Notes: generated by a model from the letters alone, not told the origin. A stretch of DNA of 42,640 nucleotides from a virus (IMGVR_UViG_3300023297_000022:1-42640); one strand, 5' to 3'; counted from the stretch's first letter, positions 1 through 42,640 are shown. Translations and numbers: made by a program.

Positions 1-314
1 AGACAGTTCAGAGACTCCTTATAAAGTGGGGTCTTGTCTCTTGGGAGCAAAATATTAGACATGAGGTAATGGATCCCTATTCTTTATCTGAAACACACAC
101 CAACATACAAGCAAGGCTTTTTATCATAACCCTTAACAAGGATTGGATTGTCCCGATAAACGAGAAAGCATTAAAAGAAATTGCGCTCCATGAGGTTCTT
201 GAGGTTTTATTGTCAAGACTTGAAAACATGGTAAGACCAGACATGGCAGAAGAGGCTAGAGAAGAGGTGCATGCAATTATACAAACAATAATCAATGTAA
301 TGGGGGACGTATGA
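1..314 (+). CDS. C-terminal part of a phage HEVLE-motif protein (split by window edge)
   Basis: The reading frame is open from base 3, upstream of the first ATG (69), and the extra residues (TVQRLLIKWGL...) look coding, so this is the 3' part of a longer gene. The protein contains 'LNKDW' and 'LHEVLEVLLSRL', resembling a widespread phage protein family of unknown function with a conserved HEVxE stretch (a possible metal site; inference). The family N-terminus, 'MKTTSDHFKLF', lies at the other end of the window (42608-42640), so both pieces probably form one gene in a circular genome. Joining the ends directly is out of frame by one base, so at least one base (1+3n) is missing at the cut. The stop overlaps the next start (ATGA). 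Confidence 0.7.
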   Translation, partial: TVQRLLIKWGLVSWEQNIRHEVMDPYSLSETHTNIQARLFIITLNKDWIVPINEKALKEIALHEVLEVLLSRLENMVRPDMAEEAREEVHAIIQTIINVMGDV

Positions 315-1231
315 CAACTACAAGCACAGACAGAAGACAGGAAATAATCAGATATTGTGCAGTGCATGGCGTACCAAAAACCATTAAAAAATTTCCGGTG
401 AATGAAGAAACTATCAGAAGATACAAAAGAGCAGAATTAATACTTGGCAACATAGATGCACCAGTTAAGAAAATACTCATATTTGATATCGAAACCGCAC
501 CAATGAAGGGTTATTTTTGGGGAACAAAAAAACAATATATTAACCCTCCACAGATATTAGAGGATTGGAGCATTTTATGTTGGGCTGCGAAATGGCTTGA
601 CGGGGATGAAATATTCACCGATGCAACCTGGTTGACTGGTAAAAAAGTAAGAGATGATAAAAAAATAAGTAAATCCCTTGCAAACATGCTTAGTGCTGCA
701 GATATTGTTGTAGCTCATTATGGTGATGGTTTTGATATTAAGAGACTAAACACAAGGCTTTTGTTTCACAACCTAGCACAACCAACACCATATAAGTCTA
801 TAGATACCTGTAAGATCTCAAAAAGCATGTTTAGCGTAACATCAAATAGCCTTGATTTTTTAGGTGATTATTTAAAGGTTGGTTGTAAAGTTAAACATCA
901 GGGATTCCAGATGTGGATTGATGTGTTGAACGGCTGTAAAAAAGCACAGCAGAAAATGTTGGAATATAATGTCGGTGATATTACATTATTAGAAGATGTA
1001 TATTTAAAATTAAGACATTGGGACAAGAGACACCCAAACGTAAATGTACAGTTTGACAAAATACGATGTCCTGTATGTGGGTCGAGAAACTTAAGAGACA
1101 TAGACGATGTATATACTCCCGTTGCTAAGTATTCAGCCAAGGTATGTAAAGATTGTGGAAAATACAGCCGTACAGCACAGCATAAAAAAACTAAAGAAGA
1201 AATGGGAAGAACACAAAGAAATGTAGTTTAA
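311..1231 (+). CDS. DEDDy-type 3'-5' exonuclease with C-terminal zinc ribbon
   Basis: 306 aa. An N-terminal HTH-like stretch (about residues 1-45) is followed by an RNase H-fold/DnaQ-like exonuclease: motif I 'DIET' (D59, E61), motif II 'AHYGDGFD' (D142) and motif III Y219-x3-D223, the DEDDy signature. C253, C256, C279 and C282 form a CxxC...CxxC zinc ribbon. The expected role is 3'-5' degradation of DNA or RNA during phage replication or host takeover. The start overlaps the previous stop (ATGA), so it is translationally coupled. It resembles YprB-like stand-alone exonucleases; substrate unknown. Confidence 0.8.
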   Translation: MTTTSTDRRQEIIRYCAVHGVPKTIKKFPVNEETIRRYKRAELILGNIDAPVKKILIFDIETAPMKGYFWGTKKQYINPPQILEDWSILCWAAKWLDGDEIFTDATWLTGKKVRDDKKISKSLANMLSAADIVVAHYGDGFDIKRLNTRLLFHNLAQPTPYKSIDTCKISKSMFSVTSNSLDFLGDYLKVGCKVKHQGFQMWIDVLNGCKKAQQKMLEYNVGDITLLEDVYLKLRHWDKRHPNVNVQFDKIRCPVCGSRNLRDIDDVYTPVAKYSAKVCKDCGKYSRTAQHKKTKEEMGRTQRNVV

Positions 1232-1241
1232 GGAGGTTAAT

Positions 1242-1643
1242 ATGTATAAGGTTGGAGATTATGAGTGGAGACAAGTATCAATGTGGGATTTTACGCCCAG
1301 CAACTGTATTGAATCTTATGTGAGGATGGGTAAACATGTTTTTCATCATTATTTAATTATTGTTACTCATATAGTTTCTGATAAGCACAGAAAAACTGCA
1401 ACCGTTTTAGATATTGAAAACATACCAAACAATATTTTTAAAGGTGATGTTTTTATTAAAAGAAACGACAAAAGAACTAGATATTTTTATAAACAAAAAG
1501 AAGTAGAAAACTCAACAATAGAACAAATAGACAAAGTAATTGACTTATTCTTCACAGAATATGAAAAAGGTAATGTAAACAAATGCCTTTATGATTTAGC
1601 GGTTAAATTAATGGAAGAACTAAAAATAGAAAGAGGTGAGTGA
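1242..1643 (+). CDS. Hypothetical protein, 133 aa
   Basis: Preceded by a strong AAGGAGG site. The protein is rich in Lys, Ile and aromatic residues and has no signal peptide or membrane segment. The C-terminal 40 residues look helical. I recognise no domain. Its stop overlaps the next start (TGATG), placing it in the early rightward operon after the exonuclease. Confidence 0.6.
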   Translation: MYKVGDYEWRQVSMWDFTPSNCIESYVRMGKHVFHHYLIIVTHIVSDKHRKTATVLDIENIPNNIFKGDVFIKRNDKRTRYFYKQKEVENSTIEQIDKVIDLFFTEYEKGNVNKCLYDLAVKLMEELKIERGE

Positions 1644-1828
1644 TGGCTATAATTAAAGTAGAATTTGAAACAAAGATACCGGACTTTAACGCTTCAGACC
1701 AAGAAATAATTGATTGGGTTAGACTTGAATTACACGCCAATGGTCAACTTTCAATGGACAACCCGTTTTCTGATATTGATTTAGAGGCTAATTTCTCATC
1801 TGTAAAAATAAAAAGAGGTGAACAATGA
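1643..1828 (+). CDS. Hypothetical protein, 61 aa
   Basis: Small acidic protein (MAIIKVEFETKIPDF...), possibly a ferredoxin-like alpha/beta fold by its strand-helix-strand pattern (inference). ATG at 1643 is preferred over the in-frame GTG at 1640 because it overlaps the upstream stop as TGATG and sits behind an AGAGGTGAG site. No family recognised. The same type of AGAGGTGA ribosome site precedes the next gene. Confidence 0.5.
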   Translation: MAIIKVEFETKIPDFNASDQEIIDWVRLELHANGQLSMDNPFSDIDLEANFSSVKIKRGEQ

Positions 1829-2196
1829 AACATTGTAACGCAAAAAATGGATGTATACACGAAAATGACGAAAACACAACATATTGTGAAGGTATCAATT
1901 GTACTGCACTAATCCTTGGACATGAGTTTAGTGAATTAAAAACCGCACCCAGCAAGAACCCCGCAAGAACACCGCAAGACATACAGCCAAATGATGGTGG
2001 ATCAACACCGTCACAGTATGGCATACCAGAAGATGCTAAAGACCTACAAGACTTAATAGAAGTCCGAAATATGAATTTTGCTATAGGTAATATTTTTAAA
2101 GCATGTTATCGGCTTGGTTTAAAGAATGCAAAAATATATGATCTTAATAAAATCAAGTGGTTTATTGACAGAGAAATAGAAAGGACAACAAAATGA
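1825..2196 (+). CDS. DUF3310 family protein with Cys-rich N-terminus
   Basis: 123 aa. The C-terminal half (about residues 63-120) matches the DUF3310 pattern of phage proteins: 'DLIEVRNMNFAIGNIFKA' followed by a 'DLNKIKWFIDRE' helix. The N-terminus carries Cys4, Cys10, Cys21 and Cys26, a possible metal site not usual in the minimal family. DUF3310 proteins are common in phage early regions, often near nucleotide metabolism genes, with no firmly established function. Start overlaps the upstream stop (ATGA) and the end overlaps the next gene. Confidence 0.7.
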   Translation: MKHCNAKNGCIHENDENTTYCEGINCTALILGHEFSELKTAPSKNPARTPQDIQPNDGGSTPSQYGIPEDAKDLQDLIEVRNMNFAIGNIFKACYRLGLKNAKIYDLNKIKWFIDREIERTTK

Positions 2197-2546
2197 AAAG
2201 AGTTTATGTGGCCGGCCCTTATAGCGCGGATAATGTTTTAGAAGTTTTACAGAATATTGGAAGGGGAGAGGCTGTGGCTTTAGAAGTTTTTAAAGCTGGT
2301 TTTGCTCCTTTTACACCTTGGCATGATAAGACTTTTTGCATAAGTGCTTATGATGTAGATTTTAGTGTAGAGCAATTTTACAACTATTCTATAGCTTGGT
2401 TAGAAGTTTCTGACGCTGTTTTATTAGTAGAGGGTTGGGAAACTTCAAAGGGTACACTTGCAGAGATAGAAATAGCTAAAAATAATGATATCCCCGTGTT
2501 TTTTAATCTTAATGATCTTGTTAGCTTTTTTAAACAAAGTGCTTGA
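2193..2546 (+). CDS. DUF4406 / nucleoside 2-deoxyribosyltransferase-like protein
   Basis: 117 aa. Begins 'MKRVYVAGPYSADN', the glycine-rich first strand-loop of the DUF4406/nucleoside deoxyribosyltransferase fold, and later has 'SDAVLLVEGWETSKGTLAEIEIA', the second signature including the Glu used by the family. These proteins are thought to act on nucleosides or nucleotide sugars; the phage role is probably nucleotide salvage or modification (inference). ATGA-coupled to the DUF3310 gene. Confidence 0.75.
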   Translation: MKRVYVAGPYSADNVLEVLQNIGRGEAVALEVFKAGFAPFTPWHDKTFCISAYDVDFSVEQFYNYSIAWLEVSDAVLLVEGWETSKGTLAEIEIAKNNDIPVFFNLNDLVSFFKQSA

Positions 2547-2561
2547 CATTGAAGGATAGGT

Positions 2562-2615
2562 ATGAAAATTTTGTATATAAAGTTAATTCCGTTAGGGGGA
2601 ATGTCAAATGAATAA
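2562..2615 (+). CDS. Possible 17-aa leader peptide
   Basis: A very short frame (MKILYIKLIPLGG...) with a GGATAGG-type ribosome site directly in front. It overlaps the start of the 31-aa frame at 2608 and spans the 5' arm of the predicted pseudoknot. It could be a leader peptide that controls folding of the RNA downstream; it could also be noise. Confidence 0.25.
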   Translation: MKILYIKLIPLGGMSNE

Positions 2616-2677
2616 TCAAATAGGCAGGTTTTGTAAGAGCTTTTTATCGTACCCTAACGACGATTTAAGGCTCTTAC
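2590..2677 (+). promoter_or_regulatory. Candidate RNA pseudoknot upstream of the replication gene
   Basis: A hairpin pairs 2633-2643 with 2667-2677 (11 bp, one G-U) and 2646-2650 with 2660-2664 (5 bp), separated by a UU/UU internal loop. Its 9-nt apical loop (2651-2659) contains CCCTAACG (2652-2659), exactly complementary to CGTTAGGG at 2590-2597. That upstream arm is part of the purine-rich ribosome-binding stretch of the 31-aa frame at 2608. Loop-to-upstream pairing would make a pseudoknot that hides this ribosome site. Nothing of this kind is required by the coding sequence. Confidence 0.5.
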
Positions 2678-2703
2678 TTTATCTGTCTTTTTACGTTTAT
2701 TGA
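2608..2703 (+). CDS. Small protein, 31 aa, in structured leader
   Basis: MNNQIGRFCKSF... with a hydrophobic C-terminus (LRLLLYLSFYVY). A GGGGG purine run lies at the right distance upstream. The frame runs through the hairpin at 2633-2677, so its translation would unfold it; it ends 9 bases before the next gene. It may act as a cis-acting leader ORF rather than as a functional protein. Confidence 0.4.
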   Translation: MNNQIGRFCKSFLSYPNDDLRLLLYLSFYVY

Positions 2704-2712
2704 GGTTAAGTA

Positions 2713-3483
2713 ATGGCAACAAAGAGGATGGTTTCAAGTTCATTACCAAACAGTAAAAAAATGAGAAAATTAAAAGACGATACCACGAGACTTCTTTTTT
2801 ATGTTTTGTGTGTAAGGTGTGATGATGACGGTAAAATGGATGCTGACCCAGAAGATTTAAGGGCTGATTATTTTGGTGGTAGAGATAAAATTAAGATACA
2901 AAATGTTGACTATATGTTAACAGACCTAGCCATGAATGACTTGATTGTTTACTATGAAGATAAAAACACAAGTGTTAAAATGTTGTCAATTCCTAAGTGG
3001 AAAAAGTACAACAAAATATCAAAAGATAGATATCAACCGTCTGAAATACCTTGTTATTCTAAAGATAACCACAACTTGTTGCCAGAATGTTTACAAAATG
3101 TTAACAAAATGTCGCATAGTATAGAAGAGAATAGAGTAGTTAAGAGTAGTATAGAAGAGAAGAGTAAACCTTCTTTGTCTCAAACAAGTTTGACACTTAG
3201 TAAGAAATTTCTTAACTGTATTTTAGAAGAAAATGAAAAATCTAAATTTAGTCATATGGATTGTTTAAGCCTTGATAAGCAAGAACTAAAGTGGGCTGAA
3301 GATATAGACAAAATGATTCGTATTGATAAACGTACTGAAAACGACATAGAAAAGGTTATTGTTTTTGCAACGTCTGATTCATTCTGGAAAGGTAATATCT
3401 TGTCGGCAAGTAAGTTAAGAAAGCAATTTGATCAGTTATATGTAAAGATGCAAACACCAAAAAAAGAAAGTGAGTATGTATGA
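2713..3483 (+). CDS. DnaD-like phage replication protein (replisome organiser candidate)
   Basis: 256 aa. The N-terminal domain (about residues 10-105; 'LLFYVLCVRCDDDGKMDAD', 'YMLTDLAMNDLIVYYED', 'IPKWKKYNKISKDRYQPS') has the winged-helix pattern of phage DnaD-like/O-like replication initiators that bind the origin and recruit helicase. The middle is polar and probably disordered (Ser/Lys/Glu-rich), as is usual in this family, and often holds the origin repeats. The next gene looks like a helicase loader, supporting the call. Start chosen by GAGG at 2702-2705. Assignment by pattern only. Confidence 0.55.
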   Translation: MATKRMVSSSLPNSKKMRKLKDDTTRLLFYVLCVRCDDDGKMDADPEDLRADYFGGRDKIKIQNVDYMLTDLAMNDLIVYYEDKNTSVKMLSIPKWKKYNKISKDRYQPSEIPCYSKDNHNLLPECLQNVNKMSHSIEENRVVKSSIEEKSKPSLSQTSLTLSKKFLNCILEENEKSKFSHMDCLSLDKQELKWAEDIDKMIRIDKRTENDIEKVIVFATSDSFWKGNILSASKLRKQFDQLYVKMQTPKKESEYV

Positions 3484-3944
3484 TATCACAACAAAAATTT
3501 GAAGATGAATTCAGCAAAATGATTAATCTTTGTGGCTTGATAGTAAAAAGAGAAGCTATAAGCATGTATTACGACAAATTAAAATATGACAATGAACTTG
3601 CCGTATTTAAGGGAATGGAACATGTCATAGAAGATCCGCCAAATAAACTTACCTTGTCAGCGTTAAAATCTCATATAAGCCAAACTAAGATAGGAGAGAC
3701 CACTAAAAAGTGGAATGGTAAGCTATGTGATGCTGAAGGATGTGAAATGGGCTGTGTATCTGTTGTACGCAACGGCATGAGTTTTGTGTTTAGATGTAAT
3801 AAATGCAGATCTTATAATGTTAAATCTTATCCATATAACACACCGGAAAACATCTTTGCACTTGAAAACAGGTTAAAAGAGATTAAAAAAGGTGTTGATG
3901 GTGGAAATTCAATATTTGTTAATAGAGAGAGCAGAATAAACTAA
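3480..3944 (+). CDS. Possible helicase-loader (G39P-like) with zinc finger
   Basis: 154 aa. The N-terminal 60 residues ('MYYDKLKYDNELAVFKGME' then 'VIEDPPNKLTLSALKSHI') resemble the helical region of G39P-like replicative helicase loaders/inhibitors. A C-terminal zinc-finger-like segment has Cys pairs in 'CDAEGCEMGC' and 'CNKC'. It overlaps the DnaD-like gene (ATGA), the usual position of a loader. The function is inference; the Cys-containing region is seen directly. Confidence 0.45.
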   Translation: MISQQKFEDEFSKMINLCGLIVKREAISMYYDKLKYDNELAVFKGMEHVIEDPPNKLTLSALKSHISQTKIGETTKKWNGKLCDAEGCEMGCVSVVRNGMSFVFRCNKCRSYNVKSYPYNTPENIFALENRLKEIKKGVDGGNSIFVNRESRIN

Positions 3945-4135
3945 TGATTTATGCCGGTAAAAAATACAAGGTTTCAAGAAAAGATAAAGGTGAATTTATC
4001 GGAAGAATTGTATACGTTGGAATTAAGGTTATTTTTGTTGAGGTTGTGGGTGGCTTTCTTAGTGGAAAAATGTTGGTGGGGGATCATGTAAGAATAACGT
4101 TAATGGCTACAAAATTCAAACTAATTGAGGACTAA
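3944..4135 (+). CDS. Hypothetical 63-aa beta-rich protein
   Basis: Strand-rich sequence (YKVSRKDKGEFIGRIVYVG...VEVVGG...LVGDHVRITL) suggesting a small SH3-like barrel. No family recognised. TAATG-coupled to the upstream gene. It ends 'LIED', after which a junction sequence follows that is repeated at the next gene boundary. Confidence 0.5.
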   Translation: MIYAGKKYKVSRKDKGEFIGRIVYVGIKVIFVEVVGGFLSGKMLVGDHVRITLMATKFKLIED

Positions 4136-4143
4136 ACTAATGA
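4124..4143 (+). repeat. 20-bp gene-junction repeat, copy 1
   Basis: Identical to 4305-4324. Contains the last codons and stop of one gene, the GAGG ribosome site and the ATG of the next. Confidence 0.85.
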
Positions 4144-4316
4144 CAATACCATTAAAAAAAGAACCAAACTGGATGGCTAAAGAATTTGGTGTGGTTGAAA
4201 GATGTGTGTTTTGTGGAAATCATACAAAAATGTGGCATATAAAAACAAGTAACCCCGTGTGTAAAATTTGTGCAAAAAAACATAAAGTTTGTGAATTGAT
4301 AGATATTGAGGACTAA
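4140..4316 (+). CDS. Small zinc-ribbon protein, 58 aa
   Basis: Starts MTIPLKKEPN at the ATG at 4140 behind a GAGG site, in preference to a TTG at 4125. Contains CVFCG and CKIC, a CxxC...CxxC zinc knuckle with a short spacer. Function unknown; such proteins are common in early phage operons and may bind nucleic acid or host polymerase. Confidence 0.55.
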   Translation: MTIPLKKEPNWMAKEFGVVERCVFCGNHTKMWHIKTSNPVCKICAKKHKVCELIDIED

Positions 4317-4324
4317 ACTAATGA
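4305..4324 (+). repeat. 20-bp gene-junction repeat, copy 2
   Basis: Identical to 4124-4143 and in the same functional position (stop, ribosome site, start). Confidence 0.85.
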
Positions 4325-4650
4325 AAAACAAATTCAACGCTATAAAGACAACAGTTGACGGCATAACATTTCATAGTGGTAAAGAAGCTAAAAGATATGT
4401 TATTCTTAAACAGACAGAGAAAAATGGTGTGATATCTAAACTAGAATTGCAGCCAAAGTTTATACTTCAGGATAAATTCACTAAAAAAGGTAAAAAATAT
4501 CATGCTATAACATACAAGGCAGATTTTAGATATATGTTTGACGGTAGAGAAGTTATTGAGGATGTAAAGGGATTCATGACCGAAACATTTAAGTTAAAAA
4601 GAAAGTTATTTGAATATAAATACCCAGAATTAACATTATTAATAACATAG
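4321..4650 (+). CDS. DUF1064 family nuclease-fold protein
   Basis: 109 aa. Matches the DUF1064 pattern: 'NKFNAIKTTVDGITFHSGKEAKRYVILK' at the N-terminus, 'ISKLELQPKF', then 'YKADFRYMFDGREVIEDVKGF', with the E...D...ExK arrangement of a PD-(D/E)XK-like nuclease core. The family is found in phages near recombination or replication genes and is thought to be an endonuclease, perhaps a junction resolvase. Start at ATG 4321 behind the repeated GAGG junction. Confidence 0.75.
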   Translation: MKNKFNAIKTTVDGITFHSGKEAKRYVILKQTEKNGVISKLELQPKFILQDKFTKKGKKYHAITYKADFRYMFDGREVIEDVKGFMTETFKLKRKLFEYKYPELTLLIT

Positions 4651-4661
4651 GAGGGAGAGAA

Positions 4662-5024
4662 ATGAAACATTCAGATTTTAAAGATGGTACAGCCCATGAG
4701 CTTATACCTATTGATGTTCCTGCTGGGTATTCTTTTGCAGGAGAAACTACTAATGGCAACGGTAAAGTAGGCGCATTATTTTTAAAAGATGGTATAGCCT
4801 GGCATATATGGTGTAAATACACCAAATGTAAAGAATATACTTTTACTTGCTCTGAGTGTGGGGGTAGTGGTGAAATAAAACATCCACACCAATTTTTAAT
4901 GTGTAGTAAAAAACAGCAATTTATAAAATGCCCTTCCTGCAAAGGTAAACCCACAATCAAAGCAGAACAAGAGACAAAAGTTGTTAATAATAACTTCTCA
5001 GTAACATGGAAAGAGGTGATGTAA
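4662..5024 (+). CDS. Cys-rich protein with DnaJ-like zinc motif, 120 aa
   Basis: Two CxxC knuckles, 'CSECGGSGE' and 'CPSCKGKP', resemble the CxxCxGxG zinc modules of DnaJ central domains. The N-terminal 60 residues form a separate beta-rich part. Strong GGAGGG ribosome site. Could be a small zinc-binding host-interaction protein; no specific function recognised. Confidence 0.55.
   Translation: MKHSDFKDGTAHELIPIDVPAGYSFAGETTNGNGKVGALFLKDGIAWHIWCKYTKCKEYTFTCSECGGSGEIKHPHQFLMCSKKQQFIKCPSCKGKPTIKAEQETKVVNNNFSVTWKEVM
5002..5018 (+). repeat. 17-bp ribosome-site repeat, copy 1
   Basis: Identical to 5181-5197; contains the AGAGGTG ribosome site of the following gene. Confidence 0.8.
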
Positions 5025-5183
5025 GTGGTATTTAAAATACATTGGACGTTGAACAAAGTTGACGATTATGCGGTAGTTGAGGGTGACAGCATTAAAGAGA
5101 TCCAAGAAAAAGCTAAGGTGATTGAAACTAGGAGAGGGTTAAATCCAATTGATAATAATATGTGGAGTGAAGAAATTAAATAA
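5025..5183 (+). CDS. Hypothetical 52-aa protein (GTG start)
   Basis: Reads MVFKIHWTLNKVDDYAVVEGDSIKEIQEKA... from GTG at 5025, directly after the previous stop and 6 bases behind AGAGGTG. The 'WTLNKVDDYAVVEGDSI' stretch looks like a real small phage domain (strand-strand-helix). No function assigned. Confidence 0.5.
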   Translation: MVFKIHWTLNKVDDYAVVEGDSIKEIQEKAKVIETRRGLNPIDNNMWSEEIK

Positions 5184-5197
5184 CATGGAAAGAGGTG
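5181..5197 (+). repeat. 17-bp ribosome-site repeat, copy 2
   Basis: Identical to 5002-5018; again supplies the stop/ribosome-site region of a gene junction. Confidence 0.8.
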
Positions 5198-5202
5198 GTG
5201 TG

Positions 5203-5502
5203 ATGAATGAGATACAAGAGATAATATATGATTTGCAAGGAGTTCTATGTAATCCAGATGGAGAACCCTGCATTGGTGGAAGTAACGCAGACAATGAAGT
5301 GATCTGCAATGTATTTAAAAAGTTAGAAGAACTATCAAACAAAGACACTGAGATACTTGATATGATTGATATGTATATCAAAAATTATAAAGGCATGAAT
5401 ATTGGGTTTCATAAAACGTCCAAAGAAATGTTGCTTGATAATGAACAAAGAGCTTACAACATAAGAGATTTAATAACCAAAGCAATAAAGGATGGATCAT
5501 GA
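5203..5502 (+). CDS. Hypothetical 99-aa protein
   Basis: MNEIQEIIYDLQGV... mostly helical and acidic. ATG at 5203 is favoured over upstream in-frame codons because it follows AGAGGTGG. Ends in an ATGA overlap with the next gene. No domain recognised. Confidence 0.55.
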   Translation: MNEIQEIIYDLQGVLCNPDGEPCIGGSNADNEVICNVFKKLEELSNKDTEILDMIDMYIKNYKGMNIGFHKTSKEMLLDNEQRAYNIRDLITKAIKDGS

Positions 5503-5852
5503 GCAAAATAAGACCAGTCGAGGTTAAAATTAATATCAGCCGTGTAAGTGCTAGATCAGGTGGAAGTATTGGTGCAAGTTTTTCAACTCCAATGCTTGAA
5601 AAAGAAGAGCGAAATGCTATGCTTGACCTACATGATGTGGATTGTAAGGCTTTTTTTGTTCCACTTAACTCTGATGAAAACATTGAAATTATAAAGATTG
5701 ACTCTGATTTACATAAGAAAACACAATCTGAAAGAATAAGGGGATGTCTTTATAGATTATGGGAACAAGACAAAAAACCTTGTGAATGGGAAACATATTA
5801 TAAGAATAAAACTGAAATGATAATCGAGTGGATTAAGGGTAAACTTAATTAA
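5499..5852 (+). CDS. Hypothetical 117-aa phage protein
   Basis: N-terminal half beta-rich ('VEVKINISRVSARSGGSIG', 'VDCKAFFVPLNSD'). The C-terminal half ('RIRGCLYRLWEQDKK', 'YYKNKTEMIIEWIKGKL') resembles a helical tail seen in several phage early proteins next to recombination genes. Possibly a DNA-metabolism accessory protein; function not established. Confidence 0.5.
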   Translation: MSKIRPVEVKINISRVSARSGGSIGASFSTPMLEKEERNAMLDLHDVDCKAFFVPLNSDENIEIIKIDSDLHKKTQSERIRGCLYRLWEQDKKPCEWETYYKNKTEMIIEWIKGKLN

Positions 5853-5874
5853 TCCCAGATCCGGAAAGGGTGGA

Positions 5875-6516
5875 ATGATGCAGTTAATTTTAGGTGATTG
5901 TTTAGAAGAAATGCAGAACATACCTGATAAGTCTGTTGATTTAGTATTGACAGATCCCCCTTATGGTATAGATATTGGGAACCAAAGTCAAGGCAAGGGC
6001 GGTGGTGTGGCTAGAAAAATAGATTATGGCGTGAATGATTGGGATAAAGCAACACCCACACAAGAAGTTTTTAATGAAATGTTTAGAATATCAAAGAATC
6101 AAATCATATTTGGTGGCAACTATTTTATTGAGTTTCTGCATAATTCACCTTGTTGGATAGTTTGGAATAAAGACAACGGCGAAAGTGACTTTGCTGATTG
6201 TGAACTTGCTTGGACATCTTTTGAATCTGCTGTTAGAATTGTAAAATATCGGTGGGCTGGTATGCTGCAGCAAGCTGGTGTTAAAAAAGAAAAAAGGGTG
6301 CATCCTACACAAAAACCAGTAGGCGTTATGGAATGGATATTAACAAACTATTCAAAAGAAAATGAAACAATACTTGATTGCTATATGGGGTCTGGGCCTG
6401 TTGGTATAGCCTGCAAGAAACTTAACCGCAATTTTATAGGTATAGATGACAATTTAAAACATTTTAACACGGCACAAGACAGAATTAGCCAACCAGTAGA
6501 AAGACCGTTGTTTTGA
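5875..6516 (+). CDS. DNA adenine/cytosine-N4 methyltransferase (beta class)
   Basis: 213 aa. 'DLVLTDPPYGI' (motif IV DPPY, residues 27-30) comes first, and the AdoMet-binding motif 'ILDCYMGSGPVGIACKKLNRNFIGID' near the C-terminus, so the order is that of beta-class N6-adenine/N4-cytosine methylases. 'HPTQKP' (motif X-like) precedes motif I. It probably protects phage DNA from host restriction or marks it for regulation; no partner restriction enzyme is seen. ATG at 5875 or 5878 both possible after an AAAGGG site. Confidence 0.9.
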   Translation: MMQLILGDCLEEMQNIPDKSVDLVLTDPPYGIDIGNQSQGKGGGVARKIDYGVNDWDKATPTQEVFNEMFRISKNQIIFGGNYFIEFLHNSPCWIVWNKDNGESDFADCELAWTSFESAVRIVKYRWAGMLQQAGVKKEKRVHPTQKPVGVMEWILTNYSKENETILDCYMGSGPVGIACKKLNRNFIGIDDNLKHFNTAQDRISQPVERPLF

Positions 6517-6770
6517 TATATCCAGCACCAAAGACAAAGCCTATCCGCCTAAAAGGTAAGGCATATACTAAATTCCGCAAACTAGTATTTGAACGTGAAG
6601 ACGGTAAATGTCAAGAATGCGGTCAATGGTGGCCCCTGAATGGTTTTAACACGCTAGAACACGGTCACGTAGCACATATAATTAATCATAGTCAGGGAGG
6701 ATCTGACACAATGGATAATGTTAAATGGAAATGTCCTACCTGTCACTTAAAAAAAGAACATGGACAATAA
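6513..6770 (+). CDS. HNH endonuclease-like protein, 85 aa
   Basis: Contains CQECG, 'EHGHVAHIINHSQGGSDTMDN' and 'CPTCH', the Cys-His zinc scaffold and His-Asn layout of small HNH nucleases. No upstream ATG exists; TTG at 6513 overlapping the methylase stop (TTGA) is the only reasonable start. HNH proteins near terminase genes often assist packaging or DNA cleavage, but here it is paired with the methylase, so it could also be a nicking enzyme linked to it (inference). Confidence 0.7.
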   Translation: MIYPAPKTKPIRLKGKAYTKFRKLVFEREDGKCQECGQWWPLNGFNTLEHGHVAHIINHSQGGSDTMDNVKWKCPTCHLKKEHGQ

Positions 6771-6773
6771 AGG

Positions 6774-6802
6774 TTGATTAATCTTGACAAATAAGCTATA
6801 AT
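6774..6802 (+). promoter_or_regulatory. Sigma70-type promoter (TTGATT-17-TATAAT)
   Basis: A -35 TTGATT at 6774-6779 and a perfect -10 TATAAT at 6797-6802 with 17-bp spacing lie just before the gene at 6820. It is the first gap of the rightward operon with a good promoter. Confidence 0.65.
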
Positions 6803-6819
6803 GTATTAAAGGAGAAGAT

Positions 6820-7029
6820 ATGATTGCAATAATTAATGTTGGTGAATTAAAAAGAAAAGATTGTGTGGGTATTTTTGAGTATAATGTACAAATAAATAAT
6901 GAATTAATATGCACATTTACACATAAAAGATCAGACGGTCTCGCTGTTTGTTTAGAAAAAGCAAGTAAAGAGGTAACAAAACAAAAGTTTTTAGATGAAG
7001 CCCTGTTTTTATTAAAGGATAAGATATGA
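6820..7029 (+). CDS. Hypothetical 69-aa protein
   Basis: MIAIINVGELKRKDCVGIFEYNVQINNELICTF...: beta-strands followed by a C-terminal helix. First gene behind the promoter at 6774; strong AAAGGAG site. ATGA-coupled to the YopX gene. Confidence 0.55.
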   Translation: MIAIINVGELKRKDCVGIFEYNVQINNELICTFTHKRSDGLAVCLEKASKEVTKQKFLDEALFLLKDKI

Positions 7030-7433
7030 GAGAGATAAAGTTTAGGATGTGGAGTCCTAAATCTGAAAAATATTTTTATGGCACAGAGCCATTATATTGT
7101 TTGATAAGCCAGACAAGTTTTAACTCAAAAGAAGAAATATTGGGGGATATACCGTTTGATTTTATTGCCGAGGGCTTTGTGTTTGAGCAATACACCGGGC
7201 TTAAAGACAAGAACGGAAAAGAGATATATGACGGGGATAAGATTAAATACTGGCACGAAGAAAAGTTTTTTAAAGTTGAAGTTGAGGGACACATTGAGTG
7301 GGATGAAATCGAAGTAGCTTTTTTAATTGTTTATTATTCGGGCAGCATTTTGATAAGTAGCCTAGATGTAACATACTGCATGTTTGAAGTAATAGGAAAT
7401 ATACATGAGGTAACAAATGAAACACCTAAATAA
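7026..7433 (+). CDS. YopX family protein
   Basis: 135 aa. N-terminus 'MREIKFRMWSPKSEKYFYG', the middle 'FEQYTGLKDKNGKEIYDGDKIKY' and the C-terminal 'FEVIGNIHEV' are diagnostic of the YopX family, which is widespread in phages and prophages. Function unknown; the conserved YDGD core forms a beta-rich complex. Overlaps the next gene by 17 bases. Confidence 0.85.
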   Translation: MREIKFRMWSPKSEKYFYGTEPLYCLISQTSFNSKEEILGDIPFDFIAEGFVFEQYTGLKDKNGKEIYDGDKIKYWHEEKFFKVEVEGHIEWDEIEVAFLIVYYSGSILISSLDVTYCMFEVIGNIHEVTNETPK

Positions 7434-7629
7434 ATGCAGAGAGTGTATTGCAATTAGATTAATGCCGGAGTATAAGAAGCCAAAAGTTTGTCCTCTTTGT
7501 GGTTTAATCTATGGAAATATCATTATAAATACAAAATTAGAATCAGTAGTAATAAATTTCCCCAATGATGGTAATGCATATATTGTAAAAACAGGAGATA
7601 CAAAACCCAAATTTTGGAAATGTAAATAA
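7417..7629 (+). CDS. Small zinc-binding protein, 70 aa
   Basis: Has CRECI near the start and CPLCG at about residues 25-29, a zinc-knuckle arrangement. The remainder is beta-rich. Start ATG 7417 lies within the YopX gene's last codons behind GAGG. No function assigned. Confidence 0.5.
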   Translation: MKHLNKCRECIAIRLMPEYKKPKVCPLCGLIYGNIIINTKLESVVINFPNDGNAYIVKTGDTKPKFWKCK

Positions 7630-7781
7630 TGCCAATATACGAATACTACTGTCCTGAATGCAATTACGAGAAATCAGATATGACTTTCTACGATGCAATT
7701 ATAATCTGTCCTTTTTGTAGCGTGGAAATGAAAAAGAAAGTAAGCCTGAGTAATTTTAAGATGGAGGAATGGAATGTCTAA
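7629..7781 (+). CDS. FmdB-like zinc ribbon protein, 50 aa
   Basis: Reads MPIYEYYCPECNYEKSD... then 'ICPFCSVEMKKKV', matching the FmdB-type single-strand zinc ribbon (MPIYEYxCxxC...CPxC). Starts on the previous stop (TAATG) and overlaps the next gene by 8 bases. Such proteins are putative transcription-related zinc ribbons. Confidence 0.65.
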   Translation: MPIYEYYCPECNYEKSDMTFYDAIIICPFCSVEMKKKVSLSNFKMEEWNV

Positions 7782-7908
7782 AGATCATAAAATAAACCCT
7801 TTTAAGTTTGGTAAATCAGAAAAAAACTTAACTTATGTTTGTTTAGTAGAAGATGATAAAGTAATTGAATGTTTAGTGACCGATGAATATATATTTTTTA
7901 ATGGTTAA
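7774..7908 (+). CDS. Hypothetical 44-aa protein
   Basis: MSKDHKINPFKFGKSEK... with a beta-rich C-terminal half ('TYVCLVEDDKVIECLV'). GGAGG at 7764-7768 is well spaced upstream. Function unknown. Confidence 0.45.
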   Translation: MSKDHKINPFKFGKSEKNLTYVCLVEDDKVIECLVTDEYIFFNG

Positions 7909-7911
7909 GTA

Positions 7912-8133
7912 ATGAAACTTAAAAGTAAAACACATCAAATATTCTTGTATTTTTATCTATGTTATGGTATGTTTGTTGGACTTATTCTTTTATTATTAGG
8001 TCTATTTGCACTGTGTAATTGTGGTGGCATAGTTGAGGTTCTGTTTGATATATATCTTTGTTTTGTTGGTGTTTTTATTGCAAAAGAAATAATAAAAAGC
8101 TATTCACGTTATAGTAAGTGGAATCATATATAA
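7912..8133 (+). CDS. Small membrane protein, 73 aa, two TM helices
   Basis: Two hydrophobic segments (about residues 9-34 and 40-58) separated by a short Cys-Asn-Cys-Gly-Gly turn. The charged C-terminus (KEIIKSYSRYSKWNH) suggests N-in/C-in topology. Function unknown; it lies far from the lysis genes, so superinfection exclusion is as likely as lysis (inference). Confidence 0.5.
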   Translation: MKLKSKTHQIFLYFYLCYGMFVGLILLLLGLFALCNCGGIVEVLFDIYLCFVGVFIAKEIIKSYSRYSKWNHI

Positions 8134-8158
8134 AATTTATAAGAGAGGGTTTAATAAA

Positions 8159-8350
8159 TTGGAACTAAGCAGGAGATCCTTTATAAAGGCAACATGTGCA
8201 GGTCTTGGGGCTTTGATAATACCCCTTGATATTATTCCATCTCCAAGGCCATTTTTAATGGTTGGTGATAAAATAACAATTGGTGATTGTAACAAGGTAT
8301 TTACTGTTACAGAAATTTATGATGGAAGGGCGGAGTTAAAAAGAGAATGA
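8159..8350 (+). CDS. Tiny protein with twin-arginine (Tat) signal, 63 aa
   Basis: Begins MELSRRSFIKATCAGLGAL, a textbook Tat motif (S-R-R-x-F-I-K) followed by a weakly hydrophobic stretch. Only about 30 residues remain after it, beta-rich ('FLMVGDKITIGDCNKVFTVTEIYDG'). TTG start at 8159 after GAGAGGG; no ATG alternative retains the motif. Folded export of so small a domain is unusual. ATGA-coupled to the next gene. Confidence 0.55.
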   Translation: MELSRRSFIKATCAGLGALIIPLDIIPSPRPFLMVGDKITIGDCNKVFTVTEIYDGRAELKRE

Positions 8351-8556
8351 AACGAACATGTAAAGACTGTCACTACTATTATGACAATGAAGCGTGTAGA
8401 AGATATCCAGCTACAGAATATTGTAAGGAGCCAACTGACTGGTGCGGTGAGTTTAAACCAAACACAAAGTTACTACTTGAAAGCATGAAATTATATGAGA
8501 ATACCATGAATATGCTTAACCTAACAGCGGAGAATACCAATGAAACTAACAGCTAA
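8347..8556 (+). CDS. Cys-rich hypothetical protein, 69 aa
   Basis: Six cysteines in the first half ('CKDCHYYYDNEACRR', 'YCKEP', 'DWCGEF') resemble the phage CxxCxxW...C...CGxF zinc-binding module. The C-terminal half is helical. The start overlaps the Tat-signal gene and the end overlaps the terminase small subunit gene by 17 bases. Function unknown. Confidence 0.55.
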   Translation: MKRTCKDCHYYYDNEACRRYPATEYCKEPTDWCGEFKPNTKLLLESMKLYENTMNMLNLTAENTNETNS

Positions 8557-9082
8557 ACAGCAAACAGCAAAGAAAACTAAAGAGGAAACTCAATTTTCTT
8601 CTACTAATCAGCCAGAGAATGGTAGCCAACATTTAAAGTTTGAAACAGAGAGAGAGTTACAAGACAAAATAAGTGAATATTTTGAGTCATGCAACACAAG
8701 GGTAATTAAGGTATATGATAAGAAAAAACAAGAGGTTGTGGAGATTGTTAGCCAGATACCATATACAGTAGAGGGATTGTGCGACACACTAGATATAGAC
8801 AGAAGAACACTATTAAACTATTCTCTTATTGACCGCTACTTTCACACTATAAGAAAAGCAAAGATAAAAATACATAGAAACAAGATGGAAAGAGGACTAG
8901 AAGGCTTGAGTAATCCATCGGTTACAATGTTTGATGTTAAGAATAATCACGACTACAAAGATAAAACAGAGGTTGAGTCTACGGGTAAAGACGGTGGCCC
9001 TATCCAATATTCAGACATGACAACTGAAGAAATCGACCAGAGATTAAAGGAACTTAGAGATAAGGAGGATGAAGATGTTTGA
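8540..9082 (+). CDS. terS: Terminase small subunit
   Basis: 180 aa. 'IPYTVEGLCDTLDIDRRTLLNY' is the HTH DNA-recognition region typical of P22 gp3-like/Terminase small subunits; it is followed by a helical oligomerisation region, 'MERGLEGLSNPSVTMFDVKNNHDYKDKT', and an acidic C-terminal tail that usually contacts the large subunit. It recognises the pac site and regulates TerL. Three tiny genes separate it from terL. Confidence 0.85.
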   Translation: MKLTAKQQTAKKTKEETQFSSTNQPENGSQHLKFETERELQDKISEYFESCNTRVIKVYDKKKQEVVEIVSQIPYTVEGLCDTLDIDRRTLLNYSLIDRYFHTIRKAKIKIHRNKMERGLEGLSNPSVTMFDVKNNHDYKDKTEVESTGKDGGPIQYSDMTTEEIDQRLKELRDKEDEDV

Positions 9083-9134
9083 AATAGTTGTAATAATTCT
9101 GTTACTTCTCATTGCTTTTAATACAGGATGTTAG
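9075..9134 (+). CDS. 19-aa hydrophobic peptide ending in Cys
   Basis: MFEIVVIILLLLIAFNTGC behind a near-perfect AAGGAGG at 9062-9068. A single short membrane segment; the terminal Cys could form a disulfide or be lipid-modified (speculative). The strong ribosome site is the main reason to call it. Confidence 0.4.
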   Translation: MFEIVVIILLLLIAFNTGC

Positions 9135-9194
9135 AAATAATAAACTAAAGGAAAATCAAACCTTAAATGCCAATGCTCCACGGGTGGGTGAATA

Positions 9195-9278
9195 ATGGAA
9201 TGGTACACAGTTGTAATAATATTTTTGCCTGTTTGGGTGAGTATATTGTTTATGTTGCTAGATGGGATAAGTGACTGA
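9195..9278 (+). CDS. 27-aa membrane peptide
   Basis: MEWYTVVIIFLPVWVSILFM... a single hydrophobic helix with an acidic C-terminal end. The ribosome site is weak (GGGTGG). The stop overlaps the next ATG (TGATG), indicating coupling. Confidence 0.4.
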   Translation: MEWYTVVIIFLPVWVSILFMLLDGISD

Positions 9279-9460
9279 TGGGTGGTGACAAGATAATATT
9301 AGTTGATGATATAGAAGGATCATGTTTAATTGTTGGGTGTTATCATGACAGAAACCTATTTTTTACAGATAAGATATACAATCATAAATATTTAGAAGGT
9401 TTTATGAAGCTTTTAGATATATCACCAGAAGAATTCTTTGAGAAACTTGACAATAAATGA
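9278..9460 (+). CDS. Hypothetical 60-aa protein
   Basis: MGGDKIILVDDIEGSCLIVG... short alpha/beta protein ending 'ISPEEFFEKLDNK'. Coupled on both sides (TGATG with the 27-aa gene, ATGA with terL). Function unknown. Confidence 0.5.
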   Translation: MGGDKIILVDDIEGSCLIVGCYHDRNLFFTDKIYNHKYLEGFMKLLDISPEEFFEKLDNK

Positions 9461-10908
9461 ATAAAAAAGAAAAACTAGAAGAGATTGCATTGCTTGAGGC
9501 AAAGGAGATACAAAGGAAACAGAATCTTTGTCTTTACTGGTTTAATAAGTTCTATGATTGGCAGCTTGAATTTTGTGCCTCTACACTGTTAAAGTTTGAA
9601 TCATGCCTAATGGCCGCCAATCAAATAGGTAAAACTTTAGTGGGTACAGTTATTGATGCTTTTCATTTAATGGGTAACTATCCTGACAATTGGCCTGGTC
9701 ATAGATTTAAACATGCTCCCCTCGTGTGGTGTCTGGGTGTATCAACTGAAAAGACTAGAGATTTACTTCAGACCGCATTGTTTGGTAAGTATGACAAGCT
9801 AAATGGTTTTAAGGGTGGATTGATACCAAAAGACTTAATTGTTGATTGGGAGTCTATCTCTGGCGTGTCTAATGCTATGCGTACAGTAAGGGTTAGACAT
9901 AAGTCTGGTGGTATATCGAGAGTTCAATTCTGGTCATATTCTCAAGGGCAAGATGTATTAATGGGTGATAAGGTAGATCATTGCCATATAGATGAAGATC
10001 CTAAAGATCCTAAAATTAGACCACAGTTAGTAACAAGAACAATTAATGGTGATAAAGGCAGGGGTGGTAAAATAATATATACCTTTACACCTGAACATGG
10101 CCGGACGGACACGGTTATTAAGTTTATGTATGATCCCTCTCCCTCTCAATTCTTTCTGCAGAAGGGCTGGGTTGATGCCCCACACATGACCCAAGACAAA
10201 CAAGACAGGCTAATGGAACAATACGATGCCAGCCAAATAGACATGAGATCAAAGGGTGATCCGCTACTTGGTGAAGGTCGTATCTTTGATGTATCTGATG
10301 ACGTTATAGAGTGTGAACCAATAGAGATACCTGATTTCTGGAAGACCATTGTTTGTTGTGACTTCGGTGGTATGGGAAGTGGTGCGCATCCACAGGCTTT
10401 CGTTAAACTTTCAATAGACCTTGACAATGATATAATATATGTAACTAATTCATGGAAAGCTGTTGGTGTTAGTGCCAATGATGCTTGGGGTGCTGTCAAG
10501 TCGTGGGTTGGTAATTACCCCGTTGCTTGGCCTCATGATGGATTACACATGGAAAAGGCCCGTGACGATTCTATCCAGCTTAAACAACACTATGTAAACG
10601 CTGGTTTTAATATGCTTTGGGAACATGCCACATGGCTTGAAGGTGGTATATCTGTTGAAGCTGGTATAATGCAGATAAACACAAGATCAAGACAGGGTAG
10701 ATTTAGAGTATTCAAAGGACAACACGACCTAATGGATGAACGAAGACAATATCACAGGGTGAATGGTAAGATTATAAAGGTTCGTGATGACTTACTCGAT
10801 GCAATAAGAGCTGGTATTATGATGCTGAGATATGCTATATATAACGGTGAAGGGAATGAAAAAGAACCAGATATAATGCCCAGACCAATTGAACCAATGG
10901 GAAGATAA
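9457..10908 (+). CDS. terL: Terminase large subunit (ATPase/nuclease)
   Basis: 483 aa. Walker A-type 'AANQIGKT' (residues 53-60), Walker B 'HCHIDEDP' with D179/E180, coupling motif region 'IIYTFTP' (207-211), and a C-terminal RNase H-like nuclease beginning 'CCDFGG' (D302). Closest in type to the P22 gp2/Terminase_6 group: headful packaging motor that translocates DNA into the portal. In P22 the portal gene follows directly; here a 2.3-kb insertion separates them. Confidence 0.93.
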   Translation: MNKKEKLEEIALLEAKEIQRKQNLCLYWFNKFYDWQLEFCASTLLKFESCLMAANQIGKTLVGTVIDAFHLMGNYPDNWPGHRFKHAPLVWCLGVSTEKTRDLLQTALFGKYDKLNGFKGGLIPKDLIVDWESISGVSNAMRTVRVRHKSGGISRVQFWSYSQGQDVLMGDKVDHCHIDEDPKDPKIRPQLVTRTINGDKGRGGKIIYTFTPEHGRTDTVIKFMYDPSPSQFFLQKGWVDAPHMTQDKQDRLMEQYDASQIDMRSKGDPLLGEGRIFDVSDDVIECEPIEIPDFWKTIVCCDFGGMGSGAHPQAFVKLSIDLDNDIIYVTNSWKAVGVSANDAWGAVKSWVGNYPVAWPHDGLHMEKARDDSIQLKQHYVNAGFNMLWEHATWLEGGISVEAGIMQINTRSRQGRFRVFKGQHDLMDERRQYHRVNGKIIKVRDDLLDAIRAGIMMLRYAIYNGEGNEKEPDIMPRPIEPMGR

Positions 10909-10940
10909 GGGGTTGTAATTATTATCTTATATGCTATTAT

Positions 10941-10991
10941 TAACGTATAAACTGAGGTGCTGCTTAAGCAGTCGGCTCAAGTGAGAGGTTA
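10941..10991 (-). repeat. attC-like site A (minus orientation)
   Basis: Minus strand: TAAC, 5-nt spacer CTCTC, ACT[T]GAG, CTGC-TTAA-GCAG apical stem, CTC-AGT, 6-nt spacer TTATAC, GTTA. The unpaired base after the third stem pair and the 5/6-nt central spacers match the single-strand attC design (R''-L''...L'-R') used by integron integrases. Confidence 0.7.
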
Positions 10992-11008
10992 GCACAAGGA
11001 GGTTGATT

Positions 11009-11179
11009 GTGAAGTACATATTTATTGGTTCTTCGTGCTTTGTTTACACAATAAAAAGTATTGTAAAAGATCTAGCTATATTGCGTCTCTATAAAAATCC
11101 AGACGATTTTAGTAGAGGTATAAAACTGAAAGATGTTGAGATTGATGGTTGGAGTACCTATTTATCTTCAGCCATATAG
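11009..11179 (+). CDS. Cassette protein, 56 aa (GTG start)
   Basis: MKYIFIGSSCFVYTIKSIVK... ending 'DGWSTYLSSAI'. A strong AAGGAGG directly follows the GTTAGCA end of attC-like site A, the position expected of a cassette's first gene. It converges on, and overlaps by 22 bases, the DUF3892 gene. Function unknown. Confidence 0.45.
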   Translation: MKYIFIGSSCFVYTIKSIVKDLAILRLYKNPDDFSRGIKLKDVEIDGWSTYLSSAI

Positions 11180-11388
11180 TCAAGATTGTTTTTTTCTTTA
11201 CTGTCTGGTCTTGTGCGTAGATGACTTTTTGCATTTTTAGGATGAACCGCAACGGCATCTATTTGGCCTTTTTCAGCCATCTCGATAGCTTTTTTTAAGG
11301 GAGTGAATGTTGTGTTGCCTTCTATTTTTACTTTAGTGATGTTACCTTTTGGATCTGCTTTTGCATCAATAATCTTTTTTTTAGGCAT
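11158..11388 (-). CDS. DUF3892-like cassette protein
   Basis: 76 aa. 'DPKGNITKVKIEG', 'KKAIEMAEKGQIDAVAVHP', 'LRTRPDSKEKNNLD' follow the DUF3892 pattern (small beta-alpha domain ending in xLRSxPDxxxxNNLxxL). On the minus strand inside an otherwise plus-strand region, preceded by AAAGGAG, and bounded by attC-like sites A and B. Family function not established. Confidence 0.7.
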   Translation of the reverse strand: MPKKKIIDAKADPKGNITKVKIEGNTTFTPLKKAIEMAEKGQIDAVAVHPKNAKSHLRTRPDSKEKNNLDYMAEDK

Positions 11389-11423
11389 CGCATGTCTCCT
11401 TTTGTTTGAGGTTTAATTATGTA

Positions 11424-11478
11424 TACAACAAATCACTTGTGCGGAACTGCTCAATTATCTACTCAGTTTAAACGTTAG
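11424..11478 (+). repeat. attC-like site B (plus orientation, degenerate stem)
   Basis: Plus strand: CAAC, 5-nt spacer AAATC, ACT[T]GTG, ..., CTC-AGT, 6-nt spacer TTAAAC, GTTAGGT. GTTAGGT fits the R' consensus GTTRRRY exactly. Similar to site A but in the opposite orientation; stem pairing is poorer than in the other sites. The stop codon of the neighbouring minus-strand gene lies in its spacer. Confidence 0.55.
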
Positions 11479-11863
11479 GTTCAAATATGATAGAGATTAT
11501 TGATTTTATATACGGCCATATTTGGATTGTTAATGTTGTAAGTGCAATAGCACTTGCAATTATGGCTATAATATTAGCCTTAGATGCTCGTGAATCTGCC
11601 TTAGATGCTAAAACGTTGGCCTCTAATGCTATAGAATTGGAACGCTTGGCCGTTTCATTGGCTTCTCGTGCTAAATTAATTGACTCTTTAGAATTAAGGT
11701 TATTTGATAATGAAGATTTATTGTCACACCATGTTTTTACTACTTGATAAAATTCATCGGATGGTTGTCCGTAGCTGCCGTCAGCCAGATAAGACAGTGT
11801 CTTTTCAAGACCGTTTTCCTCTAGGCATTAAGCTATTTCGTATGGGGACTTATCAAGTGTCAT
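11468..11863 (-). pseudogene. Cassette gene for coiled-coil/membrane protein with in-frame TAA
   Basis: The minus strand reads MTLDKSPYEIA, then TAA (11828-11830), then an open frame of 119 residues (CLEENGLEKTLSYLADGS...). The latter ends in a heptad-like coil (AREANETAKRSNS..ALEANVLASKAD) followed by a hydrophobic helix (IIAIIASAIALTTLTIQIW). The part after the stop has no good start codon or ribosome site, so it looks like a nonsense-interrupted gene. Its final codons run into attC-like site B, as cassette genes usually do. The plus-strand frame at 11487-11747 is its antisense. Confidence 0.55.
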
Positions 11864-11891
11864 TATTATTTGTTATTATTTTATGTAGTGC

Positions 11892-11946
11892 TAACGTGTA
11901 AGTTCACTGGTGCCAAGCTTTGGCATCCATGTGTAACGCTTTGTTA
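11892..11946 (-). repeat. attC-like site C (minus orientation)
   Basis: Minus strand: TAAC, AAAGC (5 nt), GTT[A]CAC..TGG, apical TGCCAA-AGC-TTGGCA, CCA-GTG-AAC, TTACAC (6 nt), GTTA. Three bases of the first arm are extrahelical. Almost identical to site E, differing only in the apical loop. Confidence 0.8.
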
Positions 11947-11997
11947 TGTGATTTTAAGGTTAAAATTATGCAAAAAGCAACATGGTCATATATAAGA

Positions 11998-12213
11998 TCA
12001 CTTAAACCGTATAATGATCCTGTCAAAGACTACCTTCATAGCGTTAAAGTGTTCTTTCGTATAAGAAGGATCAGCTTGAGACTTTTTTATCATTTCAAAA
12101 TACTGGTCTTCAAAGACAAACTTAAAGGGTTCATCCTTAAATTCTTTGATCGCAAGTGCAACTAGGAAACATTCATGTACCATTGATGCTGCTATTAATT
12201 CAACATTTGTCAT
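11998..12213 (-). CDS. Cassette protein, 71 aa
   Basis: MTNVELIAASMVHECFLVALAIKEFK..., mainly helical and with no recognised family. Start at 12213 because AAAGGAG lies 7 bases upstream on the minus strand; longer in-frame starts lack a ribosome site. The stop lies 52 bases before attC-like site C, typical of a gene cassette. Function unknown. Confidence 0.6.
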   Translation of the reverse strand: MTNVELIAASMVHECFLVALAIKEFKDEPFKFVFEDQYFEMIKKSQADPSYTKEHFNAMKVVFDRIIIRFK

Positions 12214-12269
12214 GTATTTGCTCCTTTGTGAGTTATTTAAGTTAATGTTCTTTGAAATGTAAATAGAAG

Positions 12270-12450
12270 AGGAAGGCGCCATATAACCATTCAAGGATGG
12301 TTGTATACAATCCCAAAAATGAAGGATTGCCGTTGTTGAATGTTAAAATTCTTTCGATAGGTGCCGTACTCCTATTAAAGTTCTTGTTGTGAAGAACACG
12401 AATTTTTGACCCAGCTTAGTACAGTGACTTTCTCTAACAAGCGCCTTCCT
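12270..12450 (-). repeat. 10-bp long-range inverted repeat with hairpins in cassette C-D
   Basis: AGGAAGGCGC at 12270-12279 and its complement at 12441-12450 enclose small hairpins (12286-12303, AACCAT/ATGGTT; and CAATCC/GGATTG near 12310-12330). The segment between the 34-aa and 71-aa frames has no other gene and appears to be structured RNA. Confidence 0.4.
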
Positions 12451-12479
12451 ATCAGTATGTAAGTTATAAACTTACGCAT
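12375..12479 (-). CDS. Small cassette peptide, 34 aa
   Basis: MRKFITYILIGRRLLEKVTV... with an excellent AAGGAGG site. The start is enclosed by CCTATC/GATAGG and GTAAGTT/AACTTAC hairpins, and a CTCCTT element upstream could pair with the ribosome site. Basic and partly hydrophobic; it could be a membrane-active peptide. It may be a leader for the 71-aa gene. Confidence 0.4.
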   Translation of the reverse strand: MRKFITYILIGRRLLEKVTVLSWVKNSCSSQQEL

Positions 12480-12570
12480 GATTGGCCTCCTTTCCGTAGA
12501 TAGGGTTTATCATTTACTGATAAGAAGGAGAAACGCCTCCCTCTTTTTATTTACATTTTATTTTTAAACA

Positions 12571-12623
12571 TAACGTGTGAGGTCACCGTGTTGCCGAAGG
12601 CAATCAGGTGTAGCGATTTGTTA
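12571..12623 (-). repeat. attC-like site D (minus orientation)
   Basis: Minus strand: TAAC, AAATC (5 nt), GCT[A]CACC, apical TTGCC-TTC-GGCAA, GGTGACC, TCACAC (6 nt), GTTA. Same spacer lengths and extrahelical base position as sites A, C and E although the primary sequence differs, so it is the architecture that is conserved. Confidence 0.75.
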
Positions 12624-12642
12624 ACTGGGGTTTTATTAAATA

Positions 12643-12673
12643 TGATGGGCCGAGCCATAGACCCAGCCCACCA
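12643..12673 (-). terminator. Hairpin after the 30-aa peptide gene
   Basis: TGGTGGGC/GCCCATCA pairs fully on the minus strand (one G-U), but has an A-C mismatch on the plus strand, so the minus transcript is the likely user. It begins 3 bases after the stop at 12677. The U tract after it is weak. Confidence 0.45.
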
Positions 12674-12676
12674 TTT

Positions 12677-12769
12677 TTAAGTGAGTAGCATCCATAGATA
12701 AATCACAAGTTGTACAGCTTGCAATATTCTATCTATAGGAATTCTCACTGTCAGTTTAAGTTCAAACAT
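12677..12769 (-). CDS. 30-aa hydrophobic peptide, type I toxin-like
   Basis: Minus strand: MFELKLTVRIPIDRILQ followed by a hydrophobic helix (AVQLVIYLWMLLT). AGGA lies ahead of the ATG. The coding RNA folds on itself (GTGAG...CTCAC outer stem, 12681-12749). Small size, one amphipathic membrane helix and a long structured leader are the general hallmarks of type I toxins such as TisB; no sequence similarity is claimed. Lies in the cassette between sites D and E. Confidence 0.45.
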   Translation of the reverse strand: MFELKLTVRIPIDRILQAVQLVIYLWMLLT

Positions 12770-12806
12770 AAGATTTTCCTTATAATTGAACGATTACTGA
12801 CGCGCC

Positions 12807-13012
12807 AGCAACCGAGTTAATGGTTGTTGGGTGATAGTTACGGAAAAGAAATGCAAATGTACCCAATTTGATAAAGCAGTTGGTCTACTGCTCATTTGCA
12901 ATTTTCTTTTTCTTGGCTATCATCAACAGGGTAGCTATCCCTGATGGGAAATTTCACTGGCCCCTGGCCAAGTACCTTTTACCGTGGGTAACGTAAAGAC
13001 CAGTGTAGTTTC
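12807..13012 (-). ncRNA. Highly structured leader RNA or ncRNA in cassette D-E
   Basis: Four consecutive hairpins: 12807-12830 (CAGCAACC/GGTTGTTG), 12831-12921 (a long imperfect stem GATAG...CTATC containing TGCAAATG/CATTTGCA and an inner AGCAG/CTGCT), about 12927-12943 (CAGGG/CCCTG), and about 12948-13012 (GGAAA..CACTGG/CCAGTG..TTTCC). No gene occupies this stretch on either strand. It precedes the 30-aa peptide on the minus strand and could regulate it or be an independent RNA. Confidence 0.45.
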
Positions 13013-13039
13013 CAAGTTCTTTAGTTTTATTGTTACAGT

Positions 13040-13096
13040 TAACGTGTAAGTTCACTGGTGCCAAGCTTTATGGCATCCATGTGTAACGCTTTGTTA
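13040..13096 (-). repeat. attC-like site E (minus orientation)
   Basis: Near copy of site C with two extra bases in the apical loop. On the minus strand it begins ATCTAAC, an exact RYYYAAC (R'') match, followed by AAAGC and the GTT[A]CAC arm and ends TTACAC-GTTA. It forms the portal-side boundary of the array. Confidence 0.8.
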
Positions 13097-13102
13097 GATA
13101 AT

Positions 13103-13132
13103 AGACTGTCATTAATTTGGCGGTCTTTTTTT
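13103..13132 (+). terminator. Rho-independent terminator before the portal gene
   Basis: AGACTG (13103-13108) pairs with CGGTCT (13121-13126), followed by a run of seven T. It ends plus-strand transcription entering from the cassette array, just before the portal promoter. Confidence 0.65.
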
Positions 13133-13185
13133 ATGTCCTCAATTTGTGATATGTTATAAAAACCTTCCATTTTGGAATAAAAAAC

Positions 13186-13213
13186 TTGACAGTATCCCAA
13201 AAAGGAGTATAAT
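13186..13213 (+). promoter_or_regulatory. Strong sigma70-type late promoter (TTGACA-16-TATAAT)
   Basis: Consensus -35 (13186-13191) and -10 (13208-13213) with 16-bp spacing. Predicted start of transcription near 13220, a short leader, then the portal gene. It restores expression of the head genes downstream of the array. Confidence 0.8.
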
Positions 13214-13246
13214 GGTATAAGAAATACATTCAATATGGAGTTTCTT

Positions 13247-15421
13247 ATGCCTTTGACCCACAAAGAAATCACGAAGAAACACGACAAAGCCTACCTATAC
13301 CCCAAAGAAACAAGAGAGAAATCATCAGAAGATAGTTATTTTTACAACGTATCCCAATGGACTGATAAAATGAAAGATCGGTGTCAGCTTGGGTATCGTG
13401 GTGAGTTTGATCTTGTCAGTAAGTCCGTGAAGGGTGTTCAGGGTGATTTAACGTCTAATCCTGTACAGAATGACTTTGAACCCGTTGACGAAGATAGAGA
13501 CGATGCAGCAGAGCTGTTAGATGGAATTTACAGAGCAGACAGTCACAACAATACATCAATCGAAGCCTTTAATAATGCTGAACAGGAAATGATTGTATGC
13601 GGATTCGGTGCGTGGGAGGTTTACACTAAATACGAGTCTGTTCGTGATGACAGTAAAAATCAAGTGGTAAGACGAAGACCAATTTACGAAGCAAACAATA
13701 ATCTATTCTTTGATCCAAGCGCAAGACTTCTTGATAAATCAGACGCTTTTTACTCCTCGCATTTAACAGGATACACAGAAGACGGGTTTATATCGGTCTA
13801 TAAAGAGTTAACAGATGAGGATCTAACAGATGAAGAGATAAAGGCCCTTAATGTTTCATCTTTTGCATATCCTGAACAGTCTTTTAATTGGGTAACCTCA
13901 GACAAGACGTTCTATCTTTCTACTTTCTATCATAAAGAATTAGTAAAGACCAAAATTCTCAACATGATAAACCCTGTTGGCGAAGAAACTACCATGTTTG
14001 AGTCTGATCTTAAAGACGTTATGGATGACATGATTGACGAAGGATGGATAATAGAAGGTGATAAAACCATTAATCGTTGGGAAGTCAGAAAGTATATTGT
14101 ATCCGGGAGAGAGATATTAAATGGTGAGATTGGTAAAGATGGCGAACGTGAAGGCGTTATAATAGCCGGTGAACACATTCCAGTAGTTCCAATATATGGA
14201 GAACATGCAATTGTTGGTGGTGAAGAAACTTGGAAAGGTGTAGTCAGAAGTAAAATAGATGGGCAGATTCTTCGTAATTTCAATTTTTCTTATATGGCTG
14301 ATATTGTAAGCAGATCACCAAGAGCAAAACCCGTACTTACAAAAGAACAGATTAAGGGTTATGAACATATGTATAATGTGAGCGGTGTTGATAATAATTA
14401 CCCTTATGTTTTGATGAATAGCAAGGGCGCAGATGGTAGACCTCTATTACAAGGCCCAATTGCACAAATGCCAGATTCTCCCCTCCCACCAGCATTAGCA
14501 GCAAGTATTGACCTATCACGGCAAGCGGTGGAAGAGGGGGCGAATCCTGGTACAACACAAGACATCGCAGATGTTGACCTATCAACTAAATCTATTCTAG
14601 CACTTCAGGCAAGACTTGACCTACAGAGCGTGACATATCAGGAACACCGGAAACATGGGAAACGCAGAGATGGTGAAATCTGCGCTTCAATGTATGCTGA
14701 GACATATGACGTACCTCGTCAAGCTAATATTGAACTGAAAAATGGAACACGTAAAAAAGTCAAGATGATGGATCAGATTATCGATGCTGAGTCAGGGGAG
14801 CTTGTAACATTAAACGATATTTACAACCTAGAATTCAAAGTATATTCATCAATTTCAGCAAGTTATTCTACACAGAAAGACCAGACACTTGACCGGATAG
14901 AGAAGTTAATGGCTGGTATTAACCCAGCAGATCCAAAATATGACATGCTTTTACTTCAGTATATGTCTTTGATGGACGGTGTAGATTTTGATGATACTAG
15001 AGACTGGGTCAGAAACGAACAGTTGGTGAAGGGATATCGAAAACCTGAAGATGAAGAAGAAGAAGCCAAACTTGAAGAGGCTCAGAACCAACAGAAAGAA
15101 CCTTCAGCGGAAATGCTTATGGGTCTGGGTGAGAAAATGAAGGGTGAAGCCGCACTATTGGAGCAGAAACGCAAGGGCGTTGAAATGCAGTTAGAGTTCC
15201 AGAACAAAGACACAGCAAATAAGGTCGATAGTTTTGAGGCACAGACTAAACGAATGGAAGCACAGATTAAAGCATTTTTAGCAGATGCAAAGATACAAAT
15301 GGACAATATGAATACGTTCAGTAAGGACATGGAAACCAGAACTAAAATGAGTGAATTTGTTGAGCCCATTACTGGAATGTCAGATGAAGCAATCAAGGCT
15401 GAACTATACGGACAAGCATAA
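13247..15421 (+). CDS. Portal protein, P22 gp1-like
   Basis: 724 aa from ATG 13247, chosen because GGAG at 13237-13240 is ideally spaced; an in-frame ATG at 13235 has no ribosome site. Length equals that of P22 portal (about 725 aa). N-terminal 'YFYNVSQWTDKMKDRCQ', core 'WYF'-poor wing and stem region, and a long helical C-terminus (about residues 620-710, EEAKLEEAQNQ...) corresponding to the P22 barrel. Forms the dodecameric DNA channel at the capsid vertex and docks TerL and gp4. Confidence 0.88.
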   Translation: MPLTHKEITKKHDKAYLYPKETREKSSEDSYFYNVSQWTDKMKDRCQLGYRGEFDLVSKSVKGVQGDLTSNPVQNDFEPVDEDRDDAAELLDGIYRADSHNNTSIEAFNNAEQEMIVCGFGAWEVYTKYESVRDDSKNQVVRRRPIYEANNNLFFDPSARLLDKSDAFYSSHLTGYTEDGFISVYKELTDEDLTDEEIKALNVSSFAYPEQSFNWVTSDKTFYLSTFYHKELVKTKILNMINPVGEETTMFESDLKDVMDDMIDEGWIIEGDKTINRWEVRKYIVSGREILNGEIGKDGEREGVIIAGEHIPVVPIYGEHAIVGGEETWKGVVRSKIDGQILRNFNFSYMADIVSRSPRAKPVLTKEQIKGYEHMYNVSGVDNNYPYVLMNSKGADGRPLLQGPIAQMPDSPLPPALAASIDLSRQAVEEGANPGTTQDIADVDLSTKSILALQARLDLQSVTYQEHRKHGKRRDGEICASMYAETYDVPRQANIELKNGTRKKVKMMDQIIDAESGELVTLNDIYNLEFKVYSSISASYSTQKDQTLDRIEKLMAGINPADPKYDMLLLQYMSLMDGVDFDDTRDWVRNEQLVKGYRKPEDEEEEAKLEEAQNQQKEPSAEMLMGLGEKMKGEAALLEQKRKGVEMQLEFQNKDTANKVDSFEAQTKRMEAQIKAFLADAKIQMDNMNTFSKDMETRTKMSEFVEPITGMSDEAIKAELYGQA

Positions 15422-15431
15422 AGGACAGACA

Positions 15432-15536
15432 ATGCCAAAGAAGAAAAAGAATCCACCCTTAAAGAAACCAAAGAAGAAATATCTGGGAGATGTCCCAAAT
15501 ATGGCTAAGAAGAAGAGTAAGCGTAAGACAGCCTAG
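15432..15536 (+). CDS. Very basic 34-aa peptide
   Basis: MPKKKKNPPLKKPKKKYLGD... about half Lys/Arg. AAGGA is well spaced upstream; it starts 10 bases after the portal stop. Could bind DNA or the acidic scaffold N-terminus (inference). No family recognised. Confidence 0.5.
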   Translation: MPKKKKNPPLKKPKKKYLGDVPNMAKKKSKRKTA

Positions 15537-15622
15537 CACTGTAAAGCTAGATAACTGAGGCGAACAGGTAAACGCAAGCTACTGTGAGGCATATCACAGA
15601 CTACCTAACATCAAGGGGAACA

Positions 15623-16576
15623 ATGATGAAAGCAGAAGCAAAAGAGATAGAGGAAGAAGTTATTAAGGATGAGATTGTAGAGCCTGACGGCGATGGTGAT
15701 TTAACAACTGAAGAACCTGAACTGGAGGAAGACGGTAATGCAATCGAAGAGGACAGGCCAGCATTTTTAGATGAAGTTGACGATACTGTTGAACCGAAAG
15801 AACCTGAGACAGTGCCTCTTTCTACTTATCTTAAACTAAAGGGAAAGAATAAGGAACAGCGCACAGATCAAGACGCTGAGAATGAACGGCTTAGAGTTGA
15901 GAACGAAAGACTCAAAAGTTCAGCACCTTCTAATGCGCCAGCCTTAAAACTACCCAACGAAAATGACTTTGACAGCGATGAAGATTACAATGTTGCCAGA
16001 AATGAGTATGAGGTGCAAAACAGACAGCTCATTATAGACACAATAAGGCAAGATAACACTCAAAACCAACAGCAAAACAGATTAAGAGAGGCACAGGAAA
16101 TATCTGTTAACGATCACAATTTGAGGGCTGAAGCGTTTGTTAAACAACAGAAGATTAAACCTGAAGTTTATATTAATGCTGATAGCAAAATAAGACAGGC
16201 TATAGAAACTGTTATGCCTAACGAAAGTGGTCATGTTTTTAATACTTTAATTCATCGTATGGGTTCAGATTCAGAAAAAGTTATCCTTTATCTTGGCAAC
16301 AACAAAGAAAGATTAGACAAGTTCACAGCGTCACTTAGAAACGATACATCTGGGATAGAAGCCGGGATACTTGTTGGAGGAATGAAAGAGAAAGTTAAAA
16401 AAACAACTAAACGAACCAGTAACGCCCCCGCCCCTGCTGATAGTATAAGTGGTGGTGATTCTACTTCGGCCAGTTCTAATGCCCTTAAAAGAGCATATGA
16501 TAAAGCAAAAGGACAAGAAGCGTTCACCATAAAGCAAAAGGCGAGGCAGGCTGGTACAAATACAGAGGAATGGTGA
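15623..16576 (+). CDS. Scaffolding protein
   Basis: 317 aa (P22 gp8: 303). Acidic, low-complexity N-terminus, a coiled central region ('QDAENERLRVENERLKSS', 'QNQQQNRLREAQE') and a Lys-rich C-terminal helix ('LKRAYDKAKGQEAFTIKQKARQ') as in P22 scaffold, whose C-terminal helix-turn-helix binds coat. Lies between portal and coat as in P22. Start at ATG 15623 behind AAGGGG. Directs procapsid assembly and leaves before DNA fills the head. Confidence 0.8.
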   Translation: MMKAEAKEIEEEVIKDEIVEPDGDGDLTTEEPELEEDGNAIEEDRPAFLDEVDDTVEPKEPETVPLSTYLKLKGKNKEQRTDQDAENERLRVENERLKSSAPSNAPALKLPNENDFDSDEDYNVARNEYEVQNRQLIIDTIRQDNTQNQQQNRLREAQEISVNDHNLRAEAFVKQQKIKPEVYINADSKIRQAIETVMPNESGHVFNTLIHRMGSDSEKVILYLGNNKERLDKFTASLRNDTSGIEAGILVGGMKEKVKKTTKRTSNAPAPADSISGGDSTSASSNALKRAYDKAKGQEAFTIKQKARQAGTNTEEW

Positions 16577-16581
16577 GATAA

Positions 16582-17865
16582 ATGGCAGTTACAACAGCAA
16601 AAATAGTAGAAAATATGCTCGGTCAGTTTATAGAGACAACCGATGCACAAGATAGCATGTTAGATTTAGTAAAATTGGACAAACCTGATGCAAAGAAAAT
16701 GCAGAATGCCAGTAACTTTTATTGGGCAAATGTACAGCAACGTAGACCTACCATTGATGGTTGGGATATGTCCGGTGAGGCTGGTGGAATAATTCAGGAA
16801 ACTTATCCGAAACTTCTCGGAACTCCGTCAAATGATGTTATCACGGTTCGCATTGATGATGCCCGTGATGATTCATATCTTAAGGAAGCCGTTAAAGAGG
16901 GTGCAGTCCAGCAGAACACTAAACTGAACACAGCCCTTGCAAGTGCTATTTCTGTTCAGGGTAGTATGTTTGTTAGAGATGATTCAACAAATGCTTTTGA
17001 TTTTCTTGGCGAATGTCAGGCTATGATGGATGAGAGACAGGGGAAGGTTACTGAGAGAACTGCGATTCTTAATACTCGTAACAGCTTGACTTTTGCCTCT
17101 GATCTTGGTGCCCGTCAGAATATTGTGGGTAGACCAGAAGATGCTTGGAAATCAGGAGTTGTTGCAAATGACGTATGTGGTTTCAAGAATGTATTGACTG
17201 GATCGTTTTTACCGTCAATGGTTGGTGATGCTGATGCTTCAAGGGTAGTTGGTGCAACCGCACCTTCTTACGCTCCAAGAGGTGGTACGGTAAACGCTAC
17301 AACTGGTGTATGTACTAATTATGATTATCGTAAAGCAGTTTTAACAACCGTTTCCAATGCTGGTTTTATTGTTGGTGACAAAATCACAATAGCCAATGTT
17401 TATTCTGTTGGCCTGAGCGATAAGCAGAGTTCTGGTGAGTTGATGACATTTACGGTTCTGGATGTTGACTCAGGTGGAACCGATATGACAATATCTCCAC
17501 GACCGATTGCACCCGCATCATCTGATACTTCTTTGACTACAGTTGAAGGCGCATACAGTAATGTTGATTCTCAGATCGCAGCCGGCGCGGCAATCACTCG
17601 TCTTAATATCGACACAGCCGATCCTAAAGTTAATCTGTTCTTTGACAAATCAGCAATAGAAGTTATGGGCGGAATAATTCCAGCAGACAAGTTTAAAACG
17701 TTTGGTGGTAATGATTGTATCCATGGCACACTGAAAAATGGTCTTGAGGCTTATATGCTTTACACCAGCGACATTCTGGCTGCTACTCTGACTTACAGAT
17801 TGTTTGTATGGTACGGAATAACAGTATGTAACCCATCTAATTGTGGATCATCAGTTAAATACTAA
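16582..17865 (+). CDS. Major coat protein, P22 gp5-like
   Basis: 427 aa, against 430 for P22 coat. 'MAVTTAKIVENMLGQFIETTDAQDSMLDLV' and 'WANVQQRRPTIDGWDMSG' are typical of the P22_CoatProtein family; the HK97 fold is expected with an inserted I-domain around residues 220-330 (the variable Gly/Thr/Asp-rich stretch). 'DDARDDSYLKEAV' and 'NTRNSLTFASDLGARQN' are also family-like. Forms the T=7 shell. Confidence 0.9.
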   Translation: MAVTTAKIVENMLGQFIETTDAQDSMLDLVKLDKPDAKKMQNASNFYWANVQQRRPTIDGWDMSGEAGGIIQETYPKLLGTPSNDVITVRIDDARDDSYLKEAVKEGAVQQNTKLNTALASAISVQGSMFVRDDSTNAFDFLGECQAMMDERQGKVTERTAILNTRNSLTFASDLGARQNIVGRPEDAWKSGVVANDVCGFKNVLTGSFLPSMVGDADASRVVGATAPSYAPRGGTVNATTGVCTNYDYRKAVLTTVSNAGFIVGDKITIANVYSVGLSDKQSSGELMTFTVLDVDSGGTDMTISPRPIAPASSDTSLTTVEGAYSNVDSQIAAGAAITRLNIDTADPKVNLFFDKSAIEVMGGIIPADKFKTFGGNDCIHGTLKNGLEAYMLYTSDILAATLTYRLFVWYGITVCNPSNCGSSVKY

Positions 17866-17870
17866 TCCTT

Positions 17871-17890
17871 GTGGGGGCTTCGGCCCCCGC
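17871..17890 (+). promoter_or_regulatory. UUCG-tetraloop hairpin after coat gene
   Basis: GGGGGC-TTCG-GCCCCC (17873-17888), extendable by two pairs, is extremely stable. No U tract follows, so it is more likely an mRNA stabiliser or attenuator that keeps coat mRNA abundant than a full terminator. Confidence 0.7.
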
Positions 17891-17909
17891 TTGAACAAAG
17901 GGGAATAAA

Positions 17910-18281
17910 ATGAAAGCAGGATTTTTAGAATTTAGACACCATGTAAAAACAACCGACTATCCTTCGGGTGCAGCATTGACTCAGGTTTTAGCCGTTACAA
18001 CTGCAACCGTATTACTTACACATCCACTCGTTTTACTTGATTCTTCAGCTGGTGCAGTAACTACTTTAACACTTCCAAATGGTGAAGAAGGACAGGTTTT
18101 AGTTCTTCAGTCAATAGACGCAGCCGACATGACATTGACACCCACAACCGCTACTGGTTGGGCAACTTGTGTTCTTATTGATATCGGAGATTCAGTGTCT
18201 TTACTGTATGTTGATGATACCGTTGGCTGGATTATCCTTGGAACTGCTGGTGTTTCAGCACCTCCAGTTATCTCAGTATAG
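17910..18281 (+). CDS. Small head/decoration-type protein, paralogue 1 (123 aa)
   Basis: Beta-rich, Thr/Val-rich, no charged core; ends 'LYVDDTVGWIILGTAGVSAPPVISV'. Same length as, and clearly paralogous to, the next gene. Position after coat suggests a capsid decoration or head-fibre anchoring protein. Strong AAAGGGG site. Confidence 0.6.
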   Translation: MKAGFLEFRHHVKTTDYPSGAALTQVLAVTTATVLLTHPLVLLDSSAGAVTTLTLPNGEEGQVLVLQSIDAADMTLTPTTATGWATCVLIDIGDSVSLLYVDDTVGWIILGTAGVSAPPVISV

Positions 18282-18293
18282 AAAGGGAATTAT

Positions 18294-18665
18294 ATGAAGA
18301 CAACAGGTATAGAATTTTTACACCACACTTTAACAACAACTTACACAAATACCTTAATTAAAGTCGTGGCGGCAACAGCAACAGATGGATTGACAATACC
18401 CATTACGCATCCAATGGTCACAAAAACAAACGCTGGGGCAGAAGCTAATAGCGTAGCAAACGGTGTTCCTGGTCAGATTCTGAATATATACATGACAACA
18501 GCAGTGGGGGCTTCTTCAATTACTCCTGCCACAATGACCGGATTCGCAACAATCGTACTTGATACGGCTGGTGACCAGTGTACTTTGTATTATGTTGACG
18601 ATACCGTTGGTTGGATAATTCTTGGATTGACAGGTGTAACGGGTCAGCCAGTTATAACAGTATAA
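18294..18665 (+). CDS. Small head/decoration-type protein, paralogue 2 (123 aa)
   Basis: Shares with its neighbour the 'EFxHH' start, 'G.PGQIL' / 'GEEGQVL' middle, and 'YYVDDTVGWIILG' near the C-terminus, with equal length. A tandem duplication that has diverged strongly in the middle, as expected of exposed virion surface. Confidence 0.6.
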   Translation: MKTTGIEFLHHTLTTTYTNTLIKVVAATATDGLTIPITHPMVTKTNAGAEANSVANGVPGQILNIYMTTAVGASSITPATMTGFATIVLDTAGDQCTLYYVDDTVGWIILGLTGVTGQPVITV

Positions 18666-18679
18666 TAAGGAGAAACAAA

Positions 18680-19267
18680 ATGACAAAGAAATGCACAACC
18701 GTAAATAGCACAGATGGTGCAATTGCGACAACCAAAGCACTGGCTGAATCCAATCTATCTACAGGTTCAAGTCATACCAGTTCAATAAGCAGCATAACTA
18801 CTCTGGTAAATGACATAAGATCACAACTTAAGGGTGATGGTACTATATCCCTTCCAGCCCTTGCAATTGGTGATGGTTCTAAACTTGCTGTTGCTACAGC
18901 TGCTTGTGATTATCAGGTTGATGGTATTAGATATACCTTGGCGGGAGATACAACAGGTGTAGCACTTGGAACAACTGTTATTGCACAGAATACATTCGGT
19001 GCGGTAGCTTTAGATGTTCCTATCTCTGGTGGAACAGTAGTCTCCACAGAAGCTCCGGCAAATGTAACGGGTTATGGTTCAGCTGTTCTTGCTGCTGCCG
19101 CCCTACCAGCTGTCGCTGCTGCACATTGTAGGTTAGGTTATGTAACCGTTAGTAATTCAGCGGCTGCCTTTACGCTTAACACAACCGCCCTTGATGCGGC
19201 AAATACAACAGTTGCCTACACTGATGCTGACACGGTTTATAACGCTATTGGTGCAGCGATATCTTAA
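18680..19267 (+). CDS. Virion-associated protein, 195 aa
   Basis: Ala/Thr/Ser-rich. A short helical N-terminus ('ALAESNLSTGSSHTSSISSITTLVNDIRSQL') is followed by a beta-rich domain ('SLPALAIGDGSKLAVATAACDYQVDGIRYTLAG'), typical of head-fibre or decoration proteins. ATG 18680 follows AAGGAG. No specific family assigned. Confidence 0.5.
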   Translation: MTKKCTTVNSTDGAIATTKALAESNLSTGSSHTSSISSITTLVNDIRSQLKGDGTISLPALAIGDGSKLAVATAACDYQVDGIRYTLAGDTTGVALGTTVIAQNTFGAVALDVPISGGTVVSTEAPANVTGYGSAVLAAAALPAVAAAHCRLGYVTVSNSAAAFTLNTTALDAANTTVAYTDADTVYNAIGAAIS

Positions 19268-19320
19268 TAATGGTTGGGGTGTAAAATCCCCTTCTATTTA
19301 ACTTTAAACAAGGAGAAATA

Positions 19321-19587
19321 ATGTCTGTATATATGTACAAAGAGATCAATGGTAAAATTGATAAGCACACAGTAAGACCCGTAGAATATCAAGATCATCT
19401 TGCGGAAGGTTGGACTGTTGATAAACCCAAAATAAAACCAGTTGAGGAAGTAATTGTTGAACCCGAAAAGGTTGATTTTAAAGTAAATTGTGACCCTATT
19501 GTTGGTGATATTGTAGTAGAACCCAGCCCAATTTTAAAGATTAAAAAAACTGCACCAATTAAGAAGAAGAAAACCATTAAGGGTTAA
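19321..19587 (+). CDS. Small head-region protein, 88 aa
   Basis: 'MYKEINGKIDKHTVRPVEYQDHLAEGWTVD' resembles a short module found in many phage head operons; the remainder is a Pro/Val/Glu/Lys-rich tail ending in poly-Lys. AAGGAG upstream. Function unknown. Confidence 0.5.
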   Translation: MSVYMYKEINGKIDKHTVRPVEYQDHLAEGWTVDKPKIKPVEEVIVEPEKVDFKVNCDPIVGDIVVEPSPILKIKKTAPIKKKKTIKG

Positions 19588-19589
19588 TT

Positions 19590-20318
19590 ATGACATTAAA
19601 AATTGATTTCATTAATTCTGCCTATAGTATGGGTCAAGTATCTGGTATTACAAGAAACCCCACACCATCAGAGATAACAACTGCCCTGAATCGCCTTGAA
19701 AGTATGGCTGCTGAGTGGTCTGAAGCTAATATTTGCACAGGTTACACCTTCGAAGAAAACCCAGACTCAAATACTCCACATAATGTACCTCGTAAATATT
19801 GGACAGCATTTGAATCTAGTTTAATGCTTCGCCTTCTTGCTGATTACGGAAAAGAACCCACAGCTTCACTGGTATTAATAGCGAGTTCATCTTTTGATAG
19901 CCTACTTGCAAGCACTGACAACACACAACAGGTTCAATATCCTTCAAGAATGCCTCGTGGAAGTGGAAATAGATGTATTGGATATTGTGATTTATTTTAT
20001 TCTACTGCCGATATAGCCCCAAATGAATGCGCTACTGTTAAAATGGTGGTTGGTGATGTTGATGACTTCTATTTTGATTTTACATCTTATCTTAACGAAG
20101 GTGAAGACGTTGATAGTGCCGTTATCACATCGGATTCAGGCTTGACTATCTCATCTGAAACAGTGACTACACCTAGAGTGACTTACACAGTAACGGCAAC
20201 AGGTGGGACAGATGATAATAAGACTCTGAACGAAGTTAAAATAGTAATGACCACAACTGATTCAAGAATATTAACAAGGGTTACAAACTTTGAATTAACG
20301 GAAATAGATATAACATAA
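19590..20318 (+). CDS. Tail accessory factor, P22 gp4-like, with C-terminal extension
   Basis: 242 aa. Residues 1-135 match the gp4 head-to-tail adaptor type ('FINSAYSMGQVSGITRNPTPSEITTALNRLESMAAEW', 'WTAFESSLMLRLLADYGK'). P22 gp4 has 166 aa; here about 100 residues form an extra Ig-like beta domain ('DVDDFYFDFTSYLNEGEDVDSAVIT...'). The base binds portal; the extra domain would point outwards (inference). ATG is 2 bases after the previous stop. Confidence 0.7.
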   Translation: MTLKIDFINSAYSMGQVSGITRNPTPSEITTALNRLESMAAEWSEANICTGYTFEENPDSNTPHNVPRKYWTAFESSLMLRLLADYGKEPTASLVLIASSSFDSLLASTDNTQQVQYPSRMPRGSGNRCIGYCDLFYSTADIAPNECATVKMVVGDVDDFYFDFTSYLNEGEDVDSAVITSDSGLTISSETVTTPRVTYTVTATGGTDDNKTLNEVKIVMTTTDSRILTRVTNFELTEIDIT

Positions 20319-21727
20319 TGCCAATAACCACACTAAATCTAATAAAAGGTGACAAAACAAGCACCGACACAGATTACAGAGATGCTTTACCTGTTAATAT
20401 GTACGGCGTTATCCGTGAGATCTTTGGTGCGCAGGGTTATATGCTTTGTTATCCGGGATTAACTAAATTTGGAACTGGTGACGGTGTTGATCGAGCTGGT
20501 AACTATAATGACCGCTTTGAGAAGCATTTCAGGGTATCTGGTACATCTTTAGTAGAAATAAGCACTGGTGGTGTCTCAACGACTTTGGGAGACGTGTCTG
20601 GTTCATATCAAGCCTCTATGCCGTATAGTTTTAATACCCAAGCTGTAATAACTGACGGAAAGATGTTTTTATATGATCCTACAAGCGGATTCAGACAAGT
20701 AACTGATGGTGATTTAGGTTCTCCGATAGATGGTGTTTGGGTTGATGGATATTATTTTCTAACTGATGGTGAATATATATACCATACAGATATAACAGAT
20801 GAAGAAGCAATTGACCCGCTAAAGTTTGCAACTGCTGAATTTATGCCTGATCCATCTATAGCGGTTGCCAAGACACAAGATAATAAGGTTATTGTTTTTG
20901 GAAGATACTCTATTGAATATTTTATAAACGCAGCGAATGATAATTTCGCATTCTCAAGGGTTGCGACAAGAGCGCAAAAGATAGGCATCGTTGCTACTCA
21001 TGCCAAATGTGAAGCAGGGGGCAATTTCTATATAACAGGTGGTAGAAAAGAAGGTTCTATTGGTGTTTATGTTTTAGGAATAGGATCAAGTGAAAAGGTA
21101 AGTTCAAGAGAAGTTGATAAAATCCTGTCTCAATATTCTGAACCCGAACTATTTAACATGAGGATGGAAAGCAGGATGGAAGACAATGTTGCTTTTGTTT
21201 TGGTTCACTTACCAAATGAAACGCTTTGTTTTAACGAAACAGTAGCAAAGACTTTCGGTGTTGATGTGGGTTGGTCAATATTAAAATCAGATGTTCGTGG
21301 TGATACTCCATACAGGGGGATTAACGGTATTTTTGAGGCTAGAACTGGTAGATGGATTTATGGTGATAAGCAAAGTTCTTATTTAGGTTATTTAGATAAC
21401 ACGGTATTTACGCACTATGAAGATATGGTTGAATGGATACTATTTACACCTCTAATAAACCTTGGTAATGCCTCTATAAGTAAAATTGAAATAGAAACAA
21501 TACCGGGACATACAACGTCACTTGACGCAAAGATCGGGGTCTCTTTGACTTATAATGGTTTAACTTACGGTACTGAATATTTTGAAATGTATGGCGAACC
21601 GCTTGATTATGGGAAGAACTTTATTGTTCGGAGACTTGGTTTTATTGGTGGTTTTTTTGGTTGCAAACTAAGGGGTGCGACTATTGCAAGAATGGCACTT
21701 GGAACTATGAAGGTTACTCATGGCTGA
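20318..21727 (+). CDS. Packaged-DNA stabilisation / tail hub protein, P22 gp10-like
   Basis: 469 aa against 472 in P22. Features 'YRDALPVNMYGVIREI', 'AQGYMLCYPGL', beta-propeller-like repeats and 'VFGRYSIEYF', typical of gp10. Forms the hexameric tail hub that plugs the portal-gp4 channel and carries tailspikes and needle. TAATG-coupled to gp4-like; overlaps the next gene by 8 bases. Confidence 0.85.
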   Translation: MPITTLNLIKGDKTSTDTDYRDALPVNMYGVIREIFGAQGYMLCYPGLTKFGTGDGVDRAGNYNDRFEKHFRVSGTSLVEISTGGVSTTLGDVSGSYQASMPYSFNTQAVITDGKMFLYDPTSGFRQVTDGDLGSPIDGVWVDGYYFLTDGEYIYHTDITDEEAIDPLKFATAEFMPDPSIAVAKTQDNKVIVFGRYSIEYFINAANDNFAFSRVATRAQKIGIVATHAKCEAGGNFYITGGRKEGSIGVYVLGIGSSEKVSSREVDKILSQYSEPELFNMRMESRMEDNVAFVLVHLPNETLCFNETVAKTFGVDVGWSILKSDVRGDTPYRGINGIFEARTGRWIYGDKQSSYLGYLDNTVFTHYEDMVEWILFTPLINLGNASISKIEIETIPGHTTSLDAKIGVSLTYNGLTYGTEYFEMYGEPLDYGKNFIVRRLGFIGGFFGCKLRGATIARMALGTMKVTHG

Positions 21728-24700
21728 TACATATAGTAAATTAAGAGGGTTAGCACTTTCAGCAGTAGAATTGAAAGCCTTAACTAATTGGCCCGATGCT
21801 CTTATCGAGGATTACTTAAATATCCTTAATAGTCTATTAACTATATCTGAAGCTGTTGATGTTGTAATTGACAGGCTACTTGAAGAAACTGAAACTGGTT
21901 TTACAGATGGTTCAATTCCATTCGTATCGGGTGGTTTTTTAGTCGAAGATAACACCAATCTATTTTGGGATACAGTCACAGAGATTCTGAACGCTAAAGC
22001 TATTATCTTGTCAGATGCGACAGCGACAAGAATGCTGTCTACAAACGCCAGTAATGGTGTTGTGAGTGTTGCGGACTTATCAGCTTGGGTAGGCGGAACT
22101 GCTAATCAAGTATCTATCACAGACGATGGAGACGGCACAATAACGCTTTCAACTCCACAAGATACCCACACTGATGCTGATGTTGAATTCGATTCTGCCA
22201 CATTAGATGATTTAACGGCTTCTTCGTTAGTCTCTTCAGATGCTACTAAAAAACTAGTAAGTATTGCGATTTTATCAGCTTGGATCGCAGGGACGGCAAA
22301 TCAGATAACAGTAACAGATGATGGTGATGGTACAGTCACATTATCTACCCCACAAGATATAGACACTGGTGCAAATGTAACATTTTCAAGTATAAATTCA
22401 GCATATATACAACAGGTTGCAACGGGGAATATTAGCGTTGGTTCTTCGACTACTATGGACAGCTTAACTACTGGGAATATTAATACTGTTGTCGGTGCTG
22501 GTGGAACTGGAAGTGGTCTTACTGAAGGAAACGGGAACGTCTTGATGGGTTACAGCACTGGAAATGCTTTATCAACTGCTGATAATAATATAATAATCGG
22601 ACGGAATGCAGGAACTCAACAAGAAACCACTGAAAATTCAGTAATGATAGGTTATGGGGTCGGACAATCTGCAACAGATACTCAACGTGCTACTTATGTC
22701 GGATATGGATCCGGGTCTATTATCCAGGGGAACGCAAATACCTTTATCGGATATGATTCAGGGTATGGACATTTTCCAGTTTCGGGAACGGCAGATGGAA
22801 CAACTGCAAGTCATTTAATAGATTCAACTAATGCTTTTTTAACAAATGGTATTGTTAAGAGCAATATGGTTATCCAAAACACAACGGATGACACCGAGAC
22901 TACCGTAGATTCTGTTGCAGATGGAGACTTAACCTTAAATGCTGATATATTTGTGTCGGGTGAAAACTATACTATTGTAACAGCTGGAGCGAATTATAAT
23001 GTTGGTATAGGTAGAAAAACCCTCTATGAGATAACCGATGGAGCTTATAATTTAGCTGGTGGAAATGGTGCTGGCTTAGATTTAAGACACGGTTCAGATA
23101 ATGTTTTATTGGGCGCAGATTCTGGCGCAGAGTTAACCGATGAATCCCATGATATATTTCTTGGTTATAGATCAGGTGCAAAACACGCACTTGGTAGCCG
23201 ATTAATAATAGATTCTTATACAAGAGTAAGCCAAGCAGAAGAAATCACAAGTGCTATTTTATACGGTGTTATGTCCGCAACTACGGCTAATCAAACACTA
23301 GGAATAAATGCAGATACAACAATCACCGATGATCTTAATGTTGAAGGAAGTATATCTGTTGGAACAGATGCGCCATTGTTCGGGTTTTATGATGAAGGTG
23401 ATATATTTGCAAACGGAAATATAAAGGCCATGAAAGGCTTATTTTCCGAATCCGCTAAATATGGTGCAGGGTTAGAAATATCAAACAACGCTTTAACTGC
23501 TACATATTCAAATGTACTTCATAACGATGCAACACTAACTGCATTGACACAAACTATCACGGATTCACACGCTTCTTTTACTGATTCTTTTATTGGGCAA
23601 TTTATTAAGATTTTAGCATCAACTCCTGATTATACCGAGGCAACTGGCGAAATCGTGGCTGTACCAAGCGGAACGACCTTAATAGTAAGCATGGCTACTG
23701 CTGGCGGTGATGCTATTGTTGATGCAAACGCCATGACTTTTGTTGTATATCCACAACCGAATTTCTTTGTTGGTGATAATGGTGATATCCACGCGAGCGT
23801 AGGAATTGACAAAGACGCTTCATTTAAGATCAGCTCCCCACATGGGAAAAACGATCACTCTGTCCACGCTGTTGTAACCGCAGGGGTCGCAGGACATACA
23901 GGAATTGATTTAGAAATAGACGCTGGTATTTATGGCGGGGTTTCAGGATATGGGCTTAATTATGATGCAACTGGATTTGTTGAGGATACACCCGGTACTG
24001 GTATTAACATGGTTATTGATAATGCAGGAGCAACGGGTGGAGATTTACACGGCATAGATGTTGCTGTATCTGACACGGCTAATACAGATATGGAGACAGT
24101 TGCAGTTGGAACACACGCTGGTGTTGAGGTTATCCATCAACATTTAGGGGATACAGCAGCTATAACGAAGGCATATATAACAGATACTTCAGCGACCATA
24201 ACCGCTACAACTATAGCCTTTAATGATGCCGGACCCGATACTATAACAGATAGTGGTAATGGTTTTGTAGCCGCTGGATTCGTAGCTGGACAGGTCATTG
24301 TGGTAACGGGTGATTCAGATAACAACGGAACTTATACCATAGCAACAGCCGCCGCCAATGTAATAACACTAGAAGCCGGAGATACCTTGTCGGACGAACT
24401 TGCAGGTGATTCTGTCACAATTACATCGACATTTAGAGATACTACAACTGCTTTCGGTTCTTCTGGAACAAATGTTGAAATGTTTTCCTCAGACAATGAC
24501 TTTATTTTAATCGCTTCAACTGCGGTTTTTGATGAAATAAATTCATTACTTTCTATTGATTCTAGTACAACAATTAGACCAACCTTTTCATTCTCTGTTG
24601 CTGGCGGAACATGGACGGCCTTCACCCCGTCTGACGACAGTAGTGGTTTTCAGAATAGCGGTACTATTAGATTTGATAGTGATAATTACGCTACATGGGG

Positions 24701-25010
24701 ACTCCAGACCATCAACGATGTTACAGGCGCAGTAGGCGCAACGGGGTATTATTGGATTAGGATAAAGAGGAGAAGAAATAATGTCGCTGTACCCCCGACT
24801 GAAAGCACTATTAAGATAACCAAGTTAGGATCTTTTCATTCATGGGATGAAGAGGGCAGACTTGGTATTAAGACTTTTAACCAGGCTACAGAACCAACGA
24901 CTACTGATATCCCAGCTGGCAAGTTTTGTTTCTGGACAGACACAGACGATTCAAGTTTATGGATTTGTTATAATCATGGTGGAACTGTCAAAACAACGGA
25001 AATGACATGA
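21720..25010 (+). CDS. Giant tail needle/fibre protein at the gp26 position, 1096 aa
   Basis: N-terminal 100 residues ('WPDALIEDYLNILNSLL...VVIDRLLEE', 'FVSGGFLVEDNTNLFWD') resemble virion-attachment domains of podovirus fibres. Then come two copies of a 'LSAWVGGTANQ...TDDGDGT.TLSTPQD' module, a left-handed beta-roll/trimeric repeat region ('NVLMGYSTGNA', 'NIIIGRNAGTQ', 'SVMIGYGVGQS', 'ATYVGYGSGSI', 'NTFIGYDSGYG'), Ig-like modules, and a C-terminal domain. P22 has the short gp26 needle (233 aa) here, so this is a much larger replacement; host-receptor contact likely. Confidence 0.65.
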   Translation: MADTYSKLRGLALSAVELKALTNWPDALIEDYLNILNSLLTISEAVDVVIDRLLEETETGFTDGSIPFVSGGFLVEDNTNLFWDTVTEILNAKAIILSDATATRMLSTNASNGVVSVADLSAWVGGTANQVSITDDGDGTITLSTPQDTHTDADVEFDSATLDDLTASSLVSSDATKKLVSIAILSAWIAGTANQITVTDDGDGTVTLSTPQDIDTGANVTFSSINSAYIQQVATGNISVGSSTTMDSLTTGNINTVVGAGGTGSGLTEGNGNVLMGYSTGNALSTADNNIIIGRNAGTQQETTENSVMIGYGVGQSATDTQRATYVGYGSGSIIQGNANTFIGYDSGYGHFPVSGTADGTTASHLIDSTNAFLTNGIVKSNMVIQNTTDDTETTVDSVADGDLTLNADIFVSGENYTIVTAGANYNVGIGRKTLYEITDGAYNLAGGNGAGLDLRHGSDNVLLGADSGAELTDESHDIFLGYRSGAKHALGSRLIIDSYTRVSQAEEITSAILYGVMSATTANQTLGINADTTITDDLNVEGSISVGTDAPLFGFYDEGDIFANGNIKAMKGLFSESAKYGAGLEISNNALTATYSNVLHNDATLTALTQTITDSHASFTDSFIGQFIKILASTPDYTEATGEIVAVPSGTTLIVSMATAGGDAIVDANAMTFVVYPQPNFFVGDNGDIHASVGIDKDASFKISSPHGKNDHSVHAVVTAGVAGHTGIDLEIDAGIYGGVSGYGLNYDATGFVEDTPGTGINMVIDNAGATGGDLHGIDVAVSDTANTDMETVAVGTHAGVEVIHQHLGDTAAITKAYITDTSATITATTIAFNDAGPDTITDSGNGFVAAGFVAGQVIVVTGDSDNNGTYTIATAAANVITLEAGDTLSDELAGDSVTITSTFRDTTTAFGSSGTNVEMFSSDNDFILIASTAVFDEINSLLSIDSSTTIRPTFSFSVAGGTWTAFTPSDDSSGFQNSGTIRFDSDNYATWGLQTINDVTGAVGATGYYWIRIKRRRNNVAVPPTESTIKITKLGSFHSWDEEGRLGIKTFNQATEPTTTDIPAGKFCFWTDTDDSSLWICYNHGGTVKTTEMT

Positions 25011-25450
25011 TAAAATTCTATGAATATAGCGGTGATTTAATGGGATTACCCACAAGCAAAGATCATATTAATTTTAGGTGGAATAACCCAGATTGTAAGG
25101 TACTGTTTTCAACGGCAAGACAGGGTAATGCAATTAGTTGCCATTTGGCAAGCGACAAAAAAGGTTTAAGAATGTTAATAATATCAATGCACGAATTTGC
25201 CCAGTTTTTATTTTCTACTTATGGGTGGTGCGAGATGTTATTTGCAAAGACTAATATTAATTCAATTAAAAAATTAAACGAGAAGTTCGGTTTTAGATCA
25301 ATCGGCACAATAGGAGAGTGCGATATTTATATACTACCTAAACAGGTTTATTATTCTGATAATAATACAAAGAAGTTTATAAAGGGCGTTGCGTTGGTAG
25401 CTCTTAAAAAGAAGATAGAGGGAGATTTGTTATGGCAGAATCAGCAATAG
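25007..25450 (+). CDS. GNAT-fold protein at the P22 gp14 position
   Basis: 147 aa. 'AISCHLASDKKGLRMLIISMHEFAQFLF' and 'KTNINSIKKLNEKFGFRSIGTIGECDIY' follow the acetyltransferase core, the last being the usual substrate-side strand/helix. Catalytic activity unproven; the Gly-rich acetyl-CoA loop is weak. In P22 gene 14 here assists ejection-protein assembly. ATGA-coupled to the fibre gene. Confidence 0.55.
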   Translation: MIKFYEYSGDLMGLPTSKDHINFRWNNPDCKVLFSTARQGNAISCHLASDKKGLRMLIISMHEFAQFLFSTYGWCEMLFAKTNINSIKKLNEKFGFRSIGTIGECDIYILPKQVYYSDNNTKKFIKGVALVALKKKIEGDLLWQNQQ

Positions 25451-26337
25451 GAGCAATAGGAGCAATAGGTGGTGGATTACTCGCTAAAAACTCAGCAGAC
25501 AAGGCTAATAAGTCAGCCAAACACGCAGCCGAAAGACAAATGGCTTATGAACAACAGGCTATTGATTATTTAAAACAGCAAGAGGAAGTTCCAACTCAGT
25601 ATAGGGAAGGGGCATTAAATCGACTTGGCAGTGTTTATGGAATTGAGAGTGTAACACCTGAAATAGATACAAATGAACTTATAGGGAGCTTAGGTTTTGA
25701 TTGGGCCGGTTCAAACGCACTTCGGCTGAGTCCAGACTTTAATAACCTTCTACAAGATTTACAATCAGGAAAATATGATAAAGACACAAATATAAACGAT
25801 CTAATTGACAAGATACAAGGACACGATAAATACACAACTGGTCAAGCTGGAGAAACTTGGAAACAAAATTTAAAAGGCTCACCAGAAATACAAACACTTT
25901 TAAGCGATTTACTTGCTGGTGAAAAGTATGGTGCTAAGGATTATGGCGGTCAACAAGGGTTAATCGACGATGCTAGAAACTCTCCGCTTTATGGTGCAAT
26001 TATGGGCGGTCAAAAAGAAGGTGAAGAGGCAATAATGCGAAACGCCTCTATGACTGGTGGTTTAAGGTCTGGTAACGTTCAAGAAAATCTATATGATTAC
26101 AATACACAATTATCTAATCAAGCATTATTACAGTCATACGATCAACAATTGCAAGGCTTGCAGGGGCTAGCTAATTTACCTTCTAATGCAAACGCAATAG
26201 CCTCACAATATGGTAATATGGGAGATTCTGCATATTCAGGAACGCTCATGAAGGGCCAGACAAGACAGGCTGGAACTGAGGGAATAATGAGTGGAATAAT
26301 GGGTGGCGCTAAGATGGGTATGAGTTTATTTGGTTAA
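25432..26337 (+). CDS. Ejection (DNA transfer) protein at the P22 gp7 position
   Basis: 301 aa. N-terminus 'AIGAIGAIGGGLLAKNSADKANKSAKHAAERQMAYEQQAIDYLK' (Gly-rich hydrophobic, then helix) is characteristic of small internal virion/DNA transfer proteins; Gly/Gln-rich thereafter and Met/Gly-rich C-terminus. Likely injected with DNA to help build the trans-envelope channel. GAGGGAG site upstream. Confidence 0.7.
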   Translation: MAESAIGAIGAIGGGLLAKNSADKANKSAKHAAERQMAYEQQAIDYLKQQEEVPTQYREGALNRLGSVYGIESVTPEIDTNELIGSLGFDWAGSNALRLSPDFNNLLQDLQSGKYDKDTNINDLIDKIQGHDKYTTGQAGETWKQNLKGSPEIQTLLSDLLAGEKYGAKDYGGQQGLIDDARNSPLYGAIMGGQKEGEEAIMRNASMTGGLRSGNVQENLYDYNTQLSNQALLQSYDQQLQGLQGLANLPSNANAIASQYGNMGDSAYSGTLMKGQTRQAGTEGIMSGIMGGAKMGMSLFG

Positions 26338-26359
26338 TAATTTTTATAGGAGTAACACA

Positions 26360-27772
26360 ATGAGATCTAATATACCTTTTATTCAACCAGCAGATATTGG
26401 CGGTGCTTTGTCTGGTTTTGCTGACACTTTAAATAAACGTTCAGACGCTCGAAGAGAACAGGTAGAGGAACAAAGAAAACAAGGGATAAGACAAGACCTA
26501 TCGAGAGATTTAGAAGAAGAAAACTATGAGAACATATATAAGACAATGGCTGTTGAACCTTGGGCGGTGGATGAATTTAAGAAGGTTGACAAATTTAAAA
26601 ATGATAAAACTAAAAAGGCCAGAGGTGATGCGCTTCTAAAAATTCTTATGGGTGGTGAAGCTACCCCGGCCATAGCTGAACTTGTGGGCGTAATCCATAC
26701 AGAGGGTGGAACTGTTGAAGATACTGCTGTTGTTGGTAATAATGCTATGCAAGCAGATAAAGCTAAAGCCGCTGGCAATATCGAAGAAAAGGCAAAGTAT
26801 GATAAAAAGGTAATGGATGCCGTAGAATTTGAATATTCAAAGATGTTTGGTGTAGATAAAATGTTGAAATTAAGAAAGGCGAGGTCTGGTGGTATTGGTG
26901 TAGACGGCAAAGAAAAAAAAGAATACTCTCCATCTCCTTTAAAAAAATCAATAAATGAGCGACAAGAATACATAGATGCTGGCATGTCAGAAGATGATCC
27001 GATAATGCAAGCGTATGACAAGGTTATAACCGGAGTTGACAAAAGCCCTTTAATATTTACACCAAAACAACTTGATCTCTTGGGTGTTCTTTATTCTAAA
27101 ACGGGGAAAGTTCCATCATTGGGACGTGGGCAGGCAGCAACAAGGGCAAAACAAGAAGTTGTGGCGAGGGGCGCAGCATATCAATTAAGAGAAGAGGGTT
27201 TCGGAGAATATGTTGATAAGGGTATTGAATCAGGGATGAGTCCTGTTGACGCTGCCATGTCTATGCTTGGCGACATAACAGACACCAAGGCCATCCAAGG
27301 TTCATTGAATTTTCTTGATAAACAATTAAGTTCAATGGGTAGTTTTGTTACTAATTTAAATTCACAAGTTGATAAAGTCCATGAATTATCAAAGGATTTA
27401 AAAACATTTGACACTAGATTACTTAATATTCCATTAAGAAAATTAAGGGGAAGGCTAAGGGGTAGCCCCATTCAGGCTAAATATGACATGTATTTAACTG
27501 AAATTGAATCAGAAATAGGTAAACTTGCAACGGGTTCAACGGGTTCTGTTTCTGAATTGTCGGTAGGTGCACAAGAAAAATGGAGTTTTATACATGATAA
27601 AAACTTAAGTGTTCAGGGTATGATGGAATTACTTGAAGAAACTAAAAAGGCCGCAAATTTTAGAGTTGAAAGTGTACAGGGTCAACTTAATAAAACAAGG
27701 GCAAGAATGAGGTCTGAGAACAGGGATTTTAAACAAGAGAAAGCAACTTCCGACCCATTGGGGATTAGATAA
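26360..27772 (+). CDS. Ejection protein at the P22 gp20 position
   Basis: 470 aa, matching P22 gp20 (471) in size and position. Starts 'MRSNIPFIQPADIGGALSGFADTLNKRSDARREQVEEQRKQ', then largely helical and charged. Start at 26360 behind TAGGAG, instead of an ATG at 26330. Its stop overlaps the next start (TAATG). Confidence 0.7.
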   Translation: MRSNIPFIQPADIGGALSGFADTLNKRSDARREQVEEQRKQGIRQDLSRDLEEENYENIYKTMAVEPWAVDEFKKVDKFKNDKTKKARGDALLKILMGGEATPAIAELVGVIHTEGGTVEDTAVVGNNAMQADKAKAAGNIEEKAKYDKKVMDAVEFEYSKMFGVDKMLKLRKARSGGIGVDGKEKKEYSPSPLKKSINERQEYIDAGMSEDDPIMQAYDKVITGVDKSPLIFTPKQLDLLGVLYSKTGKVPSLGRGQAATRAKQEVVARGAAYQLREEGFGEYVDKGIESGMSPVDAAMSMLGDITDTKAIQGSLNFLDKQLSSMGSFVTNLNSQVDKVHELSKDLKTFDTRLLNIPLRKLRGRLRGSPIQAKYDMYLTEIESEIGKLATGSTGSVSELSVGAQEKWSFIHDKNLSVQGMMELLEETKKAANFRVESVQGQLNKTRARMRSENRDFKQEKATSDPLGIR

Positions 27773-30588
27773 TGTTACCAGAAATTGAAAAATTCAGGTC
27801 TAAATATCCAGATTATAATGATCTTGATGATACTGCTCTTGCAACCATGTTGGGAGAGAAATACCCAGACAATTATGGTGATTTGGTTGGTAAGGTTAGA
27901 CAGCAGTCTCAAGATAAATTTGCTGGCGATTTACCATCAAAAACACGTGAGCCGGGTTATGTTATAGATACAGAAAGAAAGCAACTATTACTTAATGAAT
28001 TAAATAGACGTGAAAATATAAAATCAGACAAACCGGGTATGCTTGATTATTTAATGGAAATAATGAGTACCAACCCAACAGAGGCTATTTCTGGTATGCT
28101 TTCAGGCGAGTCAATGAAAGAGCAAACTAAACTTCATGATGCTATGCCAGTTAATGATGCTTTAATAGGCGGTGCTGATGCAGGGTTAACGGTGGGTAAT
28201 ATGCTATTAACTGAGGGTGTGGCTGGTATTGCTGGAACTGCCAAGGCTGTTACTTCGGGTGCAGATGAGGCTGGGAAGACAATTGAGGGTATTCGTGGAG
28301 CCTTAGAATATGAGCCTAAATCAGAGTCAGGGAAGAAGGTTCTTGATAGTGTTGGTAAAATGATGGAAAGACCCGTTGAGGTTATAGGTGGTGCAGTTAA
28401 CAAAATAGCTGATACAGCATATGAGGTGGGTGGCCCTAAAGTTGGGCCTTATCTGGGTGCAGGTGTTAAGACTTTAGCTGTTGCAATCCCTGAGATGCTT
28501 CAACTTGGCGGTACTCTTTTTGCTAAAAAACTATTTTTAAGAAAGATATTAAATAAGGCAAAGGTTACTGATTTAATTGATAATGCCGGGATGCTCAAGA
28601 AAGAAATATCCGGTGCTACAAGGTCGGCTGGTATTCCAGATGAAGAAGTCCTGAAACTATTACCAAGAGAAGCCACAGAACAAACAGCAAGGGCTAAACT
28701 ATTTGAAGAGTCTGGTGTTCGTGCTTCAAAGGGTGAAATATCAAGAGATTACAAACAGTTGTCTAAAGAACAGAGATTATTTGAGTCATCTGAGGATTCA
28801 TCCGCAGAACCATTCAGACAGTTTAAACTTAAACAATCTGAAGATATTAAGAAAAAACTTGATGATTCTTTCGGGGTTGGTTTTTCTAAAGAGGAATCCG
28901 GGCAACTTGTTCAGGAAGCTCTTGAGGGTCGTAAAGATATGTTGTGGAGTGAGAAACAAGAGCTTTATGATTTGGCTGCAACTAATATAAAAGAAAAGGG
29001 TTATAAAGATGTTCCTATATTTATTGACGATATTAAAGAGACCTTGCCAGACGCAAAGAGACTAAGGGATTTAAACCGTTCCTCTGACGGCAAGGCCGGT
29101 GCTGTAATGGATACTTTGGCTGAATACGGTGTAATTGATGCCACTGAAGATATGATTAAAAGGGGTATAGAACCAGAGATATTGTCTATCGATAATTATT
29201 CATCTTTAGACCAAGCACTTAACAGATTGTATAAATCTGACACATCTGGTGCTGTATCAATAATAACAAGACCCGTTCAGAAAGCATTGCAAAAAGAAGT
29301 TGATGAAATGGGTAGTGCTTTTGAAAAGGCTGGATTATCTAAAGATGTGACTGACCCATTGAAGGGTAAACCCCGTAGAATAAAAACCAAAGACCCCCTA
29401 GCCAAAGAAGCCAGAAAGTATAAGAGTGCTGAGGAGTTTGTTAATAATAAGTTGCCAGATAGTGAGTATGTTACGGTTTATCATAAAACTGACTCCCCAA
29501 TAGAGGATTTTGGTAAAAAACCAATTTATTCTAAAGAAAATGCGGGTGAATTATTTGTTAGTAATAGGCCCACTGGACAGGCTGAAGGTTATGGAAAAAA
29601 TACTTTGGAATTAAGGGTAAAAAAGAATAAGTTAGAAATAGATGATGAGTTCCCAAGCGGTGAAGAACATTACACCATTGATACAAAAGAGGCTGATAAG
29701 GCATTAAAAACAAAAGCCCAACTAACAGAAACATGGAACAAAGCACAAAAGGGTAAGACAGCAACAAGGTATAAAGACCCCAAAGGATTTGCAGAGAGTA
29801 AAAAAGAAGTACAGAAAGAACCCGTTAAAGATAAACCAATGATGGGCTTTAAAGATCTGAAAAAAGATGTTATTGAACCATTACAAAAAGCAAAAGAAAC
29901 GGTCAGACAATTAAAGACTGAATTTGACCCTAAAAGTTTAACGGGTAAACTGATAGACACAAAGAAAAACAGTGCTGTACAGGTTATTGAAGCATCCAAA
30001 GTATATGATAAATTATCATCTAGGGCAACACCGATTGAAGATGTTAGAAAGGTTGTTAATTCTCTGAGTAAATCCGGCAAGAATGGTAAAAAGGCATTAG
30101 CATCTTTACAATCAACCACAATCCTTGACCTGATGGAAGCTGGTTTTAAAACACAATCAAAAGAAGTAAGTGGAGTACCAATATTTAATTCACCTAAATT
30201 TAAGAAACGAGTTGAGGCGATAGGACAAGACAAACTTGATGTTATCTTTAGGAATAACCGTGAATCATTAAGGGCTATTAGGAATATTGATAAAATTGCT
30301 TCAGACTTAATATATCCTGCTGGTTCTGTACCAAAAGGATCATCAACATACATGCTTGATTTCTTTAACAAGATGGGGCTTACAGCGGTTGCTGGTAAAA
30401 TGGGTGGTCATTTATTGATGGAAGTACTTAAGAAAATAGTTGAACCTGTTACATCTGGTGTTTCAGCAAGGCAAGCACAGAAAGTTTCACCACAAGTTGT
30501 AAAAATTAAGTCAATGGTTTCCGAACATTACCCCGGATTATTTGGGGCATTAATAGGGTCTAAATCACTAGAAAAGGAAAAGAAATGA
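27772..30588 (+). CDS. Large ejection protein at the P22 gp16 position with ART-like insert
   Basis: 938 aa (P22 gp16: 609). N-terminus 'LPEIEKFRSKYPDYNDLDDTALATMLGEKYPD' is typical of internal virion proteins; hydrophobic stretches near residues 140-165 and 224-250 could insert in the membrane. Residues about 566-650 contain 'YVTVYHKTDSPIEDFG', '...ELFVSNRPTGQAEGYG' and 'LELRVKKNKLEIDDE', resembling ADP-ribosyltransferase-like domains of polyvalent phage proteins (YHxT, FVSxxPxxAxxYG). If real, the enzyme would be injected with DNA. ATGA-coupled to the tailspike gene. Confidence 0.65.
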   Translation: MLPEIEKFRSKYPDYNDLDDTALATMLGEKYPDNYGDLVGKVRQQSQDKFAGDLPSKTREPGYVIDTERKQLLLNELNRRENIKSDKPGMLDYLMEIMSTNPTEAISGMLSGESMKEQTKLHDAMPVNDALIGGADAGLTVGNMLLTEGVAGIAGTAKAVTSGADEAGKTIEGIRGALEYEPKSESGKKVLDSVGKMMERPVEVIGGAVNKIADTAYEVGGPKVGPYLGAGVKTLAVAIPEMLQLGGTLFAKKLFLRKILNKAKVTDLIDNAGMLKKEISGATRSAGIPDEEVLKLLPREATEQTARAKLFEESGVRASKGEISRDYKQLSKEQRLFESSEDSSAEPFRQFKLKQSEDIKKKLDDSFGVGFSKEESGQLVQEALEGRKDMLWSEKQELYDLAATNIKEKGYKDVPIFIDDIKETLPDAKRLRDLNRSSDGKAGAVMDTLAEYGVIDATEDMIKRGIEPEILSIDNYSSLDQALNRLYKSDTSGAVSIITRPVQKALQKEVDEMGSAFEKAGLSKDVTDPLKGKPRRIKTKDPLAKEARKYKSAEEFVNNKLPDSEYVTVYHKTDSPIEDFGKKPIYSKENAGELFVSNRPTGQAEGYGKNTLELRVKKNKLEIDDEFPSGEEHYTIDTKEADKALKTKAQLTETWNKAQKGKTATRYKDPKGFAESKKEVQKEPVKDKPMMGFKDLKKDVIEPLQKAKETVRQLKTEFDPKSLTGKLIDTKKNSAVQVIEASKVYDKLSSRATPIEDVRKVVNSLSKSGKNGKKALASLQSTTILDLMEAGFKTQSKEVSGVPIFNSPKFKKRVEAIGQDKLDVIFRNNRESLRAIRNIDKIASDLIYPAGSVPKGSSTYMLDFFNKMGLTAVAGKMGGHLLMEVLKKIVEPVTSGVSARQAQKVSPQVVKIKSMVSEHYPGLFGALIGSKSLEKEKK

Positions 30589-32765
30589 AAAGAATATTAT
30601 TAATACTTATCACGGCTTGTTTATTTGTGGTTTCTGGGTGTTATCCTGTATTAGCTGCTAATAAAATAACATTCCCAATAGGTTATTACCCAGACCCGAC
30701 AAGAGGTAGACCAATCGCATTAGGTGAGCTATATATCGGTGATCCAGACACAGACCCTACGGTGGTTGTAAATCAAAAGACTGTAACAGCTTTGCAGGAA
30801 GATGGAACAGAAGTTGCGATATCTCAACCAATAAGTTTAAGTGCTGGTGGTGTTCCGGTTTATTTGGAAGTTCCTGTTAGTCTATTCACTGATGGTGATT
30901 ATTCTTTAGCGGTTCTAAACTCAGGCGGTGACCAGAAATATTATGTTCCAAGCACAAAAGATGATAGCGCATTATCTACTAATTCCATTGAGAATATATT
31001 TGACATGGTTAGCATATCGGGGCAGTCAGAAGGTGATACTGCCAGTGTCTTGGGATACTTTGATGCTACAGCAGGAGACACACCAATAGGCGGTGGTAAT
31101 TTTGTATGGCAAGCTACAGCCAATAAAGGAACAGCAAACGGTGGAACTATTATAGATCCAAGCAATATTGGTACTTTTGACGGTTCAATATCAACCAGGG
31201 ACTCTTTTCTAGCCACACAGGGTACAGGAGTGGGGTCAGGTTGTTGGGTTAGACAAACACCATATGATTCATTGCTTTATATATTTGGTTGCGCTGGTGA
31301 CGGTACTACCGATGATACGGCGGCAATTCAGGCAGCTTTTGACTCAATAACTTATAGTGGCGTTGTGTATACTGGCACAGGTACATTTGTTAAAGATACC
31401 GTTACTACAATTACAGGAAAATCAATAAAGGTCTACGGTGATGGTGCGGAATCCTCTATTTTTAAATGTGAAGACTCTAACGGTTTTACTATTACAAATA
31501 CAGCATTAACGGATAAAGAACCTTTCATATTTTATAATATAGGATTTGAATCTGACCAAGACGGCACAAGAACAGCTATTACGTTCAGCGGTCAAGATAC
31601 GGGCGCACTTAAGGGTCAATTAGATGTTAGAAGCTGTGTATTTTCAGGTATAAGTAATGCGACTTGTTGGGATATTGCCGTTTATATGTTAGAGGGTGAT
31701 TTTTCTAACTTTGCTTTTAATTATTTTAAAGGCAGCCCAGCAACAAGAGAGAGTATGACACATGCTCTAAAACTAACTGATTCGGTAGATGTAAAGATTA
31801 TTGGAAACTATTTCTATTGGATGGATGAAGCTATAAGCATTGAGGGTGTATCAGAGGGAATAACTATAAAAGATTCACATTTCGTTCCAGTAACGTTTGG
31901 AATTGTCTCACCGACAACAGCGGGTAATTTGATTACTATTGTTGATAATCATATTGCTGGTTTTGAAGGGGCAATAGCATTGGGAACAGATGGGGTTGAT
32001 GCTGCTAATCTTAGTCATATAAGGGGCAATCTAATATTTAAACGTTCTGATTCAACTAATAATTTCACAGCCATTAGAATTGATGCGAATAAGGTAGAAC
32101 TCTCTGGTAATGAAATCTTAATCACGGGTGCTGCCGCAGCTGGAGGTACTCAAAAAGGTATCGTCTTAGGCCCTGATGCTACAAGATGTAGAGTATACGG
32201 AAACAACATATATAATATGGATACTGCAATAGAATTAGAAGCACTTTCAACAAATAACTCTATTTTTGGTAATACATACGCAAACAACACTACCAACATA
32301 ACTGATGCCGGAACGGAAACAATAAATCAAAACAATGAAACTGGTAATACTGTAAGAGGTGCATTGGTATCTTATGCAGTTACTGAACAGGACATTGTTA
32401 CAGCAACACCAACAGCGTTATCATGGACAAACGAAGTACGAGATACAAACGCTATTTATTCAGCAGCAGCACCAACATTATTGACTGTACCTGCCGGGAT
32501 AACACAAGTTAGGATTAAAGCTTTTATCTCATGGGAAAGTAATGCAACAGGAGATCGAACGGTTGATATACAGCACGAAAGTGCAAGCACTTTAAAAGGG
32601 TTAGTATCTAGCGTTATGGCAGCAGATGGTACAAGCACCGTTTCTTTAGCAACAGCAGTTTTAGAAGTTACACCGGGCGACGAGTTTAGAGTTGTTGTTA
32701 CTCAGGACAGTGGTGGTAATTTAGAAATTGCCCTGTCAACATGGTTTGAAATGATAATACAATAA
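30585..32765 (+). CDS. P22-type tailspike with N-terminal signal peptide
   Basis: 726 aa. Residues 1-25 form a signal peptide (MKRILLILITACLFVVSGC) with lipobox-like VSGC (C19) and an alternative signal peptidase I site near A24-A25. Residues 26-125 match the P22 tailspike head-binding domain ('GELYIGDPDTDPTVVVNQ', 'ISQPISLSAGGVPVY', 'DGDYSLAVLNSGGDQKYYVP'). From about 228 'GCAGDGTTDDTAAIQAAFD' begins a pectate-lyase-3-like right-handed beta-helix; the last 130 residues form a C1q/TNF-like beta domain. Surface polysaccharide binding or cleavage is expected. The signal peptide is unexpected. Confidence 0.8.
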   Translation: MKRILLILITACLFVVSGCYPVLAANKITFPIGYYPDPTRGRPIALGELYIGDPDTDPTVVVNQKTVTALQEDGTEVAISQPISLSAGGVPVYLEVPVSLFTDGDYSLAVLNSGGDQKYYVPSTKDDSALSTNSIENIFDMVSISGQSEGDTASVLGYFDATAGDTPIGGGNFVWQATANKGTANGGTIIDPSNIGTFDGSISTRDSFLATQGTGVGSGCWVRQTPYDSLLYIFGCAGDGTTDDTAAIQAAFDSITYSGVVYTGTGTFVKDTVTTITGKSIKVYGDGAESSIFKCEDSNGFTITNTALTDKEPFIFYNIGFESDQDGTRTAITFSGQDTGALKGQLDVRSCVFSGISNATCWDIAVYMLEGDFSNFAFNYFKGSPATRESMTHALKLTDSVDVKIIGNYFYWMDEAISIEGVSEGITIKDSHFVPVTFGIVSPTTAGNLITIVDNHIAGFEGAIALGTDGVDAANLSHIRGNLIFKRSDSTNNFTAIRIDANKVELSGNEILITGAAAAGGTQKGIVLGPDATRCRVYGNNIYNMDTAIELEALSTNNSIFGNTYANNTTNITDAGTETINQNNETGNTVRGALVSYAVTEQDIVTATPTALSWTNEVRDTNAIYSAAAPTLLTVPAGITQVRIKAFISWESNATGDRTVDIQHESASTLKGLVSSVMAADGTSTVSLATAVLEVTPGDEFRVVVTQDSGGNLEIALSTWFEMIIQ

Positions 32766-32779
32766 TAAGGAGAACAGAG

Positions 32780-33253
32780 ATGAAAAGATTAGTATTAGTA
32801 ATTATGATGATGGTTTTATTGATATGTTTTGTTCATAGTAATTCATATGCAGCAGCAACATTAGAACCAATTGACAACGAGTATCCTTCAGGTACAGATG
32901 ATGAAAACAAGGTTTTTGTTCTAAATTCAGTTGATGGTATTGTGGCAGGAGCGGCAGATGAAGTCTTTAAATTTCGATCATATTCTGAGTCCGGTAAAAT
33001 TAAGAGAGTTATTTTCTTATCTCAAAGTATCGATTGTGATGTTTGGCTGAGTCTGACAGATGGACAAACGATAACCAGTGCCGAAACTATTTATAGCTAT
33101 GAGAATTGTAATTTAGGCTTCATGTCAACCGATCTTGATGTTGATTACTATAACCCAAGTGGTGAGACTGGCGCATTTCTTTACTTTACAATATCCAACA
33201 CGACCACAAGTATTACAAGTTGGACGTTAATAATCATCTATGAGGTGGGCTAA
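32780..33253 (+). CDS. Secreted protein, 157 aa
   Basis: Signal peptide MKRLVLVIMMMVLLICFVHS with cleavage likely after NSYA (residues 21-24). The mature part is acidic and beta-rich, similar to carbohydrate- or tail-associated beta-sandwich domains ('SESGKIKRVIFLSQSIDCDVWLSLTDG', two Cys). No family recognised. AAGGAG upstream; TAATG-coupled to the next gene. Confidence 0.6.
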   Translation: MKRLVLVIMMMVLLICFVHSNSYAAATLEPIDNEYPSGTDDENKVFVLNSVDGIVAGAADEVFKFRSYSESGKIKRVIFLSQSIDCDVWLSLTDGQTITSAETIYSYENCNLGFMSTDLDVDYYNPSGETGAFLYFTISNTTTSITSWTLIIIYEVG

Positions 33254-33939
33254 TGAAAAAGATATTTTTAACTATTGTTCTATTGTTCTTATGTTCTGTT
33301 TGTTTCGCAGGGCAAGGTAGACCTGAACCTGATGGCAAAAACACCTATGCAGAACTTGGTGAAGATGCTAATTTTGAAAGTATTACTACAACTGGAGACA
33401 TAACGGCTGGTGGTACTACCTCACAATATACTGGATATTATGGTAATACGCTAACTAACACAGCAGAGGATGTCTGGGAGTTAGATGGTGCTTTAACCTT
33501 ACTTACCCAACCAATAACAAATGGTGATTCAATATATTATAGTGCTTCAAAGGCATTGGGAGGTACCAGTGCAACGGTAACATCTGTTTTAGATTTTGCA
33601 ATAACTGAGGATAGAGCAATAGGCGGAACGATCAATTATACAGTTACAGTGGCTCAGTTTGCTGATTTTGTAGTAACAGCTTTACAATCTGAAACAGGTG
33701 TGCTTACTTACTCGGCCTATAATCTTGGCGGAACGGTGGCGTACACTTTGGATGAAGTGGCAACCCCAACGGATGCGGTTTCTGCAGGCACAATAGCACC
33801 TGTGATTGCTTTTACCGCTCTTGCTGGCGGTATGACATTAACATCAACATTTGGATCAAATCTTGCCGGTGTGCTATTTCCGACTATTACTCTTTCAGTA
33901 ACACAAAATGGATTGACCGCCACAATAACTGAGCACTAA
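33253..33939 (+). CDS. Secreted beta-rich protein, 228 aa
   Basis: Signal peptide MKKIFLTIVLLFLCSVCFA, cut before GQGRPEP. The mature protein is Thr/Ala/Gly-rich with short beta repeats ('NFESITTTGDITAGGTTSQYTG' is a typical tail-fibre assembly motif). It could be a fibre-like or adhesin-like domain. Function unknown. Confidence 0.6.
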   Translation: MKKIFLTIVLLFLCSVCFAGQGRPEPDGKNTYAELGEDANFESITTTGDITAGGTTSQYTGYYGNTLTNTAEDVWELDGALTLLTQPITNGDSIYYSASKALGGTSATVTSVLDFAITEDRAIGGTINYTVTVAQFADFVVTALQSETGVLTYSAYNLGGTVAYTLDEVATPTDAVSAGTIAPVIAFTALAGGMTLTSTFGSNLAGVLFPTITLSVTQNGLTATITEH

Positions 33940-33951
33940 TAAGGATAGGAA

Positions 33952-34791
33952 ATGAAATACGTATTAACAATATTAATTTTATTTTACTCGTCATTAGGTA
34001 TAGCGAATACAATAGAACGGTCAACAATAAGTCGTTCTATGATAGGAAATCCTAATAGAATACTAATAACTGGCGATAGTCTTGCGTCTGGAACGGGCAG
34101 TTCAACATCTTGGGTTAAGCTGTTGTCACAGGAAATAGGCAATAGTTTTTATTTTGTTGGTGAATGGGGTAGAGACAATGGGACAACAGCTACTTCAGAA
34201 ATGACACACGAAAGCCGCTTGTATGATCTAGGTTATACTTGGGATGGTTTCGGAAATTCTGGCCATTCAGCATGGGGAGGAACAGCAGCGGCTCATGTAA
34301 TTACGGATAGAAATATTTTGACCAGAGTTGAAGACGAAGGGATTATTGAAAAATGGTTTCCAAATCCAACGACACGCACAGGCGATCTTGTTATAATGGA
34401 GGTTGGCACTAATGATGTAACCACATTTGGTGAAACCGCAGCATTTACGGTCACCAATGGTTTTGATCCATTTGTTACTCATGTTAAAAGTGTAAGTGCT
34501 AATATTACAACCGTAATTCTTTCACCAGCCCTATATTCTAATCCCGGAAATGCAACATTGGAAACAAGGTGGAACAATAACCTTAATGACCTAAATGACG
34601 CACTCGTAACTTTTGCAGGTGCTGAAGATGATGTTGAATATATAGATATAAGAACCTCTCTTGAGTCTTGCTGGACAGCTTGGGCAGATGGAACTTGTAC
34701 CTCCGATGGTCTGCACCCAAATAATTCAGGTGCAATTCTTATGTATAATAGTGTTTTATCTGGTCTTCAGAGGCTTGGTTTAATAGATTAG
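33952..34791 (+). CDS. Secreted SGNH/GDSL-type esterase
   Basis: 279 aa. Signal peptide MKYVLTILILFYSSLGIA. SGNH blocks: I 'TGDSLASGTGS' (GDSL 41-44, nucleophile S43), II around G104 in 'GNSGHSAWGG', III 'VGTNDVT' (152-155), V 'SDGLHPNNSG' (D252, H255). All catalytic residues are present. Expected to remove acetyl groups from a polysaccharide, such as O-antigen or capsule, near the cell surface. Last gene before the lysis cassette. Confidence 0.85.
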   Translation: MKYVLTILILFYSSLGIANTIERSTISRSMIGNPNRILITGDSLASGTGSSTSWVKLLSQEIGNSFYFVGEWGRDNGTTATSEMTHESRLYDLGYTWDGFGNSGHSAWGGTAAAHVITDRNILTRVEDEGIIEKWFPNPTTRTGDLVIMEVGTNDVTTFGETAAFTVTNGFDPFVTHVKSVSANITTVILSPALYSNPGNATLETRWNNNLNDLNDALVTFAGAEDDVEYIDIRTSLESCWTAWADGTCTSDGLHPNNSGAILMYNSVLSGLQRLGLID

Positions 34792-34825
34792 CAGTTAATA
34801 ATTAACCTTTAACAGAAAGAATATC

Positions 34826-35110
34826 ATGACAACTTGCGATCAACATGGAAAACTGAGTAATAAGTTGAGTTGGATTTACGGTGTATTATGGGGATGTGTA
34901 GCGTTGATCGGTGTTGGTATTGGTGCAATAGGATATACTACTATTTACACAATAAACAAAGTTGATGAAGTTGTTTTGACTGTTAGCGAGGTTAGGGTAG
35001 ATATGGCTGGCGTTAAAACAGAGCTTAAGATATTTAATCGAAACGCTGGCTGTAAGGGTTCAATCTCTTCAATGGTGGCTACAAATGAAGATATTCGACA
35101 AAGGCTTTAA
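34826..35110 (+). CDS. Holin-like membrane protein, 94 aa
   Basis: One strong hydrophobic helix (about residues 17-40, 'VLWGCVALIGVGIGAIGYTTIYTI') and a charged coil-like C-terminal half ('VDEVVLTVSEVRVDMAGVKTELKIF'). Located directly before the endolysin gene, overlapping it by 26 bases, so a holin/pinholin-type role is likely, though topology (N-in, one helix) resembles XhlA-type proteins. Confidence 0.55.
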   Translation: MTTCDQHGKLSNKLSWIYGVLWGCVALIGVGIGAIGYTTIYTINKVDEVVLTVSEVRVDMAGVKTELKIFNRNAGCKGSISSMVATNEDIRQRL

Positions 35111-35435
35111 CAGATATGAGTTTGCCTGTAAGTGTGGGTGCGGTTTTGATACCGTTGATGCCGAACTTCTTTATATCTTAGAGATCTTAAAAAAAGAACT
35201 CGGCGGTGTTGTGAAGATAAATTCTGGATGCCGGTGCTTGGCCCACAATAAAGTTGTTGGTGGTCTGGATGATTCACAGCATCTTTGTTCAAAAGCTTCA
35301 GATATTGTTATCAGTGGTTTAAGTCCGAAGGTAGTTTATGACTATTTAGTTTTAAGATTCCCAGGGAAATATGGTATGGGAAAGTATAAAACCTTCACAC
35401 ATATAGACGTAAGAGATAAAATGGCGAGGTGGTAA
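35085..35435 (+). CDS. Endolysin, peptidase M15 (D-Ala-D-Ala/LAS type)
   Basis: 116 aa. 'FACKCGCGFDTVDAELLYILE', 'VKINSGCRCLAHNKVVGG' and the zinc ligands H66 and D73 in 'SQHLCSKASD', with H106 in 'FTHIDVR', fit Peptidase_M15_3. The usual SxHxxGxAxD has S69 in place of Gly. Cleaves peptidoglycan stem peptides. No signal sequence, so it needs the holin. Overlaps the next frame (TAATG). Confidence 0.85.
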   Translation: MKIFDKGFNRYEFACKCGCGFDTVDAELLYILEILKKELGGVVKINSGCRCLAHNKVVGGLDDSQHLCSKASDIVISGLSPKVVYDYLVLRFPGKYGMGKYKTFTHIDVRDKMARW

Positions 35436-35761
35436 TGAGAGTTCTATATGGTAATATGTGGGTTGATCCTATATTTAAAATGATGTCCTATCCTGAATTG
35501 CTTGATATTTCTAATGGTTGTGGAAAAGCAGGGATAACTTCACTCACGCCCAATTCTTTTTTTGGATTGAATATAACTAGATGTTGACGGGTACACGATT
35601 ACGACTTCGGTTTCGGAGACAACAATCACCGTGCAAACAAATGGTTACTTGTTAATCTTGCAAGACGTATTAAACACAACACTAAAAAGAAATGGCTAAG
35701 GAAATTAAGACTGTCCTTAGCCAAACTTTATTATTTTTCAGTTGAGAAGTGGGGGCATTAA
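35435..35761 (+). CDS. Phospholipase-A2-like phage protein interrupted by in-frame UGA
   Basis: Frame: MRVLYGNMWVD..., 50 codons up to TGT at 35582, then TGA (35585-35587), then 57 more codons (RVHDYDFGFGDNNHRANKWLL...) to TAA at 35759. Around the TGA the protein reads 'ITRC-[UGA]-RVHDYD', aligning with the CC-x-x-HD motif of phage PLA2-like proteins, where UGA replaces the second Cys. The rest also fits the family (basic helices ending 'KLYYFSVEKWGH'). Either selenocysteine/readthrough or a nonsense mutation. Coupled to endolysin. Confidence 0.6.
35694..35722. terminator. Bidirectional hairpin terminator between convergent operons
   Basis: GGCTAAGGA (35694-35702) pairs with TCCTTAGCC (35714-35722). 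T-rich stretches follow on both strands (TTTATTATTTTT plus; ATTTCTTTTT minus). It lies inside the 3' part of the PLA2-like frame. Confidence 0.6.
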
Positions 35762-35766
35762 GTTTT

Positions 35767-36120
35767 TTATTGCATTTCTAACATTTCTAATATTTTTTTA
35801 TTATACCCACATCCGTCTGAAAACCAATATAAAAACTTAGATTCCATGTAAACCTCGCATCTTTCAAGTTCTCCGTTGTAGTCTGCCATTCTGTCAATAT
35901 ATAAATCTTTGTCGTTTGCTTTTTTTAAAGTCATCGCTTCCATTCTCAGTTGTTTAAGCTCTGGGTATATATCTGCTCCACTACCGAAATTTACAATAAA
36001 CGCGAAAAAGAAAATAACTCCTAAAAGACCAGAAAAAAAACAGATTGGGGTTTCGTTAAAACTTGATACCGTTAGTGATGATAACGTTATAAAAATAATA
36101 CTTAGAAATAAATACGCCAT
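35767..36120 (-). CDS. Membrane protein, 117 aa
   Basis: Two hydrophobic segments near the N-terminus (residues 2-20 and about 26-46) followed by a soluble helical C-terminal domain with two Cys. Last gene of the leftward early operon, facing the late genes. Function unknown; a superinfection-exclusion or lysis accessory role is possible. Confidence 0.5.
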   Translation of the reverse strand: MAYLFLSIIFITLSSLTVSSFNETPICFFSGLLGVIFFFAFIVNFGSGADIYPELKQLRMEAMTLKKANDKDLYIDRMADYNGELERCEVYMESKFLYWFSDGCGYNKKILEMLEMQ

Positions 36121-36137
36121 AACTTTCTCCTATTCTG

Positions 36138-36338
36138 TTAAAGTTTAGTGCCGGCTAATATCTCAACACTATCTAATGGGTCAATTAATTCAACCTTTGT
36201 TTTACTTTCTGTACGTTCTCTTTTGATGGTAATATCCCTTGCAATAACACCCATATATTCCACTTCACCAATATGAATATCCTTGTCAAGTACGTTGATA
36301 ATGCTTTCAACTATGTCTGATATTATTGGTATTTTCAT
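36138..36338 (-). CDS. Hypothetical 66-aa protein
   Basis: MKIPIISDIVESIINVLDKDIHIGEVE... beta-rich after an N-terminal helix; overlaps the upstream gene by 4 bases (ATGA). No domain recognised. Confidence 0.5.
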   Translation of the reverse strand: MKIPIISDIVESIINVLDKDIHIGEVEYMGVIARDITIKRERTESKTKVELIDPLDSVEILAGTKL

Positions 36339-36619
36339 ACTATATCCTTTCTATTGTCCATCATTGTTTGCACCTTGTTTGGGATAGTCTTATCTTCTTT
36401 CCACATTATCCATTTCTTTTCTGAAACTTCCTGTACTACAAACGGTATTCCTTCTGCTCTAAATCTATCAGCCCAATGGTTTTTAATACGCATATCCTCA
36501 GAGGAGTTTGGATTTAGTGCAACGGTGAAGTCTGTTAATTTCAGGCCATTAAGTGAGCCGAAGCTTTCAATGATATCATCTAAATCATCAATGTATATGT
36601 CTTCATGTCTAGTGTTCAT
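36335..36619 (-). CDS. Hypothetical 94-aa protein
   Basis: MNTRHEDIYIDDLDDIIESFGSLNG... alpha/beta, with 'DFTVALNPNSSEDMRIKNHWADRFRAEGIPF', which looks like a genuine small phage domain. ATG at 36619 is favoured by AAAGGAAG. ATGA overlap with the following gene. Confidence 0.5.
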   Translation of the reverse strand: MNTRHEDIYIDDLDDIIESFGSLNGLKLTDFTVALNPNSSEDMRIKNHWADRFRAEGIPFVVQEVSEKKWIMWKEDKTIPNKVQTMMDNRKDIV

Positions 36620-36640
36620 TTTTCTTCCTTTCATGTTCGA

Positions 36641-37042
36641 TTATAAACCTAAACTTTTAGCGGATTCTTTTGAAATGTAAACAATCTTTCCGTTCGCCTC
36701 GACACACACCATATTATTTGTAAATATCTGTTCGTAAACATACCGTAATGAACAACCATCCAGTTTTACAGCCTCCATACAAATAGCCTCGGTCTGTTCG
36801 GAAACATACCGTAATGAATAACCATTCTGTTTTACAGCCGCCATACAAATAGCCTCGGTCTGTTCTGAAACATACTGTAATGAATCACCATTCTGTTTTA
36901 CAGCCGCCATACAAATAGCCTCGGTCTGTTCGGAAACATACCGTAATGAATAACCATCCTGTTTTACAGCCTCCATTGCCTCTCTTCCGCACAATGTTTT
37001 TTTGAGATTTAAACTTTTCCATTTTTCATAATACTTTTTCAT
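36641..37042 (-). CDS. DUF4116-like repeat protein, 133 aa
   Basis: Four tandem 22-aa units of the form AVKQ(N/D)GxSLxYVSEQTEAICM, the first near residue 25, with the last degenerate. This 'AVKxNGxxLxYVxEQT' pattern is that of DUF4116-type helical repeats found in phages and large viruses. Probably a small solenoid for protein binding. The DNA repeats are 66 bp and nearly identical, indicating recent expansion. Confidence 0.75.
   Translation of the reverse strand: MKKYYEKWKSLNLKKTLCGREAMEAVKQDGYSLRYVSEQTEAICMAAVKQNGDSLQYVSEQTEAICMAAVKQNGYSLRYVSEQTEAICMEAVKLDGCSLRYVYEQIFTNNMVCVEANGKIVYISKESAKSLGL
36720..36985 (-). repeat. 66-bp tandem repeats in the DUF4116-like gene
   Basis: The marker GCCTCGGTC recurs at 36786, 36852 and 36918, exactly 66 bp apart, with few mismatches; outer copies are degenerate. 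Confidence 0.85.
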
Positions 37043-37056
37043 TTTAGTCTCCTTGT

Positions 37057-37317
37057 TTAGTTTTTGTTATTATGCTCAACTATCTCTTTAAGTTTTATTC
37101 CGAAATGGTTACATATTGCCGTTGATCTTTCATCAAATACTTTAACCATGTGCGTTAATGCTTCATTCTTTTTCTGCAATATTAATATCTGTTGTTCGTC
37201 TTGTGTGATACGGAATTCAAGGGCCTCCATTGTGTTCGTATTACCATTAGTGCTTTCTATGGCGAGTAGTAAACCAAGAGTGATTATAAGCACTATGAAT
37301 AATATAAAGTATTTCAT
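37057..37317 (-). CDS. Membrane-anchored coiled-coil protein, 86 aa
   Basis: N-terminal hydrophobic helix (MKYFILFIVLIITLGLLLAI) and a coiled C-terminal part ('EALEFRITQDEQQILILQKKNEALTHMVKVF'). The layout resembles an inner-membrane spanin, but it is in the early operon and no outer spanin partner is evident. Start chosen by GAGG at the proper distance. Overlaps the preceding gene by 4 bases. Confidence 0.5.
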   Translation of the reverse strand: MKYFILFIVLIITLGLLLAIESTNGNTNTMEALEFRITQDEQQILILQKKNEALTHMVKVFDERSTAICNHFGIKLKEIVEHNNKN

Positions 37318-37604
37318 TTTATTTCCTCGCAATTATTAAATCCTGACAAGTCTGGCTTTTCATCTGGAATTATAAACTCTAATTCATTATTATTATTACA
37401 GCCCTTATACATTACAATCTCTCTAGCTTTTACAGATGCAACAAGTTTACTACCACCCCCACAGTGACAGGATCTAACCTCTATGGTTGCATTATCAATT
37501 TGTTTACCGTTTACGTCTTTGGCTATCATGTAGACAACATCTTCAGCGTAACATAATGATAGTAATCCAAAAACTAGTAACATAGTAATAATATATTTCA
37601 TCAT
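37314..37604 (-). CDS. Secreted Cys-containing protein, 96 aa
   Basis: Signal peptide (MMKYIITMLLVFGLLSLCYA), then a beta-rich mature domain ('DVVYMIAKDVNGKQIDNATIEVRSCHCGGGS') with four cysteines that could form disulfides in the periplasm. Early expression of a periplasmic phage protein suggests envelope modification or exclusion. ATG at 37604 or 37601. Confidence 0.55.
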   Translation of the reverse strand: MMKYIITMLLVFGLLSLCYAEDVVYMIAKDVNGKQIDNATIEVRSCHCGGGSKLVASVKAREIVMYKGCNNNNELEFIIPDEKPDLSGFNNCEEIK

Positions 37605-37909
37605 TCACCTTCCTTCATGTCTTTTAAATCTTGGAGTTGTCTTATTTCTGGGAAAGATAGCATAAAGTCAGAAACTTCTTCACCGTCTAAAATATCAGTC
37701 ATAGCTTCAAATCTTGAAACTAGTAAAACAAAAGCGCTTCTATCTTCTGATATGGATTGTTCGAGTATGAGTTGGTCTAAAAAACATTTTAGCCTTCGAG
37801 AAGTTCTAGCCTTTCCTCGATTTTTGGGCAACTCTAACGGGCAACCAAAGCACGTCTGCCTATTAGCACACCCCAATCTAATCTCCACCATCTCTTGTGT
37901 TGTCATCAT
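37601..37909 (-). CDS. Hypothetical 102-aa protein
   Basis: 'IRLGCANRQTCFGCPLELPKNRG' has a Cys cluster; the rest is helical and acidic at the C-terminus. AAAGGGG upstream. Preceded by a long GTGGGG/CCCCAC hairpin. Function unknown. Confidence 0.5.
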   Translation of the reverse strand: MMTTQEMVEIRLGCANRQTCFGCPLELPKNRGKARTSRRLKCFLDQLILEQSISEDRSAFVLLVSRFEAMTDILDGEEVSDFMLSFPEIRQLQDLKDMKEGE

Positions 37910-37932
37910 TCACCCCTTTCACTGAAAATTTA

Positions 37933-37998
37933 GGTGGGGCCACTCGAAAAGTTATAACCTCGCCCATTTCAAAAGCGTAAAAACTGGTCGACCCCACC
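37933..37998 (-). promoter_or_regulatory. Intergenic GGTGGGG hairpin, copy b
   Basis: GGTGGGGTC ... GGCCCCACC on the minus strand (one G-U) closes a 48-nt loop, just upstream of the ribosome site of the gene at 37909. Same stem as copy a at 39042. Confidence 0.5.
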
Positions 37999-38005
37999 AT
38001 TGTTA

Positions 38006-38257
38006 TTAAAAATGACAATCATCTGCCTTCGGTCTCCAAGTATCAACAGACAAATAATACTTTCCGCTGTCTCTACCTTTTTTAATATCTAAACTAAGAT
38101 ATTTCTTTCCATTGTTTCCTATCTTTATAAAATCCTTGGCCTCATTAACTAAGAAATCTGTGAATCCTTCTAATTCAACATCGAGCTTGATTAATTCACC
38201 ATATTGTGTTTCAACTGTTTTCACAAAAATTCCCTTTACAAATACCGTGTCAGCCAT
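38006..38257 (-). CDS. Hypothetical beta-rich protein, 83 aa (OB-like?)
   Basis: 'VFVKGIFVKTVETQYGELIKLDVELEGFTDFL...KYLSLDIKKGRDSGKYYLSVDTW' alternates strands as in OB folds. It could be a single-strand-binding-like protein for the Sak4-like ATPase encoded in the same operon (inference). Confidence 0.45.
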   Translation of the reverse strand: MADTVFVKGIFVKTVETQYGELIKLDVELEGFTDFLVNEAKDFIKIGNNGKKYLSLDIKKGRDSGKYYLSVDTWRPKADDCHF

Positions 38258-38466
38258 TATTTCTCCTTATTTGATAAATCATCCTGTTCTGTTTCGAAAA
38301 ATGTATCCATCCAATATCTTAAAACAACATTTGATTGTGTTTTGTCAAGAATTGGAAATGCTTCTTTAACATAAGGGCTTGCACCAAACATATTAGTTGT
38401 CCCAGATTCACGTAAAGAATCGAGATATTCCAACATTTTGTCAGTTATAAATTTTGGTCTTTTCAT
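38257..38466 (-). CDS. Hypothetical 69-aa protein
   Basis: 'KFITDKMLEYLDSLRESGTTNMFGASPYVKEAFPILDKTQSNVVLRYWMDTF' resembles a small phage protein type with the conserved 'TNMFGA.PYL...F' pattern. Function unknown. Adjacent genes overlap by single bases. Confidence 0.6.
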   Translation of the reverse strand: MKRPKFITDKMLEYLDSLRESGTTNMFGASPYVKEAFPILDKTQSNVVLRYWMDTFFETEQDDLSNKEK

Positions 38467-38681
38467 TATTTCTTCTCCTTTGGTGATTTTCTTATTATAT
38501 CAGTCAATCCCATTAACCAGTTTAACCTGATATTTCCCTTGTCAAGCTTTGATACGGTTACTACTTTACGGCATTTACATTTTTGGCATTCGTAATATAC
38601 CTGGTATCCGATTGAATACTTGATTTCCCACTTGCACCAGATTAAACATTGTTTATCTTCTGGCTGTACTGTTACTATCAT
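38466..38681 (-). CDS. Small zinc-binding protein, 71 aa
   Basis: Cys residues in 'CLIWCKWE' and 'CQKCKCRK' suggest a zinc ribbon. Good AGGAGG-type site upstream. No family assigned. Confidence 0.45.
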   Translation of the reverse strand: MIVTVQPEDKQCLIWCKWEIKYSIGYQVYYECQKCKCRKVVTVSKLDKGNIRLNWLMGLTDIIRKSPKEKK

Positions 38682-38719
38682 TTTACCTCCTTAAATCGAT
38701 TATTATTTTATTAGTGCCA

Positions 38720-39019
38720 CTATTTAACAAATTTACCGTTATTTCTCTTTTGTTTGACACTAACAACACAATCTATTTTAACATCATCCCCGTCAACAAG
38801 CGGCTCTAAATCTGTAGAATCGACTATTTCATACCCAACGGGTGTTTTCCCATACCTATAGGGAAACAATGGACAATTTGGACTTAAACAACCGTCTATT
38901 TCTGAATATGACCAACCCATGCACTCGATACACATTTTTCTTATAGCTCGAAGCGAGGTCAATTTTACATCTATTAAATCACCATTACCGTTTTTTCTTA
39001 TTTTATGTTTAATGGCCAC
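38720..39019 (-). CDS. Cys-rich phage protein, 99 aa
   Basis: 'SLRAIRKMCIECMGWSYSEIDGCLSPNCPLFPYRYGK' is a recognisable zinc-binding phage module (CxxC...C.xxxCPLxPxRxG) of unknown function, often near HNH or recombination genes. Preceded by the copy-a intergenic hairpin and AAGGAG. Confidence 0.65.
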   Translation of the reverse strand: MAIKHKIRKNGNGDLIDVKLTSLRAIRKMCIECMGWSYSEIDGCLSPNCPLFPYRYGKTPVGYEIVDSTDLEPLVDGDDVKIDCVVSVKQKRNNGKFVK

Positions 39020-39041
39020 ATTTTCTCCTTGAATTTTGGGT

Positions 39042-39071
39042 GTGGGGCCAGACTCTTACAACTGACCCCAC
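39042..39071 (-). promoter_or_regulatory. Intergenic GTGGGG hairpin, copy a
   Basis: 10-bp stem (GTGGGGTCAG/CTGGCCCCAC on the minus strand) with a 10-nt loop. The one non-Watson-Crick pair is G-U on the minus strand and A-C on the plus strand, pointing to the minus transcript. Confidence 0.6.
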
Positions 39072-39112
39072 GTTAAAGAATAATTTTCTACCAATCCCAT
39101 TCTATGTTAAGG

Positions 39113-39520
39113 TTATACTTTGTAGGTTATTGTGTTTCTGGTATCTGATACGCAAATATTTGTTGCATTTTCAGGTATATCAATAACAACAGTCTCTTTC
39201 TCTGGGATAATTGTCCATTCTTTCTCAAAAAACCAGCATATAAATGGCGAAGTATTACTGTCCATTAAACAATCACGAGCTCCATTATCTTTTGTAAACT
39301 CACACCCATCTCCCTTTCTATATTTTACTTTATCACCATCCTCTGCCTTCTCCCACGCCTCAAAGAATGTCATTTTTCCTGGGAATAAACAATATACGAA
39401 ATGATCCGGCATCCCATTATCACAATAATATTCACATTCGGAACATTTGCAGGTCTTTTCTAGTTTAGGACATTGTTCATTAGTGATAATCCCACACTCA
39501 TCCATTTTAATCTTTCTCAT
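39113..39520 (-). CDS. Hypothetical Cys-rich protein, 135 aa
   Basis: N-terminal 'CPKLEKTCKCSECEYYC' cluster, similar to the Cys cluster at the ends of the two preceding proteins; then 'TFFEAWEKAEDGDKVKYRKG', which is a common phage 'FxxAxxxxxxGxxV' domain, and a beta-rich tail. Function unknown. Confidence 0.55.
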   Translation of the reverse strand: MRKIKMDECGIITNEQCPKLEKTCKCSECEYYCDNGMPDHFVYCLFPGKMTFFEAWEKAEDGDKVKYRKGDGCEFTKDNGARDCLMDSNTSPFICWFFEKEWTIIPEKETVVIDIPENATNICVSDTRNTITYKV

Positions 39521-39639
39521 AATTCCTCCTTGTTAAGTTTTTCTATTCTACATTCACAATCTTCAATTATCGGACATCCTTCACATTGATTAAGTTCTAT
39601 AATGTTGCCGGACATCGGGCAGATTAATGTTTCATCCAT
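39517..39639 (-). CDS. 40-aa zinc-motif protein
   Basis: MDETLICPMSGNIIELNQ then CEGC and CEC: the same CP-x(10)-C-xx-C-x(5)-C pattern as the last 30 residues of the Sak4-like ATPase. Start 39639 behind GAGG; overlaps both neighbours. Confidence 0.5.
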   Translation of the reverse strand: MDETLICPMSGNIIELNQCEGCPIIEDCECRIEKLNKEEL

Positions 39640-39649
39640 TTTGTTTTCC

Positions 39650-40849
39650 TCAAATATCAATATCTGTTCCGTGTTCTGGACATCCTTGCATATTGTCACA
39701 ATTTTCGCATTCGCTTTCAGAAACGTATTTATTTACATTGGGACACATATATCTTTTTGGTTCTGGTTTTTCTTCAGGAACTTTTTCGTCCACATTTTCA
39801 ATAAATTCCTGAAATGTCTTTTCGCTATTATACTGAGCTAAAACGTGTTTAAGTCCCCTAAATATCAACTGTAATGTTACAAGGTCTTTACCTTCAATAG
39901 CCTTCCATGATCTTGTTTTAAAGAAATATTCAAAGATTTCACCTCTAAATGTTTTTTCTGCAGCAGATGAACCGGAAAAATATTTCTTTATTTCTTCTGA
40001 TATTTCCTCAAGACAAATTTCCTTTTTCTTTTTATTTCTTATATATTCACCATCCCCGTTTTTGTCAATCATGCCCTCTGATGTGCCATCCTCGTCCACC
40101 CCATAATGACTACCTCCAAGATTAAGGGCTTCAATATGTGGAAGAAAACAATCAAACGTAGGGTTGTCAAACTCTTTTGAATCAATCTTATCAAAACGAT
40201 CCTTAATAACATGGCAGTTTCTAAAATATGTGCCACCCTCTCCTTCTGGGTCTGTAAAGTTTTTTGACATTTCTAGTAGTAATCCCGGTTCATATCCTGT
40301 TTCTGTTTCAGCTGACATTTTAGTCCCAACCTTTACTGACTTGGTTTTCCCTATATTTTGCAAATCGTCATGTTCCTCATATATGCTTCCTTCTCTACCA
40401 CACATAATAATGTGGAGAGGTTTATTCACATATCTGGTTGTATAAGAATTATACCATTCGTCTTTGATCGGTTTCCAGTCCCATAACTGTATAAAAGCTC
40501 TTTTCTTTTTCTTCTGGTATGCCTGTGTGAACTCTCTCCAAACGTGTGTGATAGAATCAATAATAAGAATATCACACTCACTTTCTGCTTCGTCTATTGT
40601 TGCGCAAAGGTCTGATAGCGATCTGGCTTTAGCCTGCAATAACTCAACCCCAGCTTCTTGGAACATCGGCATTAAGTAGTTTGACCCTGTTTCGGTATCA
40701 AAAAAAGCTATAGGCTTGTTGCTTCCTATTAACCCATGTAGCCCGATTGCTATTTTTGATGCTGTGAATGATTTACCGGATCCGGTTGGCCCGTAAATGC
40801 CAGCCTTTAAAAATGCCATTGTGTTCTCTGCTTTTTTAAGAAATTTCAT
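39650..40849 (-). CDS. Sak4-like RecA-fold ATPase (recombination)
   Basis: 399 aa. Walker A 'GPTGSGKS' (20-27), 'FFDTETGS' (49-56) and Walker B 'CDILIIDSIT' (D98) match the RecA-like AAA_24/Sak4 family used by phages for single-strand annealing-type recombination. The C-terminal third is an extra, mostly helical, region ending in a zinc-knuckle-like 'CPNVNKYVSESECENC...C' (residues about 368-392), absent from minimal Sak4. ATGA-coupled to the 53-aa gene. Central enzyme of the leftward operon. Confidence 0.8.
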   Translation of the reverse strand: MKFLKKAENTMAFLKAGIYGPTGSGKSFTASKIAIGLHGLIGSNKPIAFFDTETGSNYLMPMFQEAGVELLQAKARSLSDLCATIDEAESECDILIIDSITHVWREFTQAYQKKKKRAFIQLWDWKPIKDEWYNSYTTRYVNKPLHIIMCGREGSIYEEHDDLQNIGKTKSVKVGTKMSAETETGYEPGLLLEMSKNFTDPEGEGGTYFRNCHVIKDRFDKIDSKEFDNPTFDCFLPHIEALNLGGSHYGVDEDGTSEGMIDKNGDGEYIRNKKKKEICLEEISEEIKKYFSGSSAAEKTFRGEIFEYFFKTRSWKAIEGKDLVTLQLIFRGLKHVLAQYNSEKTFQEFIENVDEKVPEEKPEPKRYMCPNVNKYVSESECENCDNMQGCPEHGTDIDI

Positions 40850-41007
40850 TTCATTTTCTCCAATCTTTCTTTAATTTCTTGAATTGTCTTTTCTGTTTCT
40901 TCATTCATTGCGGCAATCTTACCTTCCATATATGCGTCAAGTTCAGAGTTTATCTTTCCGGCTTCTTTTAGCTCAATAAATTCTTGTTCTACTTGTTGGC
41001 TTGCCAT
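40846..41007 (-). CDS. Coiled-coil protein, 53 aa
   Basis: MASQQVEQEFIELKEAGKINSELDAYMEGK... continuous charged helix with heptad character. AAAGGAG site. Its stop overlaps the ATPase start; probably an accessory subunit or spacer gene. Confidence 0.55.
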   Translation of the reverse strand: MASQQVEQEFIELKEAGKINSELDAYMEGKIAAMNEETEKTIQEIKERLEKMK

Positions 41008-41207
41008 TATTTTCTCCTTTCTTCAAAATCTATTATTGCCATATCTTCAACATCTGATTGTATGGCTTCTTGGTCTACAAATACCCAAAACACATCGTCA
41101 ACTTGTGGTTCACTTGGATATCTTGCATCTTCGCCCTGTCTTATCTCTTTGTCAACGATGTAGGTTATTTCAACCTCAATCTCTATTGTTGCTTTAAATG
41201 ATGGCAT
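41007..41207 (-). CDS. Hypothetical 66-aa protein
   Basis: MPSFKATIEIEVEITYIVD... beta-strands, then an acidic helix. ATG 41207 chosen by TAGGAGT. Overlaps the next gene by one base. Confidence 0.5.
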   Translation of the reverse strand: MPSFKATIEIEVEITYIVDKEIRQGEDARYPSEPQVDDVFWVFVDQEAIQSDVEDMAIIDFEERRK

Positions 41208-41208
41208 A

Positions 41209-41310
41209 TTAACTCCTATTATAAAGATCAACCGCTATTAATATTATTATTATTATAATCTCAAGTGATACTAATAATACTGTTGCCCTTACTCTTATAT
41301 CGGATAACAT
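41209..41310 (-). CDS. 33-aa membrane peptide 2
   Basis: MLSDIRVRATVLLVSLEIIIIIILIAVD... single transmembrane helix. Overlaps the 3' end of the 33-aa peptide 1 by 16 bases in another frame. Confidence 0.45.
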   Translation of the reverse strand: MLSDIRVRATVLLVSLEIIIIIILIAVDLYNRS

Positions 41311-41396
41311 GATAACCCCAATACTAATAAAAGTGATAAGGTTGATATTGAGATTACTGCAAGTCTTAAAAAACTCATGCCTTCTATGTCTTTCAT
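41295..41396 (-). CDS. 33-aa membrane peptide 1
   Basis: MKDIEGMSFLRLAVISIS followed by a hydrophobic helix ending LGLSCYPI. AAGGAG at the correct distance. It follows the hairpin at 41419-41469. Confidence 0.5.
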   Translation of the reverse strand: MKDIEGMSFLRLAVISISTLSLLLVLGLSCYPI

Positions 41397-41418
41397 ATCT
41401 TCTCCTTAATAATTATTA

Positions 41419-41469
41419 TTAACCTTGTGTGTGAACCCACCTATTAGATGAGTTCAGGCCCAGGGTTAA
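41419..41469 (-). promoter_or_regulatory. Intergenic RNA hairpin family I, copy 1
   Basis: On the minus strand TTAACC...GGTTAA outer stem and TGAACTC/GGGTTCA inner stem, directly before an AAGGAG ribosome site. Shares most of its stem sequence with copy 2. Confidence 0.65.
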
Positions 41470-41717
41470 CCATTTATATTTTTGTTACAACTTAAACACA
41501 AATATCCGTCAATGGTTTCTTTTATTCTGGATGGTAAAAAAGAACTTCCACAACTTTCACAATATATTCTTGTAACGTGATATATTTCATCGTTAAACTG
41601 TGACACCCTTATTCTTTCACCATTAAGATCATATTCTTTCCATTCAAAAAATTTAGATATCCCAAATACGCTGCGATTTAAATCTTTTCCGTTTTCTACA
41701 ACATATTGTTTATTCAC
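41466..41717 (-). CDS. Zinc-ribbon protein, 83 aa
   Basis: C-terminal 'YCESCGSSFLPSRIKETIDGYLCLSCNKN' is a CxxC...CxxC ribbon; N-terminal half is beta-rich. AAAGGAG upstream. The stop codon sits in the outer stem of hairpin copy 1. Function unknown. Confidence 0.55.
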   Translation of the reverse strand: MNKQYVVENGKDLNRSVFGISKFFEWKEYDLNGERIRVSQFNDEIYHVTRIYCESCGSSFLPSRIKETIDGYLCLSCNKNING

Positions 41718-41738
41718 ATCTTCTCCTTTAAATTATTA

Positions 41739-41839
41739 TTAACCTTGCGTTTGAACCCATTAAGGCAGAGGGATGTGATCGAAAGTACATAATCCTTTAT
41801 ACTCTGTTTTGACCTTAATGAGTTCAGGCTCAGGGTTAA
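41739..41839 (-). promoter_or_regulatory. Intergenic RNA hairpin family I, copy 2 (long form)
   Basis: Outer TTAACC/GGTTAA; inner 14-bp stem TGAACTCATTAAGG/CCTTAATGGGTTCA (one G-U) and an apical CAGAG/CTCTG helix. Sits between the 66-aa gene stop and the ribosome site of the zinc-ribbon gene. Confidence 0.7.
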
Positions 41840-41846
41840 GATTTAT

Positions 41847-42047
41847 TTATAACTCAACATCATATGGTATGAATTCCATAGAAGCCAATTCTTTACGCTT
41901 ATCATCAAGGGCATCTTTTAACTTTTTAATTTTTTCAGATATTGAGTTGATACTTATTAAGCAATCCCTAACATCGGCCCTAAATTTAGTATTACACTCT
42001 TCTTTTAACTCTTCAATAACTGAATTTATTACTAATTCTTTTTTCAT
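41847..42047 (-). CDS. Coiled-coil protein, 66 aa
   Basis: MKKELVINSVIEELKEECNTKF... helical with heptads ('ISINSISEKIKKLKDALDDKRKELA'). ATGA-coupled to the first early gene. Function unknown. Confidence 0.55.
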   Translation of the reverse strand: MKKELVINSVIEELKEECNTKFRADVRDCLISINSISEKIKKLKDALDDKRKELASMEFIPYDVEL

Positions 42048-42259
42048 TCTGCACCTCTAAAGTTGTTTTCGATTGATGTTGTTATTAATTCACTTAACTC
42101 TCCTGCCTTCTCAATAATATCATTAGAAAAACCTATATTTTCACCTCCATATTCTGAATTAAAATTATTACATGCTATCTCTTTTGTACCCGTCATTACA
42201 GCATATTCACCGCTAATTTTGCCTTTTGTAAGTTGCCACATCTTGCATTTAATTTCCAT
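42044..42259 (-). CDS. First leftward early protein, 71 aa
   Basis: MEIKCKMWQLTKGKISGEYAV... ATG 42259 is 6 bases after AAGGAG; the longer frame runs through the promoter and is impossible. First gene behind a near-consensus promoter, hence probably expressed immediately; no family recognised. Confidence 0.55.
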   Translation of the reverse strand: MEIKCKMWQLTKGKISGEYAVMTGTKEIACNNFNSEYGGENIGFSNDIIEKAGELSELITTSIENNFRGAE

Positions 42260-42298
42260 TTTCATCTCCTTAATTAATAATTTAACGTCTTGTAAAAC

Positions 42299-42327
42299 AG
42301 TATAATGAATTAAAATATATTTGTCAA
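42299..42327 (-). promoter_or_regulatory. Leftward early promoter (TTGACA-17-TATACT)
   Basis: On the minus strand a perfect -35 (42322-42327), 17-bp spacing and a -10 differing by one base (42299-42304). Confidence 0.85.
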
Positions 42328-42336
42328 CAATTATTT

Positions 42337-42348
42337 TAAATATATTTA
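42337..42348. promoter_or_regulatory. Palindromic operator candidate
   Basis: TAAATATATTTA, a perfect 12-bp palindrome centred between the two divergent promoters; likely site for the Cro-like protein. An AAATATCT direct repeat occurs just beside it. Confidence 0.45.
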
Positions 42349-42356
42349 GAAATATC

Positions 42357-42385
42357 TTGTGAAACAAAAATATCTGTGCTATATT
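42357..42385 (+). promoter_or_regulatory. Rightward early promoter (TTGTGA-17-TATATT)
   Basis: -35 TTGTGA at 42357-42362 and -10 TATATT at 42380-42385, 17-bp spacing; weaker than its divergent partner. Confidence 0.65.
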
Positions 42386-42414
42386 GTAATAAACAACAAA
42401 AAAAAGGAGAGCAA

Positions 42415-42606
42415 ATGAAAAATACTGAGTTACAAATTGAGCTACTGAAAAACGGTTATAACCAAAGCACCTTCGCTAAAAAAATGGGGGTACAGAATAG
42501 TTTTGTGAGCGAGGTTGTTAATAAGAAGCGTAATCTTGATGACAGAGAATGTAAGATGTGGGCCAAAGCCCTAAAATGTGAAGTGTCTGATATATTCGGA
42601 GGGTGA
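42415..42606 (+). CDS. Cro-like HTH regulator, 63 aa
   Basis: MKNTELQIELLKNGYNQSTFAKKMGVQNSFVSEVVNKKRNLDD... is a lambda-repressor-type helix-turn-helix (helices 'QSTFAKKMG' and 'NSFVSEVVNKK') without a C-terminal protease or oligomerisation domain. Follows AAAGGAGA and lies beside the divergent promoters, so it probably regulates the early switch. Confidence 0.8.
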   Translation: MKNTELQIELLKNGYNQSTFAKKMGVQNSFVSEVVNKKRNLDDRECKMWAKALKCEVSDIFGG

Positions 42607-42607
42607 C

Positions 42608-42640
42608 ATGAAAACAACTTCAGATCATTTTAAACTCTTC
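42608..42640 (+). CDS. N-terminal fragment of the gene that continues at base 1
   Basis: MKTTSDHFKLF is the family start of the phage protein whose C-terminal part opens the window. It is cut by the window end. Confidence 0.65.
   Translation, partial: MKTTSDHFKLF

Follow-up and report, generated by a model that had tools for sequence, protein, structure and literature searches.

A probable integrase-less attC array between the terL and portal genes of a P22-like virus

Clusters of attC sites lacking integron integrases (CALINs), which by the default of IntegronFinder 2.0 contain at least two close attC sites (PMC9024848), have been known in phages since Qi et al. 2023 described them in 17 phages, some of them virulent, and reported IntI1 recombination for five of the six phage attC sites assayed (PMC9892861). 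In Tetrasphaera phage TJE1, Pseudoalteromonas phage H101/PH101 and Polaribacter phage P12002L the attC clusters without IntI are accompanied by small genes of unknown function, and divergent site directions have been reported there too (PMC9892861). In bacteria, the closest described systems are the sedentary chromosomal integrons of Gammaproteobacteria and the attG insertions of Loot et al. 2024, the latter being, as far as they are described in PMC11389934 and PMC12901181, cassettes placed outside the integron platform and joined to host DNA at GTT.

The stretch of DNA analyzed here (the window) comes from a virus and is 42,640 bp long. In it, the block at 10938-13099, flanked by the terminase large subunit gene (terL) on its left and the portal gene on its right, is very probably a CALIN inserted between these two genes; its three complete cassettes, behind a truncated site, S5, were probably captured with the help of a host IntI. 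The block resembles the published phage CALINs in the respects named above, and differs from them in its setting, namely a P22-like podovirus and the terL–portal gap, in having an insertion-free relative and matching cassette ends, in carrying two largely non-coding cassettes and no methyltransferase cargo, and in being known from sequence alone. It shares with the sedentary chromosomal integrons of Gammaproteobacteria the common attC anatomy and the complementarity of cassette ends, and the closest attC sequence found lies in such a genome with IntI, whereas the block has no intI, few sites and heterogeneous attC types. The likeness to attG insertions, within what the two citing papers describe, lies in the off-platform position and the GTT junction, but here the cassettes form an array in a phage and no empty site could be delimited. 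The first-pass annotation had regarded an attC array as not established in phages, which the published cases contradict; what is new is a well-supported further case, which places a P22-like podovirus among the few phages known to carry CALINs and adds evidence beyond attC prediction in the form of complementary cassette ends and insert-free relatives.

Position of the block in the phage genome

The features of the block and its flanks are collected in Table 1. Downstream of the portal gene are encoded a P22-type coat protein, a tail accessory factor, a stabilisation protein and a tailspike whose head-binding domain is of the P22 type, and the closest named relatives of the portal protein are those of Pseudomonas phage AH02 (46%) and Vibrio phage 1.275.O (44%). 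In both of these phages terL and the portal gene overlap by one base, in agreement with the earlier remark that the usual terL–portal adjacency is broken in this virus. A relative, L003, shows approximately 80-85% nucleotide identity over terL and the portal gene with the synteny kept, lacks the block and contains no attC site detectable by the covariance model R2 described below. The absence of the block from L003, together with the overlapping genes of the named relatives, therefore identifies the block as an insertion. Homology to L003 restarts near 13122 and the left junction falls somewhere in ~10935-10956, the exact insertion points being unreadable there, since an accessory gene belonging to L003 itself, a 74-aa ORF, occupies the place of the block. 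Two other metagenome records carry the block at 100% identity, L004 (5.4 kb) in whole and L005 with its right end, which makes an assembly error unlikely. The relatives found were identical copies of the block and the one without it, none carrying different cassettes, while BLAST searches of plasmids and phages with the block as query returned no relatives and an 18-nt attC pattern searched across IMG/VR matched only contigs belonging to the window and a single chance sequence.

A TIGR02249 profile search of the 42.6-kb record, which may be incomplete, returned no integron integrase, so that an intI adjoining the array, as in a complete integron, is absent from the record, as had been proposed; five attC model matches fall inside 2.2 kb. 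The reading as a CALIN between terL and the portal gene of a P22-like virus is thus borne out by the attC model, the cassette-end test, the lack of IntI and the block-free relatives. The insertion may be tolerated at this place because a terminator and a strong promoter belonging to the portal gene lie between it and that gene.

The terL–portal gap looks like a site for accessory genes in the phage group of the window and L003. The terL of L003 (L003:316-2616) contains an intein in the Walker A motif (GKC...HHNT), inside which the opposite strand carries an ORF for an HNH homing endonuclease with an HTH (L003:647-1210); the terL of the window has no intein. Elsewhere in the window, the adjacent 123-aa proteins encoded at 17910-18281 and 18294-18665 look like tandem paralogues, and the protein encoded at 36641-37042 is made up of DUF4116 repeats.

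Table 1. Coordinates of the attC sites, cassettes, reading frames and flanking features in the window
Feature	Position	Strand	Remarks
Terminase large subunit (terL), left neighbour	9457..10908	+	Pfam Terminase_6N/6C
S1, final site of array	10938..10994	-	R2 16.2 bits, E 0.11; window's fifth best
Cassette C3, 951 bp	10944..11894	-	Boxes GTTAGCA/TGCTAAC
DUF3892 ORF of C3, 76 aa, canonical orientation	11158..11388	-	Pfam PF13031, E 4e-12
S2, inverted degraded attC within C3	11423..11480	+	R2 19.1 bits, E 0.02
86-aa membrane-type ORF in C3, against cassette orientation	11487..11747	+	Possible ORF
S3	11889..11949	-	R2 33.8 bits, E 7e-6
Cassette C2, 679 bp	11895..12573	-	Boxes GTTATGT/ACATAAC
71-aa ORF of C2, canonical orientation	11998..12213	-	Internal ATG of 98-aa ORF
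34-aa ORF in C2 element	12479-12375	-	With Shine-Dalgarno
S4	12568..12626	-	R2 21.5 bits, E 0.006 (filters off); R1 15.8 bits
Cassette C1, 469 bp	12574..13042	-	Bounded by the G^TT points of S5 and S4; boxes GTTAACT/AGTTAAC
30-aa ORF in C1 element	12769-12677	-	With Shine-Dalgarno
S5, first site of array, truncated anchor	13037..13099	-	R2 30.1 bits, E 5e-5
Intrinsic terminator, array–portal gap	13103..13126	+	L003 homology restarts at its 3' end
Sigma-70 promoter before portal gene	13186..13213	+	12/12 consensus; present in relative L003 too
P22-like portal protein, right neighbour	13235..15421	+	Pfam P22_portal, E 2e-101

Identification of the attC sites and of the cassette ends

The first-pass annotation had named five sites, at 10941-10991, 11424-11478, 11892-11946, 12571-12623 and 13040-13096, all of which do lie where it placed them, and had suggested that an attC covariance model be run over them. 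Two such models were built from a source of 80 bacterial integron loci gathered with an IntI alignment, to which the In2/aadA1 region of R100, the Shewanella phage M16-3 integron and the Vibrio phage p16 array were added. The first, R1, was made from the arms of 50 genuine-array sites with an extrahelical base on the L'' side, and at E<=10 it gave only four matches in the window, every one of them a site of the first-pass annotation. The second, R2, was made from 105 sites in 36 loci found by R1, nearly all of them array-oriented and nearly all from bacterial integrons, with two sites of TJE1 being included. When R2 was run with filters off over the whole 42.6 kb, this independently trained model matched all five sites, which were its five best matches, the next elsewhere scoring 12.6 bits. 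Published CALINs were recovered by R2 in the controls (four sites in H101 and three in TJE1), H101 being the clean control because two TJE1 sites sat in the training set; in 258 kb of control sequence at E<=10, the only match beyond the published CALINs was the copy of S5 in an identical contig. The two published sites of P12002L were missed by the covariance models, whose sensitivity is therefore limited. An independent scorer gave 16.6 for S5 and 15.1 for S3; the best scores of shuffled windows had their median at 8.8 and their 95th percentile at 13.5. This scorer and the two covariance models took the place of an earlier scorer, which demanded a single bulge and strict pairing and had missed the sites.

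The shared attC architecture ascribed to all five sites is complete in two of them. S3 and S5 resemble the attC of aadA1, with an L''-side extrahelical base placed after the third pair, 5- and 6-nt spacers and full stems (3L3L3 in S5), and they agree fully with the attC description (RYYYAAC/GTTRRRY ends, spacers and L''/L' stem). S1 and S4, the latter with a single mismatch in its outer stem, agree imperfectly, and S2, in which the L stem is weak, poorly. S1 and S2 are individually weak matches, part of the array being degraded. Nearly all of the genuine arrays carry the extrahelical base in the top strand's L'' arm; in S1, S3, S4 and S5 this arm stands to the right on the plus strand, so these four sites are assigned to the minus strand and S2 alone to the plus strand. 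This reverses the orientation initially given to the cassettes, which run in minus-strand order C1, C2, C3 behind S5.

The cassette ends provide a second test, which is strand-symmetric, the strand call being taken from the bulge polarity. In an array, R'' of a given site pairs with R' of the preceding site, both being derived from one circular cassette. Consistent with that, the R'' and R' boxes of neighbouring sites in eight genuine arrays match at all four variable bases in 40/46 cases, versus 9/46 for the two boxes within the same site. In the block, the boxes of neighbours are fully complementary in all three cases, with S4–S5, S3–S4 and S1–S3 each matching at all four variable bases, whereas the boxes within a site match at one or two of the four. 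The chance of three such full matches is ~6e-8 with equal bases and ~0.008 at the own-site rate, which is the conservative baseline. Judged from the sequence, this complementarity is the mark that circular cassettes would leave on being joined in at G^TT. At the two ends of the array, S5 lacks its own partner R box (GTTAGAT) upstream, and the R' box of S1, GTTAATA, adjoins phage DNA downstream of terL.

S2 stands apart. It forms with S1 a 32-nt inverted repeat that is 78% complementary, being an inverted homologue of that site, and its R boxes, ATACAAC and GTTAGGT, mismatch those of S1 and S3. It is therefore a relic within C3 and no cassette boundary, so that four of the five sites, and not all of them as previously supposed, delimit cassettes.

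Contents of the cassettes

C3 contains the DUF3892 ORF, the inverted S2 and an 86-aa ORF on the opposite strand. The DUF3892 ORF is preceded by a AAAAGGAG ribosome-binding site; searches for this family gave no match among phage records, two among plasmids and two weak ones in 50 integron-bearing genomes. The 86-aa ORF begins right after the R' box of S2, has no family match and shows no detectable relationship to the 74-aa ORF found at the same place in L003. In C2, the 71-aa ORF has an AAAGGAG ribosome-binding site, ends ~50 nt before S3 and had no match in PHROG, PADLOC or Pfam. The 71-aa ORF of C2 and the DUF3892 ORF of C3 would fit the pattern of a gene in cassette orientation close to its own attC, but C1 has only a 30-aa ORF and C3 an oppositely oriented ORF as well; the plus-strand ORFs with stops near or in the sites, formerly taken for the cassette genes, are replaced by these minus-strand ones. 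The suggestion of anti-defence genes likewise found no counterpart, the cassette cargo containing no known defence or counter-defence family (PADLOC). The only IMG/VR relatives of the cassette proteins were identical copies.

The remainder of C1 and C2 is dominated by two foldable elements, one in C1 (12627-13036), mostly non-coding and with a fold z of -7.4 versus shuffles, and one in C2 (12235-12558), largely non-coding, with a z of -7.3 and bounded by ~30-nt terminal inverted repeats. Windows in 12601-12950 are the strongest fold outliers of the genome. Fold stability is alike on both strands and G-U pairs are few, and DNA-level palindromes are therefore as likely as RNA. At its gathering scores Rfam matched nothing in the window, at E<=5 it gave no credible match in the block, and no relatives of either element were found. 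That C1 and C2 could carry large structured RNAs moved by a host integrase, or type I toxin-like mRNAs with tiny hydrophobic peptides and hidden ribosome-binding sites, is an unlikely proposal; if true, structured-RNA or tiny-peptide cassettes would be integron cargo of a sort undescribed in phages. The 38 nt at 12526-12563 are 92% identical to an unannotated, terminator-like stretch of the Salmonella phages YSP2 and GJL01 (E 5e-4).

Route of acquisition and bacterial source

In the model favored here, each cassette would have entered as a single-stranded circle and been joined at the G^TT of the attC bottom strand, for which IntI has a preference in its single-stranded form (PMC8946536), by the integron integrase of a bacterial host that was probably a gammaproteobacterium. 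Capture would have taken place during phage DNA replication, and re-excision would be possible; the first piece may have been inserted at a secondary (attG-like) site or arrived via illegitimate recombination. S3 and S5, the better sites, can presumably still recombine in infected cells that express IntI.

An alternative, possible if somewhat doubtful, is that the phage took up part of a chromosomal integron of its host through illegitimate or homologous recombination, the block now being non-recombining passenger DNA. This reading competes with integrase-mediated capture on the route and on present activity, not on the identity of the sites. It would account for the missing upstream box of S5, the inverted relic S2 and the imperfect S1 and S4, as well as for the fact that every copy of the block found is identical, and such routes have been proposed for other phages by Qi et al. 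(PMC9892861); the R boxes of the three cassettes are, however, still perfectly matched, and the full stems of S3 and S5 have been kept. Far less probable is a transposon- or MITE-like insertion with the repeats as its ends, as could be imagined from the terminal inverted repeats of the C2 element and from the near-identity of two of the sites, since that element covers only part of C2, the S3/S5 repeats are direct and have attC anatomy, and the block contains no transposase. Chance attC-like hairpins, that is, terminators or regulatory stem-loops, are barely conceivable: the sites do fold into hairpins on either strand, but the terminator scan found no terminator at them, they head the ranking of a bacterial attC model, their neighbouring R boxes are complementary and relatives lack the block, and this candidate was rejected on the model ranking, the cassette-end test and the scan.

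As to the source of the captured cassettes, a 16-nt pattern from S3–S5 had three matches in 369 gammaproteobacterial genomes, which is about chance level, and the attC pattern found nothing in 395 genomes of the phylum to which a Desulfobacteraceae MAG belongs. The closest site is one of these three gammaproteobacterial matches (contigs L104/L105), an attC that scores 26.9 bits with R2 and has 39/46 arm bases in common with S3, as compared with at most 28 for any of the 105 genuine sites. There is overlap between this attC and the 3'-terminal part of a cytosine methyltransferase gene that adjoins a HinP1I-like endonuclease gene, and the same genome has an IntI match of 435.8 bits and further attC sites. 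Such an S3-like site points to a gammaproteobacterial source of the array, as far as sequence likeness can indicate it. Through the link between the attC type and a gammaproteobacterial restriction-modification (R-M) cassette, the idea that phages exchange cassettes with host integrons, in which defence genes are found too, becomes directly testable.

The genomes examined for the source also yielded three observations of their own. The HinP1I-like R-M pair (L105:9179-11004) ends in a lone attC between mgtE-like and MutT/ThiE-like genes, and this lone attC, lying outside any array, is likely an attG-type insertion. In the same genome (L107:685-3884), an integron integrase is adjoined by a complete EcoRI-type R-M cassette. 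Finally, a Pseudomonadales MAG (L026:456-7320) has ten near-identical consecutive attC sites upstream of intI.
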